From: Cyanobium sp. CH-040
GTDB lineage: Bacteria; Cyanobacteriota; Cyanobacteriia; PCC-6307; Cyanobiaceae
DNA: 64,000 nucleotides
NCBI RefSeq assembly: GCF_024346135.1
Contig: NZ_JAGQCJ010000001.1
Span: forward strand, 372,001 to 436,000
Reading direction: 5' to 3'
Position 1 is the stretch's first letter; each line of letters begins with the position of its first letter. This document shows positions 1 to 64,000 of this stretch, one piece after another. The translations under genes were made by a program, and so were the position numbers. The notes beneath the pieces are model-generated. The model ran no database searches. It was not told the origin of the DNA and was given only the letters and a program-made list of their open reading frames with translations.

Positions 1-1451
1 CGGCGCAGCCCGGCGCCGTGGCCGTGGCGGCCGTGGAAGACGCGGGAGCGCGCCAGCGGGGTGCCGTCGTCAGCGCTGAGGATCGGCCCTTCCGGACGCT
101 GGCGGCGCAGGCTGTAGCCGCTGCCGCCGCACACCACCCAGGGGATGCCGGCGTCGCCGTGGCCGCTGTCGCCCACCTCCACCACCTCCAGGCAGTGGGC
201 GTGGCCGGCGAAGGCCAGGTCCAGCAGCGGCCGGTTGCCGGGTCGCTCCCCCAGGCGGGCGGCCACCCGGTCGAGCACCTGCTGCAGCTGGCGGCGCACC
301 GCCAGGGTCTGGCCCTGGCTCCACTTGCTGGCCTCGGTGACCCAGGGGGGGTGGTGGAGCACCAGCAGCCGCCCGCGCACCGCCGGATTGCGCCAGGACG
401 CCACCAGTTCCCGCTCGAACCAGGCCAGCTGCTCAGCGTCCAGCTGCGGCCGGCGGCCGGCCCGGGCGGCGGCGGCGCTGGCCCGTTGCTTGTCGATGTC
501 GCGGATGCGCTCCTCCAGTTCCTCCACCCGGCCGAGGGCATCGGCACGGCTGTCATCCGCCTGGTCGTCGTGGCGTCCCGCCAGCCACTCGCCCCCCAGC
601 TCGCGCAGCAGGACCACCTGCTCGGCCTCCAGAGCCTGGCGCTGCCACAGCAGGCCCTGGCCTTCGGCCGGGGCGTTGGCCTCGGCGAGGGGATCGTTGA
701 AGGTGTTGGAGTCGAGGGCGAACAGATCGATGCCCGCCCAGCGGCTGGCGTAGTAGCGGTTGGGCAGGCGGGTGTAGCGGCCGGGGCGGTAGAGCAGGGC
801 GCGCTGCCCATGGGGGCCGTCCACTGGAGCCGTGCGCGTGGCCGCCAGGTGGGCCGCCAGGCGGGCCTCCGGCACCGCCGCCAGCCCGTCCATGAAGGCC
901 TCGCTCCAGGCCCCGCCGCAGAAGGAGCCGTGCCAGCCCACATCGAGGTTGAACCAGGGCCGCAGCAGGCGGCGCGGCAGGGCCGTGAGCAGCGACAGCA
1001 GCGCCAGGGGCAGGGGCAGGTCGTAGTAGTCGTGGTTGCCCAGCACCGGCAGGAAAGGCCGCCGGAACACCAGCCCGTCGTGGCGCAGCCGGCGCCAGTG
1101 CTCCCCCTCCACCAGCCATTCGCGGTAGGGGCGGATGAAGTTGCGGCGGTACTGCTCGCTGGAGCCCACCAGATACACCACATCCCCCGTGTGCAGCAGA
1201 AAGCGGGCGTCCTGGCCGTGGGCCAGCAGCAGCTCGGCCACCAGGCGCTGGGGGTCGTTGCGGCCGCGCCGGCCGGTGCCGCTGTCGCCGATCACCAGGA
1301 AGCTGAAGGCGCCGCTGCCACCGGGGTCGCCCTCCAGCACCAGCCGGCAGGGATCGATCCCGGCCGCGGCCAGGGCCGGGTGGCCCCAGCGCACCCGCGT
1401 CGCCATGCGCCGCACCTTGGTGGCGATGCCGGCTTCGCTGGCGAGATTCAT
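1..1451 (-). CDS. Metallophosphoesterase family protein (3' end cut by window edge)
   Basis: Calcineurin-like metallophosphoesterase, expected to hydrolyse a phosphoester or phosphoanhydride with a two-metal centre; the substrate cannot be told. Visible metal-binding motifs are GDSGTG at residues 55-60, HTGDVVY at 87-93, GNHDYYD at 138-144 and a late GHAHC. About 483 residues are present and no stop is reached before base 1, so the C-terminus is missing. A charged, probably helical insert sits near residues 330-370. The ATG at 1451 overlaps the stop of the upstream lipid-kinase gene by four bases (ATGA), suggesting translational coupling. It is the last visible gene of the minus-strand run that begins at mrpC. 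The family is sure; the role is not. Confidence 0.85.
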   Translation of the reverse strand, partial: MNLASEAGIATKVRRMATRVRWGHPALAAAGIDPCRLVLEGDPGGSGAFSFLVIGDSGTGRRGRNDPQRLVAELLLAHGQDARFLLHTGDVVYLVGSSEQYRRNFIRPYREWLVEGEHWRRLRHDGLVFRRPFLPVLGNHDYYDLPLPLALLSLLTALPRRLLRPWFNLDVGWHGSFCGGAWSEAFMDGLAAVPEARLAAHLAATRTAPVDGPHGQRALLYRPGRYTRLPNRYYASRWAGIDLFALDSNTFNDPLAEANAPAEGQGLLWQRQALEAEQVVLLRELGGEWLAGRHDDQADDSRADALGRVEELEERIRDIDKQRASAAAARAGRRPQLDAEQLAWFERELVASWRNPAVRGRLLVLHHPPWVTEASKWSQGQTLAVRRQLQQVLDRVAARLGERPGNRPLLDLAFAGHAHCLEVVEVGDSGHGDAGIPWVVCGGSGYSLRRQRPEGPILSADDGTPLARSRVFHGRHGHGAGLR

Positions 1452-2755
1452 GGGGCCACGGCCAGCGGCGTGACCACGCTGAGGGCGCCGGGCCGGCAGC
1501 GGATGTGGACGCTGGCGGTGGTGATCATCTCGCCGTCCACCACCAGCCTCTGCGGGGCGTCGGTGTCGATGCGGATCTCGCGCGCCCGCAGGCACAGCAG
1601 GTCGGGGTGGCTGGTGGGGGACTGCACCACCGCCGAGGCCATCAGGGCCGCCAGGGCGTTGAGGCCCTGCAGCCGGCTGGCGGGGGTGGCCACGGTGATC
1701 TCCAGCAGGCCGTCGTCGGGCACCACCGCCCCGAAGCCCTGGGCCAGCACGGAGGTGGCGGGGGCCACGTTGGCCACGGTGATGGCCGCCGCCTGCAGCT
1801 CGCTGGTCTTGCCGTCGATCGTCAGGCGCGCCTGGAAGGGCTGCTGGCTGAGCAGCTGCTGGGCGCCGGCGAGCACATAGGCCAGTGCTCCCAGCCGGGT
1901 CTTGAGTTCACGGCTGGCGCGCTCCACCATGCCCGCCTCGAAGCCCAGCCCCGCCAGCAGCACCATCGGCCGGCCGTTGCACACACCGATGTCGAGCCGC
2001 CGGCTGTGACCGGCGAGCAGGGTGCTGCAGGCGCCCGGCAGGTCGCCGGGGATGCCCAGGGCGGTGGCGAAGGCGTTGGCGGTGCCGCGGGGGATCACCC
2101 CGAGGGGAATGCCGGTGCCGGCCAGCGCGCCGGCCGCGGCCGACACGGTGCCGTCGCCGCCGCAGGCCACCACCATGGCGCCGGCGGGGTCGCCCTCCGG
2201 CCTGGCCTCGATGATGTGCACCAGTTCGCGGGTCTGGGCGGCCGCATCCACATCCTCCCGGGTGAGCACCACGCTCACCAGCATCTGGGGTTCGAGCAGG
2301 GAGCGGATGCGGGCCAGCTGGGCGGCCGCATCGCCTGTGCCCGCCACCGGATTGAACAGCAGGTAGGCCAGCCGGCTGCGGCTCAGGCCCCGCAGGGCCA
2401 GGTCGGCGCTGGCGGGATTCAGGGCCAGGGGGGTGCCGGCGATGGCGCAGGCGCGGATCAGCAGCGCCGCGTCCGGCTGGGTGTGGGCCGGGGCACGCGG
2501 GTCGAGGAAGGCCACCACCGCCGCCGTCCCGCGGCTCAGCACCAGCGCTGCGGCGCGGATGTCGGCGCCGGCGGCGAGAGCCCCCAGCCCGTCCTGCTCC
2601 AGCTCGGCGGTGGCGGGGCGTTCGGCCATGGCCTGCGCCAGTTCGTCATTGGCCAGTAGACGAAAGCCGGCCAGGGAGGCCTGATGCAGGTCCAGCCAGT
2701 CGAGCAGGGCGTCGAGCCCCGCTTCGGCGGCCAGCAGCACCAGGGCGTTGCTCAT
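1448..2755 (-). CDS. Methylglyoxal-synthase-like domain fused to diacylglycerol/lipid kinase (YegS/BmrU type)
   Basis: Two-domain protein of 435 residues. Residues about 1-125 resemble methylglyoxal synthase: the stretch with GAD at 63-65 and LDPR at 84-87 aligns by eye with the two catalytic aspartate regions of MgsA, followed by an NPASADL block like that family's C-terminus. Residues about 129-435 are a lipid-kinase catalytic domain with NPVAG at 135-139, the nucleotide loop GGDGT at 199-203 and RGTAN at 223-227. The kinase half should phosphorylate a lipid such as diacylglycerol; whether the first half still makes methylglyoxal is open. I start at ATG 2755, which abuts the upstream stop as TGATG. 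The same frame is open farther upstream, but that part is low-complexity shadow of the upstream gene. Confidence 0.85.
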   Translation of the reverse strand: MSNALVLLAAEAGLDALLDWLDLHQASLAGFRLLANDELAQAMAERPATAELEQDGLGALAAGADIRAAALVLSRGTAAVVAFLDPRAPAHTQPDAALLIRACAIAGTPLALNPASADLALRGLSRSRLAYLLFNPVAGTGDAAAQLARIRSLLEPQMLVSVVLTREDVDAAAQTRELVHIIEARPEGDPAGAMVVACGGDGTVSAAAGALAGTGIPLGVIPRGTANAFATALGIPGDLPGACSTLLAGHSRRLDIGVCNGRPMVLLAGLGFEAGMVERASRELKTRLGALAYVLAGAQQLLSQQPFQARLTIDGKTSELQAAAITVANVAPATSVLAQGFGAVVPDDGLLEITVATPASRLQGLNALAALMASAVVQSPTSHPDLLCLRAREIRIDTDAPQRLVVDGEMITTASVHIRCRPGALSVVTPLAVAP

Positions 2756-3873
2756 CAGGCCGGGCCGGAACGGGCCGCGGGTGGCGCGCTGGCGGGTACC
2801 TGCCGCAGGTAGGCGGCCACCGGCACCGGCTGGCTCTGGGTGTAGCCCACCGGCAGCCAGAGGTCGCCGGCCTCGGTGTGCACATGGATCTCCCAGTGGT
2901 ACAGGCCGGTGTAGGCGCGGGGGTCGTCGCGCAGCAGCGAGGCGTAGAGGAGAACGGCGCGGCCGTAGTAGTCGCTGTTGTTGTAGCCCCACAGGCCCCG
3001 GCGGATGTCCTGCAGGCCGCCGCGGCGCACCAGATAGCGGGCGGCGGCCTGGATGGCGTCGTGGGGATCGCGGATGTCGCCCTGGCCCACGCCGCTCTGG
3101 GCCCAGGTGGTGGGCAGGAACTGCATCGGCCCCTGGGCGTTGGCCACCGACACGCCGTCGATGCGGCCCATGCCCGTTTCCACCAGGTTGATCGCCGCCA
3201 GCACCTCCCAGTCGATGCCGGTGGCGGCGGCGGCCTTGCGGTAGTGGGCCAGCAGCTCCTCGGCCGGCGCTGGGGCGATGATCCGCCAGGCCGGCAGGGT
3301 GGCCAGCGGCCGGCTGCGGCGCTGCATGGCCAGGAACTCGCGGCGGGCGGCCACATGCCGCTCGGCCACGCTGCGCCAGGCCGGATCCAGCAGCGCCAGC
3401 ACGGCTTCGGAGCGGGCCGGGTCGCGGGACAGCTGCCGGTAGATCACCTGCTGCTGGTGGCCCAGCCGCGGCAGCTGCCCGGCGGGGGTGGCGGGATCGC
3501 GCAGGGCCGTCTCCACGGCCGCCAGCAGCGCGGCCAGCTCGGCCGGATCGGCCGGCACCAGGGGGTAGTGGCGGCCATCGGCGAGCTGCGGCAGCGCCGG
3601 ATCCGTGGGCAGGGCAACAGCCTCCTGCAGGGCAACAGCCTTGGGCCCGGCGGCGATCGCAGCCGTGTCGCTTCCCCGACCGAGGGCCAGGGCGCTCTGG
3701 CGCAGCTCGGGCCGCAGCATCAGAACTCCCGCCAGGGCTGCCATCAGGGCCACGGCGCCGCCGGCCACCCCTGCCGTGGAGAGGGTTCGGGCACGGCCGC
3801 CCCGCTGCTGCCGGCGCGGGTGGGGATCGTCGGGCAGACGCTGGGCCATGCCGGGCTTCTCCGTGGGCGTCAC
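2755..3873 (-). CDS. Lytic transglycosylase, SLT domain, membrane-anchored
   Basis: Peptidoglycan lytic transglycosylase of 372 residues. A basic N-terminus precedes a single hydrophobic segment at about 33-53, which should tether the protein on the periplasmic face. The catalytic SLT domain covers about 205-340, with the likely catalytic glutamate E232 in NLVETG and the family block QGPMQFLP at 247-254. Expected to cleave the MurNAc-GlcNAc bond with 1,6-anhydro product formation. The stop overlaps the next gene's ATG by one base, and the upstream small membrane protein ends nine bases away, so co-transcription is likely. Family assignment is secure; the physiological role (cell division, envelope turnover) is inference. 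Confidence 0.9.
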   Translation of the reverse strand: MTPTEKPGMAQRLPDDPHPRRQQRGGRARTLSTAGVAGGAVALMAALAGVLMLRPELRQSALALGRGSDTAAIAAGPKAVALQEAVALPTDPALPQLADGRHYPLVPADPAELAALLAAVETALRDPATPAGQLPRLGHQQQVIYRQLSRDPARSEAVLALLDPAWRSVAERHVAARREFLAMQRRSRPLATLPAWRIIAPAPAEELLAHYRKAAAATGIDWEVLAAINLVETGMGRIDGVSVANAQGPMQFLPTTWAQSGVGQGDIRDPHDAIQAAARYLVRRGGLQDIRRGLWGYNNSDYYGRAVLLYASLLRDDPRAYTGLYHWEIHVHTEAGDLWLPVGYTQSQPVPVAAYLRQVPASAPPAARSGPA

Positions 3874-3882
3874 GCCCCGAAC

Positions 3883-4371
3883 CTACCGGCTCCGGCCCGG
3901 GCCCCCCGCCGGACGTTCCAAACCGGGATCCAGCAGGGCGGTGGTCTCGATGCAGAGGAGCAGGGCGTCGGTGGCGGCCTTGCGGTCGAACTGCCCGAGC
4001 AGCAGCCCCTGCTCCAGGGCCTCCAGCCGGGCCCGGGCCGCCAGGGCACGGCTCACCTTTTCCTCCAGACGGCTGGTCTGCAGCAGCTGGGTGGCCCCCG
4101 AGGCCACCACCGACGCCGCCGATGCCAGGCCGCAGAGCAGGCGCCAGGAGGGCACCGAGAGGTTGAGGGCGTCGGTGAGCCCCGCCGTGAAGGACTGGCC
4201 GCCGAAGGCCGGCGCCGCGGTGATCAGGGCCGCCGTGCTGCTGAACAGGATCGAGGCGCTCACCAGCTGGCGTCGCCGGGGCAGGGCGCGGCGCAGGAAG
4301 CGATCGAGCTGGGCGCGCCGGCTGCGCATCTGCTCGATCAGCGGATCCTGGGCCTCATCGGGAGTGGGCAT
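3883..4371 (-). CDS. Conserved membrane protein of unknown function
   Basis: A 162-residue protein with two hydrophobic stretches at about 37-55 and 78-98, flanked by a basic, arginine-rich N-terminus (about 15-36) and a charged helical stretch (about 100-125). I do not recognise a named family. It lies six bases downstream of mrpB and nine bases upstream of the lytic transglycosylase gene on the same strand, so it is probably part of the same transcript. It could be an accessory membrane protein of either function. The ATG at 4371 is the only sensible start. Confidence 0.6.
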   Translation of the reverse strand: MPTPDEAQDPLIEQMRSRRAQLDRFLRRALPRRRQLVSASILFSSTAALITAAPAFGGQSFTAGLTDALNLSVPSWRLLCGLASAASVVASGATQLLQTSRLEEKVSRALAARARLEALEQGLLLGQFDRKAATDALLLCIETTALLDPGLERPAGGPGRSR

Positions 4372-4377
4372 GGCGAT

Positions 4378-5058
4378 TCAGAGCAGGCCGCGGTAGCGGA
4401 TGAACAGCTGCACCATCGTCCAGGAGCCCAGTGTCACCTTCACGGCCATCAGGGCGTTGAGGATCGGGATCCAGCCACCGCTCTCCAGGGCCCCGAAGGA
4501 TCCTTCAGGCAGGTTCAGTCCCTCAAGGCTGAGAAAGGCCAGCAGGATGAACAGCAGCACCGCCAGCTTCTCGACCAGCTCGTCGGCGGCCACGCTGCGC
4601 GCGGTGGCCGCCGACGGCGGTGCCGCTCCCGAGCGGGAGCGCACGATCAGCAGCAGGGCCAGGGCGGTGCCGCCCGACACCCCGGCGGCGAAGCCGCCGC
4701 CGGGGGAGAGGTGCCCGCGCAGGGCCAGTTCCACCGCCACCAGGGCCGACACCGTGGCGCCCAGCCGGCAGAGCACGAGCACAGCGGGGTCGTCGAGGCC
4801 CTGGATGCTGGTCTGGGGGCGCTCGGCGCTGAGCATCCATACCACCCCCATCGAGGCCAGGGTGAACACCACCACCTCGGCCACGGTGTCGTAGAGACGG
4901 GTGTGGAGAATCACGCCCGAAACCAGATTGGGCACCCGGGTCTGCTCGCTCAGGGCGGCGATCAGCGCCCCGTTGGCGGAGGCCGGCGGCAGGGCCTGCA
5001 GAAGGGGGGCCAGCGCCACCACCACGGCCGCCAGCAAGTGCAGGGGGCGCAGGCTCAT
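4378..5058 (-). CDS. mrpB: Mrp antiporter subunit: MrpA C-terminal-like segment fused to MrpB/MnhB
   Basis: 226 residues, mostly hydrophobic. Residues about 1-78 resemble the C-terminal part of large MrpA subunits (pattern N-V-x-x-V-I-L-x-x-x-x-x-D-T-x-x-E around 44-61). Residues about 88-226 are MnhB/MrpB, marked by GHLSPGGGF at 115-123. It should be a membrane component of a multi-subunit Na+/H+ antiporter. ATG 5058 overlaps the mrpF stop by four bases. No full-length MrpA and no MrpG were found in the window, so the fusion may preserve only the part of MrpA that contacts MrpB. Subunit identity is good; the fused layout is my reading. Confidence 0.8.
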   Translation of the reverse strand: MSLRPLHLLAAVVVALAPLLQALPPASANGALIAALSEQTRVPNLVSGVILHTRLYDTVAEVVVFTLASMGVVWMLSAERPQTSIQGLDDPAVLVLCRLGATVSALVAVELALRGHLSPGGGFAAGVSGGTALALLLIVRSRSGAAPPSAATARSVAADELVEKLAVLLFILLAFLSLEGLNLPEGSFGALESGGWIPILNALMAVKVTLGSWTMVQLFIRYRGLL

Positions 5059-5312
5059 GGGTCCTGCTGCTCCCGCTCCTGCAGCAGGTTGGCGATCAGC
5101 AGGATGCCGGCGTTGCCGACGCTCAGCATCAGCACACTCACCAGGGCCGGCATCGGGTCGTTGCGCACCACCGCCACCACCAGCATCACCAGCGCCACCT
5201 TGGTGGACAGGCTGGCGAGGGCGGCCAGGCGGTGCCAGAGCTCCCGGGTGCGGCAGGCCACCACGATCGGGATCAGCAGGGCCAGCACCATCCCGTCCAC
5301 CAGCCAGGTCAT
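5055..5312 (-). CDS. mrpF: Mrp antiporter subunit F (MnhF-like)
   Basis: Small membrane protein of 85 residues with three predicted membrane helices at about 3-20, 32-52 and 58-78; MrpF/MnhF is usually about 90 residues with three helices. The central charged loop carrying R-N-D-P between helices two and three fits the family. ATG 5312 overlaps the mrpE stop by four bases, and its own stop overlaps mrpB's ATG, so all three are likely coupled. Part of the membrane antiporter complex; its individual role is not known from the sequence. Confidence 0.75.
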   Translation of the reverse strand: MTWLVDGMVLALLIPIVVACRTRELWHRLAALASLSTKVALVMLVVAVVRNDPMPALVSVLMLSVGNAGILLIANLLQEREQQDP

Positions 5313-5701
5313 GGCACCCGCTCCGGCGTGAGGGTGTGCACCTGGTAGTGGCGTCCAGCGCGGTCCATGCCCAGGCAGATGCTGAAGGGGGTGAGGGTGA
5401 TCGTGAACACCTCCAGGAACATCAGCAGATCGCTGCGGCGGCCGCTGCCAGGCACCAGGCCGTAGCCCTCTCGCCGCCGCCGCGTCAGCAGCAGCACGGC
5501 CTGGTGAAACGCCTGGGGAACCGCCACCAGCACCGCGCCCACGGCCCCAGCCAGATCGCGCAACGGCACGGCCCTGTCGCGATGAAGGGGCAGCAGCAGC
5601 GCCACCCCCACACCGATGAGCACATTCAGCGTGCGGGGATCCTGGGTGAGCAGCATCCAGATCCCCACCCGCAGGGCCACGTTGAGCAGCGCCGGGATCA
5701 C
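5309..5701 (-). CDS. mrpE: Mrp antiporter subunit E (MnhE-like)
   Basis: A 130-residue protein with hydrophobic segments near the N-terminus (about 5-20 and 26-40) and at 55-75, then a soluble-looking C-terminal part. That part carries the family-typical stretch EVFTITLTPFSICLGMD at about 97-112 followed by HTLTPE near the end. It should be an accessory subunit of the Mrp complex. The start is GTG at 5701, which overlaps the mrpD stop as GTGA; this fits the four-base coupling seen between neighbours. The family normally runs to about 160 residues, so this copy is slightly short. Confidence 0.75.
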   Translation of the reverse strand: MIPALLNVALRVGIWMLLTQDPRTLNVLIGVGVALLLPLHRDRAVPLRDLAGAVGAVLVAVPQAFHQAVLLLTRRRREGYGLVPGSGRRSDLLMFLEVFTITLTPFSICLGMDRAGRHYQVHTLTPERVP

Positions 5702-7281
5702 GGCTGCCAGCCCAGCAGGCCGAGCAGCGCCGCAGCCAGCAGCACGATGGCGCCGAGCAGTTCGTCGAGCCCCTCCAGCTGCGGCCGCCAGCCAGCAGCC
5801 GGCAGCGCGGCACCCGTGCCGGCTGCCGGGTCGGATGTCGGGCCAGAGACGGGTCCGGCGGCGGCGGCGGCGTCCGCAGAGGCGCTGAGCAGGTGGTGCA
5901 GCATCAGGCCGGCCGCGAACACGGATGCGGTCTTCAGCATGGCGCCGGTGAGGGCCTGCCGGTCCATGGCCGCCCACAGCGGCAGCGCCCAGGGGCTGGC
6001 ACTGAGCAGCACCAAGGCGGCCACCAGCAGGGTCGCTCCAGCCGGTGCGCCGGCTCCATCGGTGGCTGATGCTCCGGCAGCGGCGGCGCTCTGCGGACTG
6101 GCCGGCGGGGCCCTCAGCGCTGACAGCGGCGGCCCCCAGATGCGGGCATACACCGCCACGGTGCCGGCGCTGATGGCTGTGACCAGCCAGCCGGCCGCAC
6201 CGGGCAGCTGGCTGCTCAGCTGGTCCTTGGCCAGGAAGCCCAGCAGGGGCGGCAGGCCGGCAATCGACAGGGACGCAAGCATCAGCGGCCACCACAGGCG
6301 CGGCGCCAGGGGCCGCTGCCGCCAGCCGGCCAGCGCCGGATCGGGGATCCGGCGGAGCAGCAGGAACAGGGCTGCCTTGGCCAGCCCATGGCCAAGGGCA
6401 GAGAGCCCGCCCACCGCCGGCAGGATCACCACCAGGCCCATCTGCGCCAGGGTGCTCCAGGCCAGCAGCCGGCGCAGGTCGGGTTCCAGCAGGGCCAGCA
6501 GCACCCCGGCGGCGGCGCTGGCGATGCCGAGCCAGCGCAGCACCGGCAGCAGGCTGGCGGCCTCGGCGCTGATGCGCAGCAGGGGCACCACGCCGGCGCT
6601 CACCACCGTGCCGGAGAGCAGGGCCGACACGTCCAGCGGCCCCTCGGCGTTGGTGCGCGGCAGCCACAGCCCGGCCACGAACACCTCGGCCTTGGTGAGC
6701 AGGGCCACCGCCAGCAGGGCGAGCACCAGGCCGCTGGCCTGGCCCACCCCGAAGAGGGCGAAGCTGCGCTGCTCGAGGTAGAGCAGGCCGCAGCCGATCA
6801 GGAACAGCAGCATGACGGTGTTGCTCACCAGCATCAGCCGCAGGCCGAGCCACACCTGCCGGCGGCGGCCCCCCAGCACCAGCAGCAGGAAGGTGGCGAT
6901 GCCCACCACCTCCAGGGCCACGTAGATGCTGATCAGGTCGGCGGCGACGATGGCGCTGTTGACGCTGCCGTGCAGCACCAGCAGCAGCAGCGGCCAGGCC
7001 TTGCTCCGGGGCCGCCCCCAGCCGTCGAGCAGCACGGCGGCGCAGACCAGGGCATTGAGCAGCAGAAAGGGGGCCGCCAGGGCATCGGGCTGGAGGGTGA
7101 TGCCCAGTGGCCCGAGCAGCTGCAGGCTGTCCGGCAGCCAGCTCTGCTGGGCCGCCAGTGCCATGGCGGCGGTGCCCAGACAGGTGAGCAGCACGGCGGG
7201 CCGCGCGAGCAGCGGCAGCAGGGCGGCGAGGAAGGCCGCCAGCAGCGGCAGCAGCAGCCAGGCGATGGTGATCGGGTTCAT
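5698..7281 (-). CDS. mrpD: Mrp antiporter subunit D / NADH dehydrogenase-like proton-conducting membrane protein
   Basis: 527 residues with about a dozen or more hydrophobic helices, of the NuoL/M/N-MrpA/D superfamily. Key features are a membrane glutamate E124 in VALEVVG and the block LTKAEVFVAG followed by LPRTNAEGP and SALLSG, which matches the conserved lysine helix and loop of this superfamily. These residues form the ion path. It is the only large antiporter-type subunit in the operon. ATG 7281 overlaps the mrpC stop by one base. An alternative label is NADH dehydrogenase subunit-like, but the mrpC/E/F/B neighbours favour Mrp. Confidence 0.85.
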   Translation of the reverse strand: MNPITIAWLLLPLLAAFLAALLPLLARPAVLLTCLGTAAMALAAQQSWLPDSLQLLGPLGITLQPDALAAPFLLLNALVCAAVLLDGWGRPRSKAWPLLLLVLHGSVNSAIVAADLISIYVALEVVGIATFLLLVLGGRRRQVWLGLRLMLVSNTVMLLFLIGCGLLYLEQRSFALFGVGQASGLVLALLAVALLTKAEVFVAGLWLPRTNAEGPLDVSALLSGTVVSAGVVPLLRISAEAASLLPVLRWLGIASAAAGVLLALLEPDLRRLLAWSTLAQMGLVVILPAVGGLSALGHGLAKAALFLLLRRIPDPALAGWRQRPLAPRLWWPLMLASLSIAGLPPLLGFLAKDQLSSQLPGAAGWLVTAISAGTVAVYARIWGPPLSALRAPPASPQSAAAAGASATDGAGAPAGATLLVAALVLLSASPWALPLWAAMDRQALTGAMLKTASVFAAGLMLHHLLSASADAAAAAGPVSGPTSDPAAGTGAALPAAGWRPQLEGLDELLGAIVLLAAALLGLLGWQP

Positions 7282-7670
7282 CAGGGCCCGGCCCCGGGCC
7301 CTGATGGCTCCGGCAGGTCGAGCTCGGCCACATCCAGGGTGGGATCGCGGTGCGCCAGCAGCGTGGTGGCCAGCAGCAGCAGAGCCTGCACCGAGAAGCC
7401 GATCACGATCGCCGTGAGGATCACGGCCTGGGGGATCGGGTCGGCGTAGGCGGCCGCGACGCCGGGATCGACCACGGGGCTGTGGCCCTGCAGGATCGGT
7501 GTGATCAGGCCGTCGCGGGCGGCGATCAGCACGAACAGGCTGATCACGGCGGTGCTGGTCACGTCCATGGCCAGCACCTTGAGGAACAGGTTGCGGTGCC
7601 GCAGCAGGGCGACCAGGCCGGCCAGCACTGCCAGCAGCACCAGCAGCTCAAGGGCCCGGAAGGCGGTCAT
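7281..7670 (-). CDS. mrpC: Mrp antiporter subunit C (MnhC/NuoK-like)
   Basis: 129 residues with three hydrophobic helices, the fold of NuoK/MrpC. The block ADPIPQAVILTAIVIG at about 76-91 is diagnostic for MnhC. It is the first gene of the Mrp group on the minus strand; the promoter presumably lies in the short gap at 7671-7701 or within the TPR gene upstream, and I see no clear consensus there. It works with the downstream mrpD, E, F and B in Na+/H+ exchange and pH homeostasis at the plasma membrane. Confidence 0.85.
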   Translation of the reverse strand: MTAFRALELLVLLAVLAGLVALLRHRNLFLKVLAMDVTSTAVISLFVLIAARDGLITPILQGHSPVVDPGVAAAYADPIPQAVILTAIVIGFSVQALLLLATTLLAHRDPTLDVAELDLPEPSGPGAGP

Positions 7671-7701
7671 GGTGCCGTGGCGGCCACCGAGACTCCCGAG
7701 C

Positions 7702-8943
7702 CTAGTGCTGGAAGGCGGGAGCAGTTCTTGCCGCTTGCTGCGCCGCCTCCAGGGTGAGGGCGATCACCTGGCGCTGGGCATGGCTGCCGCCGATGGCCCG
7801 GGCCCGGTGCAGCACCGGGCCGAGGGCGCCCGCGGCCTCGGCCGCGTCCCCACGGCCCCAGGCGTCGAAGCCGCGCAGCAGCGGTGCGCCCAGTTCAGCC
7901 GCAATCGCGGCGCCGTCCCCGCAGACGGCGGGATCCTGCCCGGACTGGGCGGCGATCCAGCGTGCGCTGCGCTCCCGGTCGCCGCTGCCGATCCAGGCCA
8001 TGGCGGCATGCAGGTCGTTGAACACGTACAGGCCCGGCACCGCCACCTGCCGCCACAGGTCGGCCACGCTGCGCCAGCGCTCACCCGCGTCCACCCCCCG
8101 CAGCTGCAGGCGCCAGAGCAGGGAGGAGGCGTCCACCAGGTCCACCGTCACGGCCGAGCGCTGGCCATGGATCGGGCCGTCGAAGAGGTCCAGGGCGGCG
8201 TCGATCTCGTCCAGCTCGAGATGGAAGAGTGCCAGATGCCACCAGTTGTGGATCGCCAGGGCGTTGTCGTCGGCCCAGTACGGCTGCCGCTGCCGCATCC
8301 AGGTGATGCCCTCGCCGGGCCGGTTCTCCATGGCGAACACGTGGGCCACGGCGTGGTGCGCCCAGGCGTTGCGGGGTTCGAGCTCCAGGGCCTGGCGGCC
8401 GTGGGTCTCGGTGAGCCGGTAGTCGCCGTTCTCCTCGCAGCCGAAGGCCAGCATGCCCAGCAGCGCGTGATAGCCCGGATCGCCTGGCTGCCAGTGGGGC
8501 AGGGCCCGCTCCGGCCGGCTGCGCAGTCCGGCGGCATCGCCGCGGTAGAGGTCGACGAGATGGCCGGCCTGCAGGGCGAGGGCATCGCGCGGGTGCTCCG
8601 TGGTCAGCTCGTCGAGGATGCGGCCGGCCTGCCGCCAGTGACCGGCGGCGAAGGCCTCGATCGCCTCGGCGTGACCCCGCTCGCGGGGCTCGAGCGGCAG
8701 ACCGCCCACCCGTGCCAGGTCGTCGCGGGCCACCGCCGGTGCCTCCGGTTCGGTGCTCAGCAGGTGCAGCCAGGCGTGCAGGAGATGGCCCATGGCGAAG
8801 CCGGGCCGCTCCGCCAGGAGCGGCTCCAGCGTGAGCAGGGGGTCGCCCCGGAAGCAGTGGAACTGCTCCAGCGCCTCGCCGTAACGCTGCAGGGTGGTGT
8901 CGTCGGCACCGCTGAAGCGGTTGCCCAGGCTGTCGCTGGTCAT
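7702..8943 (-). CDS. Tetratricopeptide-like protein (TTC38 family)
   Basis: 413-residue soluble protein made of helical repeats. Several segments read as degenerate TPR units, for example around residues 110-140, 180-215 (Q-A-L-E-L-E-P-R-N-A-W-A-H-H) and 235-255. The blocks HHAVAHVFAMENR and HNWWHLALFHLEL resemble tetratricopeptide-repeat protein 38-type proteins. No catalytic motif or signal peptide is visible. TPR scaffolds bind other proteins; the partner is unknown. It starts at ATG 8943 and its stop lies 31 bases from mrpC, so it could share a transcript with the antiporter operon. Confidence 0.7.
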   Translation of the reverse strand: MTSDSLGNRFSGADDTTLQRYGEALEQFHCFRGDPLLTLEPLLAERPGFAMGHLLHAWLHLLSTEPEAPAVARDDLARVGGLPLEPRERGHAEAIEAFAAGHWRQAGRILDELTTEHPRDALALQAGHLVDLYRGDAAGLRSRPERALPHWQPGDPGYHALLGMLAFGCEENGDYRLTETHGRQALELEPRNAWAHHAVAHVFAMENRPGEGITWMRQRQPYWADDNALAIHNWWHLALFHLELDEIDAALDLFDGPIHGQRSAVTVDLVDASSLLWRLQLRGVDAGERWRSVADLWRQVAVPGLYVFNDLHAAMAWIGSGDRERSARWIAAQSGQDPAVCGDGAAIAAELGAPLLRGFDAWGRGDAAEAAGALGPVLHRARAIGGSHAQRQVIALTLEAAQQAARTAPAFQH

Positions 8944-9043
8944 GGGGATCGGCTGCGCTGTGTCGCTGTGTCGACCGTATGGGCGCCGGCCGAGGGCCCA
9001 CCAGGGTCATCCGCGCCGGTTTGGGGCCCTTTCCGCCACACCG

Positions 9044-10630
9044 TCACCGGCGCTGCAGCACCCCCAGCCCCTCGGTGTCGAGATTGGCGATGCGCACCCG
9101 GCTGATCGCGGCCCCCTCCCCGGCCGCCGGGTCGGTCTCGAACACCACGGCGCTGGGCCCCATGCCGTTCTCGCCGGGCGGCTGGTAGCGGAAGGTGTCG
9201 CCGCTCACGTGGGCGAGGGGATAGGGCGTGAGGGCCGGGCCCAGCTGCAGGCGCAGGCCCGCGCCGGTGCGGCTCACCACCGCCTCACCCACATAGGCGT
9301 TGCGGTAGCGGCCCACGTAGGCCTCCAGGGGCTGCGGCGGCAGGGGCCGGGCCGGGGTGGGGACCGCCGGGTAGGCCTGGGCCATCGAGGCGGCCATCAG
9401 CGGCTGCAGCAGCGCCAGGTAATCGCGCTGCACCCCGCCGGTGTGGATCAGGTCGAGCACGCCCAGGGCCAGGGATTCCGGCAGACCCACCGGCGCGGCG
9501 TTGGTGAGCACCACCACCCCGAGCCCCTCCGCCGGCAGCAGGTAGACGGCGGTGGCGGCGCCCATGGCGAAGGCGCCGGAATGGCTCAGCTGCACCGCCC
9601 CCCGGTCGGTGACGTTCACGCCCCAGCCGAGGCCGTAGAAGCCGCTGCGCTCGCTGGAGGGATCGCTCGCCTCCCGGCTCACGCTCAGCGGGCGGTGGGT
9701 GTCGGCCAGGGCCGCCGCCGCCACCAGCCGGCGGCCCTGGAAGCGGCCGCCCCCCAGCTGCAGGCGCAGCCAGCGGCTGAGGTCGTGGGCGCTGGAGCTC
9801 ACCCCGCCCGCCGGCGACTGGGCGTCGGCATTGCGGTGAGGCCCCACCACCCAGCGATCACCGCGGCGCACATGCGGCTGCACCCGGTTGGGCGTGTCGC
9901 GGAAGTCGGCATGGCGGGAGCTGGTGCGCTCCATCCCCAGGGGCCGGTAGAGGCGTTCGGCGGCCAGCTCCTCCCAGCTGCGGCCCTGCTGGCGGGCCAC
10001 CGCCTCGGCGGCGGCGGTGAAACCGAAGTTGGTGTAGGCGTAGGTGGCCCGGAAGCGGTTGCCGAGGGGCTGCAGCGACAGCCGCTCCAGAATCGTGGCC
10101 CGGTCGAAGCCGAGGTCCTCCAGCGGGTCACCGGCATGGTCGCCCAGGCCGCTGCGGTGGGAGAGCAGGTCGCGCAGGGTCACAGAGGCCGCGATCGCCG
10201 GCGGGCCCAGGCGGAAGCCGGGCAGCTGGGTGGTCACCGGAGTGTCCCAGCTGGCCCGGCCGTCGCCCACCAGCCCTGCCAGCACGGTGCTGGTGATCGG
10301 CTTGGAGAGCGAGGCCAGGGGAAACACGGTGTGGGCATCGACGGGCTCGGATCTGCCCAGCTGCCGCACCCCGAAGCCCTTCACCAGCACCGGCTGGTCG
10401 CGGTGCACCACGGCGATCGCGACCCCCGGCACGCCGGTGCGCTGCATCAGCTGCACTGTCAGGGCTTCGATCCGCGCCGTCAGCTCGGGCCCTGCCACCT
10501 CGCCAGGCCCGCCGCCGCGCTGTCCGCCACCGGACTGATCCGCCGCCGCGGCCTGCAGCGGTGGCGGCGGGGTGAGGCTGAGCAGCAGGGCCGCGCAGGC
10601 CGGTGCGGCGATCTGTCGGCAGCCCATCAC
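9044..10630 (-). CDS. Serine hydrolase, class C beta-lactamase/penicillin-binding-protein family, secreted
   Basis: 528 residues. A hydrophobic N-terminus (about 5-20) suggests export. The beta-lactamase fold motifs are complete: S-L-S-K at 107-110 with catalytic Ser107 and Lys110, Y-T-N at 199-201 and H-S-G at 350-352. A C-terminal domain of about 120 residues follows, as in many serine hydrolase (EstB/PBP-related) proteins. It could be an esterase, D-aminopeptidase or peptidoglycan hydrolase; true resistance to beta-lactams cannot be inferred. Two adjacent ATGs (10630 and 10627) make the exact start uncertain. It sits downstream of the glutamine-synthetase-like gene with a hairpin between them. 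Confidence 0.85.
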   Translation of the reverse strand: MMGCRQIAAPACAALLLSLTPPPPLQAAAADQSGGGQRGGGPGEVAGPELTARIEALTVQLMQRTGVPGVAIAVVHRDQPVLVKGFGVRQLGRSEPVDAHTVFPLASLSKPITSTVLAGLVGDGRASWDTPVTTQLPGFRLGPPAIAASVTLRDLLSHRSGLGDHAGDPLEDLGFDRATILERLSLQPLGNRFRATYAYTNFGFTAAAEAVARQQGRSWEELAAERLYRPLGMERTSSRHADFRDTPNRVQPHVRRGDRWVVGPHRNADAQSPAGGVSSSAHDLSRWLRLQLGGGRFQGRRLVAAAALADTHRPLSVSREASDPSSERSGFYGLGWGVNVTDRGAVQLSHSGAFAMGAATAVYLLPAEGLGVVVLTNAAPVGLPESLALGVLDLIHTGGVQRDYLALLQPLMAASMAQAYPAVPTPARPLPPQPLEAYVGRYRNAYVGEAVVSRTGAGLRLQLGPALTPYPLAHVSGDTFRYQPPGENGMGPSAVVFETDPAAGEGAAISRVRIANLDTEGLGVLQRR

Positions 10631-10680
10631 GCTTCAGCCTCGGCTGCCTTCAGGCTGGCAGCACGCAGCAACTCTCCGCC

Positions 10681-10697
10681 GGCGGGCGGATCCCGCC
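10681..10697 (-). terminator. GC-rich hairpin downstream of the glutamine-synthetase-like gene
   Basis: A perfect six-base-pair stem (GGCGGG against CCCGCC) with a five-base loop lies immediately after the stop of the glutamine-synthetase-like gene at 10699 and before the serine hydrolase. There is no T-run, so it would be a weak or factor-assisted terminator, or just a GC-rich coincidence. Confidence 0.3.
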
Positions 10698-10698
10698 C

Positions 10699-12159
10699 TC
10701 AGCCGCCGCTCAGCGGCCAGCAGCACGTGGAGGCGATCAGGTCGACCTGGCTGAGCCCTTCGCCGCGGCGCACCTCCGCGTCCCGGGCCTCCGCCACGGT
10801 GCGGTGCAGCGCTTCACCCATCGCCTCCCGCAGCACCGGGCTGGCCCGGAATGCCACCAGGGCGTCCGCCAGGCTCAGCGGCAGCCGCGGGGCGGCGCCC
10901 GCGGAGGTGGCGGCCGGATCGCCCACCACCGGCGCCGGCAGGGGGCGGGGCTGGCGCAGCGCCTCGCCGATCGCGGCCATCACCCCGCCGAGCAGCAGAT
11001 AGGGATTGGCGCTCAGATCGGCCACCTTCAGTTCCAGCTGGGCGGGTTCACCGGCGGGGCCGGCGGGGATCAGTCGCAGCGCCGCCTCCCGGTTCTCCAC
11101 GCCCCACACCTGGAACGGAGCCGCCCAGCGCCCCGGGGCCAGCCGCAGGAACGACACGTTCAGCGAACAGGCCAGCGGCAGCAGCGCCGGCAGCTGCTCC
11201 AGCAGACCGGCCACCAGGGCTTCCCCCTCAGCGGTCAGTCCCCCGGGGCCGGTGCCGCCGCCGAGCAGCGGACTCCCCTCGCGGGTCGCGCTCAGATGCA
11301 GATGGCCGCCGTTGCCCACCAGGTCGGGCGCCAGCATCGGGCTGAAGCTGCAGCGCAGACCGAAGCGGCTGCTGATCCGCTGGATCACCAGGCGCGCCGC
11401 CACCAGCCGGTCAGCGGCCTGGAGTGGCTCGCCCGGAGCCAGCGACAGCTCGAACTGACCGCTGCCGTATTCCGGGTGCAGCTGCAGCCAGGGCAGCCCG
11501 GCGGCGTCCAGCCCATCGGCCAGGGCACTGAGGTAGTCGAGGCCCTCGATCAACCGGTCGGTGCCGTAGGGCCCACCGGCCACCGCCGCCTGCCAGCCAT
11601 CGGGGCCACCGGCCCGCCCCACCATCCATTCGATCTCGAAGCCGGCCGTCAGTCCCAGCCCCGATCCGCCCGCCTCCGGCCCCGCCAGGGCGGATTGCCG
11701 CCGGCAGAAGCCCCGCTGGTCGAGGGCATACAGGCTGCCGTCCAGATGGTGGCGTTCGCCCGCCGCCCAGGCCCAGCCGGTGTCCGGATCCAGGGGCTGG
11801 ATGGTGTCGAGCACCGGGATCAGCCGCAGATCGCCGTCGGGCCGGGCCAGCGACTGCAGCGGATCGATCAGGCCGGTGGCCCCGAAGGCATCCGCCACGG
11901 GCGAGAAGCCCACGCCGTCGCGGGCCACCTGGGGCAGGCGCTCCAGCGGCACCCCCTTCACCAGCACCGCGCCGCTGTGGTTCACGAAGGTGATCGCCAG
12001 CCGGCGCAGGCCGCGGGCCAGCAGCTCGGGTAGCCGTTCGCCAGCGTGGCGGGCGTCGGCCTCGCGCTGCTCGACGCCGCGCACCGGCAGGGGGAAGTCC
12101 GTCACGGAGGCATCGCGGCCGGCCGGCCCATCCTTGCTGCGATCGGCGCCGCCGGCCAT
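10699..12159 (-). CDS. Glutamine synthetase family protein (gamma-glutamyl ligase-like)
   Basis: 486-residue member of the glutamine synthetase fold, probably not the main ammonia-assimilating enzyme. The recognisable catalytic blocks are FEIEW at 174-178, HPEYGSGQFE at 228-237, NGGHLHLS at 283-290, NREAALR at 356-362 and ELKVADLSANPYL from 376. In the last block the usual arginine that contacts substrate is a lysine (K378). Such divergent members often glutamylate amines such as polyamines. The gene diverges, 26 bases apart, from a cysteine hydrolase plus a GlxA-type regulator, which suggests a small regulated amine/amide pathway. ATG 12159 is the start; part of the first 20-30 residues looks unconserved. 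Confidence 0.8.
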   Translation of the reverse strand: MAGGADRSKDGPAGRDASVTDFPLPVRGVEQREADARHAGERLPELLARGLRRLAITFVNHSGAVLVKGVPLERLPQVARDGVGFSPVADAFGATGLIDPLQSLARPDGDLRLIPVLDTIQPLDPDTGWAWAAGERHHLDGSLYALDQRGFCRRQSALAGPEAGGSGLGLTAGFEIEWMVGRAGGPDGWQAAVAGGPYGTDRLIEGLDYLSALADGLDAAGLPWLQLHPEYGSGQFELSLAPGEPLQAADRLVAARLVIQRISSRFGLRCSFSPMLAPDLVGNGGHLHLSATREGSPLLGGGTGPGGLTAEGEALVAGLLEQLPALLPLACSLNVSFLRLAPGRWAAPFQVWGVENREAALRLIPAGPAGEPAQLELKVADLSANPYLLLGGVMAAIGEALRQPRPLPAPVVGDPAATSAGAAPRLPLSLADALVAFRASPVLREAMGEALHRTVAEARDAEVRRGEGLSQVDLIASTCCWPLSGG

Positions 12160-12185
12160 GCTGAGGCGTCGTTCCCGAGCCGCCC

Positions 12186-12791
12186 GTGCGGACCACGGCC
12201 CTGCTGCTGGTCGATCTTCAGAACGGCACCTGCGGCCCCCCGCAGGCGGAACGGCGGGCGGACTTCCACCGCCGATTCCTGGCGCACACCCTGCCGGCGG
12301 CCCGGCGCGCCCTGGAGCTCAGCCGCGCCGCCGGCCTGGAGGTGATCCACACCGTGATCGCCAATCTCACCGCCGACGGCCGGGACCGCAGCCTCGACTA
12401 CAAACGCAGTGGACTCGGGTTTGCCCCCGGTTCCTGGGACGCAGGGGTGATCGATGCGCTGGCGCCCCTGCCCGATGAGATCGTGCTGCCGAAGAGCTCC
12501 TCCTCCCCGTTCAACTCCACCTGCCTGGATTACGTGCTGCGCAACATCGGCATCCAGGACCTGGTGGTGGCCGGCATCCTCACCGACCAGTGCATCGACC
12601 ACACCGTCAAGGACGCGGCGGACCGCGGCTACCGCGTCACCTGCCTCACCGATGCCTGCCAGGCCGAAACCGCTGAGCGCCACGCTGCAGCCCTGGCGTG
12701 CTTCCGGGGCTATGCCCGCCAGTGCACGGTGGCGGAGTTCGCCGCCGGCCTCGGCCGGCCGGCACCGCGGCCGGAGCGACCGGCGCCCTAG
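12186..12791 (+). CDS. Cysteine hydrolase, isochorismatase family
   Basis: 201 residues with the complete Asp-Lys-Cys triad of the family: D10 in LVDLQNG, K103 in LPKSSSSPF and C136 in TDQCIDHT. Members hydrolyse isochorismate, nicotinamide, ureides or other amides; the substrate here is unknown. The start is GTG at 12186, 26 bases from the divergent glutamine-synthetase-like gene, so the two share a tiny control region. The GlxA-type regulator gene begins four bases after this stop. The context points to amide or amine catabolism rather than siderophore synthesis. Confidence 0.85.
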   Translation: MRTTALLLVDLQNGTCGPPQAERRADFHRRFLAHTLPAARRALELSRAAGLEVIHTVIANLTADGRDRSLDYKRSGLGFAPGSWDAGVIDALAPLPDEIVLPKSSSSPFNSTCLDYVLRNIGIQDLVVAGILTDQCIDHTVKDAADRGYRVTCLTDACQAETAERHAAALACFRGYARQCTVAEFAAGLGRPAPRPERPAP

Positions 12792-12795
12792 GCCC

Positions 12796-13863
12796 ATGCC
12801 CGCCCGGCCGCCTGTCCCGCCTGAAGTCCCGCCGCCCGCCAGCGCGGCGATCCTGGCCTTCCCGGAGGCCACCGCGTCGGTGCTCTACGGCCTCGGCGAC
12901 CTGCTGCATTCCGCCGGCCGCGACTGGGGAATGATCGTGGAGGGACGGCCCGGCGCCCCCCTGGTGGTGCCGCGGATCGTGGCGGCACGGCCGGAGCCGT
13001 TCACGATCGCCAACGGGGTGACGATCGTGGCCGACGCGACCCTGGAGCAGGTGGAACGGCCGGATCTGGTGTGCATTCCGGAGCTACTGATCGCCCCTGG
13101 CGACAGCCTGGCCGGGCGCTACGAGCGCGAGATCGCCTGGCTGCGGCGCTGCCATGCGCAGGGCGCGATCCTGGCGGCGGCCTGCTCCGGCGCCCTGCTG
13201 CTGGCCGAGGCGGGGCTGCTCGACGGCGAGGCGGCCACCACCCACTGGGCCTACTGCGACGCGCTCGCCGAGCGCTTTCCCCGCGTCCGGGTGCAGCGCC
13301 AGCGGGCGCTGGTGGCGGCCGGGGAGGGCCAGCGGCTGATCATGGCCGGCGGCGGTTCCAGCTGGCTCGACCTGGGCCTGTTCCTGATCGCCCGGCTGGC
13401 GGGGGTGGAGGCGGCGATGCAGCTGGCCCGCATCTACCTGATCGACTGGCATCAGGTGGGGCAGCAGCCCTTCGCGCGGCTCTCCCATGGCCGCCAGAGC
13501 CACGACGCCCTGATCGCCCGCTGCCAGGCCTGGGCGGTGACCGGCTTCCGGGAGCGGGCGCCGGTGGCTGCCATGGCCCGGCTCACCGGGCTGTCGGAGC
13601 GCACCCTGGCGCGGCGCTTCCAGCAGGCCACCGGCCTCACGCCGATCCAGTACATCCAGACGGTGAGGATCGAGGAGGCCAAGCAGCTGCTGGAGACCGG
13701 CGACACCGCCATCGAGGCCATCGCCGCTGAACTCGGCTACGAGGATCCGCGCTTCTTCGTGCGCCTGTTCAAGCGCGAGGTGAAGCTCACCCCTGCGCAG
13801 TACCGGCGCAAGTTCGGCCAGCTGCGGGCCGTGCTGCAGACGGCGCGGGGAGCTCCTCGGTGA
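12796..13863 (+). CDS. GlxA-family transcriptional regulator (DJ-1/PfpI-like domain plus AraC HTH)
   Basis: 355 residues. The N-terminal half (about 10-205) is a DJ-1/PfpI-like glutamine-amidotransferase fold with AACSGALLLAE around its nucleophile-elbow cysteine. The C-terminal part (about 240-350) is an AraC-type double helix-turn-helix ending in ELGYEDPRFFVRLFKRE and LTPAQYRRKFG. GlxA regulators typically sense small nitrogenous metabolites such as carnitine, choline or arginine-related compounds and activate nearby catabolic genes. Its place behind the cysteine hydrolase and opposite the GS-like ligase makes those its likely targets. ATG 12796 is chosen; its 3' end overlaps the convergent transglutaminase-like gene by 77 bases. 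Confidence 0.85.
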   Translation: MPARPPVPPEVPPPASAAILAFPEATASVLYGLGDLLHSAGRDWGMIVEGRPGAPLVVPRIVAARPEPFTIANGVTIVADATLEQVERPDLVCIPELLIAPGDSLAGRYEREIAWLRRCHAQGAILAAACSGALLLAEAGLLDGEAATTHWAYCDALAERFPRVRVQRQRALVAAGEGQRLIMAGGGSSWLDLGLFLIARLAGVEAAMQLARIYLIDWHQVGQQPFARLSHGRQSHDALIARCQAWAVTGFRERAPVAAMARLTGLSERTLARRFQQATGLTPIQYIQTVRIEEAKQLLETGDTAIEAIAAELGYEDPRFFVRLFKREVKLTPAQYRRKFGQLRAVLQTARGAPR

Positions 13864-14683
13864 TCACCTCGAAGCCGAGCAGCTGATGCTCACCGAAGGA
13901 GAGCAGGAAGGGCACGTCGCCGGCGTCGCGGCCGCGGGCGATCAGCACCCGGCCGCGGCGGGGGAAGTTGTGGCGGGCGTCGAACACGTACCAGCGGTCG
14001 CCCAGGAACGCCTCGAACCAGGCGGAGAAATCCACCGGCGCCTCCCCCACCGGGATGCCCGTGTAGCCGAGATAGCCGGTGCAGTAGCGGGCGGGGATGT
14101 TCAGGCAGCGGCAGAGGCTGATGGCCAGGTGGGCGAAATCCCGGCAGACGCCGGCAGCGTCGGCGAGGGTCTGGCTGGCGGTCTTGTGGGGCGCCACCGC
14201 GTCGTAGTCGAAGCGGATGCGCTGATGCACCCAGTCGCAGATCGCCTGCACCCGCGGCCAGCCCTCCGGCACCGCCCGGAACTGGTCCCAGGCCAGGGGC
14301 ATCAGCGCCGGCGTGTCGCAGTAGGCGCTGGCCATCAGGAACGGGTAGGTGTCGATCGGCAGCGCCTGCACCGGGCACTGGGGGGCCGAGGGCTCCACCG
14401 GATCGGCGGCGTCCGGGCAGGCGATGGTGGTGGCGTAGCGGAAGCGGGTGATGCCGGCGGGAGCCACCATCCGGCTCCAGCGGTTGCCGTGGCGGTCGAT
14501 GAGCGCCTCGAGGGTGCGATCGGGGTCGAGTTCCACGCGCTCCGGAGACAGCAGCTGCGGCTGCAGGCTGAGGTGGGGGCGCACCAGTGTGAGCAGCGGG
14601 GTGGGCGCTTCACACTGCAGCTCCAGCCGGCAGCCAAGGGCGAGATGCACGGAAGCGGGGCAGAAGCGGAACGACGCCGTCAT
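13787..14683 (-). CDS. Transglutaminase-like family protein (cytoplasmic)
   Basis: 298 residues, no signal peptide. An N-terminal beta-rich domain (about 1-115) precedes a transglutaminase/protease-like core with the nucleophile C180 in AAGVCRDFAHLAI and FDARHNFPRRGR at 234-245. The position usually holding catalytic His (H-A-W) reads S220-A-W here, so catalysis may rely on His238 or be altered. The family includes amidases and peptidases of unknown role. ATG 14683 is the start I favour; upstream sequence in the same frame looks unconserved. It converges on, and overlaps by 77 bases, the end of the GlxA-type regulator gene. Confidence 0.75.
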   Translation of the reverse strand: MTASFRFCPASVHLALGCRLELQCEAPTPLLTLVRPHLSLQPQLLSPERVELDPDRTLEALIDRHGNRWSRMVAPAGITRFRYATTIACPDAADPVEPSAPQCPVQALPIDTYPFLMASAYCDTPALMPLAWDQFRAVPEGWPRVQAICDWVHQRIRFDYDAVAPHKTASQTLADAAGVCRDFAHLAISLCRCLNIPARYCTGYLGYTGIPVGEAPVDFSAWFEAFLGDRWYVFDARHNFPRRGRVLIARGRDAGDVPFLLSFGEHQLLGFEVITEELPAPSAARPAAGRTCAGTAQG

Positions 14684-14760
14684 CTTCGCGGCTGCAGCTG
14701 GCCGGCGGGCCGTGGGCTGTCGCCATGCCAGGGAGTGCGCACCGGGCTCAGACCCGCCGC

Positions 14761-15510
14761 TCACCCCCCGCGCAGCTGCACGTACAGGTGCATCTGCTGG
14801 CTGCCCGGGCTCATCGGCACTTCCTTCACCGTGAGGTAGGGCTGACCCTTCACCAGTTCGCTGAGCTTGCGGAAGCCGTAGTTGCGGGCATCGAAGGAGG
14901 GGTCGTTCTTCTGCAGCAGGCTGCCCACCATGCCCAGCGGCGCCCAGCCGTCGTCCTGGGTCACGGCCGTGATCGCCTCGCACAGGAACGGCTTCAGGGG
15001 CGGGGCGCCTTCGTCGCCGCTCTCGCCTCCCTGCCGCCTGCCGTCAGTGCGGCCGCCGCCGGTGCCGCTGCCGCGCCGCAGGATGTCGGTGTAGAGAAAG
15101 CGGTCGCAGGCGGCCACGAACGCCTTCGGGGTCTTGCGTTCGCCGAAGCCGATCACCAGCAGCCCCTGCTCGCGGATGCGCGTGGCCAGCCGCGTGAAGT
15201 CGCTGTCCGACGACACCAGGCAGAAGCCATCCACCCGGCCGCCGTGCAGCAGGTCCATGGCGTCGATGATCAGGGCCGAATCGGTGGCGTTCTTGCCGCT
15301 GGTGTAGCTGAACTGCTGCACCGGCACGATCGCGTGCACGTTGAGCACCTCCTTCCAGCTGCCCAGCTGCGGGGTGGTCCAGTCGCCGTAGGCCCGTTTC
15401 ACGGTGGCGGTGCCCACCTGGGCCACCTCGGCCAGCAGGTCGCTGATCACCGCCGCCTGGGCGTTGTCGGAGTCGATCAGCACTGCCAGGTTGGGGGCTT
15501 CGCGGCTCAT
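14761..15510 (-). CDS. NYN-domain protein with C-terminal OST-HTH/LOTUS domain
   Basis: 249 residues. The N-terminal NYN (PIN-like) domain at about 5-140 shows the acidic residues expected of a metal-dependent ribonuclease: LIDSDN at 11-16, TDSALIIDAMDLL and SSDSDFTRLA. A glycine/charge-rich linker (about 150-170) leads to a C-terminal OST-HTH/LOTUS-type winged-helix (about 175-248, GSLLQKNDPSFDARNYGFRK), which in this family binds RNA. An RNA-processing or RNA-decay role is likely. ATG 15510 overlaps the glcF stop as ATGA, so its expression is probably coupled to glcF. Confidence 0.85.
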   Translation of the reverse strand: MSREAPNLAVLIDSDNAQAAVISDLLAEVAQVGTATVKRAYGDWTTPQLGSWKEVLNVHAIVPVQQFSYTSGKNATDSALIIDAMDLLHGGRVDGFCLVSSDSDFTRLATRIREQGLLVIGFGERKTPKAFVAACDRFLYTDILRRGSGTGGGRTDGRRQGGESGDEGAPPLKPFLCEAITAVTQDDGWAPLGMVGSLLQKNDPSFDARNYGFRKLSELVKGQPYLTVKEVPMSPGSQQMHLYVQLRGG

Positions 15511-16934
15511 GGCCCGTTCTCGCTGCTGCGGCTCCTCTCGCTGCTGCCGCTCGTGCTGTCCGCTCCACCCCCGGCCTGCCAGCTGCGCTGCAGCAGCTCC
15601 AGCGGGTGCAGCACCGGCAGTGGCTGGTCCTGATCGGCCATGTGCTGGCGGATCTGCAGTGTGCAGCCGATGTTGGCGCTCACCGCCAGCGCGGCGCCGG
15701 TGCCGGCCAGATCGGCCGCCTTGATGCGCCCCAGCTCGGCGGCCTCTGCGGGCTGCACCAGGTTGTAGATGCCGGCGCTGCCGCAGCACACGCCCGCCTC
15801 CACCGCCTCCTTCACGCGCAGGTGGGGGATCTGGCGCAGCAGCTGGCGCGGCTGCTCGCGGATGCCCTGGCCGTGGAGCATGTGGCAGGCGTCGTGGTAC
15901 GCCACCGCCAGGGGCCGCTCGGCACTGGCGGGGGTGCCGTCGGCGTGGGCGAGGGGCGCCAGCTGGGAGCGGAACGCCTCGCTCAGCCCCAGCCGGGCCA
16001 GGAACTCATGGGCGTCCTGCACCTGGGACGCGAAGTCCGCCCCGCGTCCGGCCCAGCCGGGCTCCTCCGCGAGGATCGCGCCGTAATGCTTGAGCGTGTG
16101 GCCGCAGCCCGATGCCGCCACCAGCACCGCATCCAGCGGCCCGACGCCGGCGAAGCTCTCCACCAGCGCGCCCGCCAGCGCCCGCGTCTGCACCAGTTCC
16201 CCCTGGTGGTGGGTGGCGGCGCCGCAGCAGCCCTGTTCCCTGGGGATCACCACCTCGATGCCGTTGGCGCTGAGCACCTCCACCGCCGCCCGGTTCACCG
16301 CCGGATCGAACAGCCGCTGCACGCAGCCCAGCACCAGACCCACCCGCGCCCGTCGCTCCCCCCGGGCCGGCACCACCGCGGGGACATCGTCGCGGAAGGC
16401 CTCCGGCGCCAGCGGCGGCAGCAGCCGCTCCATCGCCTCCAGCTGGGGTCCGAGCAGCCGGGTGAGGCCGCTGCGCCGCGCCAGCCGCTGCAGCGGTGTG
16501 CCGGTGTAGGCCCGCAGCGGCGTGAGCACGGCCCGCAGCCGGGCGGGGTAGGGCAGCAGGGCGAACAGCAGCCGGCGGAAGGCCCGCTGGGCCGGCGTGC
16601 GCAGCTCCGGCGCGTTGAGTTTGGGGCGGGTGGCCTCGATCAGCTGGTCGTAGCGCACCCCTGACGGGCAGGCGCTGACGCAGGCCAGGCAGCCCAGGCA
16701 GCTGTCGAAGTGGCCGGCCAGGGTGGCATCGAGCTGCAACTCGCCGGCCTCGATCGCCTTGAGGGCATGGATGCGGCCCCGCGGCGAATCCATCTCCGTG
16801 CCCAGCACCCGGTAGCTGGCGCAGCTGGGCAGGCAGAAGCCGCAGTGCACGCAGGGATCGGTGGCCGACCCGGCGGCGACTGGGCCAGGAGTGGCGTCGA
16901 GACTGGGGGGGGGCTGGGAGCCGAAAGCATTCAT
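15507..16934 (-). CDS. glcF: Glycolate oxidase iron-sulfur subunit
   Basis: 475 residues. Two 4Fe-4S motifs sit at the N-terminus: C28-x2-C31-x2-C34-x3-C38 and C79-x2-C82-x2-C85-x3-C89-P. Two cysteine-rich CCG domains follow (GCCGAATHH and VCCGSAG), the pattern of GlcF and related hydroxyacid dehydrogenase subunits. In cyanobacteria it passes electrons from glycolate oxidation during photorespiration. The partner glcD is not in the window. It starts at ATG 16934; icd ends 28 bases upstream on the same strand. Confidence 0.85.
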   Translation of the reverse strand: MNAFGSQPPPSLDATPGPVAAGSATDPCVHCGFCLPSCASYRVLGTEMDSPRGRIHALKAIEAGELQLDATLAGHFDSCLGCLACVSACPSGVRYDQLIEATRPKLNAPELRTPAQRAFRRLLFALLPYPARLRAVLTPLRAYTGTPLQRLARRSGLTRLLGPQLEAMERLLPPLAPEAFRDDVPAVVPARGERRARVGLVLGCVQRLFDPAVNRAAVEVLSANGIEVVIPREQGCCGAATHHQGELVQTRALAGALVESFAGVGPLDAVLVAASGCGHTLKHYGAILAEEPGWAGRGADFASQVQDAHEFLARLGLSEAFRSQLAPLAHADGTPASAERPLAVAYHDACHMLHGQGIREQPRQLLRQIPHLRVKEAVEAGVCCGSAGIYNLVQPAEAAELGRIKAADLAGTGAALAVSANIGCTLQIRQHMADQDQPLPVLHPLELLQRSWQAGGGADSTSGSSERSRSSENGP

Positions 16935-16962
16935 GGGGGCAGTCTGGCGCCCGGATGCCGGC

Positions 16963-18441
16963 TCACCCCCCGAAGTGGCGCACCACCGCCTCGGCGAAGC
17001 CGCTGCAGCTCACCGGCTCCACGCGGGGCTCCATCAGGCGCGCCAGGTCGTAGGTGACCTCCTTGTTGGCGATCGCGGCGCTCAGCCCCTGGGTGATCAG
17101 GTCGGCGGCTTCCTGCCAGCCCATGTACTCCAGCATCATCACGCCGCTGAGGATCACCGAGCCGGGGTTGATGCGGTCGAGGCCGGCGTGCTTTGGGGCG
17201 GTGCCGTGGGTGGCCTCGAAGATCGCCGCACTGTCGCCGATGTTGGCGCCCGGGGCCATGCCCAGGCCGCCCACCACGGCGGCGGCGGCGTCGCTCACGT
17301 AGTCGCCGTTGAGGTTGAGCGTGGCCAGCACCGAGTACTCCTGGGGGCGGGTCTGGATCTGCTGGAAGATGCTGTCGGCGATGCGGTCATCGACCATCAC
17401 CATCTGCTTCCACTGGCCGTTGCCGTGGGAGGCGCCGATGGCATCGAGCACCCCCTGCACCTCGGCGCAGATCGCTTCCTTCTTCTCCGGCGTGAGGGCG
17501 TCGTAGCCCGGGTCCACCAGGCGGGCGTTGGCCTCCACGCTCAGGCCCGGATTGCGGTCGGCGTTATCGAGGATCCAGCTCTCGCGCTCGGTGACGCACA
17601 CGTCGCGGAACTCCGTGGTGGCCAGCTCGTAGCCCCAGTCGCGGAAGGCGCCCTCGGTGAACTTCATGATGTTGCCCTTGTGCACCAGCGTCACGTGGCG
17701 CTTGTCGCCCTCGAGCCTGAGGGCGTGCTGGATCGCCTTGCGGATGTGGCGCTGGCTGCCGAACTTGCTCACCGGCTTGATGCCGATGCCGGCGCCCTCG
17801 GGGATGCGGCGGTTGCCGAGCTTGCCGTTGGCCGGGATCACCGTCTCGTTGAGGTGCCGGATCAGCTCCACGCAGACCGGATCGCTGGCTTCCCACTCGA
17901 TCCCCATGTAGATGTCTTCCGTGTTCTCCCTGTAGACGATCACGTCCAGGTCCTGGGGCCGCTTGTGGGGGCTGGGGGTGCCCTCGTAGTAGCGGCAGGG
18001 CCGCACGCAGCAGTAGAGGTCGAAGATCTGGCGAAGGGCCACGTTCAGCGAGCGGATGCCGCCGCCGATCGGCGTGGTGAGCGGGCCCTTGATCGCCACG
18101 CCGTAGGTGCGGATGGCGGTGAGGGTGTCCTCCGGCAGGTACTGGTAGGTGCCGTAGAGGTCGCAGGCCTCATCGCCCGCGTACACCTTGAACCACTCGA
18201 TGCGCCGCTCGCCGCCGTAGGCCCTGGCCACCGCCGCGTCCAGCACCCGCTGGGTGGCGGGCCAGATGTCCACGCCGGTGCCGTCGCCGCGGATGAAGGG
18301 GATGATCGGGTCATTCGGCACCACCGGCTGGCCGTTCTCGAAGCGGATCGCCGTGCCCGCGCTGGGGGGCGTGAGCTTCTCGTACTGGTCCAGGCCCTGG
18401 ACCGGTGACTGGAGCGAGGCGCTGGCGGAGCCGGTAGCCAT
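16963..18441 (-). CDS. icd: NADP-dependent isocitrate dehydrogenase
   Basis: 492 residues; converts isocitrate to 2-oxoglutarate with CO2 and NADPH, supplying the carbon skeleton for ammonia assimilation. The N-terminal block FIRGDGTGVDIWPA and the later RENTEDIYMGIEWE and ATHGTAPKHAG are characteristic of the dimeric bacterial enzyme. It is longer than the roughly 416-residue E. coli enzyme, as cyanobacterial copies are, with an insert near residues 245-300. Start ATG 18441. The divergent upstream region contains a repeat pair and hairpin that could regulate it. I see no clear GTA-N8-TAC NtcA site. Confidence 0.95.
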   Translation of the reverse strand: MATGSASASLQSPVQGLDQYEKLTPPSAGTAIRFENGQPVVPNDPIIPFIRGDGTGVDIWPATQRVLDAAVARAYGGERRIEWFKVYAGDEACDLYGTYQYLPEDTLTAIRTYGVAIKGPLTTPIGGGIRSLNVALRQIFDLYCCVRPCRYYEGTPSPHKRPQDLDVIVYRENTEDIYMGIEWEASDPVCVELIRHLNETVIPANGKLGNRRIPEGAGIGIKPVSKFGSQRHIRKAIQHALRLEGDKRHVTLVHKGNIMKFTEGAFRDWGYELATTEFRDVCVTERESWILDNADRNPGLSVEANARLVDPGYDALTPEKKEAICAEVQGVLDAIGASHGNGQWKQMVMVDDRIADSIFQQIQTRPQEYSVLATLNLNGDYVSDAAAAVVGGLGMAPGANIGDSAAIFEATHGTAPKHAGLDRINPGSVILSGVMMLEYMGWQEAADLITQGLSAAIANKEVTYDLARLMEPRVEPVSCSGFAEAVVRHFGG

Positions 18442-18466
18442 TCGTGCGGCACTGACGCAGGGGCGA

Positions 18467-18517
18467 CATTAGGTTTCAGGACCGGCCGGTTCTGCTCAGC
18501 ACCAACCGGTTGTGCTG
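18467..18517. promoter_or_regulatory. Candidate icd control region: direct repeats spaced 20 bp plus inverted repeat
   Basis: In the 132-base gap between icd (minus) and the hypothetical gene (plus), CCGGTT-N-TGCT occurs twice, at 18486-18496 and 18506-18516, exactly 20 bases apart (about two helix turns). The second copy is the right arm of an imperfect inverted repeat at 18497-18517 centred on AACCGGTT. A weak -10-like TAATGT (minus strand, 18472-18467) lies on the icd side. This could bind a dimeric regulator; no regulator is identified. Confidence 0.35.
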
Positions 18518-18573
18518 AAGGTCTCACGCACCCATCCCCTCACCCGCCCCATCCGCTCACGCACGCATCCGGC

Positions 18574-19041
18574 ATGAACGCCGCCGACCAGGCCCGCAAT
18601 CTGGAACTGGCCCAGGCGATCGCCTCGGTGGCGGCTCTCTTCCGCCGTCATTTCCCCGACGCCCGCGCCAACCTCACCCCCTGGCGGGACGACCCCCTAA
18701 CCCGCGCCTGGGCCGAGCAGGAGAGCCTCGACCTCTCCTTCCATTTCCCCGGCTGGAATCCGCGCAACCAGTGCCGCTCGATGCTCGTGCAGCTGCGCCT
18801 GGAGCACCCGCCCCTCCAGGGCTGCGGCGGCGAGCCGGCACGGCCGCGGCTGATCGGCGTGCTGATCCGCGGTCTCACCTATGAATCCGAGCGCTGGCGG
18901 CTGGCCACCATGGGCGACTGGCAGCCCTCCGGCAGCCACCTCCCCCAGCCGGCGGTGGTGAGCAAGCTGCAGCAGGTGTGCCGCGACCTGTTCGCGCTGT
19001 TCGGTGGCGCCGAGTCCGACACCGATGCAGCCGTGGCGTAA
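18574..19041 (+). CDS. Conserved hypothetical protein
   Basis: 155 residues, soluble, no signal peptide or membrane segment. I do not recognise a named domain. Tryptophan- and proline-rich patches (NLTPWRDD, FHFPGWNPRNQ, LATMGDWQPSG) and a helical C-terminus (about 128-145) suggest a small folded protein. It lies between icd (divergent) and the haem oxygenase gene (77 bases downstream, same strand); a link to tetrapyrrole metabolism is only positional. Codon use matches neighbours. Confidence 0.65.
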   Translation: MNAADQARNLELAQAIASVAALFRRHFPDARANLTPWRDDPLTRAWAEQESLDLSFHFPGWNPRNQCRSMLVQLRLEHPPLQGCGGEPARPRLIGVLIRGLTYESERWRLATMGDWQPSGSHLPQPAVVSKLQQVCRDLFALFGGAESDTDAAVA

Positions 19042-19082
19042 CCCTTCGCAACCTGAACAGGCCCTGCGCCGGAGCCCGCCCC

Positions 19083-19088
19083 TAACTT
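19083..19088 (+). promoter_or_regulatory. Possible -10 element of the haem oxygenase gene
   Basis: TAACTT sits 31 bases before the haem oxygenase ATG in a locally AT-richer patch of the 77-base gap. The spacing would give a leader of about 25 bases. No convincing -35 hexamer is present 17 bases upstream, so this is tentative. Confidence 0.3.
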
Positions 19089-19118
19089 GTTGGCTCGCCA
19101 GCGTCGAGCCCCTCTCCC

Positions 19119-19844
19119 ATGGCCGTTGCCCTTGCCTCCCAGCTGCGTGAAGGCACCAAGAAAGCCCACACCATGGCCGAGAACACCGGCTTCGTGAGCT
19201 GCTTCCTCAAGGGCGTGGTGGACAAGGCCAGCTACCGCACCCTGGTGGCCGACCTCTACTTCGTGTATGCGGCGATGGAAGAGGAGATCGGCCGGCTGCG
19301 CGAGCAGGGCCATCCGGTGGTGGCGCCGGTGGGTTTCCCCGAGCTCAACCGCCGCGAGTCCCTGGAGCGCGACCTGGCCTACTACTTCGGCGCCGACTGG
19401 CGCGGCAGCGTGCAGGCCACGCCCGCGGCCCAGGAGTACGTGGCCCGCATCCACCAGGTGGCCGCCGAGGCCCCCGAGCTGCTGGTGGGCCACCACTACA
19501 CCCGCTACATCGGCGATCTCTCGGGCGGCCAGATCCTCAAGGCCATCGCCCAGAAGGCCATGAACCTGGGCGAGCACGACGGGCTGCGCTTCTACGAATT
19601 CGACGCCATCGCCGACGAGAAGGCGTTCAAGACCAACTACCGCAGCGTGCTCGACAGCCTGCCGATCGATCAGGCCACCGCTGACCGCATCGTGGCGGAG
19701 GCCAACCAGGCCTTCCACCTGAACATGAAGATGTTCCAGGAGCTGGAGGGCAACCTGATCGCCGCCATCGGCAAGGTGCTGTTCGGCTTCCTCACCCGCC
19801 GCCAGCGCGCCGGCAGCACCGAGGCCGTCGCCGCCCGCGCCTGA
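19119..19844 (+). CDS. ho1: Haem oxygenase (biliverdin-forming)
   Basis: 241 residues. Opens haem to biliverdin IX-alpha, CO and iron using reduced ferredoxin, the entry step for phycobilin and phytochrome chromophores. The proximal haem ligand is His17 in TKKAHTMAENTGF; the distal-helix block GDLSGGQILKAIAQKA and the HHYTRYIGD stretch are classic. Length matches cyanobacterial HO1 (about 240). No other bilin gene is visible in the window. Often written ho1 or pbsA. Confidence 0.95.
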   Translation: MAVALASQLREGTKKAHTMAENTGFVSCFLKGVVDKASYRTLVADLYFVYAAMEEEIGRLREQGHPVVAPVGFPELNRRESLERDLAYYFGADWRGSVQATPAAQEYVARIHQVAAEAPELLVGHHYTRYIGDLSGGQILKAIAQKAMNLGEHDGLRFYEFDAIADEKAFKTNYRSVLDSLPIDQATADRIVAEANQAFHLNMKMFQELEGNLIAAIGKVLFGFLTRRQRAGSTEAVAARA

Positions 19845-19885
19845 GCCGGCCTGCGGCAGAGTCGGCCCGCCCGGCCGCCCTGCCC

Positions 19886-20959
19886 TTGCGTCCCCTCCGC
19901 TTCCTGGTGCCTGGCACCAGCGGCCGCCTGCGCGGCGGCGGCCTGCTGGTGGAGCTGCAGACGGCCCGGCTGCTGCAGCAGCTGCTGTCCACCGAGGTGG
20001 TCACCTACCGGCAGCGGGAGGAGGGCCGCCCCTTCCTGGCCGACCTGCTGCGGGCCGAGCCGCTCACCGGCCCGGCGGCCCGGCGGGTGCTCTGGATCGT
20101 GAGCTGGGGCTTCGAGGTGCCGCGCCAGCTGCGCGCCCTGCGCGGCCGCCCGGTGGCCTACCACGCCCACAGCAGTGGCTACGGCTTCTGCCTGCCCCCC
20201 GGCGTGCCGGTGCTGGCCGCCAGCCGCAACACCCTCGGCTACTGGGGGCAGTGGGCCAGCCGCAATCCCCTCTTCCTGGTGCCCAACGCCCTCGCGCCGA
20301 TGTGGCACGAGCGCGGCGACCGGCCCGGCAACCTCGGCGCCGTGCCGGTGCCCGGGGGGCGCTCGATCGATGTGCTGGTGCAGCGGCGCAAGAGCAGTGC
20401 CTACGTGCTGGAGCGGCTGGTGCCGGCCCTGCGCGCCCGCGGCCTGGCGGTGACGGTGCAGGACGGCTGGGTGGACGATCTGGTGACCCTGTTCAACAGC
20501 GCCAGGGTGGTGCTCTACGACTCGGCCGACCACTGGCGCGTCAGCGGCGTGAGCGAGGGCTTCGGGCTGCCGCCGGTCGAGGCGCTGGCCTGCGGCTGCG
20601 TGGTGTTCAGCAGTTTCAACCACGCCCTGGCCGACAGCCTCGATCCCGGCGGCATGGCGCACCAGATCGGTGCCGGCACCCTCAGCGCCGATGTGGAGCG
20701 GATCGCCGCGGCGGCGGCCGATCCGGCGGCCTGGCTGCCCCCGCCCCGCCAGCTGGAGGAACTGCTGCTGGAGCTGAGTGAGCCGCGGCTGCTGCAGCGC
20801 TGGCGCTATGCCCTGGAGGCGATCAACGCCCACCTCGACCGGCTCGAGGCCGGCGAGCCGCCGCTGCGGGCCCCGGCCCTGGCGGCCCTGCGCTGGCGCC
20901 GCTGGCGCGATCGCCTTGGCCGGTTGCTGCCCTCTGGCCGCTCGCGGCGCGGTGCCTAG
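19886..20959 (+). CDS. Glycosyltransferase, family 1/4-like (GT-B)
   Basis: 357 residues. The C-terminal half carries the nucleotide-sugar signature GVSEGFGLPPVEALACGC at about 226-243, typical of GT4 enzymes. The N-terminal part is shorter and more divergent than usual for GT4. The donor and acceptor are unknown; KDO and cell-wall genes nearby hint at surface polysaccharide. The start is TTG at 19886; the next gene, the UvrD-type helicase, begins 10 bases after its stop. No membrane segment is obvious; the C-terminus is arginine-rich and could touch the membrane. Confidence 0.75.
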   Translation: MRPLRFLVPGTSGRLRGGGLLVELQTARLLQQLLSTEVVTYRQREEGRPFLADLLRAEPLTGPAARRVLWIVSWGFEVPRQLRALRGRPVAYHAHSSGYGFCLPPGVPVLAASRNTLGYWGQWASRNPLFLVPNALAPMWHERGDRPGNLGAVPVPGGRSIDVLVQRRKSSAYVLERLVPALRARGLAVTVQDGWVDDLVTLFNSARVVLYDSADHWRVSGVSEGFGLPPVEALACGCVVFSSFNHALADSLDPGGMAHQIGAGTLSADVERIAAAAADPAAWLPPPRQLEELLLELSEPRLLQRWRYALEAINAHLDRLEAGEPPLRAPALAALRWRRWRDRLGRLLPSGRSRRGA

Positions 20960-20969
20960 GGTTGCTGTG

Positions 20970-23390
<2,421 letters not shown>

Positions 23391-23406
23391 GAGCGGCGGT
23401 GCAGGC

Positions 23407-24633
23407 TTGAGCCCCGTGCTGGACCTTCCCGGCATCCCGCCGGCCCTGCCGCCGGTGCTGCTGGCGGCGGCCCGCGAGCAGCGGGCGGCCCTGGTGGGCG
23501 GCGCCGTGCGCGATCTGCTGCTGCACCGGGTGCACAACGACCCCTGGCGGGGTGTGCCCGATCTCGATCTGGTGGTGGAGGGCCGCGCCGGCGACTTCGT
23601 GCGCCGCCTGGAGCGTTCCCTGCCCCCCGGCAGCCTCCGCGCTGAGCTGGAGCATGGGGCCTACGGCACGGTGGAGCTGGAGCTGCTGGTCGACGGTCAG
23701 CCGCTGCTGCTGGATGTGGCCTCGGCCCGCCGTGAGACCTACCCGGTGGCGGGCGAGAACCCGCAGGTCACCCTCGGTGCCCTGGCCGACGACCTGGCCC
23801 GGCGCGACTTCAGCATCAACGCCATGGCCCTCGACCTGGCCAGCGGCCGCCTGCTTGATCCCCATTCCGGACAGGACGATCTGCGCCAGCGCCGGCTGCG
23901 CTGGCTGCACACCACCAGCGTGCGTGACGACCCCACCCGCCTGGTGCGCGGCGCCCGCTACGCCGCCAGGCTGGGCTTCGAGCTCGATCCCGCCAGCCGC
24001 GAGCAGGTGCGCGCCACCCTGGCCGCCTGGCCCTGGGCCTGGCGCCCCGGTGATCCCCCCGGCCTGGCGCCGACCGCCCTGGGCACGCGCCTGCGCATGG
24101 AGCTGGCACTGCTGCTGCGGCGCGAGCCCTGGCGGGCTGGCGTGGCGGCCCTGCAGCGCTGGGGTGCCCTGGTGCTGCTCGACCAGCGCCTGCAGGCCGA
24201 CCGGCGCTGGCCCCAGCGTCTCTGGTGGGCCACCCGTTTCCAGGTGCCGTTGCTGCCCGCCCTGGTTGCGGGCGCCGCAGACCCCCTGGCCCTGGCCGAA
24301 CGCCTCCAGCTCCCCCCTCGCCAGCACCGCCTGCTGGCCCAGTGGCTCGGTCTGCGCAGGCAGCTCGCGGAGGCCGGCCCGTCACCCGGCGATGCCCCCG
24401 CCTGGTGCGAGCTGCTGGAGGCTCCGGGGCATTCCCTCGAGGCGGTGACCCTGGCTCTGGTGGCCGGCGACGTGCCCCGCAGGCCTCTACTGCGGTGGCT
24501 GCTGCGCTGGCGGCAGCTCAAGAGTCCGGTGAGCGCCGCCGAGCTGATCGCCGCCGGCTGGCGGCCGGGGCCGGAGCTGGGGGCTGAGCTGCGGCGCCTA
24601 CGCTCGCAGGCTCTGGCCCAGGAGCGCTGCTGA
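23407..24633 (+). CDS. CCA tRNA nucleotidyltransferase / poly(A) polymerase family protein
   Basis: About 408 residues. The class II nucleotidyltransferase head has VGGAVRDLLL, then PDLDLVVEG with the two metal-binding aspartates, RRDFSINAMALDL and RDDPTRLVRGARYAARLGF, which together define the CCA-adding/poly(A) polymerase family. It should add or repair the 3' CCA of tRNAs. The start is uncertain: TTG 23407 is favoured; TTG 23374 would overlap the helicase by 17 bases. The stop overlaps the next ATG (TGATG), coupling it to kdsB. Confidence 0.85.
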   Translation: MSPVLDLPGIPPALPPVLLAAAREQRAALVGGAVRDLLLHRVHNDPWRGVPDLDLVVEGRAGDFVRRLERSLPPGSLRAELEHGAYGTVELELLVDGQPLLLDVASARRETYPVAGENPQVTLGALADDLARRDFSINAMALDLASGRLLDPHSGQDDLRQRRLRWLHTTSVRDDPTRLVRGARYAARLGFELDPASREQVRATLAAWPWAWRPGDPPGLAPTALGTRLRMELALLLRREPWRAGVAALQRWGALVLLDQRLQADRRWPQRLWWATRFQVPLLPALVAGAADPLALAERLQLPPRQHRLLAQWLGLRRQLAEAGPSPGDAPAWCELLEAPGHSLEAVTLALVAGDVPRRPLLRWLLRWRQLKSPVSAAELIAAGWRPGPELGAELRRLRSQALAQERC

Positions 24634-25451
24634 TGGCCCACCCGGGAGCCGCTGCGATGGGCGCCGGCAGCACCAGCCCGCCTCCTGCCGTGGTGGTGGC
24701 CGTGCCGGCGCGGCTGGCCTCCTCGCGGCTGCCGGGCAAGGTGATGGCGGACATCGGCGGCAGGCCGATGCTGCAGCACGTGCTGCAGCGCTGCCGTCTG
24801 GCCCGTGGGGTGACGGCGGTGTTCGCCTGCACCGACAGCCCGGAGGTGCTTGAGGCCGCCCGCAGCTGGGGTTTCGAGGGGCTGCTCACCCCCGAGAGCT
24901 GCAGCAGCGGCAGCGAGCGCCTGGCAGCCGTGACCGGCGAGCTGGTGGGCGCCGGTGGCGCCTCACCCCACGACACGCTGGTGATCAATGTGCAGGGCGA
25001 TCAGCCCCTGCTCGATCCAGCCATCATCGAGGCGATGGTGGAGCGGTTCGCCCGCCTGCGACGGCCGCCCGTGCTCACGCCGGTGTACCGGCTGGGGCCC
25101 GAGAAGATCCATGACCCCAACGTGGTGAAGGTGCTGCGCGCCGCCGACGGCCGGGCGATCACCTTCTCCCGCAGTGCCCTGCCCCATGTGCGCGATCTGC
25201 CACCGGATCAGTGGCACCAGCGCGCCAGCTACTGGGGCCATGTGGGTCTCTATGGCTTCAGGGGCGATGTGCTGGCCGGCTGGCATCAGCTCAGCCCCTC
25301 GGCCCTCGAGGACCAGGAGAAGCTCGAGCAGCTGCGCCTGATCGAGGCAGGCATCCCCATCGGCACCTATGAAGTGCCGGACGACTGTCTCTCCGTGGAC
25401 ACCGCCGAGCAGCTGGAGCAGGCCCGGGCCCTGGTGCGGGCGGCGACCTGA
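24633..25451 (+). CDS. kdsB: 3-deoxy-manno-octulosonate cytidylyltransferase
   Basis: 272 residues. Activates KDO to CMP-KDO with CTP for lipopolysaccharide or capsule synthesis. The nucleotide-binding N-terminus PARLASSRLPGKVMADI and later NVQGDQPLLDP, the DPNVVKV stretch and YGFRGDVL fit KdsB. About 15 extra residues precede the conserved core, so the true start may be the internal ATG at residue 9. It overlaps the upstream gene by one base. It converges on kdsC at 25510, so all four KDO genes lie within 3.3 kb. Confidence 0.92.
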   Translation: MAHPGAAAMGAGSTSPPPAVVVAVPARLASSRLPGKVMADIGGRPMLQHVLQRCRLARGVTAVFACTDSPEVLEAARSWGFEGLLTPESCSSGSERLAAVTGELVGAGGASPHDTLVINVQGDQPLLDPAIIEAMVERFARLRRPPVLTPVYRLGPEKIHDPNVVKVLRAADGRAITFSRSALPHVRDLPPDQWHQRASYWGHVGLYGFRGDVLAGWHQLSPSALEDQEKLEQLRLIEAGIPIGTYEVPDDCLSVDTAEQLEQARALVRAAT

Positions 25452-25509
25452 CCGCCAGGCGCCGCTGGGAGGTGGCTGCACTTCAGGCGACGTGCCGGGC
25501 CCTCGCGCT

Positions 25510-26079
25510 TCAGCCGTTGTGCTCGCGCCAGCCGTGGCGGTGCAGCGCCTCCAGCGCGCCCCGCTGCTGCAGCAGCGCCTCGGCCAGTTCCCGCAGGGCG
25601 CCGTTGCCGCCGCGGCGGCGCAGCACCCAGTCGGCGTGGCGGCGCAGGCCCCGGGCCGCGTCGGCCGGGGTGATCAGCAGGGCCACCCGCGGCCGCACGG
25701 TGAGGTCGTTGAGGTCGTCGCCGATGAAGGCCGTGTGGGCCGGCTCCACCTGCAGCTCGGCCTGCAGCTGCGCCAGGCCGGCGGCCTTGTCGCCCACCCC
25801 CACCAGGCAGTGGCGGATGTGCAGGTGCTGGGCCCGCTGCTCGATGGCGCCGCTGCGGCCGCCGCTGAGCAGGGCCACCTCGAGGCCTTCGCGCTGCAGC
25901 ATGCGCACCGCCAGGCCGTCGCGCACGTCGAAGCGCTTCACCACCCGGCCGCTCTCGTCGTAGTGCAGTCCACCGTCGGTGAGCACTCCGTCCACGTCGC
26001 ACACCAGCAGCCGCACCGCCGCCAGCCGCCGCCCCAGCCGCAGCCGCTGCAGCCGGGAGCGCAGGCCCAGGGTGCTCAC
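25510..26079 (-). CDS. kdsC: 3-deoxy-D-manno-octulosonate 8-phosphate phosphatase
   Basis: 189 residues, HAD superfamily without a large cap. The nucleophile block [11 protein letters not shown] (D28, D30) and GDDLNDL near residue 120 define KdsC. Removes phosphate from KDO-8-P made by KdsA. It starts with GTG at 26079, overlapping the kdsA stop as GTGA. Last gene of the coupled minus-strand run from moxR; it converges with kdsB across a 58-base gap with no strong terminator. Confidence 0.9.
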
Positions 26080-26897
26080 AGCGTGCTGACGGCGCTGCCG
26101 CCGGCGACCGCCGCCCGGATGGCCAGCAGCTGCTCGAGCAGCGCCTCCAGCCGGTGCAGCGGCACCATGTTGGGTCCGTCGCTGAGGGCCTGCTCCGGGT
26201 CGGGGTGCACCTCCAGGAACAGCCCGTCCACCCCCACCGCCATCGCCGCCCGGGCCAGGGGGGCCACGAACTCCCGCTGACCGCCGGAGCTGGTGCCGCG
26301 GCCGCCGGGCTGCTGCACGGCGTGGGTGGCGTCGAAGATCACCGGGCAGCCGGTGGCCTGCAGCTGGGGCAGGCTGCGGTAGTCAACCACCAGGGTGTTG
26401 TAGCCGAAGCTGCTGCCGCGCTCGGTGAGCCAGAGCCGCCCGCTGGCCGGATCGAGGCCGCACTCGGCCAGCTTGGCCACCACCTGGGCCATGTCCCAGG
26501 GCGCCAGGAACTGGCCCTTCTTGACGTTCACGGCCTTGTCGGTGCCGGCCACGGCCTGGGCGGCGGCCTCCAGCAGGTCGGTCTGGCGGCAGAGGAAGGC
26601 CGGAATCTGCAGCACGTCCACGGCCTGGGCCGCCGGCGCGGCCTGATGGCTCTCGTGGATGTCGGTGAGCACCGGCACGCCCAAGCGCTCGCGCACCTCC
26701 GCCAGGATCGCCAGCCCCTCCTCGGGCCCGGGGCCGCGGAACGACTTGCCCGAGCTGCGGTTGGCCTTGTCGAAGCTGGCCTTGAACACGTAGTCGATCC
26801 CCAGCCGCCCGCAGAGCCCGCTCACCTGCTCGGCGATCCGCAGCACCAGATCGCGGTTCTCGATCACGCAGGGGCCGGCGATCAGGCGGAAACTCAT
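26076..26897 (-). CDS. kdsA: 3-deoxy-8-phosphooctulonate synthase
   Basis: 273 residues; condenses arabinose-5-phosphate with phosphoenolpyruvate to KDO-8-phosphate. Family blocks are IAGPCVIE at the N-terminus, [46 protein letters not shown] and [12 protein letters not shown]. Length is normal. ATG 26897 overlaps the kdsD stop by four bases, and its own stop overlaps kdsC's GTG, so the three are coupled in pathway order KdsD-KdsA-KdsC. Confidence 0.95.
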
Positions 26898-27940
26898 GGG
26901 TTGTGGGCGGTGCTGAAGCCAGCCTGCACCAGATCATGCAGCCGCAGCAGGCCCACCAGCTGGCAGGCGTGCTCGGGGTGCACCACCGGCAGCACCGAGA
27001 TGGCCTGGCGGGGGTTGTGCTCCATCAGCTCCAGGGCCTTGGCGGCCAGCACCTCCGGGGTCACGGTGATCGGGTCGCGGGTGGCCATCGCCGCCGCCGT
27101 CACCCGGTCCCACTCGGCGGTCCCGTGGCGCTGCAGGGCCCGGCGCAGGTCGCCGTCGGTGATCAGCCCCGCCAGGCGGGCCGGCTCGCCGGCGTGGTGC
27201 ACCCAGGTGGCGCCCAGGCTGCCGCGCTTGGGACTGCCCTGGGTGAGCTGGGCGATCACCACCGGCAGGGGGGCGTCGGGGGCCAGCGGGGTGAGCTCGT
27301 GGGCCGGCACCATCAGGTCCGCCACGGTGAGGGTGAGGCGCCGGCCGAGGGAGCCGGCGGGGTGGTTGATGGCGAAGTCCACCGGTGAGATGCCGGCCCG
27401 CTCCATCCACACCGCCGCCAGGGCATCGCCGATCGCCATCGCCACCGCCGTGCTGGCGGTGGGGGCCAGGTTGAGCGGGCACACCTCCCGGTCCACCGAC
27501 GCGTCCAGCACCACGTCGCAGCCGCGGGCCAGGCTCGAGGCCACCCGCCCCACCAGGGCGATGCGGTGGGTGCCGCGCCGGATCAGGTGGGGCAGGATCG
27601 CCAGCAATTCCTCGGTCTCGCCGCTGTTGGAGAGCAGCAGGGCCACGTCGTCGGCGGCCACGATGCCCAGGTCGCCGTGCAGGGCGTCCACCGGGTTGAG
27701 GAACACCGCCGTCAGGCCGATGGAGGAGAAGGTGGCGGCGATCTTGCGGGCGACGATGCCGCTCTTGCCCACCCCCGTCACCACCAGCTTGGCGCGGCGG
27801 GCCCGGCAACTCTCCAGCTGCTGCAGGGCCGTTTCCACCTGCTGCGGATCGAGGCGGGAGGCGCTGGCGGCGATGGCGGCGGCCTCTTCCACCAGGCAGC
27901 GGGTGAGGGCGGACAAGGGCACTGGTGAGGTCGCCGTCAT
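26894..27940 (-). CDS. kdsD: Arabinose-5-phosphate isomerase (SIS plus CBS domains)
   Basis: 348 residues; interconverts ribulose-5-phosphate and arabinose-5-phosphate, the first committed step to KDO. An SIS domain at about 40-180 shows [18 protein letters not shown] and [11 protein letters not shown]; two CBS domains (about 205-348) follow and may sense a nucleotide or product. ATG 27940 overlaps the stop of the NDH-SelD fusion as ATGA. The frame is open upstream, but that part is antisense-like shadow of the SelD gene. Confidence 0.92.
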
Positions 27941-30168
27941 TCTCCCAGGCCTGGGGGCTGCTCCACCCGGCCCACGACGGCTGCGGCGGCAAACCCGCGC
28001 CGGCGCAACGCGGCGATCGCGGCCTCGCCCGCGCCGGCCGGCAGGGCCGCCAGCAGGGGTCCGCAGGTCTGGGGATCGATCAGCAGCCCCAGCCGGGCGC
28101 TCCGCCGCGCTGCCGCGTCTGCCGGCCCGGGGGGCTCGCTGAGCCGCACCGGCCCCTCCAGCAGGGCCAGGGCGGCGGCGTTGGCGGGCGCCAGGCTGCT
28201 GGCCAGGCCCCCCTCCAGCAGCTCCAGGGCCCCGGGCAGGGTCGGCAGCGCGGCGGCGTCCAGCTCCACCCGCAGCCCCGGCGTGCTGGCGGCCAGCATC
28301 TCCGCCAGGTGTCCCAGCAGCCCGAAGCCCGTGATGTCGGTGCAGGCGCGGCAGCCCAGGGCCTGGAGCTCCTCCACCAGGTCCGCTTGGCTGTGCTGCA
28401 TCTGCTCCAGCGCCGCATCGATCCAGGCGGCCCGCGCGGTGCCGGCCATGGCCGAGGCGAACAGCACTCCCGTGCCCAGCGGGCGGGTGAGCAGCAGCAC
28501 CTGGCCGGGTTGCAGGGGGCCCTTGCTCCAGTGGCGCTCCGGCGCCACCGCGCCGTTCACGCTCAGGCCCAGCCCCAGCCCGGCGCCGTCGCGGCCCTCG
28601 ACGGTGTGGCCCCCGAGCAGGGATGCCCCCAGCGGCTCCAGCACGGAGGCGATGCCGGCCAGGGTGTGGGCCAGCCACTCCTGCTGCAGCCGCGGCGCCG
28701 CCTGGGGCAGGGTCACCAGGGCCTGGGCGCTCGTGACCCGCGCTCCGCAGGCCCACAGATCGCTGCAGGCGTGCAGGGTGGTGAGCCGCGCGTTGAGCCA
28801 GGGATCGTCCACCAGGGCCGGAAACCCATCGACGCTCTGGAGCAGCAGCTCGCCGTTGTCGCGGCGGCCGATGACGGCCGCGTCCTCGGCCTGGCCCAGC
28901 ACACCCGCCTGGCGCAGGCCGGCCGCCAGGGTGGCGCCCGCCAGCTTGGCGGCGCAGCCGCGGCAGGCCATCGCCGCAGCTGCGTCCTCGCTGCCCGCCC
29001 CCGTCGCCATGGGCCGCCGCAACGCGAAGCGCGCCATGAAGCGGCGGTCGATGCGGTCCTTCCAGCGCCACAGCAGCCGGCTCGGCCCAAGGGCCAACGG
29101 CCCCCACAGGGCGATGGCCCGGGGACGGTCGGGCCGGCTGCCGTCGGCGAGCAGCTGCAGGGCCCGGCGCTGGGGCCGCCAGCGGCGCAGCCCGGAGGGT
29201 GCTGCGGCCTGTGGATGGATCAGGCAGCGCTCCAGGTTGGTCGCCAGGGTGGGCGCGGCCCGCACCGCCCACACCCCCGAGGCCGGCCTGGGTGCGGCGG
29301 CGATCACGCCGCAGTCGCCGCTCGCGAACAGACGCGGCTGACCCAGCACCTGAAGGGTGGCTTCGGTGCGCACCCGGCCGCTGCTGTCGGTTGGCAGGCC
29401 CGCCGCCCCCAGCCAGAGCGGTGCCCGGCTGCCGGTGCAGGCCAGCGCCGCCTGCTGTCCGGGGCCGGCCTGGCGCCGCACCGGGATGGCGGCGGCCGCC
29501 AGCAGGCGTTCTCCCAGCCGGTTGGCCGCCGGTGTGCCCAGGTGCAGCTGCTCTCCCCGCAGCAGCAGCTCCGGGCGCAGGCCCCGGCCCTGCAGGGCCA
29601 GCGCCACTTCCACGCCGGCGGCGCCGCCACCGCGGATGGCCAGGCCGGGGGCGTGGGCTTCGCGGCCGGCGGTTTCGCTCAGGCGGGCTTCGGCCCAGGC
29701 GAGGAACGGCTCCAGGGGTTTCACGCCCTGGGCAGGGGGGGCGCCGGCTGCGGCTGGCCCGGGGCCGGCCGGCAATGCGGTCTCGGCGCCCACATCCAGG
29801 CTCAGCCAGTCCCAGTGCAGCGCTGGCCGGCCCTCCAGCTCGAGGGTGCGCTCCTGCGGGTGCAGACCGGTGATCTCGGCGGCGATGAACGTCGCCCCGG
29901 CCTGCCGGCAGAGACGCCGCAGGTCGATCGCACAGGCCTCTCGGTCGTAGATCCCGGCCAGCAGGCCGGGCACCATGCCCGAGTACAGGGCCGTGCTGGC
30001 CCGGCTCACCAGCGTGACCAGCGCTCCGCCGGTGCGCGGGCGTCCGCGTCGGGCGGCCATCGCCCAGCGCAGCAGCACCAGCGCATGGGTGTGGCCGCCG
30101 CCGGCGAGAACCAGATGGCCGGCGGGAGGTGGCGAGGGCAGGGGAGGATGCGTGGCGGGTGCCCTCAG
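27937..30168 (-). CDS. selD: NDH-like FAD oxidoreductase fused to selenide, water dikinase (SelD)
   Basis: Two-domain protein. Residues about 18-370 are a type-2 NADH dehydrogenase-like flavoprotein with FAD motif GGGHTH at 23-28, NAD motif GGGAAG at 180-185 and FASGDCG. Residues about 395-743 are SelD, making selenophosphate from selenide and ATP, with catalytic C405 and K408 in CRGCAAK and the DITGFGLLGHL block. The flavin half may supply reduced selenium. No ATG, GTG or TTG lies in frame upstream of GTG 30078, which would cut off the FAD motif, so I infer CTG at 30168: it overlaps the upstream stop as CTGA, like neighbours. First canonical start: 30078. Confidence 0.85.
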   Translation of the reverse strand: MRAPATHPPLPSPPPAGHLVLAGGGHTHALVLLRWAMAARRGRPRTGGALVTLVSRASTALYSGMVPGLLAGIYDREACAIDLRRLCRQAGATFIAAEITGLHPQERTLELEGRPALHWDWLSLDVGAETALPAGPGPAAAGAPPAQGVKPLEPFLAWAEARLSETAGREAHAPGLAIRGGGAAGVEVALALQGRGLRPELLLRGEQLHLGTPAANRLGERLLAAAAIPVRRQAGPGQQAALACTGSRAPLWLGAAGLPTDSSGRVRTEATLQVLGQPRLFASGDCGVIAAAPRPASGVWAVRAAPTLATNLERCLIHPQAAAPSGLRRWRPQRRALQLLADGSRPDRPRAIALWGPLALGPSRLLWRWKDRIDRRFMARFALRRPMATGAGSEDAAAAMACRGCAAKLAGATLAAGLRQAGVLGQAEDAAVIGRRDNGELLLQSVDGFPALVDDPWLNARLTTLHACSDLWACGARVTSAQALVTLPQAAPRLQQEWLAHTLAGIASVLEPLGASLLGGHTVEGRDGAGLGLGLSVNGAVAPERHWSKGPLQPGQVLLLTRPLGTGVLFASAMAGTARAAWIDAALEQMQHSQADLVEELQALGCRACTDITGFGLLGHLAEMLAASTPGLRVELDAAALPTLPGALELLEGGLASSLAPANAAALALLEGPVRLSEPPGPADAAARRSARLGLLIDPQTCGPLLAALPAGAGEAAIAALRRRGFAAAAVVGRVEQPPGLGE

Positions 30169-31019
30169 AAGGGCAGCGGCAGGAAGGCTTTGGCCGCGAT
30201 CGGGGCCAGGAACTGGAGGGCGCCGAGGGCCCCGCTCACGGCGCCGCCGATCGCCGCCATGCCCAGGCCGTTGCCGCCGCCTTCCGGCCGATCCGGCGCC
30301 GCCTTCACCTGCTCGGCGGCCTGCCGCAGCTGCGTGGCGGTGTCGCGCTCTCCGGCCGCCTCGTAGAGGCCGGCGGCGTAAGTGAAGTCATTGGCGGCGT
30401 CCTCCGACTTGCCCTGCTGGCTGCGGGTGATGGCCCGTGCCAGCCAGCTCACCGCCGCGGCCGGTTCCCGGCGGATGGCGGCGCTGAACCACTGCTCGGC
30501 CTCGGGATAGCGCCCCTTGCCGGCCGCATCCACGCCGGCGTTGTGCAGCTCTCCGAAGCTCAGCTGGCCCTGGTCGATGCCGCGGGCACCCTGCCAGTGG
30601 GCCCGGCTCAGGGCGCCGGGGCTGAGCAGCGCCCCGCTGAGATCCGCCTGGCGCAGGTCGGTGCCCTCCAGCCGGGCGCCGCGCAGGTCGGCGCCGCGCA
30701 GGGAGGCGCCCATCAGGCTGGTGAAGCTGAGATCGGCCCCGCCGAGCCGTGCGCCATCGAGACGCGCCTGGCCGAGGTTGGCGCGCTGCAGCCGGCTGCC
30801 ACTGAGGTCGGCATCGGCCAGCTGGGCATGCACCAGATCCGCCCCGGCCAGATCGCAGCCGGGGCAGCGGCCTTGCTCGAGCAGCTGGATCAGGGCCTCG
30901 GTGCCGCCGGGGGGTGTGGCGGGCCGGGCCTGGACGGGCACGGATCCGGATGCCGCGACCGCCATGGCACTGAGTAGCGCAGGGGCAGTGACCCGGGCCA
31001 GTGGATTGCGCAGGGTCAT
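30165..31019 (-). CDS. Secreted pentapeptide-repeat protein with helical C-terminal domain
   Basis: 284 residues. A signal peptide (about 1-32, ending near VQA) precedes a CPGC motif and about 20 pentapeptide repeats of the A(D/N)LxG type at about 54-150, forming a right-handed beta-helix. A TPR-like helical part (about 170-255, including PEAEQWFSAAIRREP) and a final glycine/alanine hydrophobic stretch (about 255-280) follow. Probably a periplasmic or membrane-attached scaffold. ATG 31019 is chosen because it overlaps the TgpA stop as ATGA; ATG 31028 is possible. Its place inside the MoxR-DUF58-TgpA run suggests a partner of that system. Confidence 0.8.
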   Translation of the reverse strand: MTLRNPLARVTAPALLSAMAVAASGSVPVQARPATPPGGTEALIQLLEQGRCPGCDLAGADLVHAQLADADLSGSRLQRANLGQARLDGARLGGADLSFTSLMGASLRGADLRGARLEGTDLRQADLSGALLSPGALSRAHWQGARGIDQGQLSFGELHNAGVDAAGKGRYPEAEQWFSAAIRREPAAAVSWLARAITRSQQGKSEDAANDFTYAAGLYEAAGERDTATQLRQAAEQVKAAPDRPEGGGNGLGMAAIGGAVSGALGALQFLAPIAAKAFLPLPF

Positions 31020-32902
31020 GGGCCGCATCCGTTCCCTTGCCTTATAGCGCTGCGTCGGGCCTGCTTCAGCTGCTGCATTGACCTTCTCCAGCTGTCCGCC
31101 GCCTGGCGGGCCGAGGTGCTCCGGGGGTCCGTCGCCTCGAAGCGGCGCTGGGCGTGGCAACGGGCCAGCCGCTGGAGGGGCGCGGCCAGGCGCGGGTCCA
31201 CCGCCGCGGCCCGCCGGCACAGACCCTCCAGGGTTTCACCCCGCCGGGGTTCGAGGCCGAGCTGGTGCAGCTGGCGCAGCAGGTCGGCCAGATCGCGGTC
31301 GATGCGATCCCGCCGTGGGCGGTGCCGGCGCAGCTGCCAGGGCACGAGGGCGCCGAGCAGGCCCAGCGCCACCCCGGCCAGGATCACCAGCCCCAGCGCC
31401 CAGTGCCGCCCCCCCAGCAACCACTCCAGCAGCGCCTCCTGCCGGCTGCGGTCGAAGCTCAGCCACCAGCGGCTCCAGGCCATGTCCAGGCCCCACCACT
31501 GCCGCTGCAGCCAGCGCCAGCCGCTGCTCGCCTGGGGGCTGTCGGCGCGGGCCGTGGCCGCGGCCGGTCCCTGATCCGTGCCGGCGCTGGCCCAGACGCT
31601 GGGATCGACCCGCAGCCAGCCCTGCCCCGGCAGCCACACCTCGCTCCAGGCGTGGGCGTCGCTCTGGCGCAGTTCCAGAAAGCTGGCCCCCCCCACCGGC
31701 ACCACCCAGGTGCCGCCCAGGTAGCCGCTCACCACCCGGCTGGGCACCCCCGCTGCCCGCATCAGGGCACTGAAGGCGCTGGCGTAGTGGCCGCAGAAGC
31801 CCAGCCGCTGCTCGAACAGAAACACATCCAGGCCGTCCTGCTCCGGCAGGACTCCGGGGTTCCTGTCGTAGCGGAAGCCCCCCGCCTCGAACCAGGTCTG
31901 GGCCGCCGCCAGCCGGGCCGCCGGCTCCGCCAGCTGCCCCCAGCTGCGTCCCAGCGCCAGCAGCCTGGGATTGGCGGCTGCCGGCAGGCTCAGGGTCTCC
32001 GGGCCGGGGGTCTGCCCCTGCCAGGCCAGTGCCGCCGCCGCCGGCCGCAGGCGGTAGCTGCGCCGTTCGATGGCCGGCCGCAGCAGCCGCAGTTCCCCCT
32101 GCGGTTCGATGCGCAGCCGCGGGTCGGCGGAGCCGCTGCGCCCATCCCAGGGCACGGCCGTGAAGCGGCTGGGCTCCGCCAGCCACACCTGATCGCGGCC
32201 TGCCGCGGCCTCCAGCGGCACGGCCGCGGCCCTGCCCGCCGGTCCGTCCCGCTGCGGCGGGGCGGCTTCCTCCTCCTCGTTCTCGCGCTGCCAGCGGCGG
32301 CCGTCGAAGCGCTCGTGCACCAGCACCCGCCAGTAGCGCCGCTCCGGCGGCGGCGGCCGGTCGTCGCCGAAGGCCACCCGGGCCGCCGGACCGTCGTCAT
32401 CCACGAGGGTGGCGATGGTGCCGGGGTCAAGGTCGGCGCTCAGCCCCGTCACCGCCCGGGCCGAGGGGCCGGGCAAGGCCGTGAGCGGCTCCAGGCGCGG
32501 CACCAGCAGGAACAGCACCAGGGCCATCGGCAGCGCCGCCGCCAGCACCTGCAGGCTCTGGCGCAGCAGCACCCGCCAGGGCGTCGCCAGACCGATCTCC
32601 AGCTGCAGCAGCCCCGCCAGGGCGAGCACGGCAGAGAGCAGCTGCACCAGGCTGGGCAGCAGGTCGGGCAGCTGGGCGGCCTGCAGGCCGCAGACCAGCA
32701 GCTGCAGCAGGGCCACCAGCCGCCGGCCGCCGCGATCCCGCGCCTCCACCAGCTTGAGGGCCGCCAGCACCAGCAGCGCCAGGGTGAGGGCCCCCAGCAG
32801 CCAGGTGGGATCGAGCCCCACGCTCCCCGCTGCCAGGGCGGCCATGCCGGCCCACTGCAGGCGCCTCGGCGGCAGGGTCCGATCCGCTGCAGGCCGCGAC
32901 AT
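31016..32902 (-). CDS. TgpA-like membrane transglutaminase (DUF3488/transglutaminase/DUF4129)
   Basis: 628 residues. An N-terminal membrane domain with several helices (about 15-165) precedes a periplasmic transglutaminase core. That core shows the likely catalytic Cys in LGFCGHYASAF, His in SDAHAWSEVWLPG and Asp in RVDPSVW, then a C-terminal helix (about 505-525) and a short DUF4129-like tail. These proteins occur with MoxR and DUF58 partners and act in the cell envelope; the bacterial substrate is unknown. The start directly abuts the DUF58 stop with no gap. Confidence 0.85.
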   Translation of the reverse strand: MSRPAADRTLPPRRLQWAGMAALAAGSVGLDPTWLLGALTLALLVLAALKLVEARDRGGRRLVALLQLLVCGLQAAQLPDLLPSLVQLLSAVLALAGLLQLEIGLATPWRVLLRQSLQVLAAALPMALVLFLLVPRLEPLTALPGPSARAVTGLSADLDPGTIATLVDDDGPAARVAFGDDRPPPPERRYWRVLVHERFDGRRWQRENEEEEAAPPQRDGPAGRAAAVPLEAAAGRDQVWLAEPSRFTAVPWDGRSGSADPRLRIEPQGELRLLRPAIERRSYRLRPAAAALAWQGQTPGPETLSLPAAANPRLLALGRSWGQLAEPAARLAAAQTWFEAGGFRYDRNPGVLPEQDGLDVFLFEQRLGFCGHYASAFSALMRAAGVPSRVVSGYLGGTWVVPVGGASFLELRQSDAHAWSEVWLPGQGWLRVDPSVWASAGTDQGPAAATARADSPQASSGWRWLQRQWWGLDMAWSRWWLSFDRSRQEALLEWLLGGRHWALGLVILAGVALGLLGALVPWQLRRHRPRRDRIDRDLADLLRQLHQLGLEPRRGETLEGLCRRAAAVDPRLAAPLQRLARCHAQRRFEATDPRSTSARQAADSWRRSMQQLKQARRSAIRQGNGCGP

Positions 32903-33922
32903 TCAGCCTTCCCTCACGACGGTGCTGGTGCTTGTGCTTGTGCTGGTGCTGGTGCCGGCGCCGGGAGCCGTGGCCAGGGCCAGCAGGCAGCGGTCGCGGT
33001 GCCGGCGGCCCTGGCCGGCGGGAACGCTCAGGTGGGGCAGCACGAGGCCGTAGGCCTCGCCGCGGCGGCTGCGCTGCCAGATCTCGGCGGCCAGATGGCG
33101 CAGGGCCCGTTCCGCCTCCACCCCCGGAGCCGGCGTCAGCAGCGGCGGAGTGCCGGCCGGGTCGCGGAACACCTTGCTCAGCCGGCCCCGGCCCTGGGCC
33201 AGGGCCTTCCAGGCCAGCCGGGCCTGGCTCTCCTGGGGGCGGTGGGGACGCAGGTCGTGCCAGTGCTCGCTGCCCTCCCGGCCGCCGCTGGCCATCGCCG
33301 CGTCCAGGGCGCTGCCGGCCGTCGCGGTCCGGGCCACCGGACCGTGCTGGCGCGCCGGGTAGACCGTCTGGCGGGCGGCAGGCGCCCAGCGGCTCCAGCA
33401 CACGAACAGACCCAGCGGGGCCGTGCTGCTGACCAGCAGCACGCCAGGGGTCTGCAGACCCCGCCGATCGCAGCGCCAGTCGAGTTCCAAGCTGGAGGTG
33501 CCGGCGGGGATGCGGCGGAGCTGCGCCGCCTGGCTGTCCAGGGGCTGGCCGGTCAGCCGCAGCCGGATGGCGTTGCGGGGGTGGCGGCTGCACGCCAGCA
33601 GCGGGTAGGTGAGGGCTTCCCCGGCGAAGCCCGGCTCGCTCCTGCCGCAGCGCAGCTCCAGCCCCTGCAGGTTGAAGTGGGTGAGGTGCAGGGCCAGCAG
33701 CTGCAGCGTCAGCATCAGGAAGCTGAGCAGCAGCGGACCGTTGCGCTGGGTCTGGATGCCCACCACCTGCAGCAGCAGCGCTCCCCCCAGCCAGAGCACG
33801 CCGAAGACCGTGGGCAGGATGTAGAGGTTGCCGAGGCGCAGCTGCAGGCGCTCGCCCCGCTGCACCCGCCCGAGCCGGGCCGGCCAGCCCTGCCCCCCTG
33901 CCCGGACCTCAACGGATGGCAT
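32903..33922 (-). CDS. DUF58 domain protein, membrane-associated
   Basis: 339 residues. Two hydrophobic helices at about 32-52 and 62-82, then a DUF58 domain (about 90-330) with the charged W-H-D-L-R-P-H motif at about 220-226, typical of von Willebrand-like DUF58 proteins in MoxR systems. MoxR-DUF58-transglutaminase sets are thought to assemble or mature envelope complexes. The C-terminus carries a Ser-Thr dipeptide tract encoded by a hexamer repeat. Overlaps the moxR 3' end by 14 bases. Confidence 0.8.
   Translation of the reverse strand: MPSVEVRAGGQGWPARLGRVQRGERLQLRLGNLYILPTVFGVLWLGGALLLQVVGIQTQRNGPLLLSFLMLTLQLLALHLTHFNLQGLELRCGRSEPGFAGEALTYPLLACSRHPRNAIRLRLTGQPLDSQAAQLRRIPAGTSSLELDWRCDRRGLQTPGVLLVSSTAPLGLFVCWSRWAPAARQTVYPARQHGPVARTATAGSALDAAMASGGREGSEHWHDLRPHRPQESQARLAWKALAQGRGRLSKVFRDPAGTPPLLTPAPGVEAERALRHLAAEIWQRSRRGEAYGLVLPHLSVPAGQGRRHRDRCLLALATAPGAGTSTSTSTSTSTVVREG
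32921..32956. repeat. Hexanucleotide repeat tract (six units) in the 3' end of the DUF58 gene
   Basis: Six tandem units of the pattern (G/T)GTGC(T/C) run without interruption across 36 bases: two GGTGCT, two TGTGCT, one GGTGCT, one GGTGCC. On the coding strand they read as repeated Ser-Thr codon pairs close to the C-terminus. Because units are six bases, changes in copy number would keep the frame. Confidence 0.8.
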
Positions 33923-34802
33923 CCACCGCCTCCAGCAGCGCGCGGCTCAGCTGGCCCCGTCCCGCCGGATCGAGGCGGTGCTCCACCACGGCGCGGAACA
34001 CCGCCTGCACGTCGGCGGGGGTCACGAAGTCGCGCTCCTGCAGCAGGGACCAGGCCCGGGCCGCCGCCAGCAGCCCCTGGGAGGCCCGCGGCGAGAGCGG
34101 CGCCCCGGGGCGGTCCGGTGCCCGGCTGGCGGCCACCAGATCGAGCACATAGTCGATCAGGGCTGCGCTGCAGTGCTGCCGCCGGCAGCGGCGCCGCAGA
34201 CTGAGCAGGTCGGCCGGCTGCCCCGCGGCCACCATGGCCCCCAGGTCCAGGGCCTGGCCGCTGAGCAGGGCGCGCTCGGCCTCACGCTCGGGGAAGCCCA
34301 GGCTCAGGCGCATCAGGAAGCGGTCGAGCTGCGACTCGGGCAGCGGCGAGGTGCCCACCTGATCGAGGCTGTTCTGGGTGGCGATCACCATGAACGGCCG
34401 GGGCAGTTCGTGGCTGGTGCCGTCGACGCTCACCCGGCCCGCGGCCATCGCCTCCAGCAGCGCGCTCTGGGTGCGGGGGCTGGCCCGGTTGATCTCGTCG
34501 GCCAGCAGCACCTGGCTGAACAGGGGCCCCGGCTGGAAGCGGAAGCTGCCGCTGGCGGGATCGAGCACGTTGATGCCCGTGAGGTCGGCCGGCAGCAGGT
34601 CGCTGGTGAAGCTCACCCGCTTGAAGGCCAGGCCGAAGCTGCGCGCCAGGGCTTCGGCGAGGGTGGTCTTGCCGGTGCCCGGCAGGTCTTCCAGCAGCAG
34701 GTGTCCCCCGGCCAGCAGACAGGCCAGGGCCAGCCGCACCGGGTGCTCCTTGCCCAGCAGCACCCGGTCGATGCCGGCCACCAGATCGCTCCAGGCCGCC
34801 AC
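33909..34802 (-). CDS. MoxR-family AAA+ ATPase
   Basis: About 297 residues from GTG 34802. Walker A is in DLPGTGKTT, Walker B in LLADEINRA, with TQN sensor-1-like residues and PESQLDRFLMRL typical of MoxR. The ATPase is thought to remodel partner proteins such as DUF58 and VWA proteins. GTG 34802 has an upstream GGAGG (plus-strand cctcc 34806-34810), so I favour it; the ATG at 34850 would lie in the same CATG as the divergent cobC-like start. First gene of the coupled minus-strand run ending at kdsC. Confidence 0.88.
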   Translation of the reverse strand: MAAWSDLVAGIDRVLLGKEHPVRLALACLLAGGHLLLEDLPGTGKTTLAEALARSFGLAFKRVSFTSDLLPADLTGINVLDPASGSFRFQPGPLFSQVLLADEINRASPRTQSALLEAMAAGRVSVDGTSHELPRPFMVIATQNSLDQVGTSPLPESQLDRFLMRLSLGFPEREAERALLSGQALDLGAMVAAGQPADLLSLRRRCRRQHCSAALIDYVLDLVAASRAPDRPGAPLSPRASQGLLAAARAWSLLQERDFVTPADVQAVFRAVVEHRLDPAGRGQLSRALLEAVDAIR

Positions 34803-34848
34803 GGTCCTCCGCCCGCACCTCTCGATTGTGGCGCCGTAGCGTTCGCCC

Positions 34849-35952
34849 ATGGACAGCGGTGCGGACGCCGAGCGCCATGGCGGCAACCTGGCGGCCGCCG
34901 CCCTGAGGCTGGGCCGCCCGCCCGGGGCCCTGCTCGATGCCAGTGCCTCGCTGGTGCCCTTCGCGCCCCCGGCGGCGGTGCGGCTGGCGCTGCTGCGGGC
35001 GGCCCTGGGCCCGGCGCCGCGGCTCTACCCCGACCGCGCCTGGCGGCGGCTGCGCGATCTGCTGGGCCGCCAGCACGGCCTGCCCCCGGACTGGGTGCTG
35101 CCCGGCAACGGCGCTGCCGAGCTGTTCACCTGGGCGGCCCGGGACGCCGCCGCGCTCGGCGAGAGCCTGCTGCCCGCTCCCGGCTTCACCGACTACCAGC
35201 GGGCCCTGGCCTGCTGGAACGGGGCCGCGCGTTCCCTGCCGCTGCCGCTGCGCTGGGACGCCGCCTTCCCCCAGTCCTTCCCGGCCGCCGCCGCCGGCGC
35301 TGAGACAGCGCCGGTGCTCTGGATCACCAACCCCCACAACCCCACCGGCCAGCTCTGGAGCCGCACCTCCCTGGAGCCTCTGCTGCAGCGCCATGCCCTG
35401 GTGATCTGCGACGAGGCCTTCCTGCCCCTGGTGCCCGGCGGCGAGGCCCACTCCCTGGTGCCTCTGCTGCCGCGGCACCCCAACCTGGTGGTGGTGCGCA
35501 GCCTCACCAAGCTGCTGTCGCTGGCCGGCCTGCGCCTCGGTTACGCGCTGGCCGCGCCGTCGCGCCTGCGGCGCTGGGCCGCCTGGCGCGACCCCTGGCC
35601 CGTCAACGGCCTGGCGCTGGCCGTGGGCGAGCGGCTGCTGGAGCGCCCCGGCTGGCTGCCGGGCTGGACGGCGAGGGTGCAGCGCTGGACGGCCCGCGAG
35701 GGGCCCTGGCTGGCCCGGCAGCTGGCGCGCTGGCCGCGGCTCACGCCCATGCCCTCGGCCGCCAACTTCCTGCTGGTGCACAGCAACGGGTCCCTCGAGC
35801 CGCTGCGCCGCGGCCTCGAGGAGCGCCACGGCGTCCTGCTGCGCGACTGCCGTTCCTTCGCGGGGCTGGATGGGTGCTGGCTGCGCATCGGCCTGCAGCA
35901 CCGCCGCGGTCACCGCCGCCTGCTGCGGGCCCTGGAGCGGGAGCTGGGCTGA
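34849..35952 (+). CDS. Pyridoxal-phosphate aminotransferase, CobC/threonine-phosphate decarboxylase-like
   Basis: 367 residues, fold-type I PLP enzyme. HGGNLAAAA near the N-terminus resembles CobC, while NPHNPTG, DEAFLPL and SLTKLLSLAGLRLGY (with the PLP lysine) are shared with histidinol-phosphate aminotransferases. CobC makes the aminopropanol-phosphate linker of cobalamin; a histidinol-phosphate-type role is the main alternative. No other cobalamin gene is in the window. ATG 34849; the conserved HGG block lies only eight residues in, so little alternative is possible. MurG ends four bases after this stop, convergent. Confidence 0.8.
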   Translation: MDSGADAERHGGNLAAAALRLGRPPGALLDASASLVPFAPPAAVRLALLRAALGPAPRLYPDRAWRRLRDLLGRQHGLPPDWVLPGNGAAELFTWAARDAAALGESLLPAPGFTDYQRALACWNGAARSLPLPLRWDAAFPQSFPAAAAGAETAPVLWITNPHNPTGQLWSRTSLEPLLQRHALVICDEAFLPLVPGGEAHSLVPLLPRHPNLVVVRSLTKLLSLAGLRLGYALAAPSRLRRWAAWRDPWPVNGLALAVGERLLERPGWLPGWTARVQRWTAREGPWLARQLARWPRLTPMPSAANFLLVHSNGSLEPLRRGLEERHGVLLRDCRSFAGLDGCWLRIGLQHRRGHRRLLRALERELG

Positions 35953-35956
35953 GCGG

Positions 35957-37030
35957 CTACGCCAGCTCCACCAGCAGGGCCGCCAGCCGCCGGTCGGCAT
36001 CGCCCACGGCCAGCCGCTCCATGCCGGCGCGCATCGCCGCCAGCGGATCGGCCGCTGCTTCGGCCCCGCGCAGCCGCGGCCCCAGCAGCCGCCAGATCGT
36101 CCGCTCCAGCGTCGGCTGATCCGGGGGGTGTTCGGCCACGATCACCGCCGCCCCCAGCCGGGCTGCGGCAAGGGCGTTGGCGTCCTGGTGCCGGTCGGCC
36201 GCGGCCGGATAGGGCACCAGGATCGCCGGGGTGCCGCACACGGCCAGCTCGCTCAGGGCGCCGGCCCCGGAGCGGCTGATGGCCAGGTCGGTGCGCTGCA
36301 GAAGGCCCGCCAGTTCGCTGCAGAACGGCCGCTCCACCACCCCGGGAGGCAGGGGGGCGCCGGCCTCCGGATCGTTGCGGCCGGTGAGGTGCACCACGCG
36401 CACCCCTTCGGCGCTCAGCCGCCCCAGCAGGGGACGCAGCATCCGGTTCAGGCCCACCGCCCCCTGGCTGCCGCCCATCACCAGCAGCAGCGGCCCCGGT
36501 CCCTCCGGCAGCCAGTCGGGGGCGGGGCCCGGCTGCAGAAAGTCGCGGCGCACCGGCGTGCCCGTCACCAGGGGCCGGCAGCGGGGCAGCCGCTCGGCCG
36601 CGTCGCCCAGCCCCACCGCCACGCGGGTGCAGAGGCGCCCCAGCAGGCGCGTCACCCGGCCGGGGACGGCGTTGCTCTCATGCAGCACCACCGGCACGCC
36701 GCACCAGCGGGCCGCCAGGATCGCCGGCGCGGCGATGTAGCCGCCGCTGCTGAACACCACGTCGATGCGCTCGCGCCGGATCAGCCGGCGCACGCTGCCG
36801 ATCGCCCGGAGCAGCCGCAGCAGATTCAGCAGCTTGCGCAGCCCCCGCCCCTGCAGCCCTCCGGCGCGCACGGTGTGCAGCGGGAAACGGCTGGGCACCA
36901 GCTCCCGCTCCAGCCGGTCCGGCACCCCCAGCCAGCGCACCTCCCAGCCGCTGGGCAGCGCCTCGGCCACGGCCAGGGCCGGGAACAGGTGGCCACCGGT
37001 GCCGCTGGCTGCGACGAGGAGCCTGGGCAT
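35957..37030 (-). CDS. murG: UDP-N-acetylglucosamine--MurNAc-pentapeptide pyrophosphoryl-undecaprenol transferase
   Basis: 357 residues, GT-B fold (GT28). Adds GlcNAc to lipid I to make lipid II on the cytoplasmic face. Blocks: [19 protein letters not shown], the [15 protein letters not shown] stretch, [14 protein letters not shown] and [15 protein letters not shown]. The usual C-terminal region is present. It diverges from the secreted protein at 37080 across a 49-base AT-richer gap. Confidence 0.93.
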
Positions 37031-37051
37031 CGATGGCGCTCACGAGCGCGC

Positions 37052-37064
37052 CTAACTTAAAAGC
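37052..37064. promoter_or_regulatory. Putative promoter region between murG and the divergent secreted-protein gene
   Basis: The 49-base gap contains the only AT-rich patch nearby, with TAACTT at 37053-37058 on the plus strand running into TTAAAAG. It could serve as a -10 region for the plus-strand gene, and the complement offers TTTTAAG-like sequence for murG. No clear -35 elements; position is the main argument. Confidence 0.3.
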
Positions 37065-37079
37065 ACATCCAGCAGGCGC

Positions 37080-37907
37080 ATGCGGCGTACCGGCCTCTCC
37101 TCCATCCCCCAGCTGGGCCTGCGGGCTGTTTCCGCCAGATTGGCCGCCGCCACAGTCACAGCCACCGCCACGGTCCTGGCTGGTGCGCTGACCGGTGCGG
37201 CCGCCCTGCTGGTCGGCGGCGCCCTGCCGGTCCGGGCGGCAGCTCCATCGCCCCAGCTGCTCCAGAACCTGGAGGCGGCGTTCAACGGCCAGGGCGATCT
37301 CACGGCCCTGCTGGCCGAGGGCCCGGGCTTCGATCCCGCCGACGTGCGCAGGCGCCGCCAGCGGCTGCTCAGCCAGTTCCCCGATGCCCGCTGGCAGCTC
37401 GCCCAGGGGCCTGCCCTCAGGGATGGCCGGCCGACGGTGCTGGTGCAGGTGCGCGGCAGCCGTCAGGACGGTGCGCTCACCTATCGCCTCGAGGCCGAGC
37501 AGCAGCTGCTGCTGGAGAGCGACGGCCGCCGCATCAACGGCCAGACGGTGCTGCGCGAGCAGGCCCTGCTGCGCAGCGGCGAGGCCAAGCTGCCGGTGAG
37601 CGTGCTGATTCCCGACGCCGTGCTCACCGGCCAGCGCTACGACCTGGATGTGATCTTCGACGATCCCCTCGACGGTGCGATCGTGGCCGGCGGCATCGCC
37701 GATCTGCGGGAGGATCAGCTCACCGCTCTGGACAGCCCTTCCCTGCGTCTGGGCGCCCTGGGCGGCGGCGGGCTGTTCCGCGTCGTGCAGGCGCCCCTGA
37801 ACCCCGGTGCCCAGACCTGGGCCGTGCTGCTGGTGCACCCCGAGGGTCTGGTGGGCATCAGCAAGCGGGTGCGCGTGGTGGCCGAGCGGGACCAGCTGCG
37901 GCCCTGA
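37080..37907 (+). CDS. Conserved secreted protein of unknown function
   Basis: 275 residues. A long N-terminal hydrophobic region (about 20-52, ending near VRAAA) looks like a signal peptide or anchor. The mature part is a beta-rich domain (about 85-260) with an acidic calcium-like patch IFDDPLDGAIVAGGI near 190-205 but no named motif. Probably periplasmic. It diverges from murG, and an EF-hand protein gene converges one base beyond its stop. I do not recognise the family; similar proteins are, from memory, frequent in marine picocyanobacteria. Confidence 0.65.
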   Translation: MRRTGLSSIPQLGLRAVSARLAAATVTATATVLAGALTGAAALLVGGALPVRAAAPSPQLLQNLEAAFNGQGDLTALLAEGPGFDPADVRRRRQRLLSQFPDARWQLAQGPALRDGRPTVLVQVRGSRQDGALTYRLEAEQQLLLESDGRRINGQTVLREQALLRSGEAKLPVSVLIPDAVLTGQRYDLDVIFDDPLDGAIVAGGIADLREDQLTALDSPSLRLGALGGGGLFRVVQAPLNPGAQTWAVLLVHPEGLVGISKRVRVVAERDQLRP

Positions 37908-37908
37908 C

Positions 37909-38190
37909 TCAGCGCAGGTCGGCGGGTACCAGGTAGCCCTTGCCGTCCCGGTCGAGCCGCTCGAAGTGCCGCTGCAGGTAGGGGTTCGCACCGGCTTCCC
38001 GGCGCTCGAGGCGGCCATCGCCGTTGCGGTCCAGCTGCTGGAACAGCTGCCGCATCCGTTGCTGGTACTGCTGCTGTTCACTGGCCCGGGCCGCAGGCAG
38101 TCCCCCCACATGGGCCGGGGCAGCCGCTGCCGCCGCGATCGCCAGGGCCCCGATCAGGGCACCCGCCAGAGCTGCTGGAATCCTGTTCAT
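37909..38190 (-). CDS. Secreted EF-hand protein
   Basis: 93 residues with a signal peptide (about 1-26). Two EF-hand loops follow: one beginning DRNGDGRLERRE and one beginning DRDGKGYLVPAD, with the acidic positions needed for calcium. Likely a small periplasmic calcium-binding protein. It diverges from the response regulator at 38272 across an 81-base gap. A link to that two-component system is positional only. Confidence 0.8.
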   Translation of the reverse strand: MNRIPAALAGALIGALAIAAAAAAPAHVGGLPAARASEQQQYQQRMRQLFQQLDRNGDGRLERREAGANPYLQRHFERLDRDGKGYLVPADLR

Positions 38191-38271
38191 GACGTCAGGT
38201 TATGGAGCAGGTCCCGGCCGTCTGTGGCCGCACCCCAGGCAAGCTGTGACCAGATCTTTCCGGCGGGGCGG

Positions 38272-38994
38272 ATGACAGGCCAGCGCATCTGGGTGGTGGA
38301 TGACGATCCCGAACTGCGCCGGATGGTGGGCACCTATCTCACCGACCAGGGCTACGACGTGCGCTGCCTGGCCAACGCTGAGCAGCTGACGGCCCGTCTG
38401 GCCACGCAGCGCCCCGATCTGGTGGTGCTCGACCTGATGCTGCCCGGCGATGACGGGCTCACCCTGCTGCGCCGCCTGCGCGACGGCGGTGATGACCTGC
38501 CGGTGGTGATGCTCACCGCCAGGGGGGACGCGGTGGACCGCATCATCGGTCTGGAACAGGGGGCGGATGACTACCTGGCCAAGCCGTTCCTGCCCCGCGA
38601 ACTCAGCGCGCGCATCGAGGCGGTGCTGCGCCGCCGGGTGGCCCTGCCGGCCGGCACCCCGCTGGCGGAGGGGCAGCGGATCCCCATCGGCGAGCAGGTG
38701 CTGGATCTGGCCTCCCGCACCCTGGAACGCGATGGGGCGGTGACCGTGCTCACCTCCGGCGAGTTCGCCCTGCTGGCGGCGTTCGTGCAGCACCCGCACC
38801 GGCCCCTGCCGCGCCAGCGGCTCGTGGAGCTGGCCCGCGGCCCGGAGTCGCTGATCGACAGCCGCAGCATGGACGTGCAGGTGTCACGGCTGCGCAAGCT
38901 GGTGGAACCGGATCCCGGCCGCCCCCGCTACCTGCAGACCGTGTGGGGGTTCGGCTACGTGTTCGTGCCCGATGGCCAGCCTCGCAGCCGTTAG
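38272..38994 (+). CDS. Response regulator, OmpR/PhoB family
   Basis: 240 residues. The receiver domain (about 1-120) has the acidic pocket VVDDDP, phospho-acceptor D54 in LVVLDLMLPG, the T in LTARG and the lysine in LAKPF. A winged-helix DNA-binding domain (about 135-235) ends with SLIDSRSMDVQVSRLRKLVE and GFGYVF. ATG 38272 is chosen: upstream codons in this frame cover the antisense of the EF-hand gene. It overlaps the kinase gene by 23 bases, so they are co-expressed. Confidence 0.9.
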   Translation: MTGQRIWVVDDDPELRRMVGTYLTDQGYDVRCLANAEQLTARLATQRPDLVVLDLMLPGDDGLTLLRRLRDGGDDLPVVMLTARGDAVDRIIGLEQGADDYLAKPFLPRELSARIEAVLRRRVALPAGTPLAEGQRIPIGEQVLDLASRTLERDGAVTVLTSGEFALLAAFVQHPHRPLPRQRLVELARGPESLIDSRSMDVQVSRLRKLVEPDPGRPRYLQTVWGFGYVFVPDGQPRSR

Positions 38995-40282
38995 GTCGGC
39001 ACTGCCCTACGGCCTGGCCGGCCTTGGGGTGGCCCTGCTGGCCACGGTGCAGCTGCAGATGCTGCTGGCGGAGCGGCTGCAGCGCGACCGGATCGCCCAG
39101 CAGGGTCCCGAGGTGCTCTTCCAGCTGCGCCTGGCGGAGCTGGCGCTGGACCGCCTGCCGCCCGCCAAGCTGGCCCGGCTCAGCGGCCTGCCCCTGCGGG
39201 TGGGGGCAAACCCGCCGACCCGCCCGGATCGCGCCCTCGAGGCCCAGGGCGCGGTGCTGCGTGCGGAGCTCTGCCCCGCGATCGACCCCTGCCCCAGGGT
39301 GCTGCCGTCCGCGGGCGCCCGGCGGGGGGTGTGGGTGGAGGTGCTGGCGCCTTTGGATCCGGTGTGGTTGTTCGTGCCGATCCCGCCGGTGCGCCCCTGG
39401 CCGCCGGATCCGTGGCTGCTGCTGGTGGGCCTGGGCCTCGGCAGCAGCGCGGCCCTGCTGCTGTTCTTCTGGTGGGAGGTGCAGCGGCCGCTGCGGCAGC
39501 AGCAGCAGGCGCTGGCGCGGGTGGGGCATCACCAGTGGCCTGGCCTGCAGCGGGAGCGGGGCACGGCCGTGGTTCGGCAGCTCATCGGCCGCTTCAATGC
39601 CATGGTGCAGCGCCTGCAGGCCGGGGAACGGGAACGCTCGGTGATGCTGGCGGGCATCGCCCACGACCTCCGCAGTCCCCTCACCCGCCTGCGCTTCCGT
39701 CTCAGCCTGGCCGCTCTGCCGGCGTCCGACCTGCAGCAGGCGGAGGCCGACCTGGATGCGATGGAGCGCATCACCGGCCAGTTCCTGCTGTTCGCCGGCG
39801 GTGGCGATCACGAGGACCCGCTGGCGCTGCCCCTGGATCTGCTGCTGGCCGAGCAGGCGGCAGGGCTGGATGCGGGCGAGCTGGCGCTCGATCTGGAGCC
39901 CATGGAGCGGGTGGTGCAACCGGTGGCCCTGGCCCGCGCCGTGGCCAACCTCATCGACAACGCCCGCAGCCACGGCGCGCCGCCGCTGTGTCTGCAGCTG
40001 CGGGCGACGGAGCCTCTGGGCGAAGGGTTCCGGATCGTGCTCTGGGACGGTGGCCCGGGCATCTCCGCGGAGCGGTGGGAGCAGGCGCTGATGCCCTTTC
40101 AGCGTCTCGATGCCGCCCGCGGCGGCAGCGGCCATTGCGGCCTGGGTCTGGCGATCGCCGCCCGGGTGGCGCGGATCCATGGCGGCCGGCTGGAGCGGCT
40201 GGCAGGCGATGCCACCAGCCCCGGGGGGTTCGGCATCGCCCTCCGGGGGCGCTCGATCGACCGGCCCGAGGGCAGTGCCTAG
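38972..40282 (+). CDS. Sensor histidine kinase (EnvZ-like)
   Basis: 436 residues. Two membrane helices (about 13-31 and 147-168) flank a short periplasmic sensor region of about 115 residues; a HAMP-like segment, the phospho-acceptor helix with H231 in AGIAHDLRSPLTR, and an ATP-binding domain with DNARSHG, DGGPGIS and GLGLAIA follow. Should phosphorylate the response regulator just upstream. The signal is unknown. It overlaps that regulator by 23 bases. Order and motif set are those of EnvZ/OmpR-type systems. Confidence 0.9.
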   Translation: MASLAAVRSALPYGLAGLGVALLATVQLQMLLAERLQRDRIAQQGPEVLFQLRLAELALDRLPPAKLARLSGLPLRVGANPPTRPDRALEAQGAVLRAELCPAIDPCPRVLPSAGARRGVWVEVLAPLDPVWLFVPIPPVRPWPPDPWLLLVGLGLGSSAALLLFFWWEVQRPLRQQQQALARVGHHQWPGLQRERGTAVVRQLIGRFNAMVQRLQAGERERSVMLAGIAHDLRSPLTRLRFRLSLAALPASDLQQAEADLDAMERITGQFLLFAGGGDHEDPLALPLDLLLAEQAAGLDAGELALDLEPMERVVQPVALARAVANLIDNARSHGAPPLCLQLRATEPLGEGFRIVLWDGGPGISAERWEQALMPFQRLDAARGGSGHCGLGLAIAARVARIHGGRLERLAGDATSPGGFGIALRGRSIDRPEGSA

Positions 40283-40300
40283 AGCCCGGTCGGGCCAGGG

Positions 40301-41197
40301 TCAGCTGCCGAGCGCCGCATCCGCGGCGGCGGCGGCGTACCAGCGGGCCAGGGCCGAGACGTCGTCGTCGCCATGGCCCGCCTCCAGCAGGCTGTCTTCC
40401 ATGGCGGCCACCAGCTGGCTCAGCGGAATCTCCACCCCGACGGCAGCGGCTGCCTCCAGGGCGATGGCCAGGTCCTTGCGGTGCAGGGCAAGCCGGAATC
40501 CCAGCGGGTAGCGGCCCTCCAGCATGTTGGCGGCGCGGTGCTCCAGTGCCCAGGAGCCGGCCGCGCCGGCCGTGAGGGCATCCCGCACCAGGGCCATCGG
40601 CAGGCCCAGCCTCCGGCCCAGGGCCATCGCCTCGGCCACGGCCGCGTAGCTGCCGGCCACCAGCACCTGGTTCACGGCCTTGGCCTGCTGGCCGGCCCCC
40701 ACCGGCCCCAGGTGGGTGATCCGCTGCCCCACCACCTCCAGCAGCGGCCGGGCCCGCTCCACATCGGCACGGTCACCGCCCACCAACACCGAGAGGGTGC
40801 CGGCCCGGGCGCCTTCGGTGCCACCGGTCACCGGGGCGTCGATGTAGCCCACGCCCCGGTGGGCCAGATCGGCGGCCAGGGCCTGACTGGTGGCCGGGGC
40901 GATGGTGGAGAAGTCCACCACCAGGCTGCCGCTGGCCAGGGCCGGCCCCGCGGCCGTGAGCACCGCCTGCACGGCGGCGTCATCGCTGAGGCACAGGCAG
41001 ATCAGCCCGGCAGCGGCCACCGCCGCCGGCACGGATGCGGCGGCCTCGGCGCCGGCGGCCACCAGGTCGGCTTCCGGGCCCGGGGTGCGGTTGTGCACCG
41101 TGAGATCGAAGCCGGCCCGCGCCAGGTTGGCGGCCATCGGCGCCCCGAGGGCCCCCAGGCCGAGGAAGGCGACGGCCGGCGGCCGCCGGGCGGTCAA
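40301..41197 (-). CDS. NAD(P)-dependent beta-hydroxyacid dehydrogenase (3-hydroxyisobutyrate dehydrogenase family)
   Basis: 298 residues. The Rossmann motif [15 protein letters not shown] starts at about residue 10. The substrate block [11 protein letters not shown] and the catalytic lysine region [11 protein letters not shown] near 175 define the family (tartronate semialdehyde reductase, GlxR, GarR-like). Substrate unknown; tartronate semialdehyde, which connects with glycolate metabolism, is a candidate. The start is TTG at 41197, overlapping the pgk stop as TTGA, so it is probably translated downstream of pgk. Confidence 0.85.
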
Positions 41198-42399
41198 GCC
41201 TCGTCGAGGGCGGCCACGCCGGGCAGCACCTTGCCCTCCAGCAGCTCCAGGCTGGCGCCGCCGCCGGTGGAGATGTGCGACATCTTCTCGGCCACGCCCA
41301 CCTTCTCCACGGCGGCCACGGAGTCACCGCCGCCAATGATGGTGATGGTGCCCTTGGCGCTCAGCTCGGCCAGGGTGTGGGCGATGCCGTTGGTGCCGGC
41401 GGCGAACTTGTCGAACTCGAACACGCCCATCGGCCCGTTCCAGATCACGGTCTGGCAATCGGCCAGGGCCTCCTGGAACACCTTCACCGAGTCGGGGCCG
41501 ATGTCGAGGCCCATCCAGCCATCAGGAATGGCATCGATCTTGGCGATCTGGCTGTTGGCGTCGGGGGCGAAGTTGTCGGCCAGCACCACATCGGTGGGCA
41601 GCAGGAACTGCACGCCCTTGGCGGCCGCCTTGGCCTCCAGCTCCTTGGCCAGCTCCAGCTTGTCTTCCTCCACCAGGCTCTTGCCTACCGACAGGCCGCG
41701 CGCCTTGTAGAAGGTGAAGATCATGCCGCCGCCGATCAGGATCTTGTCGCACTTGTCGATCAGGGCCTCGAGCACGCCGATCTTGCTGCTCACCTTCGAG
41801 CCGCCCACGATCGCCGCCAGCGGACGCTTGGGGTTGTCGATGGCGCCCTGCAGGTAGGCCAGCTCCTTCTCCATCAGGTGGCCGGCCACGTTGGGGCTCA
41901 GAAACTTGGTGACGCCCTCGGTGGAGGCATGGGCGCGGTGGGCGGCGCCGAAGGCGTCGTTCACGTACACCTCGGCCAGCGACGCCAGCTTCTTGGCGAA
42001 TTCGGCCTCGTTCTTCTCTTCCTCAGCGAAGAAGCGCACGTTCTCCAGCAGCACCACGCCGCCCTCCTCCAGGGCCGCCACCTTGGCCTCGGCGTCGGGG
42101 CCGATGCAGCTCTCGGTCTTGGTCACGGGCACGCCCAGCAGGTCGCTGAGGCGGGCGGCCACCTGGGTGAGGCGCATGCCCTCGTTCACCTGGCCCTTGG
42201 GCCGGCCGAAGTGGGCCGCCAGGATCACCTTGGCGCCGTTGTCGCGCAGGTGGGCGATCGTCGGCAGGGCCGCCCGGATGCGGGTGTCGTCGGTGATGGT
42301 GCCGTTGTCGTCCTGGGGCACGTTGAAGTCGACCCGCACCAGCACCCGCTTGCCGCGCAGCTCGTCGACGCTGAGGCTGGTGAGGGATCGCTTCGCCAT
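41194..42399 (-). CDS. pgk: Phosphoglycerate kinase
   Basis: 401 residues; makes 1,3-bisphosphoglycerate from 3-phosphoglycerate in the Calvin cycle and its reverse in glycolysis. Blocks: [11 protein letters not shown], the HFGRPKG loop, [37 protein letters not shown] and [11 protein letters not shown] 42399 gives the standard N-terminus MAKRSLTSL; the longer frame reaching 42486 lacks homology. Transcription starts in the 113-base divergent gap shared with the universal stress gene; I see no reliable promoter consensus there. Confidence 0.96.
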
Positions 42400-42512
42400 G
42401 GGACGCGTGTGGGAATAGGGATAAACGGGCCGGAGCTTAGCCCGCGGAGCGTCGTTCAGACTGAACCCCTCGACCCTGGATGCCACCTGGATGGCACCGG
42501 GACCCGCCAGCC

Positions 42513-42884
42513 ATGTTCAAGACCGTTCTGTTCCCCATCGACCGCAGCCGCCAGGCCATGGACACCGCCGCCGTGGCCCTGCAGCTCGTGCAGGAGCACG
42601 GCAGCCGCCTGGTGCTGCTCTCGGTGGTGGAGCCCGGTGACGACGAGCCGGCCGTGGCCCAGCTGCTGGAGCAGGCGCGCGGCAGCTTCCAGCAGGCCGG
42701 CGTGACCTGTGAGGTGATCGAGCGGGAGGGCAAGGCGGCCTTCGTGATCGGCGATGTGGCCGACGAGATCGACGCGGACGTGATCGTGATGGGCACCCGC
42801 GGCATCACCCTCGAGAGCGACCAGGAGAGCACCGCCGCCCGGGTGATCCAGCTGGCGCCCTGTCCGGTGCTGGTGGTGCCCTGA
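42513..42884 (+). CDS. Universal stress protein, UspA family
   Basis: 123 residues. Standard Usp fold: FKTVLFPID at the start, the VIVMGTRG loop near residue 95 and the ending CPVLVVP. Binds ATP in many members; role in stress or dormancy is inferred. ATG 42513 fits the family; the longer frame starting at 42480 adds unconserved residues. The stop overlaps the next ATG (TGATG), coupling it to the RbgA-like GTPase. Confidence 0.88.
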
Positions 42885-43819
42885 TGGCGGCGCCCATGCC
42901 GGCGGTGAACCTGCCGCAGCTGAGCGTCAACGCCCCGGCGATCCAGTGGTATCCGGGCCACATCGCCAAGGCGGAGAAGGCCCTGCAGGAGGCCCTGGCC
43001 AAGGTGGACCTGGTGATCGAGGTGCGCGACGCCCGCATCCCGCTGGCCACCGGTCACCCGCGGCTGCGGCGCTGGATCGGCAACCGGCAGCACCTGCTGG
43101 TGCTCAACCGCCGCGACATGGTGCCGGCCGCGGCGCAGCAGGCCTGGGATGCCTGGTTCCGCGGCCAGGGCCAGCCGATCTGGTGGTGCGACGCCAAGGC
43201 CGGCACCGGCGTGAAGCAGCTGCAGCAGGCGGCGATCCGGGCCGGCGAGGCCCTCAACGCGCGGCGCCGGACCCGGGGCATGCGGCCACGGCCGGTGCGG
43301 GCGCTGATGCTGGGCTTCCCGAATGTGGGCAAGTCGGCCCTGATCAACCGGCTGGTGCGCCAGAAGGTGGTGGAGAGCGCCCGCCGCGCCGGCGTCACCC
43401 GCAGCCTGCGCTGGGTGCGGCTGGGCCAGGAGCTCGACCTGCTCGATGCCCCAGGCGTGCTGCCGCCCCGGCTGGACGACCAGCAGGCCGCCCTGCGCCT
43501 GGCCCTCTGCGATGACATCGGCCAGGCCGCCTACGACAGTGAAGCGGTGGCCGTGGCCTTCCTTCAGCTCATCGCCAGCCTGGAACCGCTCACCGCCGCC
43601 GGTGTGCCCGCCGGCCTGCTGGAGCGCCGCTACGGCATCCCCGTGGCCCCGCTGCCCGCCGGCGGCCCCGATGGAGAGGGCTGGCTGGCGGCCGCCGCCG
43701 AGCGGCACACCAGCGGCGACCTGGGGCGGATGGCCACCAAGCTGCTCGACGACTTCCGCTGCAGCCGCCTCGGCGCCATCGCCCTGGAGCTGCCGCCGCC
43801 CTCCCCAGCTGCCGCCTGA
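42884..43819 (+). CDS. Ribosome biogenesis GTPase, YlqF/RbgA type
   Basis: 311 residues, circularly permuted GTPase. Motifs appear in the order G4 (N-R-R-D), G5, G1 (GFPNVGKS) and G3 (DAPGVLPP), the hallmark of RbgA/YlqF. It starts with IQWYPGHIAKAEKAL, also typical. It assists late assembly of the 50S ribosomal subunit. Coupled upstream to the Usp gene by TGATG and followed by the RluD-like gene; a translation-related pair. Confidence 0.9.
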   Translation: MAAPMPAVNLPQLSVNAPAIQWYPGHIAKAEKALQEALAKVDLVIEVRDARIPLATGHPRLRRWIGNRQHLLVLNRRDMVPAAAQQAWDAWFRGQGQPIWWCDAKAGTGVKQLQQAAIRAGEALNARRRTRGMRPRPVRALMLGFPNVGKSALINRLVRQKVVESARRAGVTRSLRWVRLGQELDLLDAPGVLPPRLDDQQAALRLALCDDIGQAAYDSEAVAVAFLQLIASLEPLTAAGVPAGLLERRYGIPVAPLPAGGPDGEGWLAAAAERHTSGDLGRMATKLLDDFRCSRLGAIALELPPPSPAAA

Positions 43820-43842
43820 GCCCGGCTCGTACGGTCGACGCC

Positions 43843-45093
43843 ATGGACAAGGGCACAACGCCGATCCGGCCCGGCTTCGCCGAAGGCGAGGGCGAGCTGC
43901 TGACGCTCACCTATCCCAAGCCGCTGCCGATGCGGCTGGACCGCTGGCTGGTGTCCCAGCGTCCCGACCAGAGCCGCGCCCGCATCCAGAAGTTCATCGA
44001 TGCCGGCTATGTGCGCGTGAACGGCATCACCGGTCGGGCCAAGACCCCCCTGCGCCACGGCGACACGGTGGAGCTGTGGATGCCGCCGCCTGAGCCCCTG
44101 CCGTACCTGATGGCCCAGGCGATGCCGCTGGATGTGCTGTTCGAGGACGAGCATCTGATCGTGCTCAACAAGCCCGCCGGCCTCACCGTGCACCCGGCTC
44201 CCGGCAACAGGGACGGCACCCTGGTGAACGGCCTGCTGCACCACTGCCCCGACCTGCCCGGCATCGGCGGTGAGCTGCGGCCCGGCATCGTGCACCGGCT
44301 CGACAAGGACACCACCGGCTGCATCGTCGTGGCCAAGAGCCAGGAGGCGCTGGTGCGGCTGCAGGCGCAGATCCAGCAGCGCATCGCCAGCCGCGACTAC
44401 CTGGCGGTGGTGCACGGCCAGCCGGCGGCCGATGCGGGCACGATCGTGGGCGCCATCGGCCGCCATCCCGCCGACCGCAAGAAGTATGCGGTGGTGAACG
44501 ATGCCAGCGGCCGCCATGCCTGCACCCACTGGCAGGTGGTGGAACGCCTGGGCGACCACGCCCTGCTGCGCTTCAAGCTCGACACCGGCCGCACCCACCA
44601 GATCCGGGTGCACTGCGCCCACATGAACCACCCGATCGTGGGCGATCCGGTGTATTCCCGCTGTCGCCGGTTGCCCCTGGAGCTGCCGGGCCAGGCCCTG
44701 CACGCCGTGCAGCTGGGGCTGAACCACCCGATCAGCGGCGAGCGGCTGGTGTTCGAGGCCCCCCTGCCGCCGGTGTTCGAAAAGCTGCTGGCGCTGCTGC
44801 GCCGCCGCACCCAGACTGGCTCCGCCTTTCCTCCCACGGCGCTTTCCATGGCGGAGCAGAACCTGCGGGCCTTCATCGCTGCGGTGCAGCAGGACCAGAC
44901 CCTGCAGCAGCAGCTCGCCACCACGGCCGCCGCCGATGCCGACGAGGTGGCGAGCATCGCCCGCGGCGCCGGCTTCGAGGTGCTCCCCAACGACCTGGTG
45001 CGCTTCGGCGATGGAGCCCTGGTGGACTACGAGGACGAGGACTACTTCATGAAACCGCTCTGGTGGACCCTGCCCGGCTCAGCAGCCGGCTGA
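43843..45093 (+). CDS. RluD-family 23S rRNA pseudouridine synthase fused in frame to a C-terminal Nif11 domain
   Basis: 416 residues. S4 RNA-binding domain at about 28-80; RluA-type catalytic domain at about 95-330 with GIVHRLDKDTTG (catalytic D154) and the TGRTHQIRVH block, so it should modify 23S rRNA uridines. From residue 336 the chain continues, without a stop, into an 80-residue Nif11-like domain (MAEQNLRAFIAAVQQD..., then ADEVASIARGAGFEVLPNDL) ending in an acidic YEDEDYF-containing tail. Nif11 domains usually occur as free small proteins or as leader regions of natural-product precursors. The ATG at 44848 could start a separate Nif11 protein. The synthase part is secure; the fused product is inferred. 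Confidence 0.88.
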   Translation: MDKGTTPIRPGFAEGEGELLTLTYPKPLPMRLDRWLVSQRPDQSRARIQKFIDAGYVRVNGITGRAKTPLRHGDTVELWMPPPEPLPYLMAQAMPLDVLFEDEHLIVLNKPAGLTVHPAPGNRDGTLVNGLLHHCPDLPGIGGELRPGIVHRLDKDTTGCIVVAKSQEALVRLQAQIQQRIASRDYLAVVHGQPAADAGTIVGAIGRHPADRKKYAVVNDASGRHACTHWQVVERLGDHALLRFKLDTGRTHQIRVHCAHMNHPIVGDPVYSRCRRLPLELPGQALHAVQLGLNHPISGERLVFEAPLPPVFEKLLALLRRRTQTGSAFPPTALSMAEQNLRAFIAAVQQDQTLQQQLATTAAADADEVASIARGAGFEVLPNDLVRFGDGALVDYEDEDYFMKPLWWTLPGSAAG

Positions 45094-45102
45094 GTCCCAC
45101 GG

Positions 45103-46704
45103 TCACACCAGCGCCGGCAGCCGCGGACAGGCCTCCACCAGCTGGCGGGTGATCGCCGCCTGCGGGTTGCTGAGCAGCGCCGATCCGGGGCCCTCCTCCA
45201 CGATCCGGCCCCCGTCCAGCACGATCACGCGGTGGCAGAAGCCGCCGGCCACCGCCAGGTCGTGGGTCACGAACAGCATCCCCAGCCCCAGGCGGGTCTG
45301 CAGATCGCGCAGCAGCTCCAGCACCTCCGCCTGCACCTCGGCGTCGAGCATGCTCACGCTTTCGTCACAGAGCAGCACCTTCGGCTCCAGGATCAGCGCC
45401 CGGGCGATCGCCACCCGCTGCTGCTGGCCGCCGGAGAGCTGGCGGGGCAGGCGGTTCTCGAAGGCCTCGGGCGGGTTCAGCCCCACCGCCGCCAGCAGCT
45501 CGCGGGCGCGCTGGCGGGCGGCGGCGCGGCCGGCCAGGCCGTGGATCAGCAGCGGATCGGCGATCGCCTCGCCCACCCGCATCTGGGGGTTCAGGCAGGC
45601 CAGCGGGTCCTGGAACACCATCTGGATGCCGCGCCGGGCCCGGCGCAGGCTGGCGCCGCGCAGCCGCTGCAGATCCACCCCCTCCAGGCGCACGGCGCCG
45701 CCCCGCACCGGCGCCAGGCCCATCAGCGCCCGGCAGAGGGTGCTCTTGCCGCAGCCGGAGGCGCCCACCAGGCCGATGGTCTCGCCCTGCTGCAGCCGCA
45801 GGCTGACGCCGTCCACCGCCTTCAGCCAACGGCGCTGCCAGGGCAGGCCCGGCAGCGCATGCCAGCAGCGCAGCGCCTCGATCTCCAGCAGCAGCGGCGC
45901 CGCGGCCGGGGCCTGACTCTCGCTGCCCTCGCGTTCGCGCGCCTTGGCCACCAGCCGCCGGGCCAGGGGCGATTGCGGTGCCGTGAGCAGCTGCCGGGCC
46001 GGGGCGCGCTCGATCAGGCGGCCCTCATCGAGCACGGCGATCTGGTCGCACCAGCGCCCCGCCATGGCCAGGTCGTGGCTGATCAGCAGCAGGGCGCTGC
46101 CGGCTTCGCGGCACAGGCCGGTGAGTTCGGCCATCACCTGGCCGGCCACCGCCACATCCAGGCTGGTGGTGGGCTCATCGGCGATCACCAGCGGCGGGTT
46201 GAGGGCCATGGCCAGGGCGATCGCCAGCCGCTGGCGCATGCCGCCGCTGAATTCGTGGGGATAGCTGCCGTAGCGGTCCACGCCGATGCCCACCCGCCCC
46301 AGCAGCTCCTCGGCCCGCCGGCGCAGCTGCCGCCGGGTCCAGCCGGGGCGGTGGGCCCGCAGGGTGTCGGCCAGGTGGCCGCCGATGGTGAGCAGCGGGT
46401 TGAGCCGCGTCATCGGGTCCTGGAACACCAGGCCCACCGCCTCGCCGCGCAGGCGGCGCAGGGCCGGCCGGCGCAGGGCCCGGGGATCGCGGCCCGCCAG
46501 CAGCAGCTCGCCGTCGCAGCGGCTGCCGGCGGGCAGCAGCTGCAGCACGGCGCGCGCCACCGTGCTCTTGCCGCAGCCCGAGGGTCCCACCAGCGCCAGC
46601 GTCTCGCCGGGATCGAGGCTGAGATCGAGGCCGTCGAGGGTGGGGCGCTCGCTCTGGGGATAGGCCACCCGCAGCTGGTGCAGGCGGAGCACGGGGTCCG
46701 TCAT
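45103..46704 (-). CDS. ABC transporter ATP-binding protein with two ATPase domains (peptide/nickel DppD-DppF-like)
   Basis: 533 residues with two complete ABC ATPase domains: the first has Walker A GPSGCGKST at about 40-48, signature FSGGMRQRLAIA and Walker B VIADEPTT; the second has Walker A GASGCGKST near 325, signature LSGGQQQRVAIA and LLCDESVS. This layout is usual for peptide/nickel transporters with both NBDs fused. No permease or binding-protein gene is adjacent, so the transported compound is unknown. ATG 46704 is the natural start; upstream codons lack homology. It converges with the RluD-Nif11 gene nine bases away. Confidence 0.85.
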   Translation of the reverse strand: MTDPVLRLHQLRVAYPQSERPTLDGLDLSLDPGETLALVGPSGCGKSTVARAVLQLLPAGSRCDGELLLAGRDPRALRRPALRRLRGEAVGLVFQDPMTRLNPLLTIGGHLADTLRAHRPGWTRRQLRRRAEELLGRVGIGVDRYGSYPHEFSGGMRQRLAIALAMALNPPLVIADEPTTSLDVAVAGQVMAELTGLCREAGSALLLISHDLAMAGRWCDQIAVLDEGRLIERAPARQLLTAPQSPLARRLVAKAREREGSESQAPAAAPLLLEIEALRCWHALPGLPWQRRWLKAVDGVSLRLQQGETIGLVGASGCGKSTLCRALMGLAPVRGGAVRLEGVDLQRLRGASLRRARRGIQMVFQDPLACLNPQMRVGEAIADPLLIHGLAGRAAARQRARELLAAVGLNPPEAFENRLPRQLSGGQQQRVAIARALILEPKVLLCDESVSMLDAEVQAEVLELLRDLQTRLGLGMLFVTHDLAVAGGFCHRVIVLDGGRIVEEGPGSALLSNPQAAITRQLVEACPRLPALV

Positions 46705-46793
46705 GGGTGACGCGGCCCGCGGCGAGGGCGGCGGCGGACTGGTGCGATGGACAACGGCCGGTGCGCAATCACCCCCGAGTGTCGCTGCCTGCA

Positions 46794-46799
46794 TACGAT
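46794..46799 (+). promoter_or_regulatory. Possible -10 element upstream of the Rel/Spo gene
   Basis: TACGAT (matching TATAAT at four of six positions) sits 21 bases before the chosen ATG at 46821, in the 116-base gap to the divergent ABC gene. No good -35 hexamer. Start choice also depends on it: ATG 46821 rather than the longer frame. Confidence 0.3.
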
Positions 46800-46820
46800 G
46801 AGGCCACTCCGCAGGACCCC

Positions 46821-49196
<2,376 letters not shown>

Positions 49197-49200
49197 GCAG

Positions 49201-49317
49201 CCCGCATCGACACCCTCCGCCCCGCCCCCGGCCATCGGCAACCCCCTGCTGGCCCTGCCCTTCGAACCCGCCATCGAAGGCCTGGGACCCTGTCCCAGAC
49301 GCCCGTGCGCCCCTTGA
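49201..49317 (+). pseudogene. Possible N-terminal remnant of a SelO/YdiU (protein AMPylase) gene
   Basis: Directly after the rel stop a 38-codon open stretch with no start codon ends at TGA 49317. Its translation includes NPLLALPFEPAIEGLG at residues 14-29 of the stretch, which resembles the conserved start of cyanobacterial SelO (NPxxxLxxEPAxExLG). The expected rest of the roughly 480-residue protein is absent. Codon use fits neighbours. Chance similarity cannot be ruled out. Confidence 0.4.
49282..49298 (+). terminator. Perfect hairpin after the rel gene
   Basis: A seven-base-pair perfect stem (CTGGGAC/GTCCCAG) with a three-base loop lies about 85 bases after the rel stop, at the point where SelO-like similarity ends. 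It has no following T-run, so it may be a weak terminator or a deletion scar. Confidence 0.35.
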
Positions 49318-49454
49318 TCGAGCGCATCTGGGCGGCGTGCGCTGGCCTGACGGCAGCGGGTGAGGGTGTGCCCACAGGTGCCGCAGCCCGTGCCTTACAC
49401 GACAGCACCCCCGGGGGAGCCGGCCTACACAGCCCTCATCGATGCCGAACCCTC

Positions 49455-49643
49455 ATGACCTCCGAGCAGGCCGCCCGCTTGATCGACGACACCCTGGCCC
49501 TGGTGCACCACCGGCTCCAGGCCCTGCAGACCCAGGCCCTCGGGCCGGAGCAGCAGGCCCTGGCCGCTGAATTCCGCGAATGGCGCCACCCCGCCGGCGG
49601 CCAGATCGACCTGATGGTGTTCCCGGGTCTGGCCAACCCCTGA
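49455..49643 (+). CDS. Small hypothetical protein
   Basis: 62 residues, starting at ATG 49455: helical first half (residues about 4-45) and a conserved-looking end with QIDLMVFPGL. No motif recognised. The 138 bases before it contain no clear gene; they hold a ten-base C5G5 palindrome but no convincing promoter. Codon use is normal, which favours a real gene; conservation could not be tested. Confidence 0.45.
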   Translation: MTSEQAARLIDDTLALVHHRLQALQTQALGPEQQALAAEFREWRHPAGGQIDLMVFPGLANP

Positions 49644-49664
49644 GGCCGGTCGCTGCGGTCTCGT

Positions 49665-50168
49665 TCAGCCTTCGGTGCGCCGCTGCTCCCGCTCCAGCCA
49701 CAGCCAGTACAGGCCGCCGCCGGCGGCACTGGCCGCCAGCCCCACCAGGGTGGAGCCGAGCAGCAGCCGGCTGGCCACGCTCCAGCCCAGGTCGCGCACG
49801 CCGTCCGCCCGCAGCGCCGCCAGCCCCGGCCAGCCGTTGGCCGGGCCCATCAGCCAGCAGCCCAGCTGGTAGTTGAACCAGTAGAGCGGCACATAGGTGA
49901 AGGGGTTGCTGACCCAGGTGCCGGCCGCCGCCAGCAGGTGGTTGCCGCGCACCAGCGAGGCCAGGGCCACGCCCAGCAGCGTCTGCAGCCCGAAGAACGG
50001 GAAGCAGCCGCAGAAGATCCCCGCCGCCAGCCCCCGGGCGCGCTGGCCGTGGCTGCCCTCCTGGGCCCACAGCCAGGCCAGCAGCCCCCGGGCGCGCCGC
50101 GCAAGACCCAGCAGCAGCCGTTGCAGCAGGGCCGGCAGGGACGAGGCGTGGGGCTGAAATGGGGGCAT
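49665..50168 (-). CDS. DUF2062 membrane protein
   Basis: About 167 residues from ATG 50168. Two or three hydrophobic helices around residues 50-95 and 130-150, with the DUF2062 block GCFPFFGLQTLLG and WVSNPFTYVPLYWFNY. Function unknown; some members lie with glycosyltransferases. The ATG is inside the same CATG as the divergent mnmE start; upstream alternatives (GTG 50177, ATG 50201) would put its N-terminus into mnmE. Confidence 0.75.
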   Translation of the reverse strand: MPPFQPHASSLPALLQRLLLGLARRARGLLAWLWAQEGSHGQRARGLAAGIFCGCFPFFGLQTLLGVALASLVRGNHLLAAAGTWVSNPFTYVPLYWFNYQLGCWLMGPANGWPGLAALRADGVRDLGWSVASRLLLGSTLVGLAASAAGGGLYWLWLEREQRRTEG

Positions 50169-51525
50169 GAACGCCACAGACACGATCGCCGCCATCGCCA
50201 CGGCCGTGGCCCCGGGCCAGGGCAGCGTGGCGATCGTAAGAATCTCCGGACCCGAGGCGGAGGCGATCGGCCGGCGCCTGTTCCACGCCCCCGGTCGGCA
50301 GCACTGGGAGAGCCACCGCGTGCTCTACGGCCATGTGGTGGATCCGGCCAGCGGTGAGCGGGTGGACGAGGCACTGCTGCTGCTGATGCGCGCCCCGCGC
50401 AGCTTCACCCGCGAGGACGTGGTGGAACTGCACGGCCACGGCGGGCTGGTGGCGGTGCGGCGGGTGCTGGAACTGGTGCTGGCGGCCGGGGCGCGGCGGG
50501 CCCTCCCCGGGGAGTTCAGCCAGCGGGCCTTCCTCAACGGCCGCCTCGATCTCACCCGCGCCGAGGCCATCGGCGAGATGGTCAGCGCCCGCAGCCGCCG
50601 GGCCGCCCAGCTGGCCATGGCCGGCATCGACGGCGGTGTGCAGCGGCGCCTCACGGACCTGCGCGCTCGCCTGCTGGATCAGCTGGCCGAGCTGGAGGCG
50701 CGGGTGGACTTCGAGGAGGACCTGCCGCCCCTCGACGCCGAGGCCGTGGCCGGCGAGCTGGCGGCCGTGCGCGGCGAGCTGGAGCGGCTGGTGGCCGAGG
50801 CCCGCCAGGGGGAGCTGCTGCGCGAGGGGCTGCGGGTGGCGATCGTGGGCCGCCCCAACGTGGGCAAGAGCAGCCTGCTCAACCTGCTCAGCCGGCGGGA
50901 GCGGGCGATCGTGACCGACCTGCCCGGCACCACCCGCGACCTGCTGGAGAGCGAGCTGGTGCTGGAGGGCGTGCCCCTCACCCTGCTGGACACGGCCGGC
51001 ATCCGCGACACCGGTGACCGGGTGGAGCGTCTGGGCATCGAGCGCAGCCGCGAGGCCCTGGCGGCCGCCGATGCGGTGCTGCTGCTCTTCGACCTCACGG
51101 CGGGCTGGACCGACGAGGACCAGGCCCTGCGGGACCTGGTGCCCCCCGGCGCCGTGCTGCTGGTGGCGGGCAACAAGGCCGATGCCGCCGGCCTGCCCGC
51201 GGGGCCGCTGGCGCCGGCCGACGTGCGCTTCAGCGCCCTCACCGGCGAGGGGCGCGAGGAGCTGGTGGCGGAGCTGCTGCGGCGCTGCGGCGCCGGCCCG
51301 GCGGAGGGGCTGCAGGTGGCCCTCAACGTCCGCCAGCGGGATCTGGCCGCCGCCGCCGCCGAGGCCCTGGAGCGCAGTCTCGAGGCCGCCGCCCAGCAGC
51401 TGCCCTGGGACTTCTGGACCATCGATCTGCGCGCCGCCGTGCGCGCCCTGGGCGAGATCACCGGCGAGGAGGTGAGCGAGGCGGTGCTGGACCGGGTGTT
51501 CGCCCGCTTCTGCATCGGCAAGTAG
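50167..51525 (+). CDS. mnmE: tRNA uridine-5-carboxymethylaminomethyl modification GTPase
   Basis: 452 residues. N-terminal tetrahydrofolate-binding domain (TIAAIATAVAPGQGSVAIVRISGP), helical middle, and an inserted G domain with GRPNVGKSS, GTTRD and DTAGI; ends in FCIGK, the conserved C-terminus with its catalytic Cys. With MnmG it modifies the wobble uridine of several tRNAs. Start ATG 50167. Divergent with the DUF2062 gene from one CATG. Confidence 0.95.
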   Translation: MNATDTIAAIATAVAPGQGSVAIVRISGPEAEAIGRRLFHAPGRQHWESHRVLYGHVVDPASGERVDEALLLLMRAPRSFTREDVVELHGHGGLVAVRRVLELVLAAGARRALPGEFSQRAFLNGRLDLTRAEAIGEMVSARSRRAAQLAMAGIDGGVQRRLTDLRARLLDQLAELEARVDFEEDLPPLDAEAVAGELAAVRGELERLVAEARQGELLREGLRVAIVGRPNVGKSSLLNLLSRRERAIVTDLPGTTRDLLESELVLEGVPLTLLDTAGIRDTGDRVERLGIERSREALAAADAVLLLFDLTAGWTDEDQALRDLVPPGAVLLVAGNKADAAGLPAGPLAPADVRFSALTGEGREELVAELLRRCGAGPAEGLQVALNVRQRDLAAAAAEALERSLEAAAQQLPWDFWTIDLRAAVRALGEITGEEVSEAVLDRVFARFCIGK

Positions 51526-51593
51526 TGCCAGGGCCCGTGGCCGCCTGCAGACTGCAGACAGCTCCGGCCTCCCGGCCCGCTGCATCCCCTGCC

Positions 51594-52148
51594 ATGACCG
51601 CCTCCGATCCCTCCCCTGCTGCTTCGGCCACCGGGCCAGCCGCTGAGCTGACGCCGGCCCAGCGGGCGCTGCTGCGGTTGGTGTGCTGGGTGGCGATGGC
51701 CGATGGCGACTTCGCCGAGCAGGAGCGCCAGCTGCTGCAGAAGCTGGTGGCCAGCACCCTGCCCGCCCCGGCGGACAGCGCGGCCGATGCCGTGCAGGCC
51801 CTGGCGGCCGGGGCCCTCGAGGAACCCGACCTGGAGGCCCTGGTGGCCGATCTGGACGATGCTGACGACCGCCAGCTGGCGGTGAAGCTCGCCTTCCAGA
51901 TGGCCTGCGTCAACCAGCGCCCTGAGGACGACGCGGTCATCAACACCGCCGAGAAGCGGGCCTACCGCCGCCTGGTGGAGCTGCTCAAGCTGCCGGAGAC
52001 GGAGGTGGCGGAGGCGGAGTGGGCGGCCCGGCAGGAGCTGCAGCAGCGGCCGAGCCTGCTGGAGCTGATCAGCGGCCCCCTGGCCGGGTTCGGGGCCTGG
52101 CCTCCCCTGGAAGGCGACGGCGGAGCGCCCCCCGCCTACTGGCTCTGA
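51594..52148 (+). CDS. TerB-like protein
   Basis: 184 residues, helical. The segment VCWVAMADGDFAEQERQLL at about 35-53 is TerB-like (tellurite resistance/ DnaJ-linked helical bundle); a second helical copy-like part covers 105-150. Such proteins are often of unknown function and may bind metal. ATG 51594 is preferred; GTG 51525, which overlaps the mnmE stop by one base, would add 23 residues. nadC starts 18 bases after its stop. Confidence 0.7.
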   Translation: MTASDPSPAASATGPAAELTPAQRALLRLVCWVAMADGDFAEQERQLLQKLVASTLPAPADSAADAVQALAAGALEEPDLEALVADLDDADDRQLAVKLAFQMACVNQRPEDDAVINTAEKRAYRRLVELLKLPETEVAEAEWAARQELQQRPSLLELISGPLAGFGAWPPLEGDGGAPPAYWL

Positions 52149-52166
52149 GCCTGGCTCCCAGCCGTG

Positions 52167-53054
52167 ATGCATGCCCCCAGCCTGCCGTTCACGCCGGCGC
52201 TCGAGCAGCAGCTGCGCCACTGGCTCGCCGAGGACATCGGCCGCGGTGATCTGAGCGCCCCGGCCCTGGCAGGCCGGCGCGGCACGGCCCAGTGGATCGC
52301 CCGGCAGCCCGGCGTGTTCTGCGGCGGCGCGCTGGCGGCGCGCCTGTTCGCCCTGCTCGATCCGGCGGTGACGGTGCGGCTGCCGGTGGCCGACGGCGAA
52401 CCGGTGCAGCCCGATCAGGTGGTGCTGCAGCTGGAGGGGGAGGCCGCCGCCCTGGTGGCCGGCGAGCGCACGGCCCTCAACCTGGCCATGCGCCTGAGCG
52501 GCATCGCCACCGCCACCGCCGCCCTGGTGGCGGAGCTGGAGGGCACGGGGGTGGGGCTGGCCGACACGCGCAAGACCACCCCGGGGCTGCGGGTGCTGGA
52601 GAAGTACGCCGTGCGCTGCGGCGGCGGCATCAACCACCGCCTCGGCCTCGATGACGCCGCCATGCTCAAGGAGAACCACCTGGCCTGGGCCGGCGGCGTG
52701 GCGGCGGCGGTGGCGGCGGTGCGGGCCCAGGCGCCCTGGCCGGCGCGGGTGATCGTGGAGGCCGAGACCGATGCCGAAGCCGGCGCGGCGGTACGGGCCG
52801 GCGCCGACGGCGTGCTGCTCGACGGCTTCAGCCCCGAGCGGCTCAGTGCCCTGGTGCCACGCCTGCGCCAGCTCTGCCATGGGGCCGCCGCCGCGGGCGG
52901 CCGGGGAGCCCTGGTGCTGGAGGCCTCCGGGGTTGCCCCGGAGCACCTGCGGGCCTACGCCGCCACCGGGGTGGACCTGATCTCCACCAGCGCCCCGGTC
53001 ACCCGCAGCCCCTGGCTCGACCTCTCGATGCGCTTCGCCCTGCCGATGGCCTGA
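52167..53054 (+). CDS. nadC: Nicotinate-nucleotide pyrophosphorylase (quinolinate phosphoribosyltransferase)
   Basis: About 295 residues; joins quinolinate and PRPP to nicotinate mononucleotide in NAD synthesis. Blocks: EDIGRGDLS near the N-terminus, GERTALNLAMRLSGIATAT, DTRKTTPGLR and GGGINHRLGLDDAAMLKENH, then VEAETDAEA. GTG 52164 directly before ATG 52167 is a second possible start. NadA and NadB are not in the window. Confidence 0.93.
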   Translation: MHAPSLPFTPALEQQLRHWLAEDIGRGDLSAPALAGRRGTAQWIARQPGVFCGGALAARLFALLDPAVTVRLPVADGEPVQPDQVVLQLEGEAAALVAGERTALNLAMRLSGIATATAALVAELEGTGVGLADTRKTTPGLRVLEKYAVRCGGGINHRLGLDDAAMLKENHLAWAGGVAAAVAAVRAQAPWPARVIVEAETDAEAGAAVRAGADGVLLDGFSPERLSALVPRLRQLCHGAAAAGGRGALVLEASGVAPEHLRAYAATGVDLISTSAPVTRSPWLDLSMRFALPMA

Positions 53055-53083
53055 GCGCCCCCAGCCGGCTGAGCGCTGCTCGA

Positions 53084-53731
53084 TCAGCGGTGCTCAATGA
53101 GTTCGCTGGCCGGATAGCGCACCTTGGTCAGCGTGGCGTACTTGTCCTCGCTGCTGCGGTAACCCGCGGCGCACACCACGGCACTGCGGTAGAGCGACGC
53201 CTCCAGGCCGAGGATGCGGTCGTAGTCCGGCGGGGAGAAGCCCTCGATCGGGCAGGTGTCCACCCCCAGCAGCGCCGCCGCCGTCATGAAGGTGCCCAGG
53301 GCGATGTACACCTGGTTGCTGGCCCAGGTGCCGATGCGCTCGCTGCGGGGGCCGTGCACCAGGTCCTTCGCCATCAGCTCCCGGTAGCCGGCGAGCTGCT
53401 CGGGGCTCACGCCGCGGGCCGCGCTGGTGGCGCTGATCAACCGGTCCAGGTCGGCCTCGCTGACCGTGCGCTGGGCCAGGAACACCACCAGGTGCGAGGC
53501 ATCGGTGACCTGGCTCTGGTTCCAGGAATGGGGCCGCAGCTCGGCGCGCAGGCCCGGATCGTCGATCACCAGGAACTTCCACGGCTGCAGGCCGTAGGAG
53601 GAGGGCGAGAGCACCAGGCTCTGCTCCAGCGCCGCCCAGGTTTCGGCGGGGATCCGACGGCCGGCGTCGAACGCCTTGGTGGCGTAGCGCCAGTGCAGGG
53701 CTGGAAGCAGGTCGTCGGGGGCCAGGATCAT
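53084..53731 (-). CDS. Nitroreductase family NAD(P)H-dependent flavoprotein (NfsB-like)
   Basis: 215 residues, FMN-dependent nitroreductase fold. The start RYATKAFDAGRRI, the SSYGLQPWKFLVI loop and CPIEGFSPPDYDRILG near the C-terminus fit the NfsB/YfkO group. Could reduce nitro compounds or quinones; physiological role unclear. Converges with nadC across 29 bases and lies 41 bases downstream of the GH13 enzyme on the same strand. Confidence 0.85.
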   Translation of the reverse strand: MILAPDDLLPALHWRYATKAFDAGRRIPAETWAALEQSLVLSPSSYGLQPWKFLVIDDPGLRAELRPHSWNQSQVTDASHLVVFLAQRTVSEADLDRLISATSAARGVSPEQLAGYRELMAKDLVHGPRSERIGTWASNQVYIALGTFMTAAALLGVDTCPIEGFSPPDYDRILGLEASLYRSAVVCAAGYRSSEDKYATLTKVRYPASELIEHR

Positions 53732-53772
53732 GGCGGCCGGCCGGGGGCCGGAGGCGGTGGGTTCGACGCAAG

Positions 53773-55269
53773 TTAGGAATCCGCAGGTTCCGCCGTGCCG
53801 TCGCCCCGCGGCAGGCTGAGGATCAGGGCCGAGCGGCCGGGCAGCCGCAGCGGGCCGGCGCCGTCGGCACCAACGGCCTTAGGCGGGATCCCCCTCTCTG
53901 GCTGTTCCCCTGCTGGCCACACCCGCCCACCGATCCCCGCCGGCGGGGCCACCACCAGCTCCCGCTCGCCGCGGTTGATCGCCACCCACAGCCGCTGGGG
54001 CCCCTCGCCCCGCTCCAGCACCACCACGTCGTCGTGGGGGCTGGGCAGGAAGCGCAGGGCGGCCGAGCGCAGGGCCGGCTGCTCCCGGCGCAGGGCGCTC
54101 AGCCGCGTGATCCATGCCGCCAGGGGGCCGGGGCTGCGCTCCCAGGGGTAGGCCTCGCGGCAGCCGGGCTCCGGCCCGCCCGCCAGCTCCAGTTCGGTGC
54201 CGTAGTAGAGGCAGGGTGCCCCCGGCAGCAGGAAGAGGCACAGCAGGCACAGCTGCAGGGCCTGGGTGTCGCCCTGCAGCACGTGCAGGGCGCGGGGGGT
54301 GTCGTGGCCGTCCAGCAGGTTGAGCTGGGCCAGACGGGTGGCCGCCGGATACCAGCCCAGCACCTCCTCCACCCGTCGCTCGAAGCCGGCCCGGTCAAGT
54401 GGCTGGTAGGGCGGACTGCCGAGGGCCGGCAGCACCAGTTCGCTGCGCAGGCTGGCCGCCCCGAAGTAACCCAGGATCGGCCAGGCCAGCGGGTAGTTCA
54501 TCACCCCGTCGAACAGCGGCGGCTCCCCCAGCCAGGGGCGGCCGTCCCGCCAGATCTCGCCCACGATCCAGGCGTCCGGGCGCTCGGCACGCACCGTCTC
54601 GCGGAAGGCCCGCCAGAAGTCCGTCGGCACCTCGTCGGCCACATCCAGCCGCCAGCCGTCGATGCCGGCCGCCAGCCAGTGGCGGGCCACCGCCAGCAGA
54701 TAGCGCCGCACGCCGGGGTGGGCGTGGTTGAAGCGCGGCAGGGCCGGATCGTTCCACCAGCAGTGGTAGCCGCAGCTCTCGCCGGGCGCCGGGTAGGGGT
54801 TGAGCGGCCAGCGCTCCACGTGGAACCAGTGGCGGTAGGGGGAGGCCTCGCCGTTCTCCAGCAGGTGGTGGAAGGCCCAGAAGCCTCGCCCGCAGTGGTT
54901 GAACACGCCGTCAAGGATCAGGCGCATGCCGCGTTCGTGCACCGCCTCGATCAGGGCGGCCAGGGCGCCGTTGCCGCCCAGCAGCGGATCCACCTGGAAA
55001 TACTCGAAGGTGTGGTAGCGGTGATAGGCCGCCGAGGCGAACACCGGGTTCAGCGACAGGGTGTTGACCCCCAGGGCCTCAATGCGGTCCAGCGCGTCGA
55101 TGACGCCCAGCAGATCGCCCCCCTGGAACCCCTGGCGCTCAGGGGGACTGCCCCAGGGCAGCAGCTCCAGATCCTGTTGCGCCTCCACCCGCCCACTGCG
55201 CCGGAAGCGGTCGGGAAACACCTGCAGCACCACGGCGTCAGCCACCCAGGCCGGTGTTGCGGGCTCCAT
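53773..55269 (-). CDS. GH13 glycoside hydrolase, neopullulanase/cyclomaltodextrinase-like
   Basis: 498 residues, alpha-amylase family barrel with all catalytic residues: DGVFNHCG at 120-127, nucleophile D209 in GWRLDVADE, acid/base E238 in VGEIW and D323 in LLDGHDTPR. No signal peptide, so it acts in the cytoplasm. The N-terminal carbohydrate-binding domain of full neopullulanases seems missing. The gene diverges from glpK with an operator-like palindrome between them, and the sugar importer is 5 kb away, so an alpha-glucoside such as glucosylglycerol or maltodextrin is a possible substrate. Confidence 0.85.
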   Translation of the reverse strand: MEPATPAWVADAVVLQVFPDRFRRSGRVEAQQDLELLPWGSPPERQGFQGGDLLGVIDALDRIEALGVNTLSLNPVFASAAYHRYHTFEYFQVDPLLGGNGALAALIEAVHERGMRLILDGVFNHCGRGFWAFHHLLENGEASPYRHWFHVERWPLNPYPAPGESCGYHCWWNDPALPRFNHAHPGVRRYLLAVARHWLAAGIDGWRLDVADEVPTDFWRAFRETVRAERPDAWIVGEIWRDGRPWLGEPPLFDGVMNYPLAWPILGYFGAASLRSELVLPALGSPPYQPLDRAGFERRVEEVLGWYPAATRLAQLNLLDGHDTPRALHVLQGDTQALQLCLLCLFLLPGAPCLYYGTELELAGGPEPGCREAYPWERSPGPLAAWITRLSALRREQPALRSAALRFLPSPHDDVVVLERGEGPQRLWVAINRGERELVVAPPAGIGGRVWPAGEQPERGIPPKAVGADGAGPLRLPGRSALILSLPRGDGTAEPADS

Positions 55270-55281
55270 CGATCGCCTTGG

Positions 55282-55301
55282 TGCAGCGCTGCAGCAGCGC
55301 T
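55282..55301. promoter_or_regulatory. Operator-like palindrome between the GH13 gene and glpK
   Basis: The 63-base divergent gap holds a perfect 12-base palindrome TGCAGCGCTGCA at 55282-55293, whose central AGCGCT is repeated at 55296-55301, 11 bases (one helix turn) on. Central-CG palindromes of this type suit LacI-family regulators. No such regulator is in the window. Confidence 0.4.
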
Positions 55302-55332
55302 AGCACGAAACCAGTGACCCCTGGTGAGGCCC

Positions 55333-56901
55333 ATGACCCAGCCCCTGCTGCTGGCCCTCGATCAGGGCACCACCAGCTCCCGGGCGGCGGTCTACGACAG
55401 CAGCGGCCGGCGATTGCTCAGCCGCAGCGCGCCCCTGGCCAACCGCTACCCCGCCGACGGCTGGGTGGAGCAGGACGGCGCGGCGATCTGGCGGAGCCAG
55501 CTGCAGGCGATGGCGGATCTGGAGCGGGCGCTCGAGCCGGAGCAGCGGCGCGCGCTGGCGGCCTGCGGCATCGCCAACCAGCGCGAGACCACCCTGCTCT
55601 GGCGGCGCTCCGGCGGGGAGCCGATCGGCCCGGCGATCGTCTGGCAGGACGGCCGCACCGCGACGATCTGCGCCGACTGGAAGCGCCAGGGCCTGGAACC
55701 GCTGCTGCGCGAGCGCACGGGCCTGCTGGCCGATCCCTACTTCTCCGCCAGCAAGATCGTCTGGCAGCTGCGCGAACACGGCGCCGCGGCGGCGGCCGGC
55801 CGCGGCGAGCTGGCCTTCGGCACGGTGGACAGCTGGCTGCTCTGGCAGCTCAGCGGCGGCCGCCGCCATGCCAGCGAGCGCAGCAACGCCAGCCGCACCC
55901 TGCTGATGGACCTGGAGTCGGCCCGCTGGGACGGGCTGCTCTGCGAGGCGCTGGGGGTGCCGCAGGCGCTGCTGCCCGAGCTGCTGCCCAGCGCCGCCGA
56001 CTTCGGCGTGATCGCCCCCGGCCTGCCCTTCGCCGGCGTGCCGATCACCGCCATGCTCGGCGACCAGCAGGCCGCCACCCTGGGCCAGAGCTGTCTGGCG
56101 GTGGGCGACGCCAAGTGCACCTACGGCACGGGCGCCTTCCTGGTGATCAACACCGGCCGGGAGATCCGCCGCTCCAGCCAGGGGCTGCTCAGCACCTACG
56201 GCTGGCCGGATGCCGAAGGCCGCGCCACCTACTGCCTGGAGGGCAGCCTGATGAACGCCGGCACCGTGATCCAGTGGCTGCGCGACGGCCTGGGAGTGAT
56301 CGAGCAGGCCGATCAGGTCAACGACCTGGCCGGCCGGGCGCCGGCCCGCAGCGGTCTGATGCTGGTGCCGGCCTTCACCGGCTGGGGCACGCCCCACTGG
56401 GACCCCCTGGCCCGGGGGCTGCTGATCGGCATCACCCGCGACACCGACGCCGCCCAGCTGGCGCGGGCCTCCCTGGAGGGCATCGCCCTGGCGGTGGCCA
56501 CCCTGGCGCAGCTGGCCAGCGAGGCCCTCGGTGCCCCCCTGGCCGAGCTGGCGGCGGACGGTGGCGCTGCGGCGGCCGACCTGCTGCTGCAGGCCCAGGC
56601 CGATGCCACCGGTCTGGTGGTGCGTCGGCGGGGGGATCTGGAGAGCACCGCCCGCGGTGTGGCCCTGCTGGCCGCCCGCCGGGCGGGGGTGGTGGCGGAT
56701 CTGGCGGCCTGGCGCCAGGTGCCCGGCGAGGAGCCCGTCAGCCGCTTCCGCCCGCAGCTGGGCGCCGCCGAGCGGGAGCGCTGGCTGGGCCGCTGGCAGG
56801 AGGCCCTGCGCCGCAGCCTCGCCTGGCACAGCCCCCCGGCAGGTCCCGGATCCGCTAGCCCTGCTCCCACGGGTTCCGCCGCCACCACCGCCCAGCCTTG
56901 A
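55333..56901 (+). CDS. glpK: Glycerol kinase
   Basis: About 522 residues, FGGY kinase family; phosphorylates glycerol to glycerol-3-phosphate. Blocks: ALDQGTTSSRA at the start, NQRETT, GDQQAATLGQ, the KCTYGTGAFLVINTG loop and the GGAAAAD-like ATP site (DGGAAAADLLLQ). ATG 55333 chosen; GTG 55324 is an alternative. The stop overlaps the glpD ATG (TGATG). Together with GlpD it turns glycerol into dihydroxyacetone phosphate. Confidence 0.92.
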   Translation: MTQPLLLALDQGTTSSRAAVYDSSGRRLLSRSAPLANRYPADGWVEQDGAAIWRSQLQAMADLERALEPEQRRALAACGIANQRETTLLWRRSGGEPIGPAIVWQDGRTATICADWKRQGLEPLLRERTGLLADPYFSASKIVWQLREHGAAAAAGRGELAFGTVDSWLLWQLSGGRRHASERSNASRTLLMDLESARWDGLLCEALGVPQALLPELLPSAADFGVIAPGLPFAGVPITAMLGDQQAATLGQSCLAVGDAKCTYGTGAFLVINTGREIRRSSQGLLSTYGWPDAEGRATYCLEGSLMNAGTVIQWLRDGLGVIEQADQVNDLAGRAPARSGLMLVPAFTGWGTPHWDPLARGLLIGITRDTDAAQLARASLEGIALAVATLAQLASEALGAPLAELAADGGAAAADLLLQAQADATGLVVRRRGDLESTARGVALLAARRAGVVADLAAWRQVPGEEPVSRFRPQLGAAERERWLGRWQEALRRSLAWHSPPAGPGSASPAPTGSAATTAQP

Positions 56902-58538
56902 TGACCGACGCCGCACCGACCACCGCAAGCCCGCCCGCCAGCACCACTCCCCGCTTCGACCTGCTGGTGATCGGCGCCGGGGCCAGCGGCGCCGCGATCG
57001 CCTTCGAGGCGGCCCGGCGCGGCCTGGCGGTGGCGCTGGTGGAGGGCCGTGACATCGCCAGCGGCACCAGCAGCCGCAGCACCAAGCTGCTGCACGGCGG
57101 CGTGCGCTACCTGGAGCTGGCCTTCCGCCGCTTCGACCGGCGCCAGCTGCAGCTGGTGCGGGAGGCCCTGGTCGAGCGCGGCCACTGGCTGGAGGCGGCG
57201 CCCTTCCTGGCCCGGCGCCTGGAGCTGCTGCTGCCCACCCGCCAGCCGGTCGCCAAGCTGTATTACGGCGCCGGCCTGGCCCTCTACGACGCCCTGGCCG
57301 GCCGCAGCGGCATCGGCGCCAGCCGCTGCGTGCCCGCCGCCGAGGTGGAGCGGCTGCTCCCCGAGCTGGCCCCCGGCCACGGCGGCGTGGCCTACAGCGA
57401 CGGCCAGTTCGACGACGCCCGCCTCAACCTGCTGCTGGTGCGCACCGCCGCCGATCTGGGGGTGCGGGTGTGGACCCACACGCCGGTGGTGGAGCTGCTG
57501 CGCGACGGGGCGGGGCGGCTCAGCGGGGCGGTGCTGCAGCGGCCGGACGGCGGCACCGAGCGCCTGCAGGCGGCGGTGGTGGTCAATGCCACCGGCATCG
57601 GCGCCGACGCCGTCCGCCGCCTGGCCGATCCGGATGCGGCCCCCCGGCTGCAGGTGAGCCGCGGCGTGCACCTGGTGCTGGCGGCCGACCTCTGCCCCGA
57701 CGGCACCGGCCTGCTGGTGCCCTCCACCGACGACGGCCGGGTGCTGTTCGTGCTGCCCTTCCAGGGCCGCACCCTGGTGGGCACCACCGACACCGCCTGC
57801 CCCGGGGAGGCGGCTGAAACCCCCAGCGCCGCCGAGGAGGCCTACCTGCTGGAGTATGTGCGCCGCTGGTTCCCGGCCCACGGCGAGCCGGCGGTGGCCA
57901 GCCGCTGGGCGGGAGGCCGCCCCCTGCTGCTGCCCCAGGCCGGAGAGGCCGGAGGCACGGCCGGGATCGTGCGCGAGCACGCCGTGGAAACCCTGCCCTG
58001 CGGGCTGGTGAGCCTGATGGGTGGCAAGTGGACCACCTGTCGCCCCATGGCCCTCGATGCCCTGGCGGCGGTGGCCGAGCAGCTCGGCCGCCCCCTGCCG
58101 GAGCCGCCGGGCGCCACGCCGCTCCTGGGGGCGGCAGCCGACGGCCCCACCACCCGCCGCCGGCTGGCGGCGCTGGAGCAGCGTCTGCGGCAGCACCACG
58201 ACCCCGCCCTGGTGGCCCACCTGCTGGCCAGCCACGGCCTGGCGGCCGAGGCGGTGCTGGCCTGCGCCGCCGGTCCGGCCGAGCTGGATCCCCTCAGCGC
58301 CGTGATTCCCCTCACGGCCGCCGAGGTGCGCCATGCAGCCCGCCACGAGTGGGCCCGGGCGCCCGACGACGTGCTGGAGCGCCGCTGCCGGCTGGGCTTC
58401 GTGGACCGGGCCGAGGCCGACCGCCTCCGTGGCCCGGTGCAGGCGCTCGTTCAGGAGGAGCTGGAGCGGCTGGGGGCTTCCTGCTCACCCCCGGCCTCCT
58501 CCGGATCCTCCCGCACCAGCCACCAGAAGAACCCGTAG
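56901..58538 (+). CDS. glpD: Glycerol-3-phosphate dehydrogenase (FAD-dependent)
   Basis: 545 residues. FAD motif GAGASGAAIA near residue 28, SRSTKLLHGGVRYLE, GATGIG-like VNATGIGAD and the LMGGKWTT block near the C-terminal domain. Oxidises glycerol-3-phosphate to dihydroxyacetone phosphate and passes electrons to the quinone pool at the membrane. ATG 56901 overlaps glpK's stop by one base. The last 88 bases overlap the convergent GH13 gene, so its C-terminal tail is unusually placed. Confidence 0.9.
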   Translation: MTDAAPTTASPPASTTPRFDLLVIGAGASGAAIAFEAARRGLAVALVEGRDIASGTSSRSTKLLHGGVRYLELAFRRFDRRQLQLVREALVERGHWLEAAPFLARRLELLLPTRQPVAKLYYGAGLALYDALAGRSGIGASRCVPAAEVERLLPELAPGHGGVAYSDGQFDDARLNLLLVRTAADLGVRVWTHTPVVELLRDGAGRLSGAVLQRPDGGTERLQAAVVVNATGIGADAVRRLADPDAAPRLQVSRGVHLVLAADLCPDGTGLLVPSTDDGRVLFVLPFQGRTLVGTTDTACPGEAAETPSAAEEAYLLEYVRRWFPAHGEPAVASRWAGGRPLLLPQAGEAGGTAGIVREHAVETLPCGLVSLMGGKWTTCRPMALDALAAVAEQLGRPLPEPPGATPLLGAAADGPTTRRRLAALEQRLRQHHDPALVAHLLASHGLAAEAVLACAAGPAELDPLSAVIPLTAAEVRHAARHEWARAPDDVLERRCRLGFVDRAEADRLRGPVQALVQEELERLGASCSPPASSGSSRTSHQKNP

Positions 58539-60163
58539 GCCGGCAGGTACACGAACCAGTCGGCACTGGCGGGCGGAAACTCGCAGCCCCAGAGCACCTC
58601 GCGCACCTGGCTGCCCTGCCAGGCACTGAGGTCCAGCCGGGTGGCGGCGCCGGCGCCGGACACGTTGGCGGCGATCACCAGGGTCATGGCAGCCGTGCTG
58701 CGGGCGTAACACAGCACGCTGGGATGGTCGCTGGCCAGCAGGCTGAAATCGCCGTGGCGCAGGGCCGGCAGATGCCGCCGGCTGGTGAGCATGCGCCGGT
58801 GCCAGTTGAGCAGCGAGCCGGAGAGCTGCTGCTGCACATCCACGTTCACCACCCGGTAGTCGTAGCCGGGGGCCGTGATCGGCGGCAGCACCAGCAGGGG
58901 GTCGGGGGCGGAGGAGAAGCCGCCGTTGCGCTCACTGGTCCAGGCCATCGGCGTGCGGTTGGGGTCGCGGTCGCGCAGGCCCGGCCAGTCGCCCATGCCC
59001 AGCTCGTCGCCGTAGTAGAGGCAGGGCAGACCCGGCAGGCTGTAGAGCAGGCCGTGCAGCAGCGTGTTGGGCCGGGGGTCGCCGTTGAGCAGCGGCGCCA
59101 GGCGCCGGTTGATGCCCCAGTTCAGCCAGTGCCCCTCGGCGGTGGGGAAGCCGGCGCGGATCGATTCCACCACTGACTCCTCCACCAGGTGGCCGTCGCC
59201 CAGCCAGAGCTCGTCGTGGTTGCGCAGGGGCAGGGCCCAGCGGCAGCCCGGCACCAGCGCCTGGGCATGGGCCAGGCACTCCCGCAGGTCGCTCACCCGG
59301 CCGCGGGCCAGCGCCGCGAACAGCTGGGCGGTGAGCACGAAGTCGAAGGCGGCATGCAGCTCCCCCGCCTCCAGGTAGGGGGCCGATTCGCGCACGGGCT
59401 GGATCGCCTCGGCCAGCAGCAGCACGTCCCGGCCGCAGGCGTCCACCTGCCGGCGCACGCGCTGCAGGAAGGCATGGGTGTCGGGCAGCCCCTCGCAGCG
59501 GCTGCCCTCCTCCTCGAACAGGAAGGGCACGGCATCGAGGCGGAAGCCGTCCACCCCCCGCTCCAGCCAGAAGTCCACCACGCTGAGCATGGCGGTCCGC
59601 ACAGCCGGGTTGGCGTAGTTGAGGTCGGGCTGGTGACGCAGGAAGCGGTGCAGGTAGTACTGCCGCGCCACCTCGTCCCACTCCCAGTTCGACTGCTCGA
59701 AGTGGCGGAACAGCACCGGCGCCTCGGCGTAGCCGCGGTCGTGGTCTCGCCACACGTAGAAGTCGCGTTCGGGGCTGCCGGCCGGGGCCCAGCGGGCCCG
59801 CTGGAACCAGGGGTGCAGCACGCTGGTGTGGTTGAGCACCAGATCGAGGATCACGCGGATGCCGCGCCCGTGGGCCTGCTCGATCAGCTGGGCCAGGTCA
59901 TCCAGACGGCCCAGGTCGGGGTGAATCGCCGTGAAGTCGGTGATGTCGTAGCCGCCGTCCCGCAGTGGTGAGGGGTAGATCGGCGTCAGCCAGATGGCAT
60001 CGATCCCCAGCCACTCCAGATAGGGCAGGCGGCTCGTGATCCCGGCCAGATCGCCGATGCCGTCCCCGTCCGCGTCGCTGAAGCTGCGCGGCATCAGCTG
60101 GTAGATCACACAGCCTTCCCACCAGTGCCTGGGCTGGTCCGGCATCAGGGTGTCGCGCTGCAT
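58451..60163 (-). CDS. GH13 enzyme, trehalose-synthase-like (GH13_16 type)
   Basis: 570 residues, alpha-amylase family. Catalytic residues: DLVLNHTS near 107-114, nucleophile D210 in GFRLDAV, acid/base E252 in LLAEAIQP and D317 in LRNHDELW. The RNHDE sequence and WWEGCVIYQLMPRSFSDADGDG start are typical of TreS-like maltose/trehalose isomerases or related alpha-glucoside hydrolases. A role on glucosylglycerol or trehalose is possible, given the adjacent importer and glpK/glpD. Starts at ATG 60163; ATG 60145 is a possible alternative. The 3' end overlaps glpD by 88 bases. Confidence 0.85.
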   Translation of the reverse strand: MQRDTLMPDQPRHWWEGCVIYQLMPRSFSDADGDGIGDLAGITSRLPYLEWLGIDAIWLTPIYPSPLRDGGYDITDFTAIHPDLGRLDDLAQLIEQAHGRGIRVILDLVLNHTSVLHPWFQRARWAPAGSPERDFYVWRDHDRGYAEAPVLFRHFEQSNWEWDEVARQYYLHRFLRHQPDLNYANPAVRTAMLSVVDFWLERGVDGFRLDAVPFLFEEEGSRCEGLPDTHAFLQRVRRQVDACGRDVLLLAEAIQPVRESAPYLEAGELHAAFDFVLTAQLFAALARGRVSDLRECLAHAQALVPGCRWALPLRNHDELWLGDGHLVEESVVESIRAGFPTAEGHWLNWGINRRLAPLLNGDPRPNTLLHGLLYSLPGLPCLYYGDELGMGDWPGLRDRDPNRTPMAWTSERNGGFSSAPDPLLVLPPITAPGYDYRVVNVDVQQQLSGSLLNWHRRMLTSRRHLPALRHGDFSLLASDHPSVLCYARSTAAMTLVIAANVSGAGAATRLDLSAWQGSQVREVLWGCEFPPASADWFVYLPAYGFFWWLVREDPEEAGGEQEAPSRSSSS

Positions 60164-60178
60164 GGTCTCTGGTTCGGT

Positions 60179-61183
60179 CTAGGCATGACGCCCCGGGCTG
60201 CCAAGGCGCTCACCGCTGGCCTCCCGGAAGCGGTGCTCGTGGCGCGGCTCCCAGCCCAGCCGCAGCTCCTCGCCGATTTCCTGGTTGCCGTCGCAGGTCC
60301 AGCGCAGCGGGCCCTGCGCGCTCTCCAGCAGCAGCTGCTGGCTGGCGCCGTGCCACTCGCGGCTGCGCACCCGCACCGGCACCCCGCCGCTGTCCACCGC
60401 CACCAGGTGCTCGGGCCGGATGCCCACCACGGTGCCGTCGTCCTGGGGCAGCAGGTTGATCTGCGGCCGGCCGATGAAGCCGGCCACGAACAGGTTGGCG
60501 GGGTGGTGGTACAGCTCCCGGGGCGTGCCGCACTGCTGCAGGCGGCCGTCGTGCAGCACGGCGATGCGGTCGGCGATGCCCATGGCCTCCTGCTGGTCGT
60601 GGGTCACGTGGATCGCCGGGGCCCGGCCGCCGCTGAGGATCGCCCGCAGCTGGGGGCGCAGCTCCTCGCGCAGCTGGGCGTCGAGGTTGCTCATCGGCTC
60701 GTCGAGCAGCATCAGCTGCGGCTTGCGCAGCAGGGCCCGGGCCAGGGCCACCCGCTGGCGCTGGCCGCCGGAGAGCTGGGCGGGTCGGCGCCGCCGCAGC
60801 CCACCCAGCTGCAGCAGCTCCAGCACCGCCGCCAGCTCCTGCTCGCGCTGCTCCGGCGGCACGCCGCGCAGTTCCATCCCCAGGGTGAGGTTGCGCTCCA
60901 CGCTCAGGTGCGGGTAGAGGGCGTAGCTCTGGAACACCATCGCCACCCGTCGCCGCGCCGGCGGCCGGTGGGTGATGTCGCGGCCGTCGAGCAGGATGCG
61001 GCCCTCGTCGCAGGGATCGAGGCCGGCGATCACCCGCAGCACCGTGCTCTTGCCGCAGCCGCTGGGGCCGAGCAGCGCCAGGCACTCGCCGGCGGCCACC
61101 TCGAGATTGATGCCGTCGAGGATGGCGCGCTCACCGATGCGCCGGCAGAGCCCTTCCAGCCGCAGGCTCGCGGTCTTGGTCAT
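60179..61183 (-). CDS. ggtA: Sugar ABC transporter ATP-binding protein (GgtA/MalK-like)
   Basis: 334 residues. Walker A GPSGCGKST at 39-47, signature LSGGQRQRVALARAL, Walker B LMLLDEPMSNLDAQLREEL and the switch histidine in HVTHDQQEAMG; a C-terminal TOBE domain (about 245-325) follows as in MalK. Powers import by the two permeases upstream on the same strand. The gene symbol is by analogy to the cyanobacterial glucosylglycerol importer and is tentative. The start overlaps the permease stop by four bases. Confidence 0.8.
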   Translation of the reverse strand: MTKTASLRLEGLCRRIGERAILDGINLEVAAGECLALLGPSGCGKSTVLRVIAGLDPCDEGRILLDGRDITHRPPARRRVAMVFQSYALYPHLSVERNLTLGMELRGVPPEQREQELAAVLELLQLGGLRRRRPAQLSGGQRQRVALARALLRKPQLMLLDEPMSNLDAQLREELRPQLRAILSGGRAPAIHVTHDQQEAMGIADRIAVLHDGRLQQCGTPRELYHHPANLFVAGFIGRPQINLLPQDDGTVVGIRPEHLVAVDSGGVPVRVRSREWHGASQQLLLESAQGPLRWTCDGNQEIGEELRLGWEPRHEHRFREASGERLGSPGRHA

Positions 61184-62001
61184 CCCTTGATCGCTCCCTG
61201 GGTGAGGCCGGCCACGATCTGGCGCTGGAACAGCAGCAGCAGGGCCAGCAGCGGCACGCTGCCCAGCACCGTGGCGGCGGCGAAGGCCCCGTAGGGCACG
61301 GTGTACACCGACGAGCCGGCGATCCGTGCCATCGCCGGGGCCAGGGTGAGCAGCTCGCTGCGGCTGATCCAGGTGAGGGCGATCGGAAACTCGTTCCAGC
61401 TGAACAGGAACACCAGCAGGCCGGTGCTCACCACCGCCGGCCCCATCAGCGGCAGCAGGATCCAGCGCAGCCGCTGCCAGAGGCTGAAGCCCTCCAGCAC
61501 CGCGCTCTCCTCCAGCTCCGGCGGCAGTTCGGCGAAGGCGGCCTGCAGCAGCAGCACCGCCAGCGGCAGCTGCAGGCCGGCGTAGGGCAGGCAGAGGGCC
61601 AGGAGGCTGTTGGCCAGCCCCAGCTGGCGGGCCACCTGCAGGAGGGCCAGGAACAGCAGCACGTAGGGGAACACGGCCGCCGCCAGCAGGCCGCCGCCCA
61701 CCAGCAGCCGCAGCAGGCCGCGGCGGCGGCTGAGGGCGTAGGCGCAGGGGATCGCCAGCGCCAGGGTGAGCAGGGTGCTCAGGGCCCCCACCACCGTGCT
61801 GTTGAGCAGGTAGCGCCAGAAGGGCGGATCGCCGCCGAGCACGGCGCCGTAGTTGGCCAGCGTCCAGCCGCCGGCCAGGCCGCCGGCACCCGCCAGCAGG
61901 GCCTCGGGGGTGCGCAGGGACGTGTACAGCTGCCAGAGCATCGGCCCCAGGCTCCAGAGCAGCAGCAGCGCCACCAGCGCCGTGCGGGTACCGCCCCTCA
62001 T
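61180..62001 (-). CDS. ggtD: Sugar ABC transporter permease (GgtD/MalG-like)
   Basis: 273 residues, six predicted helices. The cytoplasmic EAA-type loop, ELEESAVLEGFSLWQRLRWILLP at about 170-192, has the E-x-x-A-x-x-x-G-x-x-x-x-x-x-x-x-I-x-L-P pattern of binding-protein-dependent permeases. ATG 62001 overlaps the stop of the other permease by four bases. Forms the channel with it. Symbol by position and family only. Confidence 0.8.
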   Translation of the reverse strand: MRGGTRTALVALLLLWSLGPMLWQLYTSLRTPEALLAGAGGLAGGWTLANYGAVLGGDPPFWRYLLNSTVVGALSTLLTLALAIPCAYALSRRRGLLRLLVGGGLLAAAVFPYVLLFLALLQVARQLGLANSLLALCLPYAGLQLPLAVLLLQAAFAELPPELEESAVLEGFSLWQRLRWILLPLMGPAVVSTGLLVFLFSWNEFPIALTWISRSELLTLAPAMARIAGSSVYTVPYGAFAAATVLGSVPLLALLLLFQRQIVAGLTQGAIKG

Positions 62002-62855
62002 GCCCCCACCTCCGCCTGGCGCCGCCAGAGCAGCAGCGCCGCCGCCCCCAGGAGCAGCAGCAGGAACATGCCCAGCATCACCGTGGCGCTGTAACCGAAA
62101 TCGAGGAAGCGCATGGCGTTGAGGTAGGCGTACACGGCCAGGCTCTCGGTGCTGCTGGCCGGGCCGCCGCCGGTGAGCACGGCGATCAGGTCGAACACCC
62201 CCAGCGCCTGGGCCAGGCGGAACAGCGCCGCGATGAAGATGTAGGGACGCAGCAGGGGCAGGGTGATGCGCCGCAGGCCCTGCCAGGGCGTGCCGCCCTC
62301 CAGGGCGAAGGCCTCGTAGAGGTCGGCCGGGATCATCTGCAGGCCGGCCAGGAGCAGCAGCGCCACGAACGGGGTGGTCTTCCAGACGTCGGCCACCACC
62401 GTGGCCACCCAGGCGAGATCGGGCGACGCCAGGAACGGCACCGTGGCCAGTCCCAGGCTCTGCACCACCCCGTTCAGCGGGCCGTGGGGATCGTTGAAGA
62501 TCCAGCGCCAGCCCAGGGCCATCACGGTGGTGGGCAGGGCCCAGGGCAGCAGCGCCAGGCTGCGCACCGTGCCGCGGCCGCGCCAGCGCTGGTGCAGCAG
62601 CAGGGCGATCGCCAGGCCCGCCACCAGCTCCAGCGCCACCGACACCAGCGCGAAGCGCAGGGTCTGCCCGGCGTCCTGCCAGAAGCGCCCGTCGGCCAGC
62701 AGCCGCTGCCAGTTGGCCGCCCCCACCGGCACGGTCTCCAGGCCCGTGAACACCGACTGGGCCTGCAGGCTCAGCCAGGCGTAGTCGAGCAGGGGCCACA
62801 CGAACACCGCCAGCAGCAGCAGCAGGGCCGGGGCCATCAGCAGCAGGCTGCTCAT
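61998..62855 (-). CDS. ggtC: Sugar ABC transporter permease (GgtC/MalF-like)
   Basis: 285 residues with about six helices. The EAA-type loop reads PADLYEAFALEGGTPWQGLRRITLPLLRP at about 175-203. Partner of the neighbouring permease, with which it forms a heterodimeric channel. ATG 62855 overlaps the binding-protein stop by four bases. MalF-type rather than MalG-type because it directly follows the binding protein and has the longer N-terminal part. Confidence 0.8.
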   Translation of the reverse strand: MSSLLLMAPALLLLLAVFVWPLLDYAWLSLQAQSVFTGLETVPVGAANWQRLLADGRFWQDAGQTLRFALVSVALELVAGLAIALLLHQRWRGRGTVRSLALLPWALPTTVMALGWRWIFNDPHGPLNGVVQSLGLATVPFLASPDLAWVATVVADVWKTTPFVALLLLAGLQMIPADLYEAFALEGGTPWQGLRRITLPLLRPYIFIAALFRLAQALGVFDLIAVLTGGGPASSTESLAVYAYLNAMRFLDFGYSATVMLGMFLLLLLGAAALLLWRRQAEVGA

Positions 62856-64000
62856 CGGCCCACCTCCTGGCCGCTGGCGCGCAGCAGCAGATCGCTCTCG
62901 CGGCCCGCCCGCGCCATGGCCGTGGCCGCCTCACCGCGCCCGCTGATCAGGGCGCTGAGCTGACGCTGGAGGATGTCGCTGAGCTGGGCGTAGCCGGGGT
63001 TCAGCGGGCGCAGCACCGCCTGATCCAGGGCCTGGCGCAGCTGGGGAAGCTGCGGGCGCTCGGCCACCAGCTCCGGGTCGTCGAACAGGTGCTGCAGGGT
63101 GGGGGTGTAGCCGTAACGGCTCACCAGCCGGCGCTGGCTGGCCTCTCCGGTGAGGGCCCGCAGCACCGTCACCGCCGTCTCCGGATGGGGGCTGCCGCTG
63201 AGCAGCGAGAACCCCCAGCTGCCCTGGGTGGCGGCAGGGGCGGCGCCCGGCTCGGCCACCATCGTGGTGATGCCCACCCGGCCGGCCACGGCGCTGCCCG
63301 GGCGTTGCAGCTCCTGCCAGGCATAGGGCCAGTTGCGCATGAAGGCCGCCTCCCCCGCCTCGAAGCTCTGCAGGGCCTCCGGCTCGGCGAAGTTGGCCAC
63401 CGCCCGGGGGCTGATGCCCTCGTTCACCAGCTGCTGCAGCCAGCCCGCGGCCCGGGCCGCGGCCGGCGAGGCCAGCCCGACGCCGGCTTCGCCGGGGCCC
63501 CACTGGCCGCCGAAGCCGCTGATCAGTTCCACGAACACGCAGCTCAGTCCCTCGTACTGGCGGCCCTGCCACACGTAGCCCCAGCGCACCTTGCCCTGCT
63601 GCTGAAGAGCGCGGGCGATCGCCACCAGCTCATCGGGGGTGCGCGGCGGGGCCGCCATCAGGTCGGTGCGCCAGTAGAGCAGGCCCATGTCGGCCACCAG
63701 CGGCAGGCGGTAGAGGCGGCCGTCGATGCGGTTGCCGGCCCGGGCGCCGGTCACCAGCGGTTCGAGGGCCTCGGGCCCGAGCCAGGGATCGAGCGGTTCC
63801 AGCCACCCGGCCGCGGCGTACTTGGCCGTCCAGGTCACGTCCATCAGCAGCAGGTCGTAGGGGCTGTCGCCCAGCAGCAGGCTGCTGATCGCCAGGTCGG
63901 ACACGGCGTCGGTCTCGAACGGGCCGCGGGTCACGGCGATGCGCACGTCCCGGTGGGCGCGGTTGAAGGTGGCCACCAGATCGGCGGTGGCATCGGCGAA
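62852..64000 (-). CDS. ggtB: Sugar ABC transporter substrate-binding protein (GgtB-like), 5' end outside window
   Basis: At least 382 residues of a family-1-type periplasmic solute-binding protein. It shows the ordered pattern of the family: the DVTWTAKYAAAGWLEPLD stretch, WRTDL, GYVWQGRQYEGLS and the FEAGEAAFMRNWPYAW stretch. The frame is open to base 64000, and the signal peptide and start must lie beyond the edge. First gene of the importer operon, followed by two permeases and the ATPase, all with four-base overlaps. The bound sugar could be glucosylglycerol, sucrose or trehalose. Confidence 0.8.
   Translation of the reverse strand, partial: FADATADLVATFNRAHRDVRIAVTRGPFETDAVSDLAISSLLLGDSPYDLLLMDVTWTAKYAAAGWLEPLDPWLGPEALEPLVTGARAGNRIDGRLYRLPLVADMGLLYWRTDLMAAPPRTPDELVAIARALQQQGKVRWGYVWQGRQYEGLSCVFVELISGFGGQWGPGEAGVGLASPAAARAAGWLQQLVNEGISPRAVANFAEPEALQSFEAGEAAFMRNWPYAWQELQRPGSAVAGRVGITTMVAEPGAAPAATQGSWGFSLLSGSPHPETAVTVLRALTGEASQRRLVSRYGYTPTLQHLFDDPELVAERPQLPQLRQALDQAVLRPLNPGYAQLSDILQRQLSALISGRGEAATAMARAGRESDLLLRASGQEVGR

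Follow-up and report, generated by a model that had tools for sequence, protein, structure and literature searches.

An rluD-type reading frame that continues into a Nif11-like domain in Cyanobium and some related Cyanobiaceae

Introduction

Why does an open reading frame for an RluD-type pseudouridine synthase run on, without a stop, into a Nif11-like domain? Could this indicate a single fused protein, or do two genes share one frame by accident? Passages of a 2010 paper describe Nif11 proteins as a group with unassigned function, part of which serve as natural-product leaders; pseudouridine is not mentioned in the main text of that paper (PMC2887384). Literature searches gave no report of a fusion among the matches listed; the one paper listed for Nif11 with RluD was a Bradyrhizobium RpoN study.

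The locus lies in Cyanobium sp. CH-040, in a window of 64,000 nucleotides (the whole stretch of DNA that was analysed). A sequence-only reading of this window had offered two interpretations of the frame: a real fusion that arose when an intergenic stop was lost, or a separate small Nif11 protein that starts at an internal ATG. We set out to decide between these and further explanations by comparing the locus with its relatives across the family.

Results

One open frame with two recognizable parts

Positions 43843-45093 on the forward strand form a single open frame of 416 codons, with the sole stop at its very end. The features discussed below are the following.

42884..43819, + strand: ribosome biogenesis GTPase YlqF (TIGR03596, 285.8 bits versus 208.2), 23 nt upstream of rluD
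43843..45093, + strand: rluD-nif11 fused open reading frame, 416 aa
43930..44070, + strand: S4 RNA-binding domain, residues 30-76 (Pfam PF01479)
44152..44622, + strand: PseudoU_synth_2, pseudouridine synthase catalytic domain, residues 104-260 (Pfam PF00849)
within 44284-44319, + strand: HRLDK motif, placed by sequence position
44809..44847, + strand: linker of 13 codons (16 and 20 in two relatives), with low GC3 and changes mainly at codon position 3
44812..44817, + strand: CAGACT element, conserved, separated from the internal ATG by 30 nt
44848..44850, + strand: internal ATG, kept in all 16 fused genes; in two unfused relatives it begins the separate gene
44848..45006, + strand: Nif11 domain, residues 336-388 (PF07862, TIGR03798, predicted helices)
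45025..45066, + strand: acidic-aromatic C-terminal motif DYEDEDYFMKPLWW, conserved and overlapping a predicted beta hairpin
45103..46878, - strand: double ABC transporter ATPase, convergent (sequence match)

The protein passes the RluA-subfamily model rluA_subfam TIGR00005 of NCBIfam (291.7 bits, cut-off 192.7). Among the equivalog models listed, that for RluD scores highest, with 251 bits against a cut-off of 351. Residues 25-321 align with RluD, the 23S rRNA pseudouridine(1911/1915/1917) synthase (PDB 1qyu, 1v9f, 7bl5), and both share the S4 and the catalytic domain. The HRLD motif is present within GIVHRLDKDTTG, residues 148-159 of the fused protein; its HRLDK stretch we take to be the site of the catalytic aspartate. 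The only full-length RluD match in this genome is the fused gene, so the likely RluD of this strain carries a tethered Nif11 domain. A 381-aa frame elsewhere in the genome contains two weaker RluD-matching pieces of 36-40% identity and is presumably another RluA-type enzyme.

The C-terminal part is recognized by both Nif11 models. In the whole protein, Pfam PF07862 matches residues 336-383 (E 3.6e-12, 46.8 bits, cut-off 23.8), and TIGR03798 (leader_Nif11) matches residues 336-388 with 40.2 bits, above its curated cut-off of 32.3. The tail alone reaches 50.4 bits with PF07862, for which the gathering cut-off is likewise 23.8, and 44.6 bits with TIGR03798. The sequence-only reading had thus correctly seen an RluD frame that stays open into a Nif11 domain, had placed the internal ATG accurately at 44848, and had described an acidic, aromatic tail; the end YEDEDYF.KP.WW is indeed largely conserved among fused tails. 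Two more Nif11 matches occur elsewhere in the genome. At locus L003 (G000:C10:36165-36329) a Nif11 domain opens a 204-residue frame whose C-terminal part looks cupin-like; NCBIfam includes a nif11_cupin family.

Downstream of the fusion, a gene for a RelA/SpoT protein lies beyond the convergent ABC ATPase gene. In some loci that have no nif11 (G010, G021 and G280 are examples) some 50 nt at the 3' end of the convergent ABC gene are shared with the rluD frame.

A tail that resembles, and departs from, Nif11 leaders

Modelled alone, the tail is predicted to form a helical domain followed by a C-terminal hairpin (mean pLDDT 83); the model of the whole protein is poor (mean pLDDT 56.9), which leaves docking and contacts between the domains unreadable. 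Fold comparisons of the tail gave a best Foldseek E-value of 2.6; in a second comparison the Z-scores did not exceed 4.5, and Fur, DtxR or MYST proteins made up several of the rows. Comparison with 9zn4, the NMR structure of the MppE leader, gave a Z-score of 3.5 and an rmsd of 4.1 over 61 aligned residues. All these values are too weak to use. By sequence the tail does match the chain of 9zn4 (E 1.8e-4), and its first ~50 residues are those that match the Nif11 leader models PF07862 and TIGR03798.

The differences from these leaders lie in position and ending: the tail is found at the C-terminus of an enzyme, and a conserved acidic-aromatic end takes the place of the double-glycine site and core. 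The tails show no double-glycine cleavage site with a core peptide behind it and no variable core, and that of the query has no Cys-rich core. Prochlorosin leaders, according to a passage of PMC10783134, carry a D/EELExxxGG motif and are followed by non-conserved cores, whereas the tail described here has a conserved end. Similar, too, are the standalone tail-type Nif11 proteins of genus g57 (L084, L086, L087, L089 and L092), which are of like length and have a like end, DT-F-LKPSWW. These are free genes elsewhere in the genome; their loci lack an HRLDK frame, and the 120 nt upstream of the genes do not contain CAGACT. The neighbourhood of the free g57 gene is constant across the five loci examined, with what we take to be a short-chain dehydrogenase and, on the opposite strand, a Fur-like regulator nearby.

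Fused, adjacent and absent states among relatives

How widespread is the junction? A profile built from six tails and run on 400 genomes of the family Cyanobiaceae finds a match in 321 of them at E <= 0.001. Fused tails score above 130 bits, about a dozen places lie between 56 and 109, and other Nif11 proteins reach at most 50. The search scored up to 14 first-look candidates per genome; when the own genus, g10, g68 and g70 were searched again with every candidate scored, the fused set was unchanged. A full tail in frame with RluD occurs in 16 of the 400 genomes, distributed over three genera: 6 of 13 genomes in the own genus, 7 of 25 in g10 and 3 of 16 in g68. Among 291 genomes of the class, no tail match at E <= 1e-9 fell outside the family; the sample is thin, with G000 as the sole fused genome showing in it. 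A mobile origin of the tail was considered and rejected, no match being found at E <= 1e-3 in phage or plasmid collections.

The rluD loci themselves were read in a sample of 80 genomes. Five had no RluD match (G303, G276, G139, G188 and G093), two were left out as fragments (G258 and G315), and of 72 rluD loci retrieved 71 were read; G226, with a 333-aa frame and no tail, stands outside this count. The 71 loci comprise 16 fused genes, 2 with an adjacent and separate nif11, and 53 that show no tail-type nif11 within the stretch examined, which extended less than 800 nt downstream of rluD at L132, L126, L127 and L142. In the 53 loci without nif11, rluD mostly stops within ~15 codons past the LRRR end, a few later, whereas in the fused genes a linker and a Nif11 domain are added at this point.

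Two relatives display the unfused arrangement. In G081 (Cyanobium sp. C1_MAG_00004) a separate nif11 lies in the rluD frame, with one in-frame TGA between the two; in G120 nif11 follows rluD directly in a different frame, and the rluD stop overlaps the final base of CAGACT. G139 and G188 carry nif11 at the start of a contig, the rluD side being missing. At G081 (L143/L081) a cupin-like frame sits between the separate nif11 and the convergent ABC gene, and its signature peptide was found at none of the other loci among the 71. Locus L145 (G158) has rluD without nif11 but with an extended C-terminus, and CAGACT 20 nt before the stop; this may be the scar of a lost nif11, or chance.

The linker evolves like translated sequence

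Is the linker between the domains translated? None of the 16 fused genes has a stop in it. This is weak evidence for coding, because in 495 of 600 neutral simulations at the rate of four-fold sites no stop arose in any of the 16 tips either. Linker length varies between 13, 16 and 20 codons without loss of the frame, the differences of 9 and 21 nt being multiples of three; as the events are few, this is no more than suggestive of translation. Clearer is the distribution of changes over codon positions, which we assessed by permutation for the last 13 linker codons only, the two longer linkers included, using a tree built with the codons of core and tail. In all 16 genes, positions 1, 2 and 3 carry 27, 22 and 50 changes (p 0.0031). 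The counts are 3, 3 and 18 in g10 (p 0.0010), 12, 13 and 21 in g1, the own genus (p 0.041), and 3, 2 and 3 in g68, which is not significant (p 0.55). An earlier and noisier tree gave 33, 23 and 51 for all genes (p 0.0097; 0.0094 with the CAGACTG codons removed), with p 0.0009 for g10 and 0.55 for g68; the signal in g1 depends on the tree (p 0.13 there versus 0.041). In the g10 linkers, 8 of the 13 third-position columns vary, compared with 4 of the 26 columns of the first two positions (Fisher p 0.0054). Since the linker lies 5' of the internal ATG, this position-3 pattern argues for translation through the junction, and from the pattern of substitutions the linker appears to be translated.

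With its low GC3 and its conserved CAGACT, the linker is nonetheless unlike plain coding DNA. In the 16 fused genes taken together, GC3 is 149/218 (0.68) in the linker versus 3781/4333 (0.87) in the core codons examined, in line with the sequence-only reading, to which the stretch before the ATG had looked less coding-like. In the 13 genes of equal core length the last 13 linker codons have an average GC3 of 0.716, the lowest of 258 core windows being 0.769; in the three g68 genes the value is 0.462, the lowest of 257 core windows being 0.564. Residues 305-334 have a pLDDT below 50 in the predicted model, and we infer that the linker is flexible.

A conserved element upstream of the internal ATG

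The hexamer CAGACT is found in 13 of the 16 fused linkers, with CAAACT in two others and CAGAGT in one. Its ACT triplet accounts for just 4 of 226 threonine codons in core and tail of the 16 genes, yet occurs in 15 of the 16 linkers, and among 133 four-fold columns there is none with T or A retained in 15 rows or more. The separate nif11 genes have the element too, each time in another codon register: 30 nt upstream of the ATG in G120, and 28 nt upstream, after the rluD stop, in G081. The remaining spacer sequence of these two is ~30% identical to the fused linkers. Together with the low GC3 of the linker and the somewhat weak structure described next, these findings suggest that CAGACT was once part of the free nif11 gene; it may be a remnant, or a cis element that is still live.

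In each of 18 genes, the RNA around the ATG is predicted to be less structured than the median window, a mild effect, as 21% of windows are on average equally weak. The own genome has 11 copies of CAGACTG that are followed by an ATG at a distance of 26-31 nt, and none of the mirror-image control pattern. At ten of these loci that were examined, the frames span 8-49 codons, except for the query with 81 codons, a second frame with 130 and a third that a contig end truncates. CAGACT could be a genome-wide promoter word, as the contrast of 11 to 0 would suggest, yet few of the CAGACTG-ATG matches head long frames. The frame of 130 codons is at L172 (G000:C2:88292-88332), where the ATG stands 30 nt on from CAGACT as at the query; presumably it encodes a protein like the glycine cleavage H protein, and the spacing may be due to chance or to a shared element. 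A scan of 43500-45400 found no sigma-70-like promoter, and inspection by eye of fused and unfused genes found no consistent Shine-Dalgarno-like sequence before the internal ATG.

History of the fused state

A quick tree of the RluD core together with YlqF (71 rows, YlqF missing for 6 of them) needs six changes to account for the fused state, two of which are forced by strong branches. In this tree the fused g10 genomes form one group (support 89) and those of g68 another (99), and the own genus is mixed. Because six changes are needed, a single fusion with simple descent does not fit. The tail tree joins G081, G120, G139 and G188 (83/58) and places the fused rows in several unresolved groups, with no single clade. 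One fusion followed by losses or by exchange between lineages fits these trees, as other histories may. The nearest outgroup tails are free genes elsewhere in the genome, and for this reason the unfused state is probably the older one. The likely origin is a merger of neighbouring genes through loss of a stop; the lost intergenic stop that the sequence-only reading had proposed agrees with G081 and G120, which keep rluD and nif11 separate.

Discussion

Do alternative explanations account for the junction equally well? A sequencing or assembly error that removed a stop, an explanation to which the TGA between the domains of G081 might lend some credit, has a negligible chance of being right and was rejected: 16 assemblies share the junction, G006, G098 and G165 carry it on single chromosome-sized contigs, and G003 (Synechococcus sp. 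GFB01) is fused too. A relative with a stop between the domains, which the sequence-only reading had held to point to such an error, thus exists in G081; because 16 assemblies share the open junction, we read this stop as the unfused state and not as a sign of an error at the query. That the tail is a precursor of a ribosomally synthesized natural product (RiPP) carried by RluD seems highly improbable, even though the tail exceeds the cut-off of TIGR03798, a model named after RiPP leaders; the lack of a double-glycine motif and of a variable core and the conserved C-terminal motif speak against it, as does the result that a LanC-like enzyme (LANC_like), the only RiPP enzyme type searched, has no match in the genome. 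Only slightly more credible, and still very unlikely, is the idea that the frame is open by chance, RluD ending in some other way and Nif11 being made from 44848 as a separate product. The linker is set apart from the other parts of the gene by its composition, at which a frame would be expected to stay open by chance, and unfused relatives do exist; on the other hand, with no stop after RluD in 16 genomes translation should run on, and both the codon-position periodicity of the linker and its length differences in multiples of three speak against separate products.

More serious is the proposal that two products are made, the fused protein and a free Nif11 of 81 residues that starts from the ATG at 44848 by a promoter or initiation signal of its own. 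We regard this as unlikely, but as the foremost of the alternatives. It would account for an internal ATG kept in every fused gene, for CAGACT at a similar distance from the ATG in G120 and G081 within otherwise dissimilar spacers, for the rare ACT codon in nearly all linkers where no four-fold column compares, for RNA structure at the ATG below the median throughout, and for the spacing of CAGACTG and ATG in excess of its mirror control. Against it are the missing sigma-70-like promoter and Shine-Dalgarno-like sequence, the scarcity of frames above 50 codons among the ten CAGACTG-ATG loci (the query and one other, with one that runs off its contig), the CAGAGT variant in one fused gene, and the mildness of the structural effect. 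In its more specific form, a nested gene in which the free Nif11 is under the control of a CAGACT element older than the fusion, the proposal is a shade more doubtful still. Were it true, the free Nif11 copy could compete with or regulate the enzyme to which Nif11 is tethered.

The explanation we favour, and hold to be probable, is a genuine fusion gene in which a separate nif11 behind rluD was merged with it by loss of the stop, so that the tail is a tethered accessory domain and not a RiPP leader. The sequence-only reading had looked to related genomes for the same junction, and its presence in 16 of the 400 family genomes and in three genera, with linker lengths differing by multiples of three and changes concentrated at position 3, supports the real-fusion interpretation. 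An ancestor would have had a separate nif11 gene directly behind rluD; the rluD stop would then have been lost and the spacer brought into frame, giving a single protein. The predicted product consists of RluD, a flexible linker of ~13-20 residues, and a Nif11 domain with a conserved acidic-aromatic end, which may serve the enzyme as an accessory module that binds a protein partner or the maturing 50S particle. With RluD and YlqF as neighbours, the simplest guess for its role is an accessory one in 50S modification or assembly. What we observe is the open frame, its domains, the junction shared by relatives, other relatives in the unfused state, and a linker whose pattern of change is that of translated DNA; we infer from these the order of events, expression as a single protein, the flexibility of the linker and the role of the domain.

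What does this mean for the biology of the family? With a Nif11 domain attached to the likely RluD, and the gene of a ribosome-assembly GTPase just upstream, the locus offers a starting point for testing a function of Nif11 in ribosome assembly or rRNA modification. The patchy pattern among close relatives, in which nif11 is variously fused, adjacent or absent, constitutes a natural experiment on how gene fusions form and on whether old start signals persist.
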